Shown: in pieces, positions 1-42,632 of the stretch | How the letters are laid out: every line of letters begins with the position of its first letter | Numbering within the stretch: the first letter of the stretch is position 1 | From: Microcaldota archaeon | GTDB taxonomy: Archaea; Micrarchaeota; Micrarchaeia; Micrarchaeales; Micrarchaeaceae | Direction of reading: 5' to 3' | Assembly (NCBI GenBank): GCA_021822165.1 | Contig: JAKARM010000005.1 | Location: forward strand, 1-42,632 | Length of the DNA: 42,632 bases | Program-made: the position numbers and the translations under genes | Notes under the pieces: generated by a model | What the model was told of the DNA's origin: nothing | Databases searched by the model: none | Seen by the model: the letters and a program-made list of their open reading frames with translations, nothing else

Positions 1-372
1 CTTCATGGTGCATTGGGTGCACATCGCATCCCTGATCCTGACCCTTATGCTCCTTGTGAATCCTACCTCCTCATCGTCGATGTCCTTGTAGAAGCGCACC
101 GATACGTGGTTGTCGATGATCCTCGCCGCCTTGACCTTGAACCCGAGGGGGAGGAGCTGGTGCTCGATCGCTTCCGATATCGCCCTGTTGGAGTTGCGGA
201 AAAATTCCTTGCCGACCCCCACCTTGCCGCACGACCTGCATATGTTTATCGTCACCGACTCCGGTATGTGTGCCGTCTTGGCGAGCTTTTCCGCTAGGCA
301 TTCGACGCATATCTCCCCCGCGAATTCCCTCTCTGCGCTCGAGGCGTTGCATATGGGGCATCTTTTTTCCAT
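1..372 (-). CDS. nmd3: NMD3-like ribosome-associated protein, N-terminal part (cut by window edge)
   Basis: The first 124 codons are in the window and the reading frame runs off the left edge without a stop. Translation gives MEKRCPIC at the start, then CVEC, CRSCG and CTQC, i.e. four CxxC pairs spaced as in the zinc-binding N-terminal region of archaeal and eukaryotic NMD3. In eukaryotes NMD3 is the 60S subunit export adaptor; the archaeal protein is presumed to act on the large subunit. The start codon lies 41 bases after the secD stop, so it is probably the last gene of a secF-secD-nmd3 transcript. The identification rests on the Cys pattern and the surrounding sequence (an acidic IDDEE stretch before the last CxxC); the rest of the protein is not visible. 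Confidence 0.7.
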   Translation of the reverse strand, partial: MEKRCPICNASSAEREFAGEICVECLAEKLAKTAHIPESVTINICRSCGKVGVGKEFFRNSNRAISEAIEHQLLPLGFKVKAARIIDNHVSVRFYKDIDDEEVGFTRSIRVRIRDAMCTQCTMK

Positions 373-413
373 GTTATCACCTTGTTGTTACCTTGCCCGC
401 CCTCCTGCCGCCT

Positions 414-2027
414 TTATTCGGAATAGTGCTTCCCGATAATGGCACCGTATGCCGGCCTTGTTATGAGGACCCCGAGCAGCGCCCCTATTATCGTCGACTC
501 CGAGAAGCCTATCACCTGTACCAGCGAAGTCGAGAAGAACAGCGGTACCATGGCTATCACGAGCAGCATCGCATCCGCCCATACTATGTAGAATGCGTTC
601 CCGAGAAGGATCCTCGTGGTGCCGTGCTTCCCGAATCCGGCAAGCACCTCGTCAGTGATTATTATCTGCGCGTCGACTCCTGTGCCTACTATCGCTATCA
701 TCCCTGCGACCGCGGAGAGGTCTATGGTCCCGACAAGCCCTATCACCGAGAATATGATGAAGAGCTCGAAGAAGGTCGTCAGCATTATCGGGGCTATGAG
801 GAACAGCTTCTTGTACCTGAGGAATATGAACAGGGATATCGCGATCGCGGATGCCGCCAGCGCGACTGCGCTCACCTCGAGGAAATCGCCTCCGAGGGTC
901 GGAGGTATCACCGTAGGGGTCCCTACGATCACGGCGACGGGAAGCGCGCCCCCGGTCAATATGCTGCTTATGGTCTTGGACTGGTTGGTCGCGAACGCGG
1001 ACTGCTGGTTCTTCGAGAGGTTCTGCGGCGCGAAGCCGGATATCTGGTAGGAGTTGCTTATGTTGCCGTTCGTCACCCCTGGGTTTAGGATGGGCGAGGA
1101 GAGGATCCCGACGGCGCTCCAGGTGTTGATATAGCTCGTGTTGGCGGAGATGGTGCTTATCGTAGGCGTCATGTTCGCCGCGCTCTCCAGCTTCAGCGTG
1201 TAGTTCCCGTAGCTGCCGTTTTCTATGTTGCTTATGAGCGTGCCGTTGATCCCGGAGCTCGCTATGATGGTGCGGTATCTCGCGCTGTTCTTTGAAAGGA
1301 AGCTCTCTATGCTGCTGACGCTGTATTTGGTGTTGTAGACGGCCATGACGGGTATCGTGCTGTTCCCGAGCGTGAGCGCCGCCTGCATGTCCGAGAGCAC
1401 GGTCGAGGACGGTATGTGCGTTATGCCCGCGCTCCCTCCCGCCGCGGAAAGCACCGAGCTGTTGACAAGGATGACGGCTCTCGTCGGCCTGTCAAGGAAG
1501 AGGTAGAGCGGCTTGTTGCTTTCCCCGAATGCCGCGACGGCGAAATGGCTGGCCGCGGAATCAGTAAGGAAGAACGACACCGCCCACGATACCGAGTTGT
1601 TGACCGCCTGAGGCGTCTGCGGCACTACGCTTCCCTTCAGTATGCCGCTTCCGTTCAGCGCCTCCTTGCCTCCTGTGACCCCTGCGAAGTTGCCCTCGCT
1701 GTCTATTATGCTTATTGTCTTGTTTATCTCGCTGCCGGAGACGCTCGGGATCGTCACGTATACGGTGGAGTTACCTATCCCCTCCACGTCGACCTGCCTC
1801 AGCCCGAAGGTGGACACCCTCTGCTCTATGACCGAGACTATGCTGGCCATCTCGGTGGCGTTCACCCCATGCGCAAGCGTCAGGGGTATCTCAGTCCCTC
1901 CCGCGAACTCTATCCCGAGGTGGATGCCGTTGTGCATCCCGTAGTAGGCGTCCGCCGAGGCGAGGAGGAGCACTATGACCAGAAGCGTGGCGACATGCCT
2001 GTCTTTCAAATAGTTCTGCAACCCCAT
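414..2027 (-). CDS. secD: Protein-export membrane protein SecD
   Basis: 537 residues, the usual size for archaeal SecD. The protein assists Sec-dependent translocation and membrane insertion together with SecF. An N-terminal membrane segment (about residues 12-30) is followed by the first conserved motif (GIEFAGGTEI, about 38-47), a large Ser/Thr/Asn-rich periplasmic-type domain, and a cluster of five membrane helices from about residue 365 with the D4-type motif GMIAIVGTGVDAQIIITDE. The start codon follows directly on the secF stop codon (no spacer), so the two are translationally coupled. The first motif reads FAGGT, which is nearer bacterial SecF, but length and the VDAQ helix identify SecD. 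Confidence 0.93.
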   Translation of the reverse strand: MGLQNYLKDRHVATLLVIVLLLASADAYYGMHNGIHLGIEFAGGTEIPLTLAHGVNATEMASIVSVIEQRVSTFGLRQVDVEGIGNSTVYVTIPSVSGSEINKTISIIDSEGNFAGVTGGKEALNGSGILKGSVVPQTPQAVNNSVSWAVSFFLTDSAASHFAVAAFGESNKPLYLFLDRPTRAVILVNSSVLSAAGGSAGITHIPSSTVLSDMQAALTLGNSTIPVMAVYNTKYSVSSIESFLSKNSARYRTIIASSGINGTLISNIENGSYGNYTLKLESAANMTPTISTISANTSYINTWSAVGILSSPILNPGVTNGNISNSYQISGFAPQNLSKNQQSAFATNQSKTISSILTGGALPVAVIVGTPTVIPPTLGGDFLEVSAVALAASAIAISLFIFLRYKKLFLIAPIMLTTFFELFIIFSVIGLVGTIDLSAVAGMIAIVGTGVDAQIIITDEVLAGFGKHGTTRILLGNAFYIVWADAMLLVIAMVPLFFSTSLVQVIGFSESTIIGALLGVLITRPAYGAIIGKHYSE

Positions 2028-3182
2028 CTATGACACCTCTTTCTCTTTCTTGTACCAGAGGAGCAGCGGCGTGTTGCCCAGCCATGTCGTGACAAGGTCT
2101 GTGACAAGCCCGGCAAGCACTACGGCGGAAATCTCGAAGTAGGTAGGTATGAACACTACGTACGATGTAATGAGAAGTATGGTAAAGGTTATTATCGCAG
2201 CCGTGGTCAGGGTCATGCCTGTCTTCATCGCCCCGAAAGCCCTCTTTTCCGGGGTCTCCTCGGCCCTCTTGAGTATCCTGATGGCTGAAAGCACGTCGGT
2301 GTCCATCGAATAGCCGATCAGCATCAGCAGCCCACCGACGGATGCGACCCCGAGCGGTATGCCGAACAGCGCCATTGCGCCCAGCGCCACGATTATGTCG
2401 TTCGCGGAGCCGAAGACGACCGTCAGGGAGGGTATCGGGTTCCTGAATATCACGAATACCGCAATAGCGACGAGGATGAACGACCATATGATTATTCCTT
2501 TGAGCTGCTTGAGGAAAAATGCCCCGAGCGTGGGCGTGACATCGTTGTAGGAATAGACCGGGAATTTCATTATGGAGCCGAGGTATCCCATTATGCTGCT
2601 CTTGTATTTCGCCGTAGCCGTGGCGTATGCCCACTGGGCCTTGGCCACCATGCCAACCGCATCGCTGCCGTTGTAGCTTTCATTGGATCCGCCGGTGAAT
2701 TGGGAGAGGGCTGCCATCTCCTTGGCCAGCGTCGAATTCATGCTCGCGATATATCCTGTCTGGTTCTGCTCCAGGGCCGATATCTCCCTTGATATGGTTG
2801 TATTTGATGGGGAGCTGGAGAGCGCCACTTTGTCCTCCACCAGAGCGACCTCGGAGTTAGAATAGCTCCTGTTGAGGGAATAGATGCTGAGCAGGATGTT
2901 GTGCGCATTGGATATGCTCGTATTGGCTGCTATGACGATGGAGAAACTATCTCCCGCTTTCGTCACGCTAGCCTCTGCGCCCGGTATCCTGCTGTCTATC
3001 ATCGCGGACAGGCTCTTCGTTGGTATGGTCGAGTTGGACTGGAGCTGTATGCTCACGCCACCCCTGAGCGAGGTGTCGAGCTGTATGTGCGGTATCAGGA
3101 AGAGGCTCACTATGAGCAGGGCTATCGGTATGATTGGGAATAGCTTGTAATGCCTGCTTTCGTAGATGTTCGGGAACTTCAT
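2028..3182 (-). CDS. secF: Protein-export membrane protein SecF
   Basis: 384 residues. SecF pairs with SecD in the membrane complex that supports late steps of Sec protein export. An N-terminal helix is followed by the motif LDTSLRGGVSIQL, a large extracytoplasmic loop that is longer than in most archaeal SecF, and five C-terminal helices containing LMLIGYSMDTDVLSAIR, the archaeal SecF signature. The gene precedes secD with zero intergenic bases and follows a small membrane-protein gene by about 60 bases. An EEN-type NQTGY/NST-rich loop region suggests N-glycosylation sites, which is inference only. Confidence 0.93.
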   Translation of the reverse strand: MKFPNIYESRHYKLFPIIPIALLIVSLFLIPHIQLDTSLRGGVSIQLQSNSTIPTKSLSAMIDSRIPGAEASVTKAGDSFSIVIAANTSISNAHNILLSIYSLNRSYSNSEVALVEDKVALSSSPSNTTISREISALEQNQTGYIASMNSTLAKEMAALSQFTGGSNESYNGSDAVGMVAKAQWAYATATAKYKSSIMGYLGSIMKFPVYSYNDVTPTLGAFFLKQLKGIIIWSFILVAIAVFVIFRNPIPSLTVVFGSANDIIVALGAMALFGIPLGVASVGGLLMLIGYSMDTDVLSAIRILKRAEETPEKRAFGAMKTGMTLTTAAIITFTILLITSYVVFIPTYFEISAVVLAGLVTDLVTTWLGNTPLLLWYKKEKEVS

Positions 3183-3241
3183 ATTTCTCCTCTAAATGGT
3201 GGATATGCCGTGCATGCAAAGGAGAAGAGGGACCACGCGGG

Positions 3242-3526
3242 TCACTCGAACCTTTTCATAAATTTCAGGTGGAGCGCAGTCACCAGCCCGAAGATGCCGT
3301 AGAATATCGACAGCAGTACAAGGGAATACCCGATGAATGTCGGCATATTGAACGGGGTGTTGGCCGAGAAGAGGAAGAATATCCCTATGGCGAATATGTA
3401 TACCGACCAATAGACCCCCTTGAATATCTCCCATGCGAAATGCTTTTCCTTGTAGGCGAGCATCCGCTTGTAGTACGTCTCTATGAAGTCTGGATCTATG
3501 TGCAGATCCTCCTTTTTCCCTGCCAT
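3242..3526 (-). CDS. Small two-helix membrane protein, unknown function
   Basis: 94 residues. A charged N-terminal half (about 33 residues) is followed by two hydrophobic segments (about residues 37-53 and 63-82) and a basic tail (KFMKRFE). I do not recognise the family. It has a GGTG ribosome-binding site five bases before the ATG and its own TATA box embedded in the end of thiI. It lies about 60 bases upstream of secF, so it may be co-transcribed with the export genes, but a role in export is only a guess from position. Confidence 0.72.
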   Translation of the reverse strand: MAGKKEDLHIDPDFIETYYKRMLAYKEKHFAWEIFKGVYWSVYIFAIGIFFLFSANTPFNMPTFIGYSLVLLSIFYGIFGLVTALHLKFMKRFE

Positions 3527-3549
3527 CGCTGCACCAGCTATTTTTCTTA

Positions 3550-4734
3550 TTAAACCTTTATAAACCCTTCCCTTTTGTTATCCTCTATGTATGGTTCGCA
3601 TCTCTTCAAGGTCTCCGCGACGGCCCTGTCCAGCCTTGCCTTTTTGTATTCCCTCGAGAGGTTGGCGTATGTGGCCGCTGTCGGGGGATCCTTCGCGTTT
3701 ATCGAGCAGATGTCCCTATATTTCTTTATCGATATCTCATACGTGCCTATCTCCTTCGCCCCGTCTATTATCTCCTGCTTGTCGAAGCCGATCAGCGGCC
3801 TGAAGAACAGCGTGTTTATCCCCCTCCCGGTAGCCGAAAGGTTCCCGAGCGTCTGCGATGCCACCTGCCCTAGGCTTTCGCCTGTTATTATGGCCCCGGC
3901 ATCCTCCTTTCCGGCTATCTTTTCCGCAAGCTTGTACAGGAATCTTTTGAAAGCTACGAGTTCGTACCTTCCGGTCCCTGCGGCGTAGGACTGGAAGACA
4001 TGGCCCGGGGCGTAATAGATCCTGGTGCTTCCGTAATACCCTCTTAAGGCTTCGGCGATGTCGGCCATCTTCGATTCCGCCGCCTCCTTGTTTGTGCCAT
4101 AGGCGTGCACATGGAGGTATATGGGCTCCAGCCCCCTCTTCATACCGTAATATGCCGCAAGGGGGGAGTCTATCCCACCCGAAAGCAGCACCACGGCCCT
4201 GCCAGAGCTTCCTACAGGGAGCCCCCCTATACCTTTCCTTTTGGAGTCGTATACGAAAGCGCCGTCTTTGGTTACGTTTATAAAAACTTTTCTCTGTGAG
4301 TCCTTGTCAAATTCGATCCCTCCCTTTGCGCCTTTTTTTATTATATCCGAAACGATCTTGAACGAGTCGAAATCAACCCCCTTGAAGGCCCTGTGCGCGA
4401 CAACGCGTACCGGGCCATTCCCCCCGCCTGCCAGAAGCCCTAGCGCTGTTTCCGATATCTCCTTGAGGGAATTGCCTGTGAGCTTCGCGGGCGCGAACCA
4501 GACGATCCCAGGCACATGCCCTATCTTCCCCATCATCCGTTCAAGGTCTGACTTGCCATCGAGGCGGACTATCACCCTGTCGTATTTCTGTTCCAGCGCG
4601 GCGTAGCTCTCTCCCTCCAGTATCTTCGATACGTTGTTCCTCAGCTTTGCCACGAAGTAGTCCCTGTTCCTCCCTTTCACCCCTATCTCCCCGAACCGCA
4701 TGTCTATAAGGTCATATCCTGTCGTATGGGGCAT
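3550..4734 (-). CDS. thiI: tRNA 4-thiouridine synthase ThiI (no rhodanese domain)
   Basis: About 394 residues. ThiI adenylates U8 of tRNA and directs sulfur transfer to form 4-thiouridine. The N-terminal part reads DMRFGEIGVKGRNR, typical of the family's ferredoxin-like domain, followed by a THUMP domain and then a PP-loop pyrophosphatase domain with VVLLSGGIDSPLAAY (about residues 181-195). There is no C-terminal rhodanese domain, as is usual in archaea, so the sulfur carrier must be separate. I start at the ATG at 4734 because it has an AGGTG site five bases upstream and begins right before the conserved region; the open frame extends to an ATG at 4800. Confidence 0.93.
   Translation of the reverse strand: MPHTTGYDLIDMRFGEIGVKGRNRDYFVAKLRNNVSKILEGESYAALEQKYDRVIVRLDGKSDLERMMGKIGHVPGIVWFAPAKLTGNSLKEISETALGLLAGGGNGPVRVVAHRAFKGVDFDSFKIVSDIIKKGAKGGIEFDKDSQRKVFINVTKDGAFVYDSKRKGIGGLPVGSSGRAVVLLSGGIDSPLAAYYGMKRGLEPIYLHVHAYGTNKEAAESKMADIAEALRGYYGSTRIYYAPGHVFQSYAAGTGRYELVAFKRFLYKLAEKIAGKEDAGAIITGESLGQVASQTLGNLSATGRGINTLFFRPLIGFDKQEIIDGAKEIGTYEISIKKYRDICSINAKDPPTAATYANLSREYKKARLDRAVAETLKRCEPYIEDNKREGFIKV
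3555..3566 (-). promoter_or_regulatory. TATA box for the secF-secD transcript, inside the 3' end of thiI
   Basis: Read on the minus strand this is GGTTTATAAAGG, lying 29-40 bases before the ATG at 3526. It coincides with the last codons of thiI (Phe-Ile-Lys). The spacing fits an archaeal TATA box with a start of transcription a few bases before the small membrane-protein gene. Confidence 0.45.
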
Positions 4735-5191
4735 CCAAACACCTACTTGCGCTGCATATCTGTCTCCGGAAGATAATCCGGTGTTGACGAAAAATGGCAA
4801 TGGGACATCGTCCCGTATCCTGGAATAGGTTACCCATCGCAGGTATAAAAAACTTGGCAGCGTCAGCTATCCGCCATCCCGTGCATTAACAATCGCTGGC
4901 GGAAAATTCCACGCATTTCGATGGCGGGAGGATGTCCCTTCAATTTATGGGTGGATCATCCCCCGAACTCTGCCAATGCAAAAGGTATATATAGAAGTAT
5001 TGGCAACAGATATTGGTATGCCGTGCGCTGCGGCGGATCAGGGCTTTCAATAATACCGGATGCTATCGGATCCAGGTGCATATTCTGCCTAGGGTGCATG
5101 GCGTGGCAGAGGATTTGTATGGAATTGGATAAATGTCCATTTGGCAATGTCCTTTTTGTGTCTTAAATACCATGCGATTATAGGTGGAAAG
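4735..5191. other. Intergenic region between thiI and secE
   Basis: About 450 bases with no convincing protein gene; the open frames here have no family resemblance or supported starts. It holds a strong TATA-like element at 4985-4993, possible RNA hairpins (see the ncRNA candidate) and the secE promoter near 5161-5170. Confidence 0.5.
5012..5160 (+). ncRNA. Candidate non-coding RNA upstream of secE
   Basis: A textbook TATA box (GTATATATA, 4985-4993) stands about 25 bases before 5012 but no credible open frame follows. The interval contains possible stems, for example TCTGCC (5084-5089) pairing with GGCAGA (5105-5110) and GCCG/CGGC near 5030-5045, and ends close to a T-run (5152-5158). It could equally be a long leader of secE. 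No known RNA family is recognised. Confidence 0.22.
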
Positions 5192-5383
5192 ATGAATATA
5201 ACGGCCAGCATAAAGAAGTTTCTTGAAAATTCCAACCGCATAATGAACATCAGCTACAAGCCTTCGGCGGATCAGTTCAGGAAGAGCGCAAGGATAATCC
5301 TCCTCGGGATACTCCTTATGGGTGTCGTGGGTTTCTTGATAGGCGCAGTGCTCTATTTCATAATAACAGGCACCATGATATGA
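5192..5383 (+). CDS. secE: Protein translocase subunit SecE (Sec61 gamma)
   Basis: 63 residues. SecE/Sec61 gamma clamps the SecY channel in the membrane. The sequence has the family layout: an amphipathic N-terminal helix (KKFLENSNRI), the conserved KPSADQFRKSAR hinge (about residues 24-35), and a single C-terminal membrane helix (ILLGILLMGVVGFLIG). The ATG at 5192 has an AGGTGG site (5182-5187) and a TATA-like element (5161-5170); the longer frame upstream has no such support. The NFACT-R gene follows after six bases. Confidence 0.88.
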   Translation: MNITASIKKFLENSNRIMNISYKPSADQFRKSARIILLGILLMGVVGFLIGAVLYFIITGTMI

Positions 5384-5389
5384 TGCTTT

Positions 5390-6187
5390 ATGGAGATAAA
5401 GATATATTTCACCAGGACCGCCCAGAAGAACGCGGACGAGCATTATGAGAGGTCGAAGAAATTCGCGCTGAAGATAGAAGGAGCACGCAAAGCGGCCATA
5501 TCTCTTGAAAGGCTTTTGGCTGCCGCAAGGGGTGATGCCCAGGAAAAAAAGAGGAAGGTCCTGCGTGTGGCGAAGAAAGAGTGGTACGAGAAATTCCACT
5601 GGTTCTTCACAAGCGGCAACCTGCTGGCGGTCGGCGGGAGGGACGCGAAGCAGAACGAGCTGGTCGTCTCAAGGCATTTCGAGAACAACGACCGATTTTT
5701 CCATGCGGACATATTCGGGGCGTCAGTCACCATATTGAAGGGCGGCGAAGGTTCAAGGCGCGAGGATAGGGAGGAGGCGGCGTGGTTCGCCGCGTGCTAT
5801 TCCAGCGCCTGGAAGAACATGTCCCGCACGGTTGATGTCTATTCCGTCGGTTATGGCCAGGTAAGCAAGTCAACCGCGAAGGGATCCCTCGGGGCTGGCA
5901 GTTTCCTGATCTCCGGAGAGCGCGAATGGTTCCGTAGCATACCCCTCGCGCTTGCCATGTTCGTCCGGGACGGCAAGCTGCATTCCGCGCCCTTGCAGGC
6001 GGCGGCAAGGCTCGGGTTGGAGAGACATGCCACGGTGGAACAGGGAAAGCTCAAGAAATCAGAGGCGGCAAAAAGGGTCTCAAGGATAACGGGATTCGAC
6101 GATATAGATACGATAATGCAGCAGCTCCCCGCAGGGACCTTCAGCATCCGCGAAAGCTCAAATCCTCCAGCCGGAGTTGATAAGTGA
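5390..6187 (+). CDS. Stand-alone NFACT-R (RqcH C-terminal type) domain protein
   Basis: 265 residues. A short charged helical region (about residues 10-60) is followed by the NFACT-R (DUF814) domain with WYEKFHWFFTSGNLLAVGG, RDAKQNELV and FFHADIFGAS (about 66-112). In full-length RqcH/Rqc2 proteins this domain sits after NFACT-N, HhH and coiled-coil domains and the whole binds 60S/50S-peptidyl-tRNA complexes in ribosome quality control. Here NFACT-N and HhH are absent, so this is a short form; whether the missing part is encoded elsewhere cannot be seen. It is probably co-transcribed with secE (six-base gap) and its 3' end overlaps the convergent kinase gene by 30 bases. Confidence 0.8.
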   Translation: MEIKIYFTRTAQKNADEHYERSKKFALKIEGARKAAISLERLLAAARGDAQEKKRKVLRVAKKEWYEKFHWFFTSGNLLAVGGRDAKQNELVVSRHFENNDRFFHADIFGASVTILKGGEGSRREDREEAAWFAACYSSAWKNMSRTVDVYSVGYGQVSKSTAKGSLGAGSFLISGEREWFRSIPLALAMFVRDGKLHSAPLQAAARLGLERHATVEQGKLKKSEAAKRVSRITGFDDIDTIMQQLPAGTFSIRESSNPPAGVDK

Positions 6188-6742
6188 GAGGAGCTCCTTC
6201 ATGCTGTTTATCTCCCTTTTCCTCATTTGGGCTCTCCTTCCTTCGGCGGCAGCGCATAACATTTCCTCTGCCTTCCTCAATTCTCCCTCTGTCCCTATCT
6301 CGTATGTGCGTGTGCAGATGCCGGCCATCCTGATCCCGCAGTAGTCCAGCGCCTCAGAGACAAGGTTCTCCCTGATCTTTTCCTTGCTGTACCCCCTTTT
6401 TTTAAGCCGCCCCGCCAGGACCTTTAGCTTGCCCCTCAAAACTATCGCCATGTCATAGCGTAGGCCAAGCTCCGGGGCAAGGTGCCCTACGACCAATACG
6501 AGCCCCTCCCTCTTCGCTATCTCCCTCTTTATCTCCTTTGTAAGCGGATTGAGCTTCACTATCATGGCTCCCTCCTTGTCCTTGGAGGAGAATAACGATT
6601 TTTTCCTTACGACGTCGTTTATCTCTATCAGGCTGGCTCCACTGCTGGCGTGTACCACCGCCATGGCGAAACGGCTCTTCCCTGTCGCCGGGGAGCCGGT
6701 TACGGCGACGACTGTCCTCCATCTCCTCCTATTTTCCGACAC
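6158..6742 (-). CDS. AK6/Fap7-type adenylate kinase-like NTPase
   Basis: 194 residues. The Walker A loop GSPATGKSR (about 16-24) and the VVGHLAPEL segment (about 83-91) match the AK6/Fap7 family, P-loop NTPases that act in small-subunit ribosome assembly and have adenylate kinase activity. The LID/NMP regions are short as in AK6. A basic C-terminal tail (about 165-185) is extra. The 3' end overlaps the convergent NFACT-R gene by 30 bases and the 5' end overlaps the upstream unknown gene by 14 bases, implying a two-gene transcript. Confidence 0.78.
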   Translation of the reverse strand: MSENRRRWRTVVAVTGSPATGKSRFAMAVVHASSGASLIEINDVVRKKSLFSSKDKEGAMIVKLNPLTKEIKREIAKREGLVLVVGHLAPELGLRYDMAIVLRGKLKVLAGRLKKRGYSKEKIRENLVSEALDYCGIRMAGICTRTYEIGTEGELRKAEEMLCAAAEGRRAQMRKREINSMKELLSLINSGWRI

Positions 6743-7328
6743 CTCTTATCATCTCCATGTCGTTGTCGAGGATTCCCATTATCTCCTCCCTTGTATTGTA
6801 TAAGTTGAACGCTGCATTCGGTTTCAAGTTTACTTTCAGGACGTAGTTCTTATCCCCTCCGAAAAACCATTCGCCTATCTTGCGGCCGTTATACATCGCG
6901 GTAAAATCTGCGATGAAATTTGATTTCCTGCACAGCTTCCCTACCATCGCATCGATTGCGGGCCCCATTGAGCTTACATATATCGTTTCCTCTTCCTCCC
7001 TGGAAATCATATCTGCCTTGACTATCGGGACCTTTTCCTGTTCCGAATGGACCGTTATGCTCTGCAATATCTGGTTCGTTGCCGTATCGCACAGGGCGGC
7101 GTCCTCATCAAGCTTCCTCTTCTCGTCGGCCATCCTGCCCAGGACGGCGTCTATCGCATCCCCTATCTCTTCTTTTATCTTGGATGCGGTGTCGTATATC
7201 CCCTCCTTGTCCGCAAACTGCAATGGATTCTCCAGAAATTCCGAGAGCGGAATGCCATACTTGCTCTTTATCCCCTCCTCCATGCTCCTTATTATCACAT
7301 CCGCGGAATCGCTCCATAAATCAGCCAT
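6729..7328 (-). CDS. Conserved-looking protein of unknown function
   Basis: 199 residues, soluble, acidic in the N-terminal half and predicted mainly helical (about 35-80 coiled or helical), then a mixed alpha/beta part with IYVSSMGPAIDAM and a C-terminal segment NYVLKVNLKP. I do not recognise the family. It overlaps the kinase gene by 14 bases and lies in the same transcript; it diverges from trm1 with about 95 bases between them. Codon use resembles neighbouring core genes, so it is likely a real native gene. Confidence 0.72.
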   Translation of the reverse strand: MADLWSDSADVIIRSMEEGIKSKYGIPLSEFLENPLQFADKEGIYDTASKIKEEIGDAIDAVLGRMADEKRKLDEDAALCDTATNQILQSITVHSEQEKVPIVKADMISREEEETIYVSSMGPAIDAMVGKLCRKSNFIADFTAMYNGRKIGEWFFGGDKNYVLKVNLKPNAAFNLYNTREEIMGILDNDMEMIRGVGK

Positions 7329-7367
7329 CGAAAAACCTACTAGTTAAAAGCATTTTGTTTAGACAAA

Positions 7368-7376
7368 TCTATATAC
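7368..7376 (+). promoter_or_regulatory. TATA box of trm1
   Basis: TCTATATAC lies about 50 bases before the trm1 ATG. With a GGTG site at 7413-7416 this places the start of translation at 7424 rather than further upstream. Confidence 0.4.
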
Positions 7377-7423
7377 TTTGCAATTGGGGCATTGGCCTGG
7401 GTTGGAATGGATGGTGCAGCGAC

Positions 7424-8551
7424 ATGTATATTGAAGGCAGGGCAAGAATCGGCCGTTATGGCAACTCTTTCCTTAATCCGCATGCAAAGGTATCGCGAGA
7501 TATAAGCGTAGCAGCCGCCCTTTCGATCCTCAGGGGCAGGAAGTCGTCCAAGCTGCTTGATTCGACTGCGGCAACAGGGATACGCGGGATACGTTACGCC
7601 CTCGAAGCCGGGGCGAAAGAGGTTACATTGCTCGAAATCAACGAGACCGCGTACAAGGACGCGGTCAGGAATGTAAAATCCAACAACGCAGATGTAACCC
7701 TTTTTAACGAGAGCATACAAGGCTTTGCCAACAGGACTTCCGAGCATTTCGACATAATAGACCTTGATCCTTTTGGGAGCGCTGCGCCTAACATATTCGA
7801 CCTCTTGAAGGTCTCAAGGGACGGTACCTACCTTTTCGTCACGTCTACGGACACGGCGGTTTTATGCGGGGCCAGCGCCATGGCGTGCAAGCGCATCTAC
7901 GATTCCGTGCCGATGCACAACGAGTTCTGCAAGGAGGTGGGGATGAGAATACTCATAGGCTACGTGGCAAAGACCGCCTTCCAGTTCGGGTTCGGCATAT
8001 CCCCCGTCCTCTCCCTTTCATACATGCACTACATGCGCTCGTTAATACGGCTTGACCATGGTGTGGCAAACGTCCACGGATCCATGTCTGAGATGGGGTA
8101 TGCCCACTTTTGCGAGAGCTGCATGTTCCGTTCGTGCGAGAAGGGATATCTCCCCAAACTTTTCAGGTGCCCGTCGTGCGGGGGCGCCATGCGCACCGCA
8201 GGCAGGATGTGGTGCGGAAACCTCAAGAACAACGGATTCATCGACGGCATGCTCGGGGAAAACGGCTGGCTCTCCGGAGAGTCGCTGGATGCATTGGAGC
8301 GGATACGGAAAGAGGCTGACCTCCCTCTTTATTATTCCATCCCCCACATGACCAAAAAATTGGCGATAGGATCCGTCAGTCCGAACGAGGTGTCGGAATG
8401 CCTTAAGCTCAAGGGGTGGGAGGTGTCAGGCACCCATTTCGAGGATTCCGCGTTGAGGACCGATGCGGATTCCCGCACGGTTGCGGGGTGCATAAAACGG
8501 ATTAGGGGGCGGATGGATAAAGGGAGAAGGGGCAAGCTCATTATTTCTTGA
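7424..8551 (+). CDS. trm1: tRNA (guanine26-N2/N2)-dimethyltransferase Trm1
   Basis: 375 residues, normal for archaeal Trm1, which makes m2G/m2,2G at position 26 of tRNA from SAM. The N-terminal signature MYIEGRARI ... NPHAKVSRDISV, the SAM-binding motif LLDSTAATGIRGIRYA (about 45-60), and the catalytic DIIDLDPFGSAAP loop are all present. A Cys-rich C-terminal region (FCESC, SCEKG, CPSCG, WCGN, about 230-275) matches the zinc-binding part. The frame is open much further upstream, but TATA, GGTG and the family N-terminus all support 7424. The 3' end overlaps the convergent peptidase gene by 11 bases. Confidence 0.93.
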   Translation: MYIEGRARIGRYGNSFLNPHAKVSRDISVAAALSILRGRKSSKLLDSTAATGIRGIRYALEAGAKEVTLLEINETAYKDAVRNVKSNNADVTLFNESIQGFANRTSEHFDIIDLDPFGSAAPNIFDLLKVSRDGTYLFVTSTDTAVLCGASAMACKRIYDSVPMHNEFCKEVGMRILIGYVAKTAFQFGFGISPVLSLSYMHYMRSLIRLDHGVANVHGSMSEMGYAHFCESCMFRSCEKGYLPKLFRCPSCGGAMRTAGRMWCGNLKNNGFIDGMLGENGWLSGESLDALERIRKEADLPLYYSIPHMTKKLAIGSVSPNEVSECLKLKGWEVSGTHFEDSALRTDADSRTVAGCIKRIRGRMDKGRRGKLIIS

Positions 8552-9185
8552 CCCTGACGTTTATCACATGCGATTCACTCTCGTATCCGAGCGCGGCCTT
8601 GAATATATCCGATTCCATCGTCAGCGTGCTGTCTGAATAAGGGTCGTTCATGTAGAAGGTGTCGTTGTCGTATCCCTTCACGACAATCCAGTGGGGCGAG
8701 GCATCTATGTATGGGTTGATGACATTCGCATTCACCAGGACAACCGGTATCCTTCCGTCATTCAGATACTTCTTTATCGTGTTGACGGTCGCATTGCCGT
8801 AGGACTCCTTTATCCCCATCTCCTTCACCTTATTTTTTATCTCGGAGAATGAGGCCTTCAGGGTATCAAGGTTGACCCCGTCATATACCGCAAGCTTCTT
8901 CTCGTATCCTTCGTCCTTCATGTTGCTGCTCACGATCTCTATCTTTGCCCCTCTCTTGGCAAGGGCATAGGCGATCCCATACTTCGACCCATGCCATACG
9001 CTGCCGTTTACCGCCTCCTGCCATATCTCGAATTCCGTCTCCTTCTTCGTCTTGAAGTTTTTGTTGAGGAACTTCAGCACCATCATAGCGCATGCTGCCG
9101 AACTTGTGAACTCCTCGGATTGCGGGTAGCTGGGTATGTCAAACATCTTGGTCTTTTTTATCTTTGCCCTTGTCGGTTTTGTCAT
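8541..9185 (-). CDS. Peptidase C39-like (papain-fold) protein
   Basis: 214 residues. The layout fits the C39-like family: an N-terminal Cys (Cys32 in SSAACAMMVLKF), a central helical/beta region, and the His/Asp part SPHWIVVKGYDND ... YMNDPYSD with His165 and Asp181. C39 domains process double-glycine leader peptides in transporters; stand-alone forms have uncertain substrates. No signal peptide or membrane helix is seen, so it is probably cytoplasmic. The Gln normally forming the oxyanion hole before the Cys may be Q22. Tail-to-tail with trm1. Family call fairly sure, activity inferred. Confidence 0.72.
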   Translation of the reverse strand: MTKPTRAKIKKTKMFDIPSYPQSEEFTSSAACAMMVLKFLNKNFKTKKETEFEIWQEAVNGSVWHGSKYGIAYALAKRGAKIEIVSSNMKDEGYEKKLAVYDGVNLDTLKASFSEIKNKVKEMGIKESYGNATVNTIKKYLNDGRIPVVLVNANVINPYIDASPHWIVVKGYDNDTFYMNDPYSDSTLTMESDIFKAALGYESESHVINVRVKK

Positions 9186-9230
9186 CTTCTTTTTAGTCGC
9201 CGTTTGATCACCATTAACATGACATGGCTA

Positions 9231-9328
9231 TGCAGGGAGGGAGATTTGTCCAATGTTTTTGAACTCCCGCAGGCCTAAGCCAACGGATCTTGAGTCCGTC
9301 GCGTTTGACCAAGCTCCGCCATCCCTGC
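9231..9328 (-). tRNA. tRNA-Leu(CAA) with a T-loop insertion
   Basis: Cloverleaf on the minus strand: acceptor GCAGGGA/TCCCTGC, three-base-pair D stem with GG in the loop, anticodon stem ACGGA/TCCGT with loop CTCAAGA (anticodon CAA), a class II variable arm and T stem GGGAG/CTCCC. The T loop is 20 bases instead of seven. Removing 13 bases (about 9246-9258) restores TTCAAAT, so a non-canonical intron is the likely reading. A weak 4-bp helix TTCA/TGGA could form part of a relaxed bulge-helix-bulge. No CCA is encoded. A TATA-like element (GTATATAACGG on this strand) lies at about 9350-9360. Confidence 0.85.
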
Positions 9329-9554
9329 ACGCTTAATCCTTTATACCGTTATATACATATTGTTTACCTTTTTCCTAAGGTAATCAATCTACTAGCCTAT
9401 TAGAACCTCTTCTCCTATTTATGCCTTCCCAATATTTTCCTCTGTATCGGCAATGGTGGACGGTTCCGCAAAGCACGGATGCCGGCAATCCTTCTGCCCT
9501 GCCATCTGTTGTTACTTCCGGATCAATACGATCATGGCCCTCTCCAGATATTTA

Positions 9555-10634
9555 TTATCTTGTTATGGTATATCCTTTTACCGTCTCGTAGAGATCCCTT
9601 GCCTCGCTGTTTGTCTGGAAATGGCTGCGTATGGGGCTTATCATCTTTTCTAATTCTGCAGCAACGAAATTTTTGAGGTCCATCGGGTGGATTTTGCCAT
9701 TCTTATATCCCGATATCAGCTCCTGGTAATTGCCAAATTCCATGTTACCGCCGAATTTCTCCGGCCTTTCTATCGTTATCGGGAGGGACTTGTCCCTCGC
9801 GATCAATATTTCCAGGTAATTTATTATCGGGTTTCCCTCCACAATCCTCTCGGGGCAGTATGCCTTGGATATCTTATCCTTTATCTCCCTCTCCGAATCA
9901 TGGACGAATATCGCGCTCTCCGGCTTTGACTTGGACATCTTGTGCTCTGCAATCATATCCTCCCTTGCCGAATCGAGCTCCGGCACCCCCATTAATCCCA
10001 GGATAAGCGGGTGGTGGACAGCCACAGGGGCCTTCCATCCGTATTTTTGGGCAACCTCCCTTGCGAGTATGTTGGCGCGCCTCTGGTCCATCCCCATCTG
10101 GCATACGTCGACGTCCATCTGGAATATGTCGGTCACCTGCATGGCCGGATAAAACAGCTGCGCGGCGGAAAGCTGGTCCCCCTCTTTCCTGCCCATTATG
10201 GTTACGGCCCGTTTCGCCCTGTCTATGGTGGTTCCCTTCCCGACACGGATGAACCTGTCCCAATAGCCAATGTTGTCCATGAGTTTGCTCGCCCATACGA
10301 CCTCTACTTTATCCATCTCTATCCCGCACGCCTTCCATACCTCTATGAAATACCTGCCGGTGGCCGTTATCTTTTCCAGGTCTCCTCCCATCTTGTTATT
10401 TATCAGGGCAAAATAATCGGCCATGTAAAGTTTCGGCTTCATCCCGACTTCCATCATCACTTTTATATTCTTAGCCCTCAGAAGCCCGAAGTGTATAGGT
10501 GCTATCCCTGACGGTTCGAACCCGTCGTATACTATGGGGTGTTCATTGGATTCAAAAAGCGCCCTCAGGTCGTCCTCTGTTATAATCTCCTGCGCTATCG
10601 ATGCAACCTTCGCAATCTTGGTCTCAACATCCAT
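9555..10634 (-). CDS. tyrS: Tyrosyl-tRNA synthetase
   Basis: 359 residues, archaeal/eukaryotic-type TyrRS that charges tRNA-Tyr. The class I signature is GIAPIHFGLL (HIGH-like), the Tyr pocket contains YMADYFALIN and QVTDIFQMDVD, and the KMSKS loop is EHKMSKSKPESAIF. The bacterial S4 domain is absent as expected. Start at the ATG at 10634. It lies between two intron-bearing tRNA genes on the same strand, tRNA-Thr upstream and tRNA-Leu downstream. Confidence 0.95.
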   Translation of the reverse strand: MDVETKIAKVASIAQEIITEDDLRALFESNEHPIVYDGFEPSGIAPIHFGLLRAKNIKVMMEVGMKPKLYMADYFALINNKMGGDLEKITATGRYFIEVWKACGIEMDKVEVVWASKLMDNIGYWDRFIRVGKGTTIDRAKRAVTIMGRKEGDQLSAAQLFYPAMQVTDIFQMDVDVCQMGMDQRRANILAREVAQKYGWKAPVAVHHPLILGLMGVPELDSAREDMIAEHKMSKSKPESAIFVHDSEREIKDKISKAYCPERIVEGNPIINYLEILIARDKSLPITIERPEKFGGNMEFGNYQELISGYKNGKIHPMDLKNFVAAELEKMISPIRSHFQTNSEARDLYETVKGYTITR

Positions 10635-10678
10635 TCCATCAAATCTTTTTATCGTTCGTCTATGCCATCAAGCGCAAA

Positions 10679-10802
10679 AGCCCCCGGAGGGAATTGAACC
10701 CTCGACCTTCTGCTTTATGGCCCTTTTGGCAAGCCAAAAGCCCTTACCATGCAGACGCTCTTTAGTGTCCCGTGTATTGGGATACCACTGAGCTACAGGG
10801 GC
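10679..10802 (-). tRNA. tRNA-Thr(GGT) with two introns (D loop and anticodon loop)
   Basis: Minus-strand cloverleaf: acceptor GCCCCTG/CGGGGGC with T at the discriminator (T73 and G1-C72/C2-G71 fit archaeal tRNA-Thr). D-loop intron 10762-10783 (22 bases) forms an ideal bulge-helix-bulge: D stem GCTC/GAGC, central helix AGTG/CACT, bulges GTA and AAA, inner stem TCCC/GGGA. Anticodon-loop intron 10715-10744 (30 bases) sits at 37/38, with central helix ATGG/CCAT, bulges TAA and AAA and an inner CTTTTGG/CCAAAAG stem. After both removals the D loop is AGTGGTA and the anticodon loop ATGGTAA. No CCA encoded. Confidence 0.9.
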
Positions 10803-10917
10803 AGCAAGCATTCCTTTTATGATACGACCATTGAACAAGCAAATCTTTTAGATGTTTATGCCATTACGCATGGCATACCCTCTTCCGTCCGTTTCTCCTT
10901 ACATTGGCATGGTTATT

Positions 10918-12390
10918 TCATGCCGGCGTGAGTGCGCCGAGCGATATTGTCGGGGCGATGCCGTCAGGAGGATATGCGCGGACCCTGACCCAGTATACCT
11001 TCGGAGAGGTTATCCCGCTTTCGTAATTGAGGAATGCTCCAAAGCTCACGTTCGTTGGAACGTATGTCGTTGCCGCTTTGACTGCCGGCACGTAGTTGAA
11101 ATACGCTGCAACATCTGTCCCGTTTGCAGATACTCCATATATATTGTCCCCTGATGAATCTGGTATCGGGGAGCTTGTGCTATATGCCCATGTGCCTGCA
11201 GCTGTCTGGTACTGGATAGTGACGCTGCCAGGTGCGCCCATCAGCAGAGCCTCCCCCTCCTGGGGCGTGGTCCCGCTATTTCCGAACTGGAGGCGGTTTA
11301 TCGAACTTGTGCCTTGCACGAACGGCGCGCTGTACCACTCGAAATAGGCGGGATAGCCAAATTCCGAGGACGAATGTATGTTTATCGCCGATGTGGCGTT
11401 CGCAGTGGTATTGACCCCGTCGCTTACGTTGTATGTCCCCAGGGCGCCCGTTCCCTGGCTGCCTATGTTCCATATATTTGTATTCAGGGACGTCCCAGAA
11501 AAGCTGTCATAAAAGTTGAATACATTGGCGCCATTGTCGTATTTGGCATAGGGCGTGGTGAGTTCTGGGGCTTCTCCCGCATGGATCCCGCTATAATCCA
11601 CAAGGGTCGGGAGGAAATACATGTCCACGACCGTCGAGCTTGAGGGCGGAATCGCTTCCGGCAGCCTTATCCAGAAAATGGCGTCCGACGATGTGGATGT
11701 GCATCCGCTTTCGCACCAGCTGTAAATCTCCTTTCCTCCGTAATAAAATCGTATGTTTCCCAGGTCCCCTCTTTCCGCCAGCGGGTTTATCAGGGAAGGG
11801 TTGAACGACACCTCTTCCTGGAAATGGGCAGGTACCGCCGCATTCTGCGTGTTGGTTATCGTTATTGGTATGTAGTATATTCCCCCGATGTTGAGTTTCG
11901 ATGCCTGCACGTTTATGCTTCCGCTGTATACATATCCGTTGCCTCCCTTGCATGACGGGGTGGTAATGTTCGCTAGCGGCTGTGCACAGTAGTTGCCGAT
12001 TATCTTGAACGTCCCAGAATACATGTTCCCGAGCCGCGGCGCAGAGCTTATGTCAGCTATGCAGTATGTCTTCTCGCCCTCCGTCACTATACTTGCCGCG
12101 CAGTAGCCGCTGGTGCTGTTGGCAAAGTCCATGTATGCGTTGAACCCGGTTATGTTGAGGGTGCCAGGCATCATGTCCGATACTATTATGAATAGCTGGG
12201 ATCCCACAGTGGCATTGGGGGTATAAATCGCGTCGTTGCAGTTGAATCCGCTGAAAATCGTACAATTGAAGGGCAGTATCGTCCTTGGGAAATTTATGAA
12301 AAGGTAGAGCAGCGAGAGGGTTATCGCTATGATCAAGAAAATGAACCCGTAGGTCGTCAGGAACTCTATTGCGCTCTGGGACTTCGGCAT
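10918..12390 (-). CDS. Surface protein: class III (pilin-like) signal peptide plus DUF2341 and lectin-like region
   Basis: 490 residues. The N-terminus KSQSAIEFLTTYGFIFLI is a classic archaeal class III signal (QSAIEF before a long hydrophobic stretch), cleaved by prepilin peptidase in related proteins. The extracellular part is rich in Asn-X-Ser/Thr. A DUF2341 domain is suggested at about 195-275 (NIRFYYGGKEIYSW ... FWIRLPEAIPP), followed by a jelly-roll/LamG-like region (FYDSFSGTSLNTNIWNI). Probably a pilus-like or adhesive surface subunit. It diverges from ksgA with a shared TATA-like element. Confidence 0.8.
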   Translation of the reverse strand: MPKSQSAIEFLTTYGFIFLIIAITLSLLYLFINFPRTILPFNCTIFSGFNCNDAIYTPNATVGSQLFIIVSDMMPGTLNITGFNAYMDFANSTSGYCAASIVTEGEKTYCIADISSAPRLGNMYSGTFKIIGNYCAQPLANITTPSCKGGNGYVYSGSINVQASKLNIGGIYYIPITITNTQNAAVPAHFQEEVSFNPSLINPLAERGDLGNIRFYYGGKEIYSWCESGCTSTSSDAIFWIRLPEAIPPSSSTVVDMYFLPTLVDYSGIHAGEAPELTTPYAKYDNGANVFNFYDSFSGTSLNTNIWNIGSQGTGALGTYNVSDGVNTTANATSAINIHSSSEFGYPAYFEWYSAPFVQGTSSINRLQFGNSGTTPQEGEALLMGAPGSVTIQYQTAAGTWAYSTSSPIPDSSGDNIYGVSANGTDVAAYFNYVPAVKAATTYVPTNVSFGAFLNYESGITSPKVYWVRVRAYPPDGIAPTISLGALTPA

Positions 12391-12410
12391 ATTTTTGGTT
12401 GTAAAATCAA

Positions 12411-12420
12411 TCTATATAAT
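12411..12420. promoter_or_regulatory. Single TATA element serving ksgA and the pilin-like gene
   Basis: TCTATATAAT is nearly symmetric, so it reads as a TATA box on both strands. It is about 25 bases from the ksgA ATG (12445) and about 21 bases from the pilin-like ATG (12390), the spacing expected for leaderless archaeal transcripts. The whole gap between the two genes is 54 bases, with no other TATA-like sequence. Confidence 0.45.
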
Positions 12421-12444
12421 GGTTGCTGTGGAAATAGAGTGTAC

Positions 12445-13251
12445 ATGGAAGAGAAAGAGATGATGAGCGCGGCGAAGGCGATGAGGGCTTCAAGGCGCCT
12501 CGGCCAGAATTTCCTAATGAATCGCAACCTGGCAAAGAGGGAGGCCTCGTATGCCGCATCGAAAAACGTCGTCGAGATGGGGCCCGGGCTGGGCATGCTA
12601 ACGTCGGAGCTGTGCATGGTCGCGAAGAGCGTCACCGCCATAGAGAAAGACGACAGGCTATATGCTCTGCTGCGGTCAAACAACGATTGCAAAAACCTCA
12701 ATCTCGTTAACGCAGATTTCTTCAGCCTTGAAAAAAGCTTTTTTTCCGGAATCGACATAATGGTTTCTAACATACCCTACAACCTGTCGAGCAGCGTCCT
12801 TTATTGGCTTGCGGGGATGGGAATCCCTGCCGTGCTGTCAATGCAGGAGGAATTCGTGTCCCATATGTCGGCAGTTCCCGGGACGCGCAAGTATTCGAAG
12901 CTCAGCGTTGTAACATCTCTCTCGTTTGACGTGGAGGTGATTGCGAATGTACCGCCCACCTATTTCTACCCGAGACCCAAGGTGCGGTCATCCGTCATCC
13001 TTGTCACCCCTAAAAATAGGGTTATAGGGGAGAAAGAGCTAGCGATGATATCCTGCCTCATGGAACATAAGAAGAAGAAGCTCAGGAATGCCCTGATAGA
13101 TTCGGCAGGATCCCTTGGCATGCCGAAAAGCGCGGTTTCCGCGATTGCGGAGAAGCTTCCCATGAAAGACACCCGCCCATTCCAGTTAACCCCTGAGGGG
13201 CTTCTTGCGGTTTCCGAAGAGGTGCTGGTGCTGCTGGGCAAATCCGCCTAA
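12445..13251 (+). CDS. ksgA: rRNA small-subunit adenine dimethyltransferase KsgA/Dim1
   Basis: 268 residues. It dimethylates the two adjacent adenines near the 3' end of 16S rRNA. Motifs: SRRLGQNFLMN (N-terminal), VVEMGPGLGML (SAM motif I, about 43-53), AIEKD, NADFF, and the catalytic SNIPYNLSS (about 107-115), then a C-terminal PPTYFYPRPKV segment. A GTG at 12439 is in frame, but the ATG at 12445 fits the TATA spacing. Its last four bases overlap the convergent UPF0173 gene. Confidence 0.94.
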   Translation: MEEKEMMSAAKAMRASRRLGQNFLMNRNLAKREASYAASKNVVEMGPGLGMLTSELCMVAKSVTAIEKDDRLYALLRSNNDCKNLNLVNADFFSLEKSFFSGIDIMVSNIPYNLSSSVLYWLAGMGIPAVLSMQEEFVSHMSAVPGTRKYSKLSVVTSLSFDVEVIANVPPTYFYPRPKVRSSVILVTPKNRVIGEKELAMISCLMEHKKKKLRNALIDSAGSLGMPKSAVSAIAEKLPMKDTRPFQLTPEGLLAVSEEVLVLLGKSA

Positions 13252-13916
13252 AAAGCAAAGGTCGGTTCGTTTACCTCTCTCATTAACGTCGCTCCTTTAA
13301 CCTCCTTGGAAAATTTATCCTCTACCGCTTTGGCCCCTTCTATGCCTAAAAGGTTCTTGTAGTGCATCGGGACGGTCGCGTTAGCCCCTATCATGGCAGC
13401 AGCTTCTATGGCATCATCCACGTCCATCGTGTATGTCCCGCCTATCGGCAGCATCGCCACATCAAGCTTGCCTAGCTCTTCCATCTCGCTTATCTTGTCT
13501 GTGTCTCCTGCATGGTAGAATCTCTTGCCGTCCACCTCTATCACATATCCCACCCATCCGTTGCTCTTTGGATGGAATCCTATCCGTGCGCTTTCCACGT
13601 TGTATGCCGGTACCGCCTCTATCCCTATGCCAGAAATCTTCGTTTTGAACCCTGGCCTTGCGATATAACTGTTTTTATCCTCCTTGCCCTCTATAGTCCC
13701 TTCCGACGCGACTATCGCCGTGCTGTTTTTAGATACCTTCTCTATATCCTCCCTGCTGAAATGGTCGAAATGGGGGTGGGTTACAAGTATTATATCCGCT
13801 TTCAAGTTGACCTTCCCTATCCTGAACGGGTCTATGAATACCGTTGCATTTTCCCCTTTTATGTAAAAGCTGGAATGCCCTATCCAGAAAAGCTTCCTCC
13901 CAATATCATCATCCAT
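13248..13916 (-). CDS. UPF0173 metal-dependent hydrolase (metallo-beta-lactamase fold)
   Basis: 222 residues. The metal site HPHFDHF (about 48-54), a distal His/Asp (YHAGDTD, about 135) and PMHYKN near the C-terminus match the UPF0173 branch of metallo-beta-lactamase-fold hydrolases. The physiological substrate in this branch is not established. Convergent with ksgA, overlapping by four bases. The start at 13916 has an acidic MDDDI beginning and no clear ribosome-binding site. Confidence 0.88.
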   Translation of the reverse strand: MDDDIGRKLFWIGHSSFYIKGENATVFIDPFRIGKVNLKADIILVTHPHFDHFSREDIEKVSKNSTAIVASEGTIEGKEDKNSYIARPGFKTKISGIGIEAVPAYNVESARIGFHPKSNGWVGYVIEVDGKRFYHAGDTDKISEMEELGKLDVAMLPIGGTYTMDVDDAIEAAAMIGANATVPMHYKNLLGIEGAKAVEDKFSKEVKGATLMREVNEPTFAF

Positions 13917-14204
13917 ATAATCATACCATCTTATATTGCACTTTAAACAATTCCGCCGAAATATATTAATCCTTTCGGTATTGCCGATAAGTTTCCTTTT
14001 GCCGGGCTATAATGCTTTTTGCGATAAGTATAAATAAATGGGATAATAACCTTTCATAACGTCATATTGGTGCATATATTATTTATCTAAAGCAGGGATT
14101 AAATCTTCCCTACCTGTTTGGTATGCGGCTGCAAGGCATATAGATATAATACTGCCATGTAAAGTTGAATGTCGGGATAAAAGGTTGTGGTGTGGTGTTT
14201 CGCA

Positions 14205-17200
14205 ATGGTTGATCGGCAGTCCAAAGATCTAATCAAACTCCACGATGGGGAAACCCCATATCTTCGGCGCATCCTTTTTGGCAGCATACTGATTGGCGCA
14301 TTCCTGATATTGCTTTTATCCAATTCCTATGGGCAACAGGTAAGGGTGCCATCCAATGGCACCGCAAACCTGAACGCCACCATATCCTATTCCCCCCCTC
14401 CTCTTTTTAGCAATAGCGTAAATCCGCTCAGCGCCGGAATAGACCCAAGCCTCACCCTTACGAATAGCTATTATGTAATAACTTTTTATTACCAGGGAGG
14501 TGCAGGTTCTCTCAGCGGAAGCGCGCAATCGTTAAGCCATGTCCCTGTCACTCCACAGGTGCTGAAATACAATACGCAGAATGCGGCGTGGTTGATAACA
14601 TGCCCCCAGAAACCAAACGTATCTAATTCCTCTGTTTTCTTTACCATAAACCCAACCTATTACATAGGGGGGGATGCCTGCCTGACAGGCTTTTCCCCGC
14701 TCTCGTCTGTAATCCATCTAAATATCAATGTAAATAACCTTTACAACCCCACAAGGGTCATGACTTCCCTCATCAATGCGCCGACAATATCAAATCCAGC
14801 CGCGGCAACATTGACCAATCTTGGATATTCGGGAGAAGCAAACGGGACAAACTCCTTCATATTCAATGTTTCCAACGGCTACAATACGCAATCCTACATA
14901 TTCAAAAATGTCCCGTCTGCCCCACAACAAGGCATATGGTCCTGGCATGTGAGGTATGTGAACCTTTCGGATTCATACATAAAAACTGAGAACAACCTAT
15001 ACCAGAGCAAGTACACGTATACCTTTTATGACGTACCGATAACACAGGCTTTCATGTCGATACAAATAAGGGCGCAGAGTTCGAATACGGCTCTTTTTTG
15101 CATCAAAATATATTTCATTTATATCTGTTTCTGGTTCTGGGGCTGTCTATATAATTACAATTACCACGTCAATGCCTCGTTGAACTATATCGCAAATGCC
15201 AATGTGCCTATCCCTAACCAAAACAACGTCGGCACCTATTCGCCAACGGACTACCTCGACATGAATGGATATATTTATACACCGTTTACCCCTATACCGT
15301 CAACTTCCGGGGGTGCCCTTAGTTGTGCCCATGCCATGTATGACGGGGTGATACAGGATACTCCCGGATGCAGCAGTTTCAAGAGCCCCGTTTCCAGCAC
15401 TGCCGTACTGCATTATAGCGGGGATGTGAACGGGGGGATCGAAAACAACGAATACGTGTATAATAATCCTAAAAATTCCAACACCCTGCTAGTTGCATAC
15501 AAAAGCGCAGGTTCGTCCCTTTCATATCCTTTCGGCCAATGGGAGGAGGGGTATGTCCCTGTGCCACAACATTCCCTCACAACGAATGTTCCCATCGTAC
15601 CATACCTGCTGTATAACATTAGCCTCCCTACGAGAGGGAGCGATATAACCCCAACTAATAACATCCAGTTCCTCAATCTTTCCTTCGATCTTTATAGTCC
15701 GCATAATTACATGAATCCCACAAGTTTCCTGGATCCGATAACGCTCGACACGGGGTCGGCATTTTTCGCGACCACAACCTCTTCCGGCACTCCCGAGCTG
15801 GGCAGGTATCCGAGCGACATATCCAGTACCCCTGACCCCCAGGCCCTTACTGCCCTCCAGACTACATTCCTCACCTCCTTGACTTCTCAAGAAGCTAGTG
15901 ATTTTGCTGCCCACACGGCAACAACGACTCCCTTCCCAATCCGCGGCATAACTCCCCCAATCCCAGGTAGCGTTGCACTGCCAAACGGCTTCCAAACCCT
16001 TCAGGGCCAATACCTATCTGGAACCATATATAACCCAACATTCATAACTTCCGCGCCAAACGATTACGTTTATGTGCTTAATGAATCATCAACGTGCGGG
16101 TTGTTGTGTTTCAATTCCAATAGCAAGACGAACCTTTTTGTATTGAGGTTCATACCTTCCGGCTATTATAACCTATCAAACTTCCAGCCGGATACTGCAA
16201 ATAACGGTCCGGCAGGCGTCGTAAACTTGCAGGAATGGAATAGCAATTGGAATAGCTATTGGAGCAACACCATAATACAGCAGTCCAGCAACCTCTATAT
16301 AACTGGGATCTACCAGCTGTCAAATGTTGCATCTTCCTGGTGGCATCTCTCGAAATCGACAGGAGGCAGCCCTATAGCTGCAAATTTTGCCCCTAGGTAC
16401 ATGACTACCGATTACAACAATGACGTGTTTGTGTTTGGTTATGTGCCCCAGAGCGGTTTCGACATATTCAGCAGCCCGACACTGGAAATAGCGGTTATAC
16501 TCGGTTCCAGCCATCAGGTTGTGAGCGGCGAGATATCCGTTCCAAGCCAATATAGGCCGGTAAAGGATCTGGCTGTGTCGCCAAACGGGAATCTCCTGTA
16601 CCTTGCCAGCCCTGACAGCGGTAATGTGCTGATATATTCGTTTACAGTGTCCGGAACTACTGCGGTATTCACGCTTGTCAAAGTCCTCTCTCTCTCATAC
16701 TCTAATTCCACTGAAAACTTCAATATAGCAGAATATCTTGCTAACGGCGGACCATACGGCAGCTCAAAGATCAGTAGCGCATATAGTTCCGCAAAATCGG
16801 AGTATGATTCTGCCAACTATCATCACCCTCTGGCATTATTTGATTCGAAAGGGATACTTTATGTCCTAGATAACTGGACGTTCCCTGATCCGTCATGCGG
16901 TTCAAGTAGCACCCAATGTTCATCAAGCATATTGATGCTGCGTGCTTTCACGATAAATTTCAATGAAGTTCCGATTTCTGGAAGTTCCAAATCGGATATA
17001 ACAATAAACTCAAATGCTATAATTACAACCCCCCCCAAAGACATCTTGAATTTCAAATACCCTCCTTATGGTTGGCCTCTTTCGGCTAACATTTCACTTC
17101 CTTCTTCCAAACTCGATACTTATTGTGCGGCAGATTGTAATCACATCCCCCCATTATCATATGGCTATCAACCCATAGGGCCTGAAATGAGCAGCACAGG

Positions 17201-19892
17201 ACTCATAAGCCCTTCTGGCAAGCAGGAGTTCGGCATGTATATGGGATTCAACGGGACCTTCTATATGTTGGCCCATTCATATAATTGGTTCTGCCCAACC
17301 TCTACCTATTGTTCACCAAGTTCGCAGTTATATACAGAGCTGTTGGCATTCAAATTCAACATACAAAATTACAGCAAGATATCATATGGGTCGAATTCCC
17401 CATATGTCTGTTACATAAGCACGAATAGCATGAAATCCCCTTGCAATGAATCCATAGCAAGCAACCCCTCCGCACTGAACGACATGCAGACCCCCCTGCT
17501 AGGGGTCCCGAGCTCATTCACATATTCGGAGAACCAGGGCAGCCCATTCGTCGGTCTCAATGTAAACACCGCCCTCGCATCTTTGGTACCTGGCGGGATA
17601 AACCAGGCCCAGCTCAGTTCCGGCACGGCGAACCCCTCTCCCTCGCAAGAGAATACGATAATGGCCAATGGGGTATCATCCTTTTCCAATACGTATAATT
17701 CCGTAGTCGCCAATCCCTCTGCGTTCTTCGGGTTGAGCGCCAACAGCCTTTATCCCACATACATCGATAGCCAGATAAGCGGATACTTTTTGGTTCCATT
17801 CACTTCCAATTATGCCTTGACGCAGAAATGGTACCCACAGCCTACAAAGAAAGGGACGCTCATATTTGACAGAGCCCCATCCAATGTGAACGATAAGGGG
17901 TGCCCACCATATTATCTTCCTATCGGCTCGAGAGGTCCATCTGTCATATTCGTATATCCCTTCGTTACCTATAGCTCCTTCTCCGCTGCAGACGGCGGGC
18001 CCCCGAACCAGGCACCTTACTGCACATCTAAATTCCAGCAACCGAGCAGCTCTGGCAGCAATAATTATGCCAACGACATAGAAAACTGTACGGTATACAC
18101 TTCCGCGATAAGCAGTACAACAATCTCGCAAAACGCGAAAAGTTCGATAGAGGGTGGCCCTACGTACCTCCAATACTTTGTCAACAAGCTGCTTTACCAA
18201 CCAAACCTCTCAGATGCGAATTTGATAATTCCTCCCGTGATCAACATGACCGCATTTACCAACAGGGTGTTCGGCGAAGTATATGTCAACCGTACGATAG
18301 CCTCCTCCGGAACCCTTTCCACCCCTGTGGTGATAAATGCATCGCACCTGCTCGACTACAGGCTGATAACGGTATTGCAGTATCCGTATTATGCCTTCCT
18401 TGGGGGCTATCCTGGTTATGCTGTCGAACAAACGGAGCCGGTCACCCCTCCATCCTTAGGGGTCAATCCCGGCGGTGTAGCATCGTCCTCCGGCGGCGGG
18501 CTGTCCTCTGGGATTCCAGGAATAGGAACGATTATAAATACGGGAAGCCTTACCTCTTCTTTGTCACCGGGGTCGGCTATATCCGGCCTCACATCCGGTA
18601 ATTATTATTACAATCCCTCCTCCGCTCTTAACGAACCTAGCGTCTTTAATTATACGAACACCTCCCAGATACTCCAAGAACCCCTCCAGACCGGCCCTCT
18701 TTTATATAATGAATATTCCAGGGTTGTTTACTTGGATTCTATTTTCCTCCAGCTAAACAACACCCCGCACATCCTGGGATACAACAGGCTCATATTCACC
18801 TATGTAGACAGGTTCAACAACACGATATACATGCCTGTCGACGTGGACTTCGCCAACATGACCACCATACAGCTTAACACGACAGCCAGCGTGGACGTCA
18901 CCAACCCGAACGATACTACCATCACGGTTAATGGGGTCGCTGGGACCTATAATAGCCAATTCTCGTCAACGCTGAATCCACTTCCGGCAAATTCAAAAAT
19001 TTATATCTATTATGATACAAACCTGAATTTTTACAATTCCACCGTCTCCCCACCATCAAGTAAGTATTACCAATATGCCCAAAGGTGTGCTTTTGCGGCA
19101 AACGTCATAAACTGCCCTGTCGCTGACCCGCTTTCTACACTTACACAGGCTGTTAACGGTGTAACCGAGGCGAACGCAGTAACATTCCACACCCAATACC
19201 AGTCGGGCACCACCTGCGCACCGGAGCCAAAAAGCATGTTGAACGTACCTAATTACTACCAATGCAGCATATTCGGTGCGAATTCCCTGCCCGAAACCAG
19301 AAGCCTGCCATCAGATCCCTCGGTCACGGAATACTGCATGCCGATATTCAGTAATGGCATAGGGATCTTTACTTCACAACTCGGCATGGTCAATGTAGTG
19401 AATACCAACGGCGCAGGGGATTTCAACTACGCCTTTAACGTATGCGGTACTGGCGAGGCAAAAATATCGGCGACATATTATGGTTGGCCTCCCCCGGAGC
19501 CGCAACAGTTTTCGCAGTCTCCCCTGTCGTCATCTGTCGCATCGTCTTCGTCTCCCGGCTCCTCTTCCATTATCTCTACAGGGACCTCTCAGATTTCCTC
19601 TGGAATATCATCCAAGATATCCTCAACGGCTTCAAATCTAGTGAATAAGGTGTCCTCATCAATACCTTCTTCTATATCCTCATCCATATCCTCGCCCATT
19701 TCATCACCTACCTCTTCGTCTTCTGGTAATTTTGAATATAATTATACTGATTCGAGCGGGACTGCAAGCCAGTCCGTCAGCATAGGCCTTTATGCTCTAA
19801 AGTTCGGCGACGTCGGGGCGCTGGGTGTGGTGCTCATAGTTCTGGCATTGCTGGCATTCTCATTATTCTCATCAAGAAGTAAGCGGGATTGA
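14205..19892 (+). CDS. Giant surface-anchored protein (about 1,895 residues)
   Basis: A single intact frame. After a basic cytoplasmic start comes an uncleaved or signal-type helix (about residues 23-38), then a very long extracellular part rich in Ser, Thr, Asn and Tyr with many N-glycosylation sequons and scattered Cys. Segments such as DLAVSPNGNLLYLASPDSG (about 786) and GILYVLDNW resemble NHL/YVTN beta-propeller blades. A hydrophobic aromatic patch (about 298-312, IKIYFIYICFWFWGC) is unusual. A Ser-rich linker (about 1765-1840) precedes a C-terminal membrane helix and a basic end. ATG at 14205 follows a GTGGTG site; an upstream in-frame GTG at 14187 is less likely. Likely S-layer or contact protein; family not recognised. 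Confidence 0.85.
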   Translation: MVDRQSKDLIKLHDGETPYLRRILFGSILIGAFLILLLSNSYGQQVRVPSNGTANLNATISYSPPPLFSNSVNPLSAGIDPSLTLTNSYYVITFYYQGGAGSLSGSAQSLSHVPVTPQVLKYNTQNAAWLITCPQKPNVSNSSVFFTINPTYYIGGDACLTGFSPLSSVIHLNINVNNLYNPTRVMTSLINAPTISNPAAATLTNLGYSGEANGTNSFIFNVSNGYNTQSYIFKNVPSAPQQGIWSWHVRYVNLSDSYIKTENNLYQSKYTYTFYDVPITQAFMSIQIRAQSSNTALFCIKIYFIYICFWFWGCLYNYNYHVNASLNYIANANVPIPNQNNVGTYSPTDYLDMNGYIYTPFTPIPSTSGGALSCAHAMYDGVIQDTPGCSSFKSPVSSTAVLHYSGDVNGGIENNEYVYNNPKNSNTLLVAYKSAGSSLSYPFGQWEEGYVPVPQHSLTTNVPIVPYLLYNISLPTRGSDITPTNNIQFLNLSFDLYSPHNYMNPTSFLDPITLDTGSAFFATTTSSGTPELGRYPSDISSTPDPQALTALQTTFLTSLTSQEASDFAAHTATTTPFPIRGITPPIPGSVALPNGFQTLQGQYLSGTIYNPTFITSAPNDYVYVLNESSTCGLLCFNSNSKTNLFVLRFIPSGYYNLSNFQPDTANNGPAGVVNLQEWNSNWNSYWSNTIIQQSSNLYITGIYQLSNVASSWWHLSKSTGGSPIAANFAPRYMTTDYNNDVFVFGYVPQSGFDIFSSPTLEIAVILGSSHQVVSGEISVPSQYRPVKDLAVSPNGNLLYLASPDSGNVLIYSFTVSGTTAVFTLVKVLSLSYSNSTENFNIAEYLANGGPYGSSKISSAYSSAKSEYDSANYHHPLALFDSKGILYVLDNWTFPDPSCGSSSTQCSSSILMLRAFTINFNEVPISGSSKSDITINSNAIITTPPKDILNFKYPPYGWPLSANISLPSSKLDTYCAADCNHIPPLSYGYQPIGPEMSSTGLISPSGKQEFGMYMGFNGTFYMLAHSYNWFCPTSTYCSPSSQLYTELLAFKFNIQNYSKISYGSNSPYVCYISTNSMKSPCNESIASNPSALNDMQTPLLGVPSSFTYSENQGSPFVGLNVNTALASLVPGGINQAQLSSGTANPSPSQENTIMANGVSSFSNTYNSVVANPSAFFGLSANSLYPTYIDSQISGYFLVPFTSNYALTQKWYPQPTKKGTLIFDRAPSNVNDKGCPPYYLPIGSRGPSVIFVYPFVTYSSFSAADGGPPNQAPYCTSKFQQPSSSGSNNYANDIENCTVYTSAISSTTISQNAKSSIEGGPTYLQYFVNKLLYQPNLSDANLIIPPVINMTAFTNRVFGEVYVNRTIASSGTLSTPVVINASHLLDYRLITVLQYPYYAFLGGYPGYAVEQTEPVTPPSLGVNPGGVASSSGGGLSSGIPGIGTIINTGSLTSSLSPGSAISGLTSGNYYYNPSSALNEPSVFNYTNTSQILQEPLQTGPLLYNEYSRVVYLDSIFLQLNNTPHILGYNRLIFTYVDRFNNTIYMPVDVDFANMTTIQLNTTASVDVTNPNDTTITVNGVAGTYNSQFSSTLNPLPANSKIYIYYDTNLNFYNSTVSPPSSKYYQYAQRCAFAANVINCPVADPLSTLTQAVNGVTEANAVTFHTQYQSGTTCAPEPKSMLNVPNYYQCSIFGANSLPETRSLPSDPSVTEYCMPIFSNGIGIFTSQLGMVNVVNTNGAGDFNYAFNVCGTGEAKISATYYGWPPPEPQQFSQSPLSSSVASSSSPGSSSIISTGTSQISSGISSKISSTASNLVNKVSSSIPSSISSSISSPISSPTSSSSGNFEYNYTDSSGTASQSVSIGLYALKFGDVGALGVVLIVLALLAFSLFSSRSKRD

Positions 19893-19921
19893 CCCTTGTT
19901 AATAAGTTATATATACCTGTC

Positions 19922-20869
19922 ATGCAAATCATCAGAGTGGTGCTGGTTGTGCTTCCCTTGCTGTTGAGTATTGGCGCAATATACGCTTTCATACCGATAA
20001 TCATTATAATAATTCTCATAGCCGCGGCTGCGGGGCTGACAAGGGGCTATGACCTGCTAGGGGTATTCGGCATAAGCACGTTGTTCGGATTTGGGAGTTC
20101 GACACGGGGCGGGCTGAAGAGTTTTAAGTACGGCATGACTTCCGATACCCTCAAAAAGAATACAACTAGCTATTTGAAAAAAGTGAAGAGCGCCCCCTCG
20201 CTTCCATCTTATGTCCCTAGTTCTATGATAAAGGCAAAGATATCCAAGGATATGTCTGTGGGCGCCTCGGAAGCTGGAATTCCTGCCGTTATAACATCGG
20301 AGGATCTGGCCAAGCCTCATGTGGCGAAGTTCGCTACGAAACTTGAGGCTCTCAATAGTAGGATGTCCCGTGTGGGGAATAAGATGGCGGGCCTTGAGCA
20401 TCAGGGTATGTTGGGATACGACAAGAATTATCAGGACAATAGAACCCCCAAGCCGAGTTTTTCCAAGACCCTCGCATGGATGCTGACACCTGCTCTCCTT
20501 TCAAAATCCATAAGGTCTATAAAGAAGCACGACATATTGGCCGAGAAGGCAGAGTCTATGGCTGGCCAGAAAGTGGATCTTCAGAACAAGCTGCTTAAGG
20601 CGGCGGATCCAGCAAAGTATAACCAATATTGGGCAAAGGCAAAAGCGGATTTGCTTGCGCACCGTACGGAAGAGGAAAAGAAGTTGCGCCTGCGTAATGT
20701 ACGGACGGACTACTATGCCATTAGCCAAGAGACTAGGCGCAAAAAGAGGGCAGAAAGGATAAAGGCGAAACAGAAGAAACTACGTAAAGCGAATGACGAG
20801 AAGTTTATGGAACAGAACTTCGTGAACCCGCGGTATAAAAAAGAGAACGAACCTCCCCCGCAGCAATAG
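19922..20869 (+). CDS. Membrane protein with long basic cytoplasmic tail, partner of the giant protein
   Basis: About 315 residues. Two N-terminal hydrophobic segments (about residues 4-20 and 22-37) are followed by a Gly-rich stretch and a long Lys/Arg-rich, partly coiled-coil region (about 200-300), ending in PPPQQ. No family recognised. The frame opens with a TTG at 19889 overlapping the giant gene's stop; the ATG at 19922 is the first strong start. A TATA-like TTATATATACC (19907-19917) sits just before it, so transcription could be independent or coupled. Its placement suggests a membrane or cytoplasmic partner for the surface protein. Confidence 0.68.
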   Translation: MQIIRVVLVVLPLLLSIGAIYAFIPIIIIIILIAAAAGLTRGYDLLGVFGISTLFGFGSSTRGGLKSFKYGMTSDTLKKNTTSYLKKVKSAPSLPSYVPSSMIKAKISKDMSVGASEAGIPAVITSEDLAKPHVAKFATKLEALNSRMSRVGNKMAGLEHQGMLGYDKNYQDNRTPKPSFSKTLAWMLTPALLSKSIRSIKKHDILAEKAESMAGQKVDLQNKLLKAADPAKYNQYWAKAKADLLAHRTEEEKKLRLRNVRTDYYAISQETRRKKRAERIKAKQKKLRKANDEKFMEQNFVNPRYKKENEPPPQQ

Positions 20870-20874
20870 CAATC

Positions 20875-22047
20875 TCATTTGGCTGCGCTGACTATCTTTA
20901 TTATGTCGTTGTCCTTCAGCACGTAGTCCTTCCCCGCCCTCATTTTTGTCCTGGCATCCACCGCATAAAGCATCTTGGCGCCTATCTCCCCATGTATTGC
21001 ATACGCCATGTCCTCTGCCGTGGACCCCCTTTTCATCAATAGTGCGTCAGGAAGTATGTTGCCGTTGCCGTCCTCGTACCTGTTTTCGTTTTCCACCGGG
21101 TATACGACTATGTTGCCGAGGAGGGAGAAGACAGTCTCATTCAATACATTTTGCACATTCGTGCCGCCATGGCTGGTTATGAATCCTAGCATGTATTTCA
21201 AAGCGGATGCCTGAGCCTCCGGTATGCCTGTTTTCAATATATTGAATTCCTTTTCCCCTGGTGTATAGTCTATGATGCCTTTCTGCGCCGCCTTCCTGAG
21301 CGCAAGCTCTATGGCCGCGGCGCACCATGTCACATTTTTTCCGAATCTCTCCCTAAGTTTTGCGACCCTCTCTTCGCTTCCCTCGCAATCCATTTTGTTT
21401 GCGACAATCAAAGTGGGCTTTGATATCTCAAGAATGTGCTTCGAGAACGTAGCGGTACTTTCTTCACTCCATCTTATCCTTGTCGGTACCAGGTTGCTGT
21501 CTACTACTGCCTTCTCCAAGTCCTCTTTCTTAAATTTGAAGGAGGAAAGTACCTCCCTGAGCGCCCCTATGCCGTCGTCTTTTTTCGAAAGCTGCGCCAT
21601 ATGCCTTTCTATTATCCCCGAGAGCCATTTTACCAGTTCGCCATTTACCATTTCGACATCGTTTATCGGATCGCAGTTGTCGCAATGGTTGCCGAAGCTG
21701 TCGGTCTTTCCGCTGGCGTCGACAACAAGGATGAATGCATCGCATCCCGACAGGTCGTCCAAGAACCTGTTGCCCATGCCTTTGCCTCCGTGCGCCCCTT
21801 CGACCAGCCCTGCCACATCTGTAATATTAACGGGAATCCTTCTTATCCCTCCTTCGCATGTCGAGTCGCGCGGACTGCACTTGAGTCCCATTTCCTCACC
21901 GGCGCATTTCCTGGTTATATAAGAAACCCCTACATTGGGGTTTATTGTCGTAAAGGGATAGTCTGCGATATCCACATCATGCAATGTCAATGCGGAAAAA
22001 AGCGTACTTTTTCCCTTGTTCGGTGCCCCTATTATCCCTATTTTCAT
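20875..22047 (-). CDS. YchF/OBG-family GTPase with TGS domain
   Basis: 390 residues. G1 is GAPNKGKSTL (about 7-16), G2/G3 follow with DYPFTTINPNVG and TDVAGLVEGAHGGKGMG, and G4 is NKMD. A C-terminal TGS domain (ending KDYVLKDNDIIKI) is typical for this archaeal subgroup. Members bind ribosomes and GTP or ATP; the cellular role is not settled. The ATG at 22047 has GGGAG five bases upstream. The frame extends to 22194 but the extra residues are hydrophobic and unlike the family. Close convergence (about five bases) with the upstream membrane-protein gene. Confidence 0.9.
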   Translation of the reverse strand: MKIGIIGAPNKGKSTLFSALTLHDVDIADYPFTTINPNVGVSYITRKCAGEEMGLKCSPRDSTCEGGIRRIPVNITDVAGLVEGAHGGKGMGNRFLDDLSGCDAFILVVDASGKTDSFGNHCDNCDPINDVEMVNGELVKWLSGIIERHMAQLSKKDDGIGALREVLSSFKFKKEDLEKAVVDSNLVPTRIRWSEESTATFSKHILEISKPTLIVANKMDCEGSEERVAKLRERFGKNVTWCAAAIELALRKAAQKGIIDYTPGEKEFNILKTGIPEAQASALKYMLGFITSHGGTNVQNVLNETVFSLLGNIVVYPVENENRYEDGNGNILPDALLMKRGSTAEDMAYAIHGEIGAKMLYAVDARTKMRAGKDYVLKDNDIIKIVSAAK

Positions 22048-22198
22048 AAAATCTCCCAATTCCTTTACCCGCTTCTCCGGGTCATATTTTAGGGTATGTG
22101 CCAGTGGTGTAATGTTTATAAATAAAAACACAAGAAATATAGGCGTGAAGGTATAAATACCTACGAAAACAATCCAAATGTATCTGTTCATCAAAAAT

Positions 22199-22284
22199 GC
22201 AGGGATAGCAAAGCTTGGCCAAATGCGGCGGGTTCAGGGCCCGTTCTCCTAGCGGGTTCGAGAGTTCAAATCTCTCTCCCTGCA
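22199..22284 (+). tRNA. tRNA-Leu(CAG), no intron
   Basis: Acceptor GCAGGGA/TCCCTGC, anticodon stem GCGGG/CCCGT with loop TTCAGGG (anticodon CAG), long variable arm and T arm GAGAG-TTCAAAT-CTCTC. Discriminator A at 22284 is followed by CCA (22285-22287), so the 3' end is genome-encoded here, unlike the other tRNAs in the window. Confidence 0.95.
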
Positions 22285-22350
22285 CCATTTCAAACGAAGC
22301 CGGCAGAATAACAGAAAGCTTTGAATAAACATATTGTTTATTATCTATAT

Positions 22351-22891
22351 ATGATAATTTAACTGAAAGGCTCATAAAAGCAATCCAGAATTCACCGGAA
22401 AGCATCGCCGCACTCGAAACGCTGGAGAGCCTACGGTTCTGCGATGACTACACGTTGAAAACGACACTGAGCAGGCTTAGCAAGTACGGCAAGATAATTC
22501 GCTTAAAGCGGGGGTATACTCAGCGAATCCTATAAGGGATGCATTCATAGCGGCGCAGTACGCGTACAGCGGATATCTCGGTTTCTCAAGTGCTTTATAT
22601 ATGCACAGGCTTATAACAGAACTTCCGTTCGCCATTACCGTTGTGACCGTTTATAAGTCAGCGTCAAAAATGATTGGTGCGTACGAATTCAGAGCGGTAG
22701 CTTTAAAAGAAAAGGCAATTGGATTCGAAAACCTCGGGGACTCTACTGTTTCCACCCGAGCTAAGACGTTATTCGACTGCATCTATCTGGAAAGATACTC
22801 AATCGAAAGGGATAAGCTTATTGAAGCTTATAGGATGGCGCGGTTCGGTGCAGAGGAACTTAAAGAATTTGATTCATGCGAAGTTTTATAA
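22351..22891 (+). pseudogene. AbiEi-like antitoxin/transcriptional regulator, frameshifted
   Basis: Two frames together give one AbiEi-type protein of about 180 residues. The first part (22353-22535) is a winged-helix domain ending KIIRLKRG; the second frame continues GVYSANPIRDAF, then the AbiEi-like C-terminal part to 22891. One missing G in the run 22510-22514 explains the shift, and a second missing base near 22354-22360 would connect the ATG at 22351. AbiEi normally represses and neutralises an AbiEii nucleotidyltransferase toxin, but no such gene follows. Either genuine decay or sequencing errors in homopolymers. Confidence 0.65.
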
Positions 22892-22938
22892 TAAAGGAAC
22901 CCCATGATTTATTGTAAACTTTTTAGGTAGTGCTATAA

Positions 22939-24276
22939 TTGGATGAGTTTAAACGTGTCATAACGCTTTTTGACGCAATAGTGATTAACATGGGCGCCAT
23001 AATAGGCGCAGGAATATTCGTCATAGTCGGCCTAGCTGCCGTAAAGGCGGGCCCTTCGATCGTGATATCAATACTGGTTTCAGCATTGGTTGCCCTGTTT
23101 ACCGGACTTAGCTTCTCCAAAATCGCAAGTTATGTCTCTAAAGAGGGCGGTGTATATGAATATGCAAAAGATACGCTCTCCATGTTCTCCGGATTCATCG
23201 GAGGGTGGATGTGGACCTTCGGCAATATAATCGCCGTGGCAGCAGTCTCATTGAGCCTTGGGGGATACATCAATACGCTTTTCGGCACATCCATGCCAAC
23301 TCCATATATCGCGATTTCCGCAATCCTCCTTTTTATGACAATAAATATATTCGGGATAAAAAATTCAGTTAGGACCTTGGCAATTCTCGTACTATTGAAC
23401 ATTTCCATACTGGCTCTGTTCGTAGTGTCCGGCTTGCCGTCCTTCAATGCCTCTAATTTTTCCAACCCCTTCCCCAACGGCATAAACGGAATGATGGTTG
23501 GTGCCTCACTGATCTTTTTCGCATTTACCGGATTCTCGCGGGTGACCACCTTGAGCGGTGAAGTTATAAATCCAAAGAAGACCATACCCCGTGCAATAAT
23601 AATATCAATTATCTTATCTACGGTAATCTATCTCGCCGTCGCAGTTGTCCTGTTGGGGCTTGTCCCCTATCCTTCCCTTGCCCACTCCCTCTCCCCCCTT
23701 TCCCAAGCAATCTCTGTCCTGCATAACCATCTGCTATTGGCAATAATATCCCTGGGGGGAATAACTGCAACAGCCGCGGTCGCCTTTACCGGGATACTTG
23801 GTACGTCACGAGTTTTCTTTGCTATGGGGCGCGATAGCGAGTTGCCGAGAACGCTGGGCGTCATAGACAGGTTTTCAACTCCGATGCATGCCATACTCCT
23901 TTCGTCCGCCCTTGGCGTGGTGTTCATACTCGCCATATCCTTCGGCACGATAGTGGGGGCGGCAAACGCATCTATATTACTTTCATATCTGATAATAAAC
24001 ATAGCGGCGCTTAACCTTACTCCAAATCATCCACGGCATACCACCAACGGATCAATCCTGGGCGGGAAATTCCCCATAATACCGTTGCTCGGCATCGCAA
24101 GCATACTTGCAGTAATGCTCTATATAACTCCGGGAAGCCTGTCCGTAGCCGGCTTAATATTGGCTATCGGCGGGATTTATTACAGGGTCAGAAACACTCC
24201 GCATAGGAGGGGAAATCCCAATGTGCCAGTTCGCAGTGCGGTCAGGGTGTTTGGGGTAAGCAGGAGGACAGGGTAA
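22939..24276 (+). CDS. APC-superfamily amino acid permease
   Basis: 445 residues, about 12 membrane helices. The N-terminal motif IGAGIFVIVG (helix 1), the ITATAAVAFTGILGTSRVFFAMGRD segment split around helix 8, and overall layout match cationic/neutral amino-acid transporters of the APC superfamily. Substrate cannot be told. The start is TTG at 22939; the nearby ATG is in another frame that closes after a few codons. The Arg-rich C-terminal tail (about 415-445) is cytoplasmic. Confidence 0.87.
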   Translation: MDEFKRVITLFDAIVINMGAIIGAGIFVIVGLAAVKAGPSIVISILVSALVALFTGLSFSKIASYVSKEGGVYEYAKDTLSMFSGFIGGWMWTFGNIIAVAAVSLSLGGYINTLFGTSMPTPYIAISAILLFMTINIFGIKNSVRTLAILVLLNISILALFVVSGLPSFNASNFSNPFPNGINGMMVGASLIFFAFTGFSRVTTLSGEVINPKKTIPRAIIISIILSTVIYLAVAVVLLGLVPYPSLAHSLSPLSQAISVLHNHLLLAIISLGGITATAAVAFTGILGTSRVFFAMGRDSELPRTLGVIDRFSTPMHAILLSSALGVVFILAISFGTIVGAANASILLSYLIINIAALNLTPNHPRHTTNGSILGGKFPIIPLLGIASILAVMLYITPGSLSVAGLILAIGGIYYRVRNTPHRRGNPNVPVRSAVRVFGVSRRTG

Positions 24277-24386
24277 ATTGATAAATACCTTGTTATGGTA
24301 ATAGAACCTATTGCAATGGGTACCTTTCCCGGAGATCATACAGAATTATAGTATCCGTCTTGCGAACTGTTCGGTGTGGTGGTTTG

Positions 24387-24938
24387 GTGGTTGATGAGCG
24401 TTTGGCGGGTCATTTGCACGATGCATCGAAGATGCTGCTAAAGGCGGCAATAGTTTCTTTCATAATGCTGGTATTCAGCATGCCCCAGCTCCGTCTTGTG
24501 CAGTTCGGCACGTCCGCCGGGCAGGTGTCCATCCAATCATTCCTGTTCGACATCATTCTTATCGCCATTCTGTCCGCAGCATACGACTATTCAATGGGGT
24601 CCGGCGTGAAGAAAGGAGAGGATATACTCGGCGGTGCCCTTGCGGCCGCGGTAATACTCGTAGTTCTTCCCACATATCTTGGAAATTTCTCCATACAGGG
24701 GTATGCAGTCTCATTCATAGCGCTCCTTATAGTGCTGTTCATAGGTTTCCTGGTCGGATCCGTGCTCTCAGATTTCGTGGATTTATTGCGCGGCATAGCG
24801 CTCTTTGTAATAATAATAGCGGTTATCTACCTTTTGATAAAGTATCTCCCCGGCCTGGTATCTGGCCCGCAAATACATAATATCGCCGGTACGATATCCA
24901 GCAAGCTAAGCACAGCGAATTCATCCATACCTAAATAG
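24387..24938 (+). CDS. Multi-pass membrane protein, unknown function
   Basis: About 183 residues, five predicted membrane helices (about 17-32, 50-65, 82-98, 107-124 and 133-152) and a polar Ser-rich C-terminus. No family recognised. I start at GTG 24387 because the following codons (GTG GTT GAT GAG) and the GGTGTGGTGG leader parallel the leader and first codons of the giant surface protein (ATG GTT GAT). The frame is open from a TTG at 24360. Confidence 0.65.
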   Translation: MVDERLAGHLHDASKMLLKAAIVSFIMLVFSMPQLRLVQFGTSAGQVSIQSFLFDIILIAILSAAYDYSMGSGVKKGEDILGGALAAAVILVVLPTYLGNFSIQGYAVSFIALLIVLFIGFLVGSVLSDFVDLLRGIALFVIIIAVIYLLIKYLPGLVSGPQIHNIAGTISSKLSTANSSIPK

Positions 24939-25103
24939 AATTCCCGCTTCCGTGGTGCCGCTTGTTCTATCGGTAATCGCGCCGCGAGCCCGCACCATCA
25001 TAGCAAGGTATTTATCCTTTCACTTGCCAAAATAGGTGTGCCCTATCTGACGTTTCATGGCTAGTGCCGGTGCCTTTGCGTATCCGTTACACTATCGGTA
25101 TGG

Positions 25104-25122
25104 GATTGTATGCAATACAATC
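25104..25122. repeat. Perfect 8+8 inverted repeat
   Basis: GATTGTAT-GCA-ATACAATC is a perfect palindrome with a three-base centre in the gap between the membrane-protein gene and tRNA-Phe. It could be an operator half-site pair or a small hairpin; no T-run follows. Confidence 0.5.
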
Positions 25123-25214
25123 GACTTAGTTGCACCTGTCTGGCTTAAAATTGAAGCGAGGCCATTCTATGTGGTTATCCTATCGGGCATCTATGGCAAT
25201 CGAACAAAATACTT

Positions 25215-25301
25215 GCCGCAGTAGCTCAGTGGGAGAGCGTCCGGCTGAAGATGTAACGATTAGATACCGGAAAGTCGCCGGTTCAAATCCGGCCTGCGGC
25301 A
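25215..25301 (+). tRNA. tRNA-Phe(GAA) with 15-base anticodon-loop intron
   Basis: Acceptor GCCGCAG/CTGCGGC, D arm GCTC-AGTGGGA-GAGC, anticodon stem TCCGG/CCGGA. The intron is 25251-25265, between positions 37 and 38, leaving loop CTGAAGA (anticodon GAA). The splice motif is clear: central helix CTGA/TTAG, bulges AGA and ATA. T arm GCCGG-TTCAAAT-CCGGC. No CCA encoded. Confidence 0.93.
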
Positions 25302-25329
25302 CTGTTAGGGCTGTATGTATGGCATGCAC

Positions 25330-25402
25330 GCGATCGTAGTCTAGCCTGGTAGGACATTGCCTTGCCAAGGCAGTAACCCGGGTTCAAATCCCGGCGATCG
25401 CA
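25330..25402 (+). tRNA. tRNA-Gly(GCC), no intron
   Basis: Acceptor GCGATCG/CGATCGC, anticodon stem TTGCC/GGCAG with loop TTGCCAA (anticodon GCC), T arm CCGGG-TTCAAAT-CCCGG, discriminator A, no encoded CCA. It marks the left edge of the AT-rich island and is a plausible integration site. Confidence 0.95.
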
Positions 25403-25403
25403 C

Positions 25404-25409
25404 TTTTTT
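25404..25409 (+). terminator. T-run terminator after tRNA-Gly(GCC)
   Basis: Six T residues begin two bases after the discriminator, as in intrinsic archaeal termination. Confidence 0.5.
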
Positions 25410-25668
25410 AATACGGGCTGCATTTCACCGGCAACTAAAGAATATTTAGGCGGTCTCGCCATTCAAAATACCCCTATTTGAGGAGTATAAAATTGCAACA
25501 ACCAACCAACAATTTTCATAAAAGAGATATAATATATCATTGTAAACAGAGTTTGGTACAGTGCTAACTTCTTGTTGCAACCTGAACGAACCGAAAGCCG
25601 AGATTCTACCGGATGGCACTATCTATCCTTACCTCTTTTTTACGAAGATAATAACCAACTGATTGGCA
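25410..25668. other. Left edge of AT-rich island, no gene seen
   Basis: AT-rich sequence with several TATA-like stretches (for example 25488-25494 and 25529-25540). No coding frame is convincing, and I saw no copy of the tRNA-Gly 3' end here or near the island's right edge. Confidence 0.4.
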
Positions 25669-25836
25669 ATGTGTCTGCATACAGAAGTCAATTTTACTAA
25701 AAGTTATGGTTATAAAAAGTTATACTGTAGTAATTTTTCTTGTAGCCACAACAGGCACTGTACTGATTGTTCAGCTTATGCAAGTGGGGTGGGTATAAAA
25801 TTCGATGATCGTTGTGAATATCTTAAAAAGATCTAA
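25669..25836 (+). CDS. Small Cys/His-rich protein (55 residues)
   Basis: Frame MCLHTEVNF ... KLYCSNFSCSHNRHCTDC ... DDRCEYLKKI with six Cys and four His in 55 residues. The block YCSNFSCSHNRHCTDC looks like a compact metal-binding or iron-sulfur module. No family recognised. It overlaps the start of the phosphohistidine-domain gene by 32 bases, suggesting translational coupling. The coherent Cys pattern argues against a random frame, but there is no clear ribosome-binding site. Confidence 0.5.
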   Translation: MCLHTEVNFTKSYGYKKLYCSNFSCSHNRHCTDCSAYASGVGIKFDDRCEYLKKI

Positions 25837-26176
25837 AAATAAAGAATTTATTAGACTTAAGGGTGCAACAGCGTTCCCTGGGGGTGCTTCTGGAAAAGCG
25901 GCGCTTTTCTTGGAAAATTCTGGCGAAAAAAATGTGAAAGGCAAATTTATACTTGTTGCAGAAGCCACTTATCCAGAATATTTACCAATAATGCTAAAGT
26001 CAAGCGGCATAGTTACTGAAATAGGCGGTATATTATCACATGCAGCCATAGTAGCGCGCGAGTTTAAGATACCTTGCGTTGTAGGGGTAAAAGGCGCAAC
26101 AAGTAAAATAAAAAGCGGAGATCAAGTCACTATAAGAAAAGGCGGTGTTGTAGTTGTTGAATGCGCGCGAAGATAA
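25805..26176 (+). CDS. Stand-alone phosphohistidine swivel (PEP-utilising mobile) domain
   Basis: 123 residues. This is the mobile domain that carries phosphate on a His in PEP synthase, pyruvate phosphate dikinase and rifampin phosphotransferase. The linker motif FPGGASGKA (about 24-32) and the active-site block GGILSHAAIVAREFKIPCVVG contain the phosphorylatable His79. It is normally fused to an ATP-grasp domain; here that domain is a separate gene at 27372. It sits between the Cys-rich mini-gene and the helical protein, overlapping both. Confidence 0.85.
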   Translation: MIVVNILKRSKNKEFIRLKGATAFPGGASGKAALFLENSGEKNVKGKFILVAEATYPEYLPIMLKSSGIVTEIGGILSHAAIVAREFKIPCVVGVKGATSKIKSGDQVTIRKGGVVVVECARR

Positions 26177-27014
26177 TATAGATTATCTGCTTAAGGACAA
26201 AACGATGCGGAGAGGCTTCCATTACTTATGCAGAAATTCTGATGAATTCAGCATAGAGGCAGCGAATCTAAAGAAAAATGTCTCCCTACTTGCAGATGGG
26301 ATATTAACAGAAGAAACGCTAAAAACGGTTAAACGATTTGTTGATAGGAGGATAGACAACTATTTAAAAGAATTAAGGGATGCAAATACATATGTTGCAA
26401 AAATTATCAACAGGATAAAAATTACCGACGCCGAGCTAATTCTCTCCGAGTTATACTTCAAATCCCAGATATACTTTTTGTATAATGAAGTATTTACATA
26501 TGGTTCAATGGATCTGATCCTTCGACATCAGATAACAAAAAGGAAATCAGATGTGGAAAAGACATTACTTGGGCTCTCTAATTATAAAGGCACCGCAGTA
26601 CACACATTATATAAAATGCTTGCGGGATTTCAAATTCCCAATACAAAACCAGAATTTATTAAATTGCGGAAAAGAGATAAAAAATTTAACAAAGCTGTCG
26701 ATAAACTTCGCATGCGCATCTCGGATTATTTTGAGAAAGAGCCCACACTCGACGAAATATATGATATGATTAAAGCATCAAATGAACACGTAAAATCGAT
26801 CCATACAGAAACAAACTATCCCCCTATAAAAAAGGCGATCGTTCAACTTTACGCATTCATTGTTGACACACAAAGAAAACTATTCATTTCCCAAAACATA
26901 TACATGAAGGCAGCGAAGAGAATATTTAAAAAATTTCCAAAGCTAAACGAGATGTATGGGGGACGAAAGTCAAAAGGGCCATTACTAAATCTCTATCTGA
27001 ATAAAGTGAAATAA
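26154..27014 (+). CDS. Helical protein of unknown function between split dikinase-like genes
   Basis: 286 residues, almost entirely helical and rich in Lys, no membrane segments and no Cys cluster. I do not recognise a family. It begins (TTG 26154) inside the end of the swivel-domain gene (23-base overlap); an internal ATG at 26205 is an alternative. In rifampin phosphotransferase a helical substrate-binding domain lies between ATP-grasp and swivel domains, so this gene may supply the substrate-binding part of a split enzyme. That is inference from order alone. Confidence 0.65.
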   Translation: MLNAREDNIDYLLKDKTMRRGFHYLCRNSDEFSIEAANLKKNVSLLADGILTEETLKTVKRFVDRRIDNYLKELRDANTYVAKIINRIKITDAELILSELYFKSQIYFLYNEVFTYGSMDLILRHQITKRKSDVEKTLLGLSNYKGTAVHTLYKMLAGFQIPNTKPEFIKLRKRDKKFNKAVDKLRMRISDYFEKEPTLDEIYDMIKASNEHVKSIHTETNYPPIKKAIVQLYAFIVDTQRKLFISQNIYMKAAKRIFKKFPKLNEMYGGRKSKGPLLNLYLNKVK

Positions 27015-27371
27015 TTAAAGAATTACAGGCTCTCCCAGTCCTATACCTATTATAATAGCTTTATATTCGACCTTGATACACAAAACGCATATGCTTATCG
27101 GATCTGAACAACAAAATAATTGAAGCAATTATCAATAAAAGAGTTGCAACGATGCATCAAAATAGTAAATACAACAAAAAGAGGGAAAGCATTAGGAAAT
27201 AGAGCCATTTACTAACGGCTTGCCCACGAATAAAATACTAAATAACTTGGATTCGGTTATTATATTTATGTGGCGGTGGTTGCAGAGTTCGCGCATTAAA
27301 ACAGACAGGAAATACCAATAGTTGTTATATAGTACAAAAGAATGACATAATCAACGCATTAAATAAAATTA
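27015..27371. other. Gap between helical gene and ATP-grasp gene
   Basis: About 350 AT-rich bases. A 34-codon stretch without a start codon (about 27090-27200, Lys/Asn-rich) might be a remnant. A TATA-like element (GTTATATAGT, about 27324-27333) lies 40-50 bases before the ATP-grasp gene. Nothing else seen. Confidence 0.4.
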
Positions 27372-28130
27372 GTGGTAATTGATTTGAGATTTATAATATT
27401 TCAAACCGGAAGAGGTTCTAGAAAAACCATCGGCGGCAAGGCATCCTCTCTTTTAGCACTATATAAAGGGGGATTCAACGTTCCCCCTTTTTTTATTCTC
27501 ACCACTAAAAGCATAGGCCAGCTAAAGAATCGGAAGATGTACAAAAAGTTTTCTCCGGAAATTGAGAAAGCGTACAAAACTATCATAAAAAATGGCGAGG
27601 TAGCTGTGCGTAGTTCTGCCACTATAGAAGATTCACGGGAATCAAGCTTTGCAGGCCAGTTCAAAACAATGTTAAATGTCGATATAGATAATGTATATGC
27701 CGCAATCAAAGCTGTTTACTCATCTATGCCTAATGTTGAAGCTACCTACGGACCAAGAATCAAATCAGGCATTAAGATTGAAATGGCAGTGATAATACAA
27801 AAGATGGTCGACTCGGATAAAGCAGGCGTCCTCTTCACAGCAGATCCGGTAAGCGGTGATAGGGGTAGAATGATAGTGGAGGGAGTCAAAGGGTTGGGCG
27901 AGGCTCTCGTTTCCGGAGCAAAAACACCCACCAGGTATTACGTTTCTAAAACACGCAACAGAATATTAGGCCACAGGGGGAACAACTTAATCACTCCAAG
28001 AGAGCTAAAACAGTTATGCAACATTGCCTTATCAATAGAAAAATTATTTGGTTATCCTCAAGACATAGAATTTGCAATAAAAAATGGTAATATCTATATA
28101 TTACAGAGTAGGGATATAACTACATTATAA
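27372..28130 (+). CDS. Stand-alone ATP-grasp (PEP/pyruvate-binding, PPDK_N) domain
   Basis: 252 residues. It matches the N-terminal ATP-grasp domain of dikinase-type enzymes: GGKASSLLALYKGGFNVPP (about 22-40), AVRSSATIEDSRESSFAGQF (about 77-96), DKAGVLFTADPVSGDRG (about 151-167), and the C-terminal QDIEFAIKNGNIYILQSRDIT. These are the nucleotide-binding and catalytic residues and all look intact. PEP synthase has a C-terminal TIM-barrel domain, which is missing here, so the nearest architecture is rifampin phosphotransferase cut into separate genes. GTG start at 27372. Confidence 0.87.
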   Translation: MVIDLRFIIFQTGRGSRKTIGGKASSLLALYKGGFNVPPFFILTTKSIGQLKNRKMYKKFSPEIEKAYKTIIKNGEVAVRSSATIEDSRESSFAGQFKTMLNVDIDNVYAAIKAVYSSMPNVEATYGPRIKSGIKIEMAVIIQKMVDSDKAGVLFTADPVSGDRGRMIVEGVKGLGEALVSGAKTPTRYYVSKTRNRILGHRGNNLITPRELKQLCNIALSIEKLFGYPQDIEFAIKNGNIYILQSRDITTL

Positions 28131-28678
28131 CTCATTAATCACATATTCCTTTTTAGGCAACTCTCGCCATTCCTATTTGGCATTATCCCATTCAGATATG
28201 TGGAGGGTTTTCCCCTATCTACCAACTGCTGATTATATATTCTCCAATTTCTATAGTAGCTCTGCATTTTATTGCCAAAAATAAAATGCAACCTGGGGCT
28301 TTATGCCCTAGGTTTTAGCGGAATTATTGGACAAAGTCAAGATAGAGATACCTATAAATATCTGGGAATTTATAAACCATTATATGATTAAATGCCAGTA
28401 TCCGCTCGAAGAATGGCAGTGCCAGTATCTGGGGTAAATATGAAGATTTCAGACCTGTATTCAGAACAACCGGCGCTACAATATATGTTCTAGATCGGGA
28501 TGTAAATCATGCAGATTCAATGTAGTTTCTGTAAGTAGGGCATAACTTAAACTAGTGAATGAGGAGAAGATAAAAAACCGCGTCATAAATCCAAGTCTAT
28601 CAAGGATGAGATATAAAGATTTCGACTATCGATAATAAGAAGTTAAATTTCTAAAAATTTTAATTAATTGGTGAGAAA
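28131..28678. other. Gap with hairpins and possible gene remnants
   Basis: About 550 bases. It contains two adjacent hairpins (listed separately), a short frame starting TTG near 28328 (about 36 codons, with IPINIWEFINHYMIKC), a repeated TGCCAGTATC (near 28393 and 28421), and a 26-codon frame near 28550. None is long or supported enough to call a gene; decayed mobile DNA is possible. Confidence 0.35.
28263..28314. repeat. Two tandem hairpins downstream of the ATP-grasp gene
   Basis: An 11-base perfect inverted repeat (28263-28273 with 28280-28290, loop GCCAAA) is followed at once by a 10-base one (28290-28299 with 28305-28314, loop TTTAT, one G-T pair). They could terminate the upstream transcript or be the end of a lost insertion sequence. 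Confidence 0.55.
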
Positions 28679-29809
28679 ATGTTGGGAGTTTATATACCAA
28701 ATCCTGACGGAACTTTTGGATACGTTGGCAACAGAATATTTAAGTCTATGGACAGAATTTCGCAAGAACTGCCCCCTAAATTATGTGAAGATAGGGTGGA
28801 TGAGCTGAGGAACGGCGAAGTCTGGGACAGGATTTCTAGGATAAATCATAGGATAGAAATTGTGACAAATGCTTACTTCGATGAGATAGGTAGCCTTTTT
28901 GCGCTGCTTCCGCAAACGACAAGGATGATTTCGTCTCCTGGTGCTGTATACGGGAAGGAAAAACTTCACTATACGCAGGATAGCGTTCCGATAAAGTTGA
29001 AATGGTTTGACTTAGATAAGGAGGTGTACCTTTCCGAGTCATCGCAGATATACCTAGAACTTTATCTGATTTCCAAAAATCTAAGAAGCGTTTATGCGAT
29101 ATACAATTCCTTCCGTAAGGAGCAATCCGACGCTACACATCTAGCAGAATTCCATCATATCGAGTTTGAGGGGAAAATCACACAGACGGAAAACAAGAAG
29201 ATAGCGTTAGGACTCTTGGCCCGAATCATAAACGAGCTGCTTAGGAAAAACAAAGAAGATCTGGCATACTTCCTTTATGATGAAGACATTGATTACTTGA
29301 AGAAATTCTCCTCGAACAAAAAAGGGACTGAACTGACCTTTGAACAGGCACTTGATCTTCTTTATAGGTCGACAAAGAATTCAAAGTACAAAAAATTTAC
29401 GAGTAAGTACTTCGGAGCTTGGGAAGAAGTGAAGCTCTCCAGCGAAGTAGGTGACATGACTCTTGTTTCTGAGTACCCTCTATATGAGGTTGCGTTCTAT
29501 CATGCCCCTATGGTAAAAAATGGAAATGAAGTGGCGGACAACACAGACATAATATGGCCTGCATATCGTGAGATAATTGGATCAGGGGGCAGAGTTAAAT
29601 CTCTGAGAGAGTTGGAATTGAAGGCCAAGAAGTTTAACCTTCCGAGGGAGGATTACAAAATATACTTTGCATCTAGGAAACCTAAGGACTACCAGCAGAC
29701 TTCTGGCTTTGGTCTTGGCTGGGAACGAATGCTACAAGGACTGCTAAAAATGCCATACATACATTCCGTATCTGCATTTCCTAGAGTTCATAGTACAATC
29801 TACCCATAA
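28679..29809 (+). CDS. AsnRS-like class II enzyme lacking the anticodon-binding domain
   Basis: 376 residues. Motif 2 is seen as SFRKEQSDATHLAEFHHIEF (about 143-162) and motif 3 as SGFGLGWERMLQGLLKM, with the AsnRS/AspRS-type EYPLYEVAFYHAP and DIIWPAYREI segments between them. The N-terminal OB-fold that reads the anticodon is absent, as in the archaeal asparagine synthetase AS-AR, which makes Asn from Asp via an adenylate. It could be that enzyme, but its position next to methyltransferases in an AT-rich island suggests an amide- or ester-forming ligase in a pathway. GGTGA lies five bases before the ATG. Confidence 0.82.
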   Translation: MLGVYIPNPDGTFGYVGNRIFKSMDRISQELPPKLCEDRVDELRNGEVWDRISRINHRIEIVTNAYFDEIGSLFALLPQTTRMISSPGAVYGKEKLHYTQDSVPIKLKWFDLDKEVYLSESSQIYLELYLISKNLRSVYAIYNSFRKEQSDATHLAEFHHIEFEGKITQTENKKIALGLLARIINELLRKNKEDLAYFLYDEDIDYLKKFSSNKKGTELTFEQALDLLYRSTKNSKYKKFTSKYFGAWEEVKLSSEVGDMTLVSEYPLYEVAFYHAPMVKNGNEVADNTDIIWPAYREIIGSGGRVKSLRELELKAKKFNLPREDYKIYFASRKPKDYQQTSGFGLGWERMLQGLLKMPYIHSVSAFPRVHSTIYP

Positions 29810-29835
29810 TAATACTAATAATAAGAGGCTACATT

Positions 29836-30747
29836 ATGAACCAGAAAATGAAAAGTTTGTATAAAGAATACCCTTGGCTTAAAATTACCACAACGATAAA
29901 AGAATATGTGGCTCCAGAATACTACAATAGGTTATTAAAAGATTACACATTTGATGGGAAAAAGGACACACAGTTCTTTGAAGAGTTTTTGAAGAGCGTT
30001 CATTCGAATGAAATAATTAATGCTCTAGAGCTTGGATGCGGATCGGGAAGAGCCACCAAAGTTTTTATAGATTCATTAAAGACAAAGGAGTTTAAATTAG
30101 AGTTAGTTGATTTAAGTAAAAGGATGCTTGACTTTAGTCAGAAGAAATTTAGAAACCGTAAAAATTTGGAATTCTTCGAATCAGACTCTATAGCTTTTCT
30201 TGAAAAAACCTCTGAAGTTTATGATATAATATTTAGTTTTTGGAGTTTTTCGCATTCTGTGCACCAAATCTTAATAAAAAAAGGCTATGGTGAAGGGAAA
30301 ATGTATATACAAAAGGTGATTAGAAAGGTGATAAAAGAAAATATGAAAAGATCTTCCAAGTTTTTTCTCATACATTTTGATTCACTTTCAGAAGAGCAGA
30401 AAATACTCATGAAGCAATGGAATAAAGTATTTCCAATTTACAATAATTTGGATTCTCAAAGCCCCTCGAAACTTCTTATAACTGAAGTGTTGGAAGAATT
30501 GTGTAAAGAAGGACTCATAAAGCTAAGGTCAAATTATTTTGAAGGTGATGCAATTACTTATTTATCAACTAACGAGGCATTGGAAGTATTCCTAAATTTC
30601 CACATGGAATCTTATTTTAATGAAAACTCATTACTTCCAGATATAATAGGTGAGTTGGAGAATTATTTTAGAAAATTTACCGATAAAGACGGCAGGATAA
30701 AGATTAAACCAGGTTGTTTTATATACGAAGTTGAGAGAAATGGTTGA
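29836..30747 (+). CDS. SAM-dependent methyltransferase (class I)
   Basis: 303 residues. ALELGCGSGRATK (about 65-77) is motif I, LELVDLSKRML holds the acidic residue of motif II, and IIFSFWSFSHS is in the place of motif IV. The C-terminal 120 residues are an unrecognised helical/beta extension. The substrate is unknown. It starts 26 bases after the AsnRS-like gene and its end overlaps the next gene by eight bases, so the three are one transcript. Confidence 0.8.
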   Translation: MNQKMKSLYKEYPWLKITTTIKEYVAPEYYNRLLKDYTFDGKKDTQFFEEFLKSVHSNEIINALELGCGSGRATKVFIDSLKTKEFKLELVDLSKRMLDFSQKKFRNRKNLEFFESDSIAFLEKTSEVYDIIFSFWSFSHSVHQILIKKGYGEGKMYIQKVIRKVIKENMKRSSKFFLIHFDSLSEEQKILMKQWNKVFPIYNNLDSQSPSKLLITEVLEELCKEGLIKLRSNYFEGDAITYLSTNEALEVFLNFHMESYFNENSLLPDIIGELENYFRKFTDKDGRIKIKPGCFIYEVERNG

Positions 30748-31903
30748 AAAAAAGTTCAATAAAAGAGATTTGTATACAAAACGGGAAGCAGATTTAGGGC
30801 TATCAGGATTGTCTGACAGGTTAGCTAAAGAGCCCCTAGAAAGAATCAAACCAATTCTCATTAGGGCAGCTAGAGAACGTTCGGCAGGTATATTGCCATA
30901 TGAACTTCTTAGAACGTATGAATCTAAGGGGGACTTCTATGGAGTAAGTAGTTTGGATCAAAAAGCGCTTTTTGAATTTGGATTATTATTTTATTCTGTT
31001 CTACCATCCTGTTTTGCAGCTGTTGAGGTTTCGCCTATCTCTCCCTTGGGACTTAACTCGGTGTTGACAAAATTAAGTCAAGATGTCTCGTTAGCTACGA
31101 TAAGAGGGTCTGAAGTTGTAAGCGATTCTACAACACCTTTGATATTGGAGTGTGCTAAAAGGCGCATGCGCCTGCTTAAGCAAAAAAGTACGAGATCCTC
31201 TCCTGTGGAACTAGCAACCATGAAGAGGGTTCTACGGCTCCAACCTTTTGATAAAGAAAAGGGATACATGCAACATTTTAATTTATTTGGTATCTGTTCT
31301 GCCGGACGGGATCATGAAAAAGAAGCTATCGCAATAAACTTTATCAGAGATCACATTTCTGTATGGCTGGATTTTATAGAATTATTAAGGAGTAAAGGAT
31401 ATATTTTCAATGACGTTTCAGTAAAGCTTTCCGATATTAGACTACTAGAACGTGTAATCGAATACTTTGATCTCCCAAGGGAAGTTATTAATAGAAACGC
31501 TTTTAACGAGAATTTCGATTTCATTGGAGAATATAAATTACCATTGCCGGCGGAGGTAGAGTTCATTAATGAAATGATCCAGAACAATCATGACAAACCA
31601 TACATTACTTCTAGGCAGTCCTACTTGTTAGCTATCGAAAAAAGAATCTTTGATCCTCTTAAGATCAAATACCCGTCTGTTCGTTTTTCTTTTGATTTTG
31701 CAAGGAAATCTGGATTAGGCTATTATGACAAGGCTTGCTACCATATATTTGGATCAAACCATAAAGGAGAAGTCATCCAACTTGTAGACGGTGGATCCGT
31801 TGACTGGCTAGCGAGAATCACGAACAGCAATACAGAGCGTGCTGTGGTGTCGGGATTCGGTGCAGAGCTCATTCAAAAGCTTTTTCGTACAGATCACGAT
31901 TGA
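30740..31903 (+). CDS. Divergent class II synthetase-like protein (HisRS/HisZ-like core suspected)
   Basis: 387 residues. The blocks VEVSPISPLGLNSVL (about 95-109), TIRGSEVVSDSTTPL (about 120-134), HFNLFGICSAGRD (motif 2-like, about 179-191), DFARKSGLGYYDKACYHI (about 319-336), LVDGGSVDWL and VVSGFGAEL (motif 3-like) follow the order of HisRS/HisZ catalytic cores (GLDYY, GGRYD and the final G-x-G). No anticodon-binding domain is apparent. I do not know a named family for it; class II membership is inferred. ATG 30740 overlaps the methyltransferase stop; a TTG at 30731 is also in frame. Confidence 0.6.
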   Translation: MVEKKFNKRDLYTKREADLGLSGLSDRLAKEPLERIKPILIRAARERSAGILPYELLRTYESKGDFYGVSSLDQKALFEFGLLFYSVLPSCFAAVEVSPISPLGLNSVLTKLSQDVSLATIRGSEVVSDSTTPLILECAKRRMRLLKQKSTRSSPVELATMKRVLRLQPFDKEKGYMQHFNLFGICSAGRDHEKEAIAINFIRDHISVWLDFIELLRSKGYIFNDVSVKLSDIRLLERVIEYFDLPREVINRNAFNENFDFIGEYKLPLPAEVEFINEMIQNNHDKPYITSRQSYLLAIEKRIFDPLKIKYPSVRFSFDFARKSGLGYYDKACYHIFGSNHKGEVIQLVDGGSVDWLARITNSNTERAVVSGFGAELIQKLFRTDHD

Positions 31904-31959
31904 CACAGATTTATTAAGCTTTTACACAGAAGTTTTAGATAGATAAGATTGGTTTTACT

Positions 31960-32781
31960 ATGAACAAAATACGTGCTAAGGACATAGAAAACCTTGATTA
32001 TAATCAGTTAATTGGGGTTGTAAGGGAAACAAATCGTCCTCCTGGGGGAAAAAACAGCGTCTTCGAAGTTGTAAATAGACTCCATTTATCAAAAGACAGT
32101 AAGATATTAGAGATAGGAACAAGTACGGGATTTACTTCAATAGAAGTAAGCAGACTAGTTAAATGTCCTATAACTTCAATAGATATAAATGAGACGAGTT
32201 TGAAAGAAGCAAAGAACCGAGCAATGGGCGAAGGGTATACAAATATTGATTATGTTAAAGCGAACGTGAATAGTCTCCCTTTCGATAACGAATCTTTTAA
32301 TGTAGTTATTGTTGGGAATGTCTTTTCTTTATTGACTAATAAAACAAAGGCATTGGAGGAGTGTATGCGTGTATGTAAGAAGGATGGATTTATTGTTGCA
32401 ATACCTATGTATTACGTAAAAATACCCTCTGAAGAATTGGTTAAAAAAGTTTCTAATGCAATAAAAACGAACATAATTCCGATGTATAAGTCAGACTGGA
32501 TAAAATTTTTCACAGTACCAGAACTTGAAATTTATTGGGCTAAAGATTTTAAGTTTGATTACATAGAAGACGACGTTGTCAAATCTTTTACAGTAAAAAT
32601 AATGAATAGACCTCATTTAAAAAGCATGGATATGGGAGTATTTATAAAATTAAAGCGTAAGTATGAAAAATATGTGTTCCTATTCCGGGATAATCTATCA
32701 CAGGTAGGTTATACCATATTTATCTTATCTAAGAAGAAAATCTGGGAGGATCCTGAGTTATACACCTCAAAAGAGATATAA
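31960..32781 (+). CDS. SAM-dependent methyltransferase (Methyltransf_11 type)
   Basis: 273 residues. ILEIGTSTGFTSIEVSRL (motif I, about 49-66), ITSIDINETSLKEA (motif II) and SLPFDNESFNVVIVGNVFS (motif IV region) define a class I methyltransferase. A C-terminal part of about 110 residues is helical and unrecognised. It follows the HisRS-like gene after 56 bases and converges on the S66 peptidase gene. Substrate unknown; presumably part of the same pathway. Confidence 0.85.
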   Translation: MNKIRAKDIENLDYNQLIGVVRETNRPPGGKNSVFEVVNRLHLSKDSKILEIGTSTGFTSIEVSRLVKCPITSIDINETSLKEAKNRAMGEGYTNIDYVKANVNSLPFDNESFNVVIVGNVFSLLTNKTKALEECMRVCKKDGFIVAIPMYYVKIPSEELVKKVSNAIKTNIIPMYKSDWIKFFTVPELEIYWAKDFKFDYIEDDVVKSFTVKIMNRPHLKSMDMGVFIKLKRKYEKYVFLFRDNLSQVGYTIFILSKKKIWEDPELYTSKEI

Positions 32782-32866
32782 GATATGCGTCCAATACATA
32801 GAAGTTATTCATCGTAAGGCGGGTGTGCCTGTCTTTTATAGTCTTTATTGTATCTGGAGAAAGTCG

Positions 32867-33886
32867 TTATTTAACTCCCGACTCTAGGAAATCAAATGTG
32901 TTTGCTTCAGAATCAATGACAACCTCTACTCCGATAGGGATTGTGATCTGTGGGTCAGTGTGTCCAATGTCTGCTCCGTATAATATTGGAAAACCATACT
33001 CTTTTGTTCTTTCTAATAATTTTCTCTTTAATAATTTAGTATCTCCATCGCTATAATTATAAGGTCTGCCAAAAATCAAGCCTTTGATTTGACTAAAAAC
33101 CCCTAAGATATTCAATTGTTCTAAATACCCGTCAACATAGGCTAATGGGTCACCCTCGCCAAAAATCTGCCCTTCTGATAATTCTAAAAATAATATTTTT
33201 CCTTTATAATCTGGCCAATATCTCGTTCCAGGTAAGTGGACAACTGATTCCAGGCATCCACCAATGATTTTACCTTTTGCCCTTCCGTTTCTTAACCATT
33301 CAAACCCATTATTACGTTTTAATCTTCTAGGTCTTGTCAAATCTAATTTTTTACTCCAATCTAAAATTTCGTCCGTCCAATTTTGTGAAGGGGATACTTT
33401 TCCAATTGGCTCTGTTGTCGTCAGCGCTTTGTCAAAATATTCTAGTGTATATTCAAGTAGCTTCGGATACTCTCCGAACTGGGTTGCTATACATGGTCCA
33501 TAAAAGGTTACAAGATCCGATTGAGTATAAAATGCATAATGTAGGACAGAATTATCTGAGTAGCCACAGAATATTTTAGGATTCTGCTTTATTTTTTCGA
33601 AATCCAGATACCTTAATGTTTGGTTTGCTACTGTTCCACCAGTCAGCGCTATTATTGCGGTTATTTTTGTATCCAAAAATGCAGCCATTATATCTTTTGC
33701 CCGTTCTTTAGATGGGGCAGATTCCCAACCTTCAACCTTCCGTGCAGATGGGAACTCTTTTATTTTATAGCCCAATGACTTGAGAGATATTATTGCATTA
33801 TCAAGCCTATGTGAGAAATATAATCCTGCAGAAGGGGCAATAATCGCTATTGTATCTCCTTTCTTAAGTTTTTTTGGTTTTTGCAT
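32867..33886 (-). CDS. S66-family serine carboxypeptidase, MccF-like
   Basis: 339 residues. The S66 family contains LD-carboxypeptidases (peptidoglycan recycling) and MccF, which cleaves the amide bond of microcin C and related aminoacyl-nucleotides and so gives immunity. The triad is visible as Ser110 in CGYSDNS, Glu235 in ILFLELSEG and His309 in IGHTDP, and the length and the segment WLRNGRAKGKIIGG resemble MccF more than LdcA. Archaea lack murein, so peptidoglycan recycling is unlikely. It converges on the methyltransferase genes of the island and has its own TATA-like promoter close to the ATG. Confidence 0.83.
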   Translation of the reverse strand: MQKPKKLKKGDTIAIIAPSAGLYFSHRLDNAIISLKSLGYKIKEFPSARKVEGWESAPSKERAKDIMAAFLDTKITAIIALTGGTVANQTLRYLDFEKIKQNPKIFCGYSDNSVLHYAFYTQSDLVTFYGPCIATQFGEYPKLLEYTLEYFDKALTTTEPIGKVSPSQNWTDEILDWSKKLDLTRPRRLKRNNGFEWLRNGRAKGKIIGGCLESVVHLPGTRYWPDYKGKILFLELSEGQIFGEGDPLAYVDGYLEQLNILGVFSQIKGLIFGRPYNYSDGDTKLLKRKLLERTKEYGFPILYGADIGHTDPQITIPIGVEVVIDSEANTFDFLESGVK

Positions 33887-34138
33887 AGTTTTTTATGTAT
33901 AGAAATCATTAAAAAGGACATTATAGCGATGTATACTTGGGATGTTGAAAATTCTAGAAGATTATAGCACTACTTAAAAGTTTTACAATAAGTCATGGAG
34001 TTCCGTTATTATAAAATTTCGCATGAACCAAATTCTTTACGATTCCTTCTATTTTTGAGATCAGTATGTTTGGGGGCGATACCAACATCCCCGACGATTT
34101 GCACAAGAACTGTAAAGATAAAAAAGATATGATATAAA
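33887..34138. other. AT-rich gap upstream of the S66 gene
   Basis: About 250 bases with the S66 promoter close to 33900 and no convincing gene. It leads into the transposase remnant. Confidence 0.4.
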
Positions 34139-34834
34139 GCATTATATGCGGTAAGTAGAAGCAGAACCGTTGTAGATGTTGCAGGTATTATTGTGGTTAA
34201 AGAATCAACATCTACGATTAAATACGTGGGTGGAAATCTGAAAAGGGTATTTCTGATAAACCATGAAGTGGAAGATCGTCATTAATCACATAAGAAGACG
34301 AAAAAGAAATGCAGTATCGATGAAAAAGATCTGAAGAAGTATGGGATAAATGTCATGTCTTACACAACTGCCAAACTTTAGGGATATTTTATGAAGTTTC
34401 ATTCCAAGTGTATAGACAAAGAAACATTAAGAACGCATCTCAAAAAGGTGGGTGCGCATTCCATAACGGTGCAGAAGAGATACAAAGAGGCCGACGAAGA
34501 AAAACAGATTGAATTTGCATGGAATTTCTTGCATGTGGCAGTCAATTATGGGTTCACAAAAATTCTATTTGTCGACGAAATGTCGGTGTTCGCTTCAGAG
34601 CATAGCGGTTACGGGTGGACATTCAATCAAGGGTCCATTGTTGACGTTCCTCAACGCAATAAAATAAAGACGAATATTTCGAAACAGAGAGGTTTTGGAC
34701 GGAAAAGTAATAGAAATCGTAAGGAAAAGCACAAAAGTGGGTTGTTTATATCGTTCTTGAAAAAAGTAGAGGCGACATATTCCGACAACAAAATACCGAT
34801 GTGTATGGATAATGGTAAGATATATCATGCATGA
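34139..34834 (+). pseudogene. IS630-family transposase remnant
   Basis: Conceptual translation gives an N-terminal helix-turn-helix (SRSRTVVDVAGIIVVKEST, about 34152-34208), then, after at least two in-frame stops (near 34283 and 34379), the intact stretch from the ATG at 34391 with the catalytic-domain block KILFVDEMSVFASEHSGYGW, first Asp/Glu region of the DDE core. The C-terminal part with the last acidic residue is degraded (CMDNGKIYHA). It is a dead mobile element marking the right edge of the island. Confidence 0.75.
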
Positions 34835-34965
34835 AAGGGAAAATCCCATGCGTTTTGGCATCAGGATAATCCCTGTTTGCCTATCTCCGGAAATATACCC
34901 ATCAGGGTTTTGTTCATATTCATGTTCATATTCATATTCAGATTCTGCCAATTCGGTGTAAGGAC

Positions 34966-36000
34966 ATGCCCACAAAATTCATACTCTATTTTACCCCAGA
35001 TTTCGAGGCATACGCAATCAAAGAGGTCGAAGGCGCATTGGGGAGTGCAAGGAAGCTTGCAGATTTCGGAGGGGGTACCGCACTGATAGAGACGGACCGG
35101 GAAAGGAAGGATCTCCTCTTTCTCTTGTCAAAGGCAAGGCTAATTCTTGCGAAGCACATATCCCCCATAGACGTCGAGTTCGGGGTTTGCGGCCAAGGGG
35201 ATAAGGATCTTATATCGATACTCGATCATGTCCTATCCGTATCATATGTCCTCAAGGGCGATAGATTTTCTATCCAATGCAGGCGTAGGGGCACGGGCAG
35301 CGACTATACTTCAAAAGACGTCGAGGTTTTCGTAGGGTCGTGGTTTGAGGGCAACGGATCGATCCCTGTATTTTCGAGTACCGGGGTCGTAAGCGGGCCG
35401 GAGATAAAGGTAGTAGGGATATATCTCTTCAATAATGTCTGTTATGTCGGATTCTCTGAATCAGGGGAATTGATAAATGAGCACAATGACGAGTACAGGC
35501 TCTATGCGAAAGCGGGCAAAGTGTCGAGATCCCAGTTCAAACTTATCGAGGCGTTGCGAAAATTCAAAATAACCATGCATGGCGGAAGGGCGCTAGATCT
35601 CGGCGCTGCACCCGGCGGATGGAGCAATGTGCTGTTGGGGTTGGGCATGGAGGTCACCGCCGTGGATCCCGCCGCCCTCGATCCCGTTGTGGCTGCATCT
35701 CCAAACCTGGTACACCTGGCCTCCATCTCAGAGATCCCGCCCGACGGCAAGTTCGATCTGATAGTGGATGATATGAATATAGACGCAGAATCTTCCGCCA
35801 TGATGCTAGTCGGCCTCTCAAGATTGCTCGGCAATGGCTCTAATGCAATAATCACGTTAAAGCTGAAGAAAGGGTCGAACCCATTCAAGGCTGTGAATTC
35901 TGCGATACACATCCTCTGGCAGTCCTATGATGTGGTCTCGGTGGCGAGCCTCTTCCACAACAGGCTAGAGGTCACCCTTCTCCTGGCCAAGAAAGGTTAG
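34966..36000 (+). CDS. THUMP-FtsJ fusion, RlmM-like 2'-O-ribose methyltransferase
   Basis: 344 residues. A THUMP-type RNA-binding region occupies roughly residues 1-170; the C-terminal half is a Rossmann methyltransferase with LDLGAAPGGWSNVLLG (about 210-225). The K-D-K-E tetrad of FtsJ/RrmJ enzymes can be placed at Lys192, Asp269, Lys299 and Glu335. RlmM, a bacterial enzyme with this layout, methylates C2498 of 23S rRNA; the archaeal target is not known. The ATG at 34966 is close to the IS remnant. GC-rich coding marks the return to native sequence. Confidence 0.85.
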   Translation: MPTKFILYFTPDFEAYAIKEVEGALGSARKLADFGGGTALIETDRERKDLLFLLSKARLILAKHISPIDVEFGVCGQGDKDLISILDHVLSVSYVLKGDRFSIQCRRRGTGSDYTSKDVEVFVGSWFEGNGSIPVFSSTGVVSGPEIKVVGIYLFNNVCYVGFSESGELINEHNDEYRLYAKAGKVSRSQFKLIEALRKFKITMHGGRALDLGAAPGGWSNVLLGLGMEVTAVDPAALDPVVAASPNLVHLASISEIPPDGKFDLIVDDMNIDAESSAMMLVGLSRLLGNGSNAIITLKLKKGSNPFKAVNSAIHILWQSYDVVSVASLFHNRLEVTLLLAKKG

Positions 36001-37328
36001 ATGAGGAATTCATCATAGTTCGTCCTCTCTTTTATCTCCCCTCTCATGTTTCTGTTGAGCATCGCTATCGTCTCCTCCTTTGTGTAATTCCCGAGAAGCC
36101 AACCGAGCTTGACGTATGCCGTCTCTGTTGTCATGTCCTCGCAATATATGACCCCTGCCTTGGAGAGGAGCCTCAGGTTCCTGTAAACATTTGGATGCAC
36201 CCTTCCATAGATGCATTGCGACGTCATGCCTACCACGATCCCCCTCTCTACTGCCTTGATTATGTTGGGCATCCATGACAGTTCCTCATGCCCTGTCGAC
36301 ACTGGTGCATGACCGAGCCCGGTCCCTTCTATTATTATGCCGTGGTACCCCCTGTCTGCGTAATAGTCCAGTATCCCTGGATCTGAGTTTGGATAGGTCT
36401 TTACTATGGCGACCTTGTCGTCAAACCCGGACCTTATCCTGAATTCCTTCGGTTCTTCTGCGGCGTTCGCGCGTTTCTGGTTATATTCTATATCTCCCTT
36501 CCCGGATACGTATGCGACAGGGGTGTCGTTTATGGGCCTGAATGCATCCCTTCTCGAAGTATGCATCTTTCTCGCCCTCGTCCCATTTACGAATGAACAT
36601 CTGTCGTCTGAACTTGAGCTGTGCATGCATATGCCAACCCCTTTGATATCGGATTTTGCGGCTAGGGCCGTCGAACAGATAAGGTTCATAAATGCATCGC
36701 TCGACCCCCTGTCGCTGCTTCGCTGCGCCCCCGTAATTACTACGGGGATGCCTATCCCCTCAAGCATGAAGCTCAATGCAGCCGCAGTATAATGCATCGT
36801 ATCTGTGCCGTGCGTGATTACCACCCCTCTAGCCCCCTCCTCTACTGCCTTTCCTGCCTCTCTTGCCATTGCCTGCCATTCGATATGCGACATGTCCTCG
36901 CTTGCGATGCTCATGAGGTTCCTCACGCTTATATTGGCTATGTCCGATATCTCGGGGATTTCATATAGCAGTTCCTCTGGTTTTATGAGCATATAGACCC
37001 CCCCTGTCTTGTAGTCTATCTTGCTGCCTATCGTCCCGCCCGTATATATCAAGGAGACATTCGGCAGCCCCTTCTTCTCGCCGAGCTTGATAGATGGGAA
37101 GGACATATCCCCTTTCCCATCCCCAATTTTCCTTAGAGAATAGCTGCTGAACCTTATCCCTATGTTGTATCCGTTGTCCAGCTTGACGATGACAGTTTCG
37201 GCGTCTCCTGCATCGGGTTTCGGCATCAGTTCCCCTCTTATGACAGTAGCCCCCTTTATGGCCTCTATCCTGTCCCCCAGGCGTATGCCGTTTTTATCAA
37301 GGAAAGTTTTTATCTTGCCAGAATACAT
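35997..37328 (-). CDS. gatD: Glutamyl-tRNA(Gln) amidotransferase subunit D
   Basis: 443 residues. GatD is the archaeal-only asparaginase-type subunit that supplies ammonia to GatE for making Gln-tRNA(Gln). Motifs: LIYTGGTIGSK (nucleophile Thr), THGTDTMHYTAAAL (second Thr/Asp), and the AQRSSDRGSSDA lysine-region equivalent. An N-terminal SH3-like part precedes the asparaginase core. I start at ATG 37328, which has a GGAGGGAGAGGG stretch upstream; an in-frame GTG exists at 37349. Its 3' end overlaps the THUMP-FtsJ gene by four bases. GatE is not in the window. Confidence 0.94.
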   Translation of the reverse strand: MYSGKIKTFLDKNGIRLGDRIEAIKGATVIRGELMPKPDAGDAETVIVKLDNGYNIGIRFSSYSLRKIGDGKGDMSFPSIKLGEKKGLPNVSLIYTGGTIGSKIDYKTGGVYMLIKPEELLYEIPEISDIANISVRNLMSIASEDMSHIEWQAMAREAGKAVEEGARGVVITHGTDTMHYTAAALSFMLEGIGIPVVITGAQRSSDRGSSDAFMNLICSTALAAKSDIKGVGICMHSSSSDDRCSFVNGTRARKMHTSRRDAFRPINDTPVAYVSGKGDIEYNQKRANAAEEPKEFRIRSGFDDKVAIVKTYPNSDPGILDYYADRGYHGIIIEGTGLGHAPVSTGHEELSWMPNIIKAVERGIVVGMTSQCIYGRVHPNVYRNLRLLSKAGVIYCEDMTTETAYVKLGWLLGNYTKEETIAMLNRNMRGEIKERTNYDEFLI

Positions 37329-37576
37329 GGAACCGCCCTCTCCCTCCACCCGTTTCGTTATAAGGATGCCTGATAAAGATTTATAACCTCTCCCCGCCCT
37401 GCATGTTCTCTATCTCCTCGCCCCCCAATCTGCCAGTGGTTACGCCCTCACCGATTACCCTTCCCAACCAATGGCGCATCTATGGCATGGTGCAATGCAA
37501 GACCGCTGAAATCTATAAATACCTTGTCATGCAAATAGTAAGTAATCAACAACTGTATTTATTATTGGATGATCTG

Positions 37577-37804
37577 ATGACGTTATCATGTGAAAGATGC
37601 AAAGATGAAGTTTTCAAGTACCTTAGCTGTGATTATTGCAGCAGGAAGATATGCAACAATTGCATAAAGAGCTCGGCCAGGGCATCGAAGATCTCCAGGC
37701 TCGTGATATGCAAGGATTGTTGGGGGGACCTTAAGAAGAGGGAGAGGTACAAGAACAAACTCACCCTCCCATTGAAGAAAGCCGTAGCCACCGCCAACAG
37801 GTGA
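37577..37804 (+). CDS. Small zinc-finger protein
   Basis: 75 residues. Four CxxC-type pairs, CERC, CDYC, CNNC and CKDC (about residues 5-50), followed by a basic, helical C-terminus. The spacing is like a treble-clef or B-box-type zinc module, but no named family is recognised. The TATA box (ATCTATAAATACC, about 37510-37522) and the ATG at 37577 fit. Convergent with ileS, with three bases between the stops. RNA or DNA binding is likely but inferred. Confidence 0.72.
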   Translation: MTLSCERCKDEVFKYLSCDYCSRKICNNCIKSSARASKISRLVICKDCWGDLKKRERYKNKLTLPLKKAVATANR

Positions 37805-37807
37805 CTT

Positions 37808-40800
37808 TTACCCGCCTGCGGCTCTTTCTATTCCTATGCCGATATGCCTGTCCTGTATCTCAAATTCCTTCATTCCCTCCCTATGGTCCACCATCCGTAT
37901 CCTTCTCGCCTTGGTGATCTCTTTAATCCTCTTCCTTTCCGAATCTATCGCTTCGAGCAGCTCCCTGTCGGAATTAATGAATACCTCTATCATATCCGCC
38001 CTTGTCAATCCCATCTCCTTCCTCATTACCTGTATCCTCCTTATCGTTTCTCTTACAAAGAGCTCCCTCCTCGTCTCCTCCGTCGCGCTTGAATCTATCC
38101 TTATGGATCCGTATTTCGTCTGAAGCGCGTCTTCGCCGCCTCCAGCATCCACTATCTCGAAATGGTCGGCCCTTATCCTGAATGTTCCGGCTGTAGTTTG
38201 CAATTTATACTCTCCGTTCATCTTGATCTCTCTTTCCACGGAATCTGCATCCTGCCTGCCTAGCTCCATTGCTATGGCCTGCGCCGCTTTCTTGAAGTCG
38301 GGTCCTAGTTTCGCAAAGAGAGGCCTGATCGTTCTTCCCCTCTGGGTGTCCTGCCTGGTCTCTATCTCCATCGTATTGGTGTATTCCCCAATCAGCCCCT
38401 TCACCTCCTCCAATGCCTTTATGTCCCCGGCATCCTTTGCCTCTATCATAGCCCTCCTGAGCGGCTGCCTCAGCTTTATGTTATCTTTGTCCCTGAGATT
38501 AAGTATCCCGTTGGAGATCTCTCTCACGATGTCGAATTCTTTTTCTATACCCGGATTGTAAAACCAGCGCGGCGTCCTTGCCCATCCGTTCATGAATATG
38601 CTGCTCCTGTCGCTGCTGAAGAGGTCCTGGTAGAGGTATTCGCATGTGAGCGGCATAACCGTAGATGCAACTATCAGCGTAGTCCTGAGGAGATACGAGG
38701 TAAGGATTGCGATCCTCTTCATTTCCGCCCTTCCTGCAGTGGCGGCCCTGTTCTTCACGAACTTGAGGTAGAACCTGCTCATGTCCTCTATTATGAAGTT
38801 CTTTATATCTGCGGTCGCGGCATCCGTCTGGTAGCTGTCAAGCGCCTTGCCCACATTGCTGACCAGCGAGCCGAGCCTTGAAAGCACCCATAGGTCCTCC
38901 TTCCTTGCGCTCTTCCTGCTCGGAGCTCTAGCCTCCCTGGTATCGTACCCCGCGGCAGAGGACAGCTCCCTGACGAGCTCGGCGATATTATACAATGTTA
39001 CTATGTTCCTGTCCGCCTCGTTCAGCTCGCTTTTCTTCAGTTTAAGGTCCTGCCATCTCGGGTGGCCGGAGCACCAGAGCCGGTATCCGTCGGCAGAGAC
39101 GATCGTGAGCAGGTCGTCGGCATTGACTGCATTGCCGAGGTGCCTGTGCATCTCATTGCCCAGCTCGTCGAATATTATGCCGCCTATGGTCACTTCCTTG
39201 AACGGCGTCTTGCCGTATACCGCGACGGATGTCTTGAGGAGCGTCGAGAACCATCCCCTTATCTGGTCCCTCCCCTCCGTTATCCAGTCTGCGGGGAATA
39301 GCCCCTCGAACTCGCTTTCCGTAAGGCTCGCGGTGTGGGCTATCCCGGAATCATACCAGACATCGAATATGTCCTCTATCCTCCTTGATTCGGATCCGCA
39401 CTTTTCGCATCTTATATGTATATTGTCGACATGCGGCCTGTGGGGGTCTTTAGGCGCCTCGCCGAGTCCGGCCCTCTCCCTCAGCTCCTCCAGGGATCCT
39501 ATCACCTCCCTTTCGCCGCACCCGCTGCATATCCATATCGGTATCGGTATCCCCCAGAACCTCTGTCTCGATATGCACCAGTCTGGGGATTCACGCAGGG
39601 CATCATTCTGCCATCCCTTCGCCTTCTCCGGGTGCCATTTGACCTTCGAGTTCTCCGATACCAGCTTCTTTTTTATCTTCTGCATATCGATGAACCACTG
39701 TTCTGTCGCCTTGTATATCAACTTGCTTTCGCACCTGTCGCAATTGGGGTAGCTGTGCGTCACCGTACCCTTGAACAGCAGATCCCCCTTCTTCTCAAGG
39801 TCTGCCATCACGCTTTCGTTCGCCTCCTTAGGCACCAAGAGCCCTACATACTTCCCCGCCTCCTCCGTGTACCTGGCATTCCTGTCGACCGGGGAGAATA
39901 CGGGAATCTTCGCCCTTCTCGTTACCTTATAGTCCTCGATCCCGTGCCCAGGGGCGATATGCACCATTCCTGTGCCTTCGGAGACGGAGACGAGCTTTCT
40001 ATCCATGATTACCCTGTGGTATTTAGCAAACTTCTTTTGGATGGGGACTTCCTCCTCGAGCGGGCTCGCGTAAGCGATTCCGGCAAGTTCGCTTCCGGGG
40101 AACTCCTCTTTCACTATTGCGTTGCTGCCTGTTGCATCGATGAAATTGCCCAGCCTTTCCTTAGCCAGTATGTACACCACCCCGTCAGAGTATGCCTTGA
40201 TGTATGTTGCATCAGGATTGGCGGCAATCGCCATATTGGCAGGAAGGGTCCATGGGGTCGTGGTCCATATGACCAAATAAGTGGGGTGCTCTGCCTTCAC
40301 CCCGTGGCCTTTCCCTTCCAGAATCCTGAACCTCACGAATATCGACGGGTCCGTGCTGTCGGAATATGCGACTTCCGGGCCCTGGGCTGACAGTGCCGTA
40401 CCGCAGTGCGGGCAATAGGCTATAGGTTCGCTGTCCTTGTAGACCATCCCCTTGTCATATATCTTCTTGAACATCTTCCATGCCGCGTCGATATACCCGC
40501 TTTTATACGAAATATACATGTTTTCGAAATCGAGGGATATGCCGAACCTTGTCGCCATCCTTACGGCGTTCTCCACGTTCCCTTCGGCATAGGATCTGCA
40601 TGCCTCTACAAAGTTGGCGATGCCTACCTTGTCCTTTATGTCGTCCTTGGAGAGGATACCGAGCTTCCTCTCTACCTTGTTTTCTATCGGCAGCCCATGC
40701 ACGTCAAACCCGGCCCTGTCGTGGACGTTAAATCCCCTGTACCTCTTGTACCTGATCATGATGTCCTTTATCACGTATACCCATATGTGGTGGCTTGCCA

Positions 40801-40939
40801 GGGACCCGCTCGCATATGGCGGCCCGTCCAAGAAATAGAATTTCTTGCCCAAGGAATTCTTCTCCCTGGTCTTTTGGTTGGCATCCCCCTCCTTCCAGTA
40901 GCTAAGCGTGCGTTCTTCATTCTCTTTGAGGTCCAACAC
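37808..40939 (-). CDS. ileS: Isoleucyl-tRNA synthetase with altered signature motifs
   Basis: 1,043 residues, archaeal/eukaryotic-type IleRS. The Rossmann core start GPPYASGSLASHHI, the editing (CP1) domain with TTPWTLPANMAI and GTGMVHIAPGHGIEDY, Zn pairs (CPHC, CDRC, CEKC, CSGC) and the C-terminal anticodon-binding domain are all present. Unusually, HIGH reads A-S-H-H (residues 48-51) and KMSKS reads E-M-H-R-H (596-600). The A-x-H-H form resembles the G-x-H-H motif of some bacterial IleRS2 that are hyper-resistant to mupirocin. GTG start (TTG next). No second ileS is seen in this window. Confidence 0.93.
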   Translation of the reverse strand: MLDLKENEERTLSYWKEGDANQKTREKNSLGKKFYFLDGPPYASGSLASHHIWVYVIKDIMIRYKRYRGFNVHDRAGFDVHGLPIENKVERKLGILSKDDIKDKVGIANFVEACRSYAEGNVENAVRMATRFGISLDFENMYISYKSGYIDAAWKMFKKIYDKGMVYKDSEPIAYCPHCGTALSAQGPEVAYSDSTDPSIFVRFRILEGKGHGVKAEHPTYLVIWTTTPWTLPANMAIAANPDATYIKAYSDGVVYILAKERLGNFIDATGSNAIVKEEFPGSELAGIAYASPLEEEVPIQKKFAKYHRVIMDRKLVSVSEGTGMVHIAPGHGIEDYKVTRRAKIPVFSPVDRNARYTEEAGKYVGLLVPKEANESVMADLEKKGDLLFKGTVTHSYPNCDRCESKLIYKATEQWFIDMQKIKKKLVSENSKVKWHPEKAKGWQNDALRESPDWCISRQRFWGIPIPIWICSGCGEREVIGSLEELRERAGLGEAPKDPHRPHVDNIHIRCEKCGSESRRIEDIFDVWYDSGIAHTASLTESEFEGLFPADWITEGRDQIRGWFSTLLKTSVAVYGKTPFKEVTIGGIIFDELGNEMHRHLGNAVNADDLLTIVSADGYRLWCSGHPRWQDLKLKKSELNEADRNIVTLYNIAELVRELSSAAGYDTREARAPSRKSARKEDLWVLSRLGSLVSNVGKALDSYQTDAATADIKNFIIEDMSRFYLKFVKNRAATAGRAEMKRIAILTSYLLRTTLIVASTVMPLTCEYLYQDLFSSDRSSIFMNGWARTPRWFYNPGIEKEFDIVREISNGILNLRDKDNIKLRQPLRRAMIEAKDAGDIKALEEVKGLIGEYTNTMEIETRQDTQRGRTIRPLFAKLGPDFKKAAQAIAMELGRQDADSVEREIKMNGEYKLQTTAGTFRIRADHFEIVDAGGGEDALQTKYGSIRIDSSATEETRRELFVRETIRRIQVMRKEMGLTRADMIEVFINSDRELLEAIDSERKRIKEITKARRIRMVDHREGMKEFEIQDRHIGIGIERAAGG

Positions 40940-41143
40940 AGTATCACATCTTTTTTATTCGGCGCCATGCGCGGCTACCGGATGCGGACAGGCACACCCA
41001 GCATCCCCTTGCCTGTCTGCATTATACATTGTAAAAGATATATTTATTATGTTTGCAAGTGTAAGACGGCAAGATGGGGGGCACATTTTGGCAGGCCCCT
41101 AATCGTATGGTAAGGCATATGCTGAATGTATTCCGGTGTTGGG

Positions 41144-41725
41144 ATGGAAGGGTATAGCGGCAGTGATTCCTACCTGGCTGTCGAGAGCCTTATAAACGGG
41201 CCCTCGCGCCGGCTAATGATATCATCCCCCTATATCGACCTCTTCTATGCGGAAATGCTTATCTCTGCGGCAAGGAAGAAGGAGATATTCCTGCTCACAA
41301 CCAATTCTTCCATAAACAAAAAAGCGCTCCTGAAGATTTCAAGAGGCGCATATGGCATCATGCCAAAAGTTGCCGCATATTTCCTCATCCTCCTTGCAAT
41401 CTCAGCTGTCCTGCGGCTTTGGTATGCCACAGCGGCCATCTTCTTCCTTTCATTATTTCCGCTTGCCAGGATATATGTTGTTTATAAACGGCGCGAAAGA
41501 ACCCCCCACAATCTAAAGGTGAAGATAGCGCGGGGAAGGTTTCTGCACGAGAAAATATACATATCCGAGAAGATAGCCATAGTGGGAAGCGCAAACCTGA
41601 CATTCCGCGGCATGCACAGGAACATAGAGCATATAGAAACCATACTCGACCCCCAGAGGATAGGGGAGCTGCGCAGCCACTTCGAGGGGATGTGGAAAAA
41701 CAGGAAAATGTCTAAAAATCTTTAA
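41144..41725 (+). CDS. Membrane-anchored PLD-like protein with one HKD motif
   Basis: About 193 residues. The phospholipase D-type motif is RFLHEKIYISEKIAIVGSAN (about 132-151), followed by MHRNIEHIE. The N-terminal half has the SSPYIDLFY strand of PLD folds, and two hydrophobic helices (about 73-90 and 95-112) sit in the middle. Single-HKD proteins usually dimerise to form the active site, as in Nuc-type nucleases; the membrane hairpin suggests membrane association. ATG 41144 has GGTG five bases upstream; ATG 41126 is in frame. Substrate (nucleic acid or phospholipid) unknown. Confidence 0.78.
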   Translation: MEGYSGSDSYLAVESLINGPSRRLMISSPYIDLFYAEMLISAARKKEIFLLTTNSSINKKALLKISRGAYGIMPKVAAYFLILLAISAVLRLWYATAAIFFLSLFPLARIYVVYKRRERTPHNLKVKIARGRFLHEKIYISEKIAIVGSANLTFRGMHRNIEHIETILDPQRIGELRSHFEGMWKNRKMSKNL

Positions 41726-41761
41726 TATTTCTGATATTGTCTTGGAAACTTCCACGAAAAG

Positions 41762-41770
41762 CATATATAT
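41762..41770 (+). promoter_or_regulatory. TATA box of the histone-like gene
   Basis: CATATATAT lies about 35-40 bases before the ATG at 41803, close to the position expected for an archaeal promoter; a G-rich run (41794-41798) serves as ribosome-binding site. Confidence 0.4.
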
Positions 41771-41802
41771 CAAGAGCGGGAAGTTGGTATACTGGGGGTT
41801 TT

Positions 41803-42108
41803 ATGAACATAATGGGGATAAGGCGGGCTAGATTGCCTAGAGAGCGTGCCGGATGCATGGCCGCTAGGAAAAAGATGGACAACAAGATCCGCGAAGAGGT
41901 TTTGGAAGCTCTTCAGGATAGCAGGATAGATGAGATCCTGGATTCTGGCAACCATTTCCGTGCAGACAAGACTGCGGGAGCGGCTTTGAAGACAGTACTC
42001 GCGCAAAAGGCGGCAGAATATACGATAAAGGCCATCGGGATAGCGAAGAGGAGGCGCATGAGGTTCGGCGCGGCTGCGATAGTCCTCGCCGTGAAGCGGG
42101 AGGAGTAG
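41803..42108 (+). CDS. Divergent archaeal histone-fold-like protein
   Basis: 101 residues. From about residue 40 the sequence aligns by eye with archaeal HMf-type histones: DEILDSGNHFRADKTAGAAL corresponds to the helix 1-loop 1-helix 2 start, then KTVLAQKAAEYTIKAIGIAK (helix 2), RRRMRF (loop 2) and GAAAIVLAVK (helix 3, compare AEDIKLAVK). The usual loop residues differ (RAD for RVS, RMRF for RKTV, no Asp in helix 3). A basic N-terminal extension of about 35 residues precedes the fold. Likely DNA-binding chromatin protein, but confirmation needs a profile search. Confidence 0.6.
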   Translation: MNIMGIRRARLPRERAGCMAARKKMDNKIREEVLEALQDSRIDEILDSGNHFRADKTAGAALKTVLAQKAAEYTIKAIGIAKRRRMRFGAAAIVLAVKREE

Positions 42109-42327
42109 CGGGCATACTGCCTGCAATCTCCTCCTATCCTTAAATGGCGGATGCGGCTGCCATCCCGCAAAGCAATGCCATACTGCGCGGCATAATCACT
42201 CTTTCCTGGAAGGACCAGCGGCGACATGCAGGTGTGACCGCATCCACCTAAAGGTTTATAGTTAATTTCTCTTCAAATATCTGTGCTTATAACATCTGGC
42301 AAATAAAGCGCCGACCGAGCAAGAGGT

Positions 42328-42415
42328 GCGACTGTAGTCTAGCCTGGTAGGACTTTGGCCTTCCATTAATCAAAAAAGAAAGCCAATGACCCGGGTTCAA
42401 ATCCCGGCAGTCGCA
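42328..42415 (+). tRNA. tRNA-Gly(TCC) with 15-base anticodon-loop intron
   Basis: Acceptor GCGACTG/CAGTCGC, anticodon stem TTGGC/GCCAA. The intron (42366-42380) at 37/38 leaves loop CTTCCAA, anticodon TCC. The bulge-helix-bulge is relaxed (CTTC/AAAG gives three pairs plus one mismatch). T arm CCGGG-TTCAAAT-CCCGG; no CCA encoded. Confidence 0.92.
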
Positions 42416-42505
42416 TACCGCCGTGCCGCCAGCTGCATAAGTATAAAAATAGCAAATGCCTTAATAAAATAGTTTGAAGCATTATAGTGCTGCCGATATT
42501 CAATC

Positions 42506-42632
42506 GGCGGGGTGACTCAGCCTGGTAGAGTGCTAGACTCATATGTTAAACATGATGAGTGATGAGCTATTGGCTATGATTTTTCGCTACTGGGACATCT
42601 AGAAGTCGCGGGTTCAAATCCCGCCCCCGCCA
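42506..42632 (+). tRNA. tRNA with CAT anticodon (Met elongator likely) and 53-base intron
   Basis: Acceptor GGCGGGG/CCCCGCC, anticodon stem CTAGA/TCTAG. The intron 42544-42596 sits between positions 37 and 38; removing it gives loop CTCATAA (anticodon CAT). The splice motif is good: central helix CTCA/TGGG, bulges TAT and ACA. G1-C72 and a weak anticodon stem argue against an initiator. Elongator Met is favoured; tRNA-Ile2 (CAT, modified) cannot be excluded. No CCA; the window ends at the discriminator. Confidence 0.88.

Follow-up and report, generated by a model that had tools for sequence, protein, structure and literature searches.

A five-gene archaeal cassette with relatives of the agrocin 84 genes as a candidate nucleotide-antibiotic pathway

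A five-gene cassette in the genome of a Microcaldota archaeon probably represents an archaeal pathway of the AgnA type (agrocin 84 / phosmidosine-like) for a nucleotide antibiotic, as judged from sequence comparison and from analogy with bacterial systems; agrocin 84 is a bacterial antibiotic known from crown gall. Its five ORFs were located at 28679-33886 of the window, i.e., the whole analysed stretch of 42,632 nucleotides, as given in the initial annotation, and are followed by a transposase remnant:

28679..29809, plus strand: AsnRS-like protein of the AgnA type, 376 aa, catalytic domain only
29836..30747, plus strand: MT1, class I SAM methyltransferase
30740..31903, plus strand: HisRS-like protein of 387 aa, anticodon domain absent
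31960..32781, plus strand: MT2, SAM methyltransferase, a marker of AgnA-type clusters
32867..33886, minus strand: S66 peptidase of the MccF type, triad Ser110/Glu235/His309
34391..34834, plus strand: IS630-family transposase fragment, downstream border of the AT-rich island

The start of the HisRS-like gene is the ATG at 30740, the listed ORF opening at a TTG at 30731. The GC content over ~26-35 kb is 0.32-0.39 vs 0.42-0.59 in the rest of the window, which agrees with the compact AT-rich cluster described initially. The five ORFs are a real and mobile unit, since all five genes recur with order and orientation kept, at 59-70% identity and between unrelated flanks, in a genome of another genus (G010), which is more than chance would give; the IS630-family fragment is a sign of this mobility and lies outside the pathway. 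The upstream PEP-synthase-like genes were excluded as pathway members because they were not seen next to any other AgnA cluster inspected, and because the helical protein of that neighbourhood is fused to a radical-SAM domain in G085.

The AsnRS-like protein matches Pfam PF00152 (E 6e-26), and its residues 51-375 align with residues 131-450 only of AsnRS; the N-terminal OB-fold anticodon domain is thus missing, as had been noticed at the outset. The class II motif 2 (Arg146, Glu148) and motif 3 (Glu349, Arg350) are intact, and Glu162 and Arg305 correspond to the Glu/Arg pair with which AsnRS reads asparagine (PMC7387524). In the tree, the protein falls into a single clade with AgnA and a further six homologs from plasmid clusters (support 99/98), and the AsnRS and AspRS that these genomes use for housekeeping lie outside it; in a six-cluster tree test the grouping of the AgnA-type AsnRS-like proteins received support of 100/99. 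The identity with AgnA is only 25%, which counts against the favoured explanation. One distant AsnRS-like match was found among the viral contigs. The AlphaFold models of this protein (pLDDT 34) and of the HisRS-like one (pLDDT 44) were too poor for use.

The HisRS-like protein is recognised by the Pfam HisRS model only below threshold (E 0.007), while the profile-profile comparison relates it to genuine HisRS with a probability of 96-97% (E 5e-9 to 6e-11) and bears out the earlier observation that no anticodon domain is recognisable. It falls short of the TIGR00442 cut-off for housekeeping HisRS and has lost the catalytic residues as well, with Ser instead of the HisA Arg preceding GLxYY, Gln168 for the motif 2 Glu and Leu377 for the motif 3 Arg. 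A HisRS of their own is present in all the hosts, above the cut-off in five of six and split across two contigs in G197. Amino acid activation, for which synthetase paralogs were cited initially, is not supported for this one; with the adenylation residues gone and AcmF as a precedent, it is better read as a putative aminoacyl-tRNA-dependent transferase than as an adenylating synthetase. In the alignment, the imidazole-reading residues of HisRS are apparently not conserved, and the acyl group may therefore be other than histidine, which counts against the favoured explanation. No HisRS-like match was found in phages or in viral contigs, and the weak matches in Patescibacteria, short and mostly lying inside frames of HisRS length, were set aside as ordinary HisRS.

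The triad of the S66 peptidase, proposed from the letters of the DNA, was confirmed by an alignment of 11 proteins, in which Ser110 and His309 are invariant and Glu235 is replaced by Asp in two. The best PDB matches belong to the MccF family (E 1e-58 to 1e-43), ahead of the murein carboxypeptidases (E 3e-26 for 6uuk and 4e-15 for 5z01), the identity with ldcA is 24%, and that with AgnC5, the MccF-like protein of agrocin 84, is 36%. The assignment to the MccF type, made initially along with doubt about a murein LD-carboxypeptidase role, is therefore strengthened on both points, LdcA not being the nearest relative, and a generic S66 peptidase was rejected. MccF cleaves the amide bonds of acyl-phosphoramidates (PMC9239234, PMC3817062); the E. 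coli enzyme acts chiefly on Asp/Glu adenylates (PMC3817062), which counts against the favoured explanation.

MT2 is 39.6% identical to the methyltransferase adjoining agnA on pAgK84 and accompanies nearly every AgnA-type gene examined; among the plasmids, ten records contain an MT2 homolog at E<1e-25, and every one of them is an AgnA cluster. MT1, which together with the HisRS-like gene sits between the AsnRS-like gene and MT2 in the window, was found only there, in G010 and in an Erysipelotrichaceae cluster, where it is fused to a GNAT domain of the RimL/MccE type, and gave no plasmid match at E<1e-12. The methyltransferase tree had long branches and was uninformative, and the defence-system library returned a generic methyltransferase match only.

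The recurrence of the cassette genes in distant archaea and bacteria gives the co-occurrence on which the initial annotation depended. The HisRS-like, S66 and AsnRS-like genes stand together in Patescibacteria, and the HisRS-like, AsnRS-like, MT2 and S66 genes at three loci in Bacilli; the distribution is patchy (2/196 and 3/337 genomes). Throughout the AgnA-type clusters, the core is constant and the second synthetase-like gene varies, being of the His type in the window and of the Pro, Ala (in pairs), Lys (LysRS) or Leu (LeuRS) type elsewhere. In Streptomyces and in one sister archaeon, this second gene is ProRS-like and is accompanied by a molybdenum hydroxylase; phosmidosine is prolyl 8-oxoadenosine, and this pairing is what it would require. 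The archaeal clusters of G058 and G114 contain HIT proteins with the HxHxK signature and the preceding Glu of the MccH histidine-triad phosphoramidases (PMC7157772), while the HIT proteins found in G000, G010 and G008 have HxHxH. The link of the HIT gene to the cassette is suggestive only, HxHxK HIT genes being present also in the genomes without a cluster with which it was compared.

In the proposed pathway, the AsnRS-like enzyme would bind ATP and asparagine or aspartate to give a nucleotide with a phosphorus-nitrogen group, and the HisRS-like protein, with its fold kept, would take an aminoacyl group, histidyl if judged by descent, off aminoacyl-tRNA and attach it to that nitrogen, in the way in which AcmF acylates its own acceptor. 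MT2 may methylate the core, perhaps at the phosphoramidate oxygen, and MT1 may modify the aminoacyl part, perhaps at the alpha-amine, while the S66 peptidase would protect the host by cutting the acyl-N bond. The predicted product is an N-aminoacyl phosphoramidate nucleotide, which would mimic an aminoacyl-adenylate but be stable and uncleavable, and would block a tRNA synthetase, perhaps HisRS; the MccH-type HIT genes of the sister clusters, with the signature of phosphoramidases that cut bonds of this sort, lend it indirect support. A clear role of MT2 is made harder to see by agrocin 84, for which we know of no methyl group on the phosphoramidate. A role in tRNA or elongation-factor modification found no support. 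Of the initial reading, the unit, the co-occurrence, the MccF-type S66 and the product of the aminoacyl-nucleotide type, which is still the best interpretation, stand; the wholly undescribed pathway and the HisRS-like protein as an adenylating synthetase are not supported.

The same class of pathway with an Asp/Asn product, in which the AsnRS-like enzyme would determine a warhead like that of microcin C and the HisRS-like protein would be regulatory or accessory in the manner of HisZ, is unlikely. It would agree with the intact asparagine-reading pair and ATP motifs, with the residues lost from the HisRS-like protein, and with microcin C, which carries an Asp phosphoramidate matching the preference of E. 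coli MccF for Asp/Glu (PMC3817062), but it leaves aside the exchange of the second synthetase-like gene over a constant core, the pairing of ProRS-like and molybdenum hydroxylase genes, and AcmF, a degenerate synthetase acting as a transferase. Somewhat more doubtful is a resistance-only island, making no product, in which the S66 peptidase and the synthetase paralogs guard the host from the aminoacyl-nucleotide antibiotics of its neighbours: MccF, MccH and GNAT do stand alone as resistance genes elsewhere (PMC9239234, PMC7157772), the window cassette has no exporter gene and the distribution is patchy, whereas a review assigns AgnA to biosynthesis (PMC4392301), MT2 on plasmids was met in AgnA-type clusters alone, and the HisRS-like protein lacks the residues of a resistant HisRS in hosts that own a normal one. 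A chance assembly of a generic S66 peptidase, two unrelated methyltransferases and a plain asparagine synthetase A is hardly credible. In its favour are the public name 'asparagine synthetase A' of several AgnA-type proteins and the best NCBIfam match of AgnA, which is to that model but under its cut-off; it is refuted by the tree, with one AgnA clade apart from the housekeeping enzymes, and by the neighbourhoods, with the order kept in G010 and co-occurrence in bacteria of two phyla.

The AgnA-type antibiotic pathway may be taken further, as a tentative generalisation: interchangeable cassettes of small-genome archaea might make N-aminoacyl phosphoramidate nucleotides, with the shared AgnA-type core building the P-N nucleotide, the S66 peptidase serving both immunity and a pathway step (an Asp-N-P intermediate being cut to free the nitrogen), and an exchangeable, degenerate synthetase (of the HisRS type in the window, of the ProRS type elsewhere) transferring the amino acid from tRNA; the gene of this synthetase would then predict which acyl group is attached and which synthetase is poisoned. 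The proposed pathway itself offers a testable rule, by which the amino acid, and perhaps the target, could be read from the second synthetase-like gene. It would also carry the nucleotide antibiotics of the 'Trojan horse' type beyond the bacteria from which their chemistry is known, into tiny-genome archaea, and into Patescibacteria; to our knowledge, no agrocin-like nucleotide poison is known in archaea. The HisRS-like protein could be the first aminoacyl transferase of an AcmF-like kind to have arisen from HisRS, and the five-gene systems may be used to study how the agrocin-type phosphoramidate bonds arise.

Among the known systems, the agn operon of agrocin 84 (pAgK84) shares with the window an AsnRS-like enzyme of the AgnA clade without anticodon domain, a SAM methyltransferase of the MT2 type next to agnA (~40% to MT2), an MccF-like AgnC5 (36% to S66) and the presence of a second synthetase gene, and since the AsnRS-like, MT2 and S66 genes are relatives of agrocin 84 genes, the pathway is, contrary to the initial supposition, not wholly undescribed. 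In agrocin 84, in contrast, the place of the second synthetase is taken by AgnB2, a full LeuRS for immunity; the cassette lacks AgnB2 and the agnC1-C7/D/E genes save the AgnC5-like S66, including those for the methylpentanamide and sugar-phosphate parts, and has the HisRS-like protein and MT1 instead. The clusters of the Streptomyces sp. NBC_01707 plasmid and of the archaeal genome G1314, which appear to be phosmidosine-like, have in common with it the AgnA-type enzyme, the MT2-type methyltransferase, S66 and a divergent second class II synthetase, and differ by a ProRS-like protein replacing the HisRS-like one and by the added molybdenum hydroxylase. Microcin C shares the MccF-type peptidase with the window and, with the sister clusters, the MccE-type GNAT domain (Erysipelotrichaceae) and the MccH-type HIT protein (two archaeal clusters); neither a ThiF-type MccB nor an MccA precursor was found in the cassette or in the adjacent proteins, the very short ORFs having been searched non-exhaustively, so the P-N bond would be made some other way. 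The ascamycin system AcmF/AcmD offers a class II synthetase-like protein that is truncated and no longer has the adenylation residues, and AcmF moves the amino acid from tRNA onto a nucleoside sulfamate, dealanylascamycin (PMC12945691). The HisRS-like protein is likewise truncated and without adenylation residues, in a cell that has an active synthetase besides, whereas AcmF is derived from AlaRS and acts on a sulfamate; by its HisRS ancestry, the window protein is classed as an analogue of AcmF outside the AcmF family.

The five open reading frames that the initial annotation had placed at 28679-33886 were recovered in a check of ORFs and composition, and they lie in an AT-rich island of a genome of 784 kb in 37 contigs, small enough to suggest a DPANN-type archaeon, in which archaeal markers, such as GatD, are present. 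The cassette and its surroundings are as follows:

25572-28130: AT-rich upstream stretch with a SPASM-type tail, a PEP-utiliser mobile domain, a helical protein and a lone PPDK_N ATP-binding domain
28679-32781, + strand: AsnRS-like protein, SAM methyltransferase MT1, HisRS-like protein and SAM methyltransferase MT2, in this order
32867-33886, - strand, last gene: S66 protein
immediately 3' of the island: IS630 transposase fragment

The upstream stretch resembles the remnants of a further cassette, and its helical protein has a counterpart fused to a radical-SAM domain in the genome G085.

The cassette is a real unit. A HisRS-like query against 196 genomes of the phylum found one further carrier, G010, of a different genus, with all five genes in the order and orientation of the window (59-70% identity) and with unmatched flanking genes. 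The co-occurrence elsewhere on which the initial annotation had staked its reading was also found in bacteria: a genome-wide scan located the HisRS-like, S66 and AsnRS-like genes inside 3.9 kb of a Patescibacteria contig; an Erysipelotrichaceae contig contains all five genes, an amidohydrolase and a nucleosidase, with a GNAT domain fused to MT1; and two more Bacilli genomes encode the AsnRS-like protein, MT2, the HisRS-like protein, a P-loop kinase and one or two S66 proteins. Carriers are rare and patchy (2 of 85 genomes in the family of the window, where a third match was weak and HisRS-length, and 3 of 337 in the Bacilli order), which points to horizontal spread. In the Patescibacteria locus, a mosaic, the HisRS-like and S66 proteins are near the archaeal versions (55% and 50% identity), but the AsnRS-like protein groups with that of Bradyrhizobium. 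Each of the three Bacilli genomes carries the cluster directly 3' of a RelA/SpoT-like gene, in a conserved neighbourhood of insertion; in Erysipelotrichaceae (locus L005, 7067-7083) the HisRS-like frame is split by a run of about 17 A, either a genuine frameshift or an artefact of assembly.

Scored on their own profile, the cassette AsnRS-like proteins of six carrier genomes reached 511-566 bits, versus at most 159 for housekeeping AsnRS from those genomes, and formed one clade (support 100/99). Queried against plasmids, one of them matched agnA, the "Agrocin84-synthetase" of pAgK84, and cluster genes of Streptomyces, Xenorhabdus, Peribacillus, Exiguobacterium, Pantoea and Bradyrhizobium. With the plasmid homologs added, all 16 AgnA-type proteins fell into one clade (99/98), the five archaeal ones forming a single subclade (100/100), and by this sequence evidence the window protein is assigned to the AgnA type. 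Every member aligned retains the residues of the ATP-binding motifs and the Glu/Arg pair that in AsnRS recognises the asparagine amide (PMC7387524), which alignment maps to Glu228 and Arg364 of the Pyrococcus enzyme. AgnA has been described as a truncated AsnRS without anticodon domain, turned biosynthetic enzyme (PMC4392301), just as the gene had been described from the window. The assignment agrees with the similarity of MT2 to the methyltransferase adjoining agnA (39.6% identity), with all ten plasmid records matching MT2 at E<1e-25 being AgnA-type clusters, and with the 36% identity of the S66 protein to the MccF-like AgnC5 of agrocin 84. Sequence comparison placed the S66 protein much nearer MccF-type than murein enzymes, as had been proposed, and its catalytic triad held in the alignment. 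On a Pantoea plasmid (L051, 9722-12233) the AgnA-type enzyme follows a GNAT domain in one fused protein, with an adjoining MFS transporter and no MT2 nearby, possibly a minimal version of the cluster.

Around this AgnA-type core, the second synthetase-like gene differs among clusters:

HisRS-like: window, G010, Patescibacteria, Bacilli
ProRS-like, with molybdenum hydroxylase: Streptomyces; archaeal genome G1314
intact AlaRS and truncated AlaRS-like protein: Peribacillus; Exiguobacterium (by annotation)
LysRS: archaeal genome G114
LeuRS: agrocin 84; Xenorhabdus (with a ProRS-like fragment in addition)

The G1314 locus (L061, 5695-12144) has the same set as the Streptomyces plasmid cluster: ProRS-like protein, AgnA-type enzyme, MT2, S66 and molybdenum hydroxylase. 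Phosmidosine is the N-prolyl phosphoramidate of 8-oxoadenosine, which a ProRS-like protein together with a purine-type hydroxylase would fit. It has been classed as a phosphoramidate nucleotide that presumably inhibits ProRS (PMC6429109, PMC7689648); we infer that such clusters are phosmidosine-like and that G1314 has a candidate archaeal pathway of this kind.

A further, independent hint of the product class comes from HIT genes of sister clusters, directly 3' of the AsnRS-like gene in the archaeal genome G058 and upstream on the opposite strand in G114. Both proteins have HxHxK with Glu five residues ahead, the signature of MccH phosphoramidases that cleave aspartamide-adenylate (PMC7157772), and those of the window genome, G010 and G008 have HxHxH. 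Since the HxHxK subfamily is present also in genomes lacking the cluster, these genes are support, not proof. Two archaeal AgnA-type clusters (L060, 5557-11438; L062, 7531-12058) contain amidohydrolase and HxHxK HIT genes, one adjoining LysRS genes and the other a full AsnRS; no S66 gene was seen in the stretches examined around them.

The genes, their homology, clades and co-occurrence and the residue losses described below were observed directly, and a route may be proposed on them. The AsnRS-like enzyme would make a P-N nucleotide core, to which the HisRS-like protein would transfer an aminoacyl group; MT2 would methylate, MT1 would modify the alpha-amine, the S66 protein would cleave the acyl-N bond, and the product would poison a tRNA synthetase. 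Acyl phosphoramidates are cut at their amide by MccF (PMC9239234, PMC3817062). Compounds of this type lose activity when the alpha-amine is acetylated, and N-methylation abolished synthetase inhibition by two model compounds (PMC3817062); alpha-amine modification is a possible role of MT1 and its fused GNAT domain. Alternatively, the S66 protein may serve a biosynthetic step freeing nitrogen from an Asp-N-P intermediate. Agrocin 84 immunity is attributed to the LeuRS AgnB2 (PMC4392301), so AgnC5 need not serve it.

The HisRS-like protein is a true HisRS homolog (96-97% probability in profile comparison), and every carrier has its own HisRS besides. The cassette proteins have Ser or Ala in place of the catalytic Arg before the histidine-binding GLxYY, have Gln for the motif 2 Glu, and lack the motif 3 Arg. 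A shorter, lone homolog on a Chroococcidiopsis plasmid (L006, 14001-14960), whose neighbours include no AgnA, MT2 or S66, apparently retains the motif 3 Arg. In the ascamycin pathway, AcmF is a truncated AlaRS-like protein that lacks adenylation residues; it takes alanine from Ala-tRNA and places it on a nucleoside's sulfamate nitrogen, and an intact AlaRS adjoins it (PMC12945691). The HisRS-like protein has likewise lost residues for adenylation and has a true HisRS in the same cell, and from these parallel losses we read it as a predicted aminoacyl transferase. Its acyl group would be histidine by descent only, as the imidazole-reading residues seem altered. The search of open-access literature, of partial coverage and thus weak evidence, found no description of the HisRS-like variant or of archaeal and Patescibacteria carriers. 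The pathway, first annotated as a candidate undescribed one, would in kind be the AgnA-type nucleotide antibiotic pathway already known from bacteria, and its apparent novelty lies in the HisRS-like variant and in these carriers.

Follow-up and report, generated by a model that had tools for sequence, protein, structure and literature searches.

HIGH and KMSKS are the textbook invariants that define class I aminoacyl-tRNA synthetases. Departures from HIGH have been described in isoleucyl-tRNA synthetases (IleRS), for which a 2023 study, whose tree held 41 archaeal IleRS, reports a G/AXHH version in bacterial IleRS2 only (PMC10485003). In these mupirocin-hyper-resistant enzymes, for example those of Streptomyces griseus and Deinococcus radiodurans (ALHH), the histidine has moved from position 1 to position 3 of the motif, Gly or Ala occupies position 1 and the rest of the type 2 IleRS is intact (PMC10485003). 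The structure of Priestia megaterium IleRS2 shows that the third His of GXHH substitutes for the first and that the adenine is not displaced (PMC10485003). With the swap, the Ki for mupirocin goes up roughly 200-fold in IleRS2 of T. thermophilus and roughly 430-fold in the P. megaterium enzyme; undoing it in IleRS2 of D. radiodurans brings the Ki down 823-fold, so that the effect spans about 200-fold to 10^3-fold (PMC10485003).

The window considered here, the whole 42,632-nt stretch of contig JAKARM010000005.1 from a Micrarchaeota genome, carries on its minus strand an ileS gene (positions 37808-40939, exactly as in the original prediction) that encodes 1043 aa from a GTG start and was delimited from its open reading frame, profile match, Pfam domains and an AlphaFold2 model. 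Its product, the window IleRS, matches the full profile of the IleRS equivalog TIGR00392 with 759-761 bits, above the curated cut-off of 621.4, and contains the Pfam domains tRNA-synt_1, Anticodon_1 and DUF5915. Based on Pfam, motifs and the model, the Rossmann core, the CP1 editing motifs and the anticodon-binding domain are all present; the CP1 editing-site strand WTTTPWTLPAN (residues 225-235, positions 40235-40267, minus strand) is intact in the sequence, as are GHGIEDY, the FDVHG stretch and RDQIRGWF. The AlphaFold2 model, computed from an alignment of 54 relatives and numbered as residue number minus one, has a mean pLDDT of 89.7 and superposes on solved type 2 IleRS with VIA-align Z scores of 38-43 (Z 42-43 and rmsd 2.9-5.5 Å over 861-989 residues for the yeast and bacterial type 2 enzymes). 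Judged from the model, the fold of the window IleRS is intact, which bears out the initial claim that the domains outside the motifs are undisturbed, and by all sequence criteria applied the enzyme is full-length and functional.

We located the signature sites by aligning the window IleRS with the solved T. thermophilus enzyme (1ile) and with IleRS2 of P. megaterium, and found both sites rewritten, as originally predicted. Where the solved enzymes have HIGH, and canonical class I synthetases HxGH or HxGT, the window IleRS reads ASHH (residues 48-51, codons GCA AGC CAC CAC, positions 40787-40798, minus strand), so that positions 1 and 3 of HxGH are swapped with Ala standing for Gly. In place of KMSKS it has EMHRH (residues 596-600, codons GAG ATG CAC AGG CAC, positions 39140-39154, minus strand). 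Between the two lies HTASL (residues 535-539, positions 39323-39337, minus strand, read from the sequence), whose His535-Thr536 is invariant in all 36 members of the A/GxHH clade described below and mostly Phe-Arg in the remaining members of the order. Elsewhere in the window, a 1901-aa open reading frame (positions 14187-19892, plus strand) and the 326-aa frame directly after it (19889-20869) have no Pfam match, and ARAGORN reports a tRNA with undefined anticodon (25215-25302, plus strand) adjoining a tRNA-Gly, possibly reflecting an intron or an unusual loop.

The same motif pair recurs in relatives about 47-58% identical to the window IleRS from dozens of separately assembled metagenome-assembled genomes (MAGs), and is therefore neither chance nor sequencing error; with codons that differ among these independent assemblies, an error in both motifs is so improbable as to be negligible. 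It is also very improbable that the window ileS is a decaying or dedicated paralogue with a canonical ileS elsewhere in the genome. The source assembly (784 kb) is just 89% complete and in 37 contigs, which leaves some room for such a gene, but it holds one IleRS, its remaining TIGR00392 matches being ValRS, LeuRS, CysRS and MetRS. The original prediction had called for a search for a second ileS, and we detected none in this 89% complete genome or in its 40 nearest relatives, single-contig genomes among them. A strong match to the window IleRS is present in 146 of 164 genomes of the order, nearly always single, and the few genomes with two matches appear to hold genes split across contigs. 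Moreover, the sole IleRS of three single-contig genomes is of the A/GxHH type (GFYH in G008, GVHH in G009 and ASHH in G027), which removes the main objection foreseen at the outset, a canonical second copy beside a decaying one. Between pairs of A/GxHH genes dN/dS is low (0.03-0.12), indicating purifying selection, and the motif codons vary synonymously. The motifs shared among relatives, the sole-copy status and the dN/dS values together rule out error or decay.

To place the two changes within the order, we set 131 distinct IleRS from its members against 30 from other orders of the same class. All 30 outgroup sequences keep the position-1 His, and nearly all read HPGT/KMSKS. Within the order, A/G-x-H/Y-H occurs in 36 of the 131 IleRS, spread over both families, and every one of the 36 carries [E/Q/I]-x-H-R-[H/S/N] at the KMSKS site, while the other 95 keep His1 and Lys4; Micrarchaeota genomes with the paired change (A/G-x-H/Y-H with x-x-H-R-x) number at least 36 in this one order. 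No mixed states were found among 160 sequences, either for His1/Lys4 versus A/G1/Arg4 (124 and 36) or for Lys1 with Ser3 or Gly3 versus non-Lys1 with His3 (54 and 106). In a tree built without the motif columns, the 36 A/GxHH sequences form a single clade with 100% support, which retains its motifs across deep divergence (about 50% identity). On the trees, A/G1 and Arg4 have essentially one origin in the order (one or two independent events), so their perfect pairing is by itself no proof of functional coupling. K1 and S3 change jointly in six of six independent contrasts on a 100-sequence tree (p 0.03), and on these sequences their linkage is better supported than a coupling of A/G1 to Arg4.

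The motifs vary further on both sides of this clade boundary. Four sub-lineages of the A/GxHH clade (L017, L036, L055/L058 and L074) have GxYH, with His at neither position 1 nor position 3, and within one genus GVHH and GVYH differ by a single CAC/TAC change. Other members of the order combine HPGQ with EMHKK, HPGH or HPAQ with KMSKS, HLGG with EMHKK and HMGH with AMHKS, among others. The HPGQ/EMHKK and HPGH/KMSKS enzymes belong to the same archaeal-type family, are likewise the sole IleRS and share about 39-46% identity with the window IleRS, but unlike it they retain His1 of HIGH and Lys4 of KMSKS. An exact DNA pattern search for EMHRHLGN returned 41 stretches among 84,980 GTDB species, mostly in Candidatus Micrarchaeota MAGs, with a few labelled Marsarchaeota that carry the same gene. 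The pattern gave no match in the viral contigs searched, which speaks against a phage or virus as the source of EMHRH.

The original prediction had pointed to bacterial precedent for ASHH, and this holds: the motif conforms to the G/A-x-H-H pattern that defines the G/AXHH IleRS2 (Brkic et al. 2023; PMC10485003). The window IleRS is nonetheless not a member of the bacterial IleRS2 clades. In the 100-sequence tree, which sampled IleRS2 from actinobacteria, Bathyarchaeota and Armatimonadota-type genomes, the A/GxHH clade of Micrarchaeota is nested in archaeal-type Micrarchaeota IleRS with 100% support, whereas the bacterial-type G/AXHH enzymes form a separate clade (99%), and a topology constrained to unite every A/GxHH sequence in a single clade is rejected (p-AU 1.8e-6). 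The tree and the AU test rule out transfer from bacterial G/AXHH IleRS2, and on this phylogenetic evidence we conclude that an archaeal-type IleRS gained the His swap independently. The two groups also differ at the second signature, the sampled actinobacterial G/AXHH IleRS2 being mostly KMSKS or KMSKH. The staphylococcal MupA and MupB are likewise IleRS2-type enzymes that confer mupirocin resistance; MupA has canonical HAGH/KMSKS (L320), unlike the window IleRS, which scores only 459 and 481 bits against the MupA/MupB models NF000257 and NF000258 (cut-offs 1900).

A glutamate in the KMSKS site had been thought to be without precedent, and this proved wrong. E/A/P-M-H-K-S occurs frequently among archaeal IleRS from the phylum that includes Bathyarchaeota (L240-L267, EMHKS or AMHKS), which share with the window IleRS the changes of K1 to E, A or P and of S3 to H but, unlike it, keep Lys4 and the canonical His at HIGH position 1 (HVGT, HIGT or HLGT). 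It is also present in the 'GPITANNPMGVHHAWGR' group of GXHH-type IleRS2 from Bathyarchaeota and Armatimonadota-type bacteria, in which, as in the window IleRS, both motifs are altered (EMHKS), and two Bathyarchaeota MAGs of this group (L189 and L209) combine GVHH with an EMHRH identical to that of the window IleRS. These enzymes fall in the bacterial-type clade, are about one-third identical to the window protein and mostly have Lys4. The ValRS of the source genome (L002, G000:C15) carries HIGQ with EMHKS. With E/A/P-M-H-K-S so widespread, Glu in KMSKS is not new, although we found no description of EMHKS/MHKS variants in the literature searched. Arg at position 4 is rare and, among the IleRS examined, confined to A/GxHH backgrounds. 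By sequence comparison, the unusual part is narrower than first proposed: the swap in an archaeal-type IleRS together with Lys to Arg at KMSKS position 4. EMHRH was also seen in CysRS-like proteins of Armatimonadota/'ANGP1'-type bacteria (L182, L183, L196, L197, L198, L205, L206 and L208), with a canonical HVGH in the sequences inspected.

We consider it likely that the window IleRS is the working, sole housekeeping enzyme, in which His50 takes the part of His48 and Arg599 that of the second motif Lys, and from which mupirocin-type inhibitors are excluded. By analogy to the bacterial enzymes, His50, at HIGH position 3, would give its imidazole to the transition state of amino-acid activation in the stead of His48, and Arg599 would, by homology, retain the catalytic positive charge. 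Glu596 and His598 would have replaced Lys1 and Ser3 jointly, before the HIGH change, since the pair is common to the HPGQ/EMHKK relatives. The position-3 His would be expected to clash with mupirocin-like adenylate mimics, so that strong mupirocin resistance is predicted for the window IleRS; exclusion of such inhibitors would most likely have arisen as a side effect or through selection. The GxYH sub-lineages imply that the third His is dispensable, and an account based on its takeover is to that extent incomplete. Most sampled bacterial G/AXHH IleRS2, moreover, retain Lys4, which also counts against this reading.

The variant may have been selected, and have spread by horizontal transfer, as a locus that resists mupirocin-like inhibitors from co-occurring microbes, a reading we hold tentatively and think rather unlikely. 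The swap is identical to that of the hyper-resistant bacterial IleRS2 (PMC10485003), and archaeal IleRS is a target of pseudomonic acid, the M. barkeri resistance marker ileS12 having been obtained by mutagenesis (PMC3403347); no resistance context was observed beside the window ileS, however. The IleRS types cut across taxonomy in both families, with more than one type in 10 of 49 genera. Genus g4 holds the A/GxHH, EMHKx and KMSKS types, and mean identities there are 47% for IleRS versus 52% for ValRS in different-type pairs and 61% and 59%, respectively, in same-type pairs, which favours transfer of ileS. Such patchiness could also result from ancient paralogues sorted by loss or from errors in MAG taxonomy, and transfer of ValRS is another possible explanation of the g4 pattern. 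Ten genera of the order, g4 among them, each contain two to three motif types; such mixing suggests that ileS, an essential gene, was often replaced.

Alternatively, relaxed selection in small symbiont genomes may have let the motifs wander with compensation and without any inhibitor, which is conceivable though we lean against it. The many motif combinations in the order fit such drift, as do the linked and seemingly compensatory K1/S3 changes and the altered ValRS of the same genomes (HIGQ/EMHKS, SMGT/MMHRS and SVGH/PMHKS), but the low dN/dS and the retention of the A/GxHH motifs at about 50% identity do not, nor do the near-canonical motifs of LeuRS, CysRS and MetRS in the source genome. 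The two ValRS without His1, SMGT/MMHRS in G133 (L330) and SVGH/PMHKS in G032 (L381), both come from genomes with an A/GxHH IleRS. A bolder proposal, which we regard as doubtful, is that one archaeal lineage independently built a further working class I active site in A/GxHH IleRS, without His1 or Lys1 and with Arg for the second Lys (Tyr even taking the place of the relocated His in GxYH), and that this version passes between species as an allele conferring inhibitor resistance.

What is new here is an A/GxHH IleRS of archaeal type that arose by convergence and has ExHR in its KMSKS loop. Within one order it forms part of a natural series that runs through KMSKS, EMHKK and EMHRH at one site and HPGH, HPGQ, AxHH and GxYH at the other and includes 36 diverse, fully rewired members, so that the motif residues that are needed and the order of their exchange can be tested directly. 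By convergence, a motif of mupirocin hyper-resistance is extended from bacterial IleRS2 to archaeal-type enzymes, which suggests, by analogy, that the inhibitor pressure on the bacterial enzymes may extend to archaeal IleRS.
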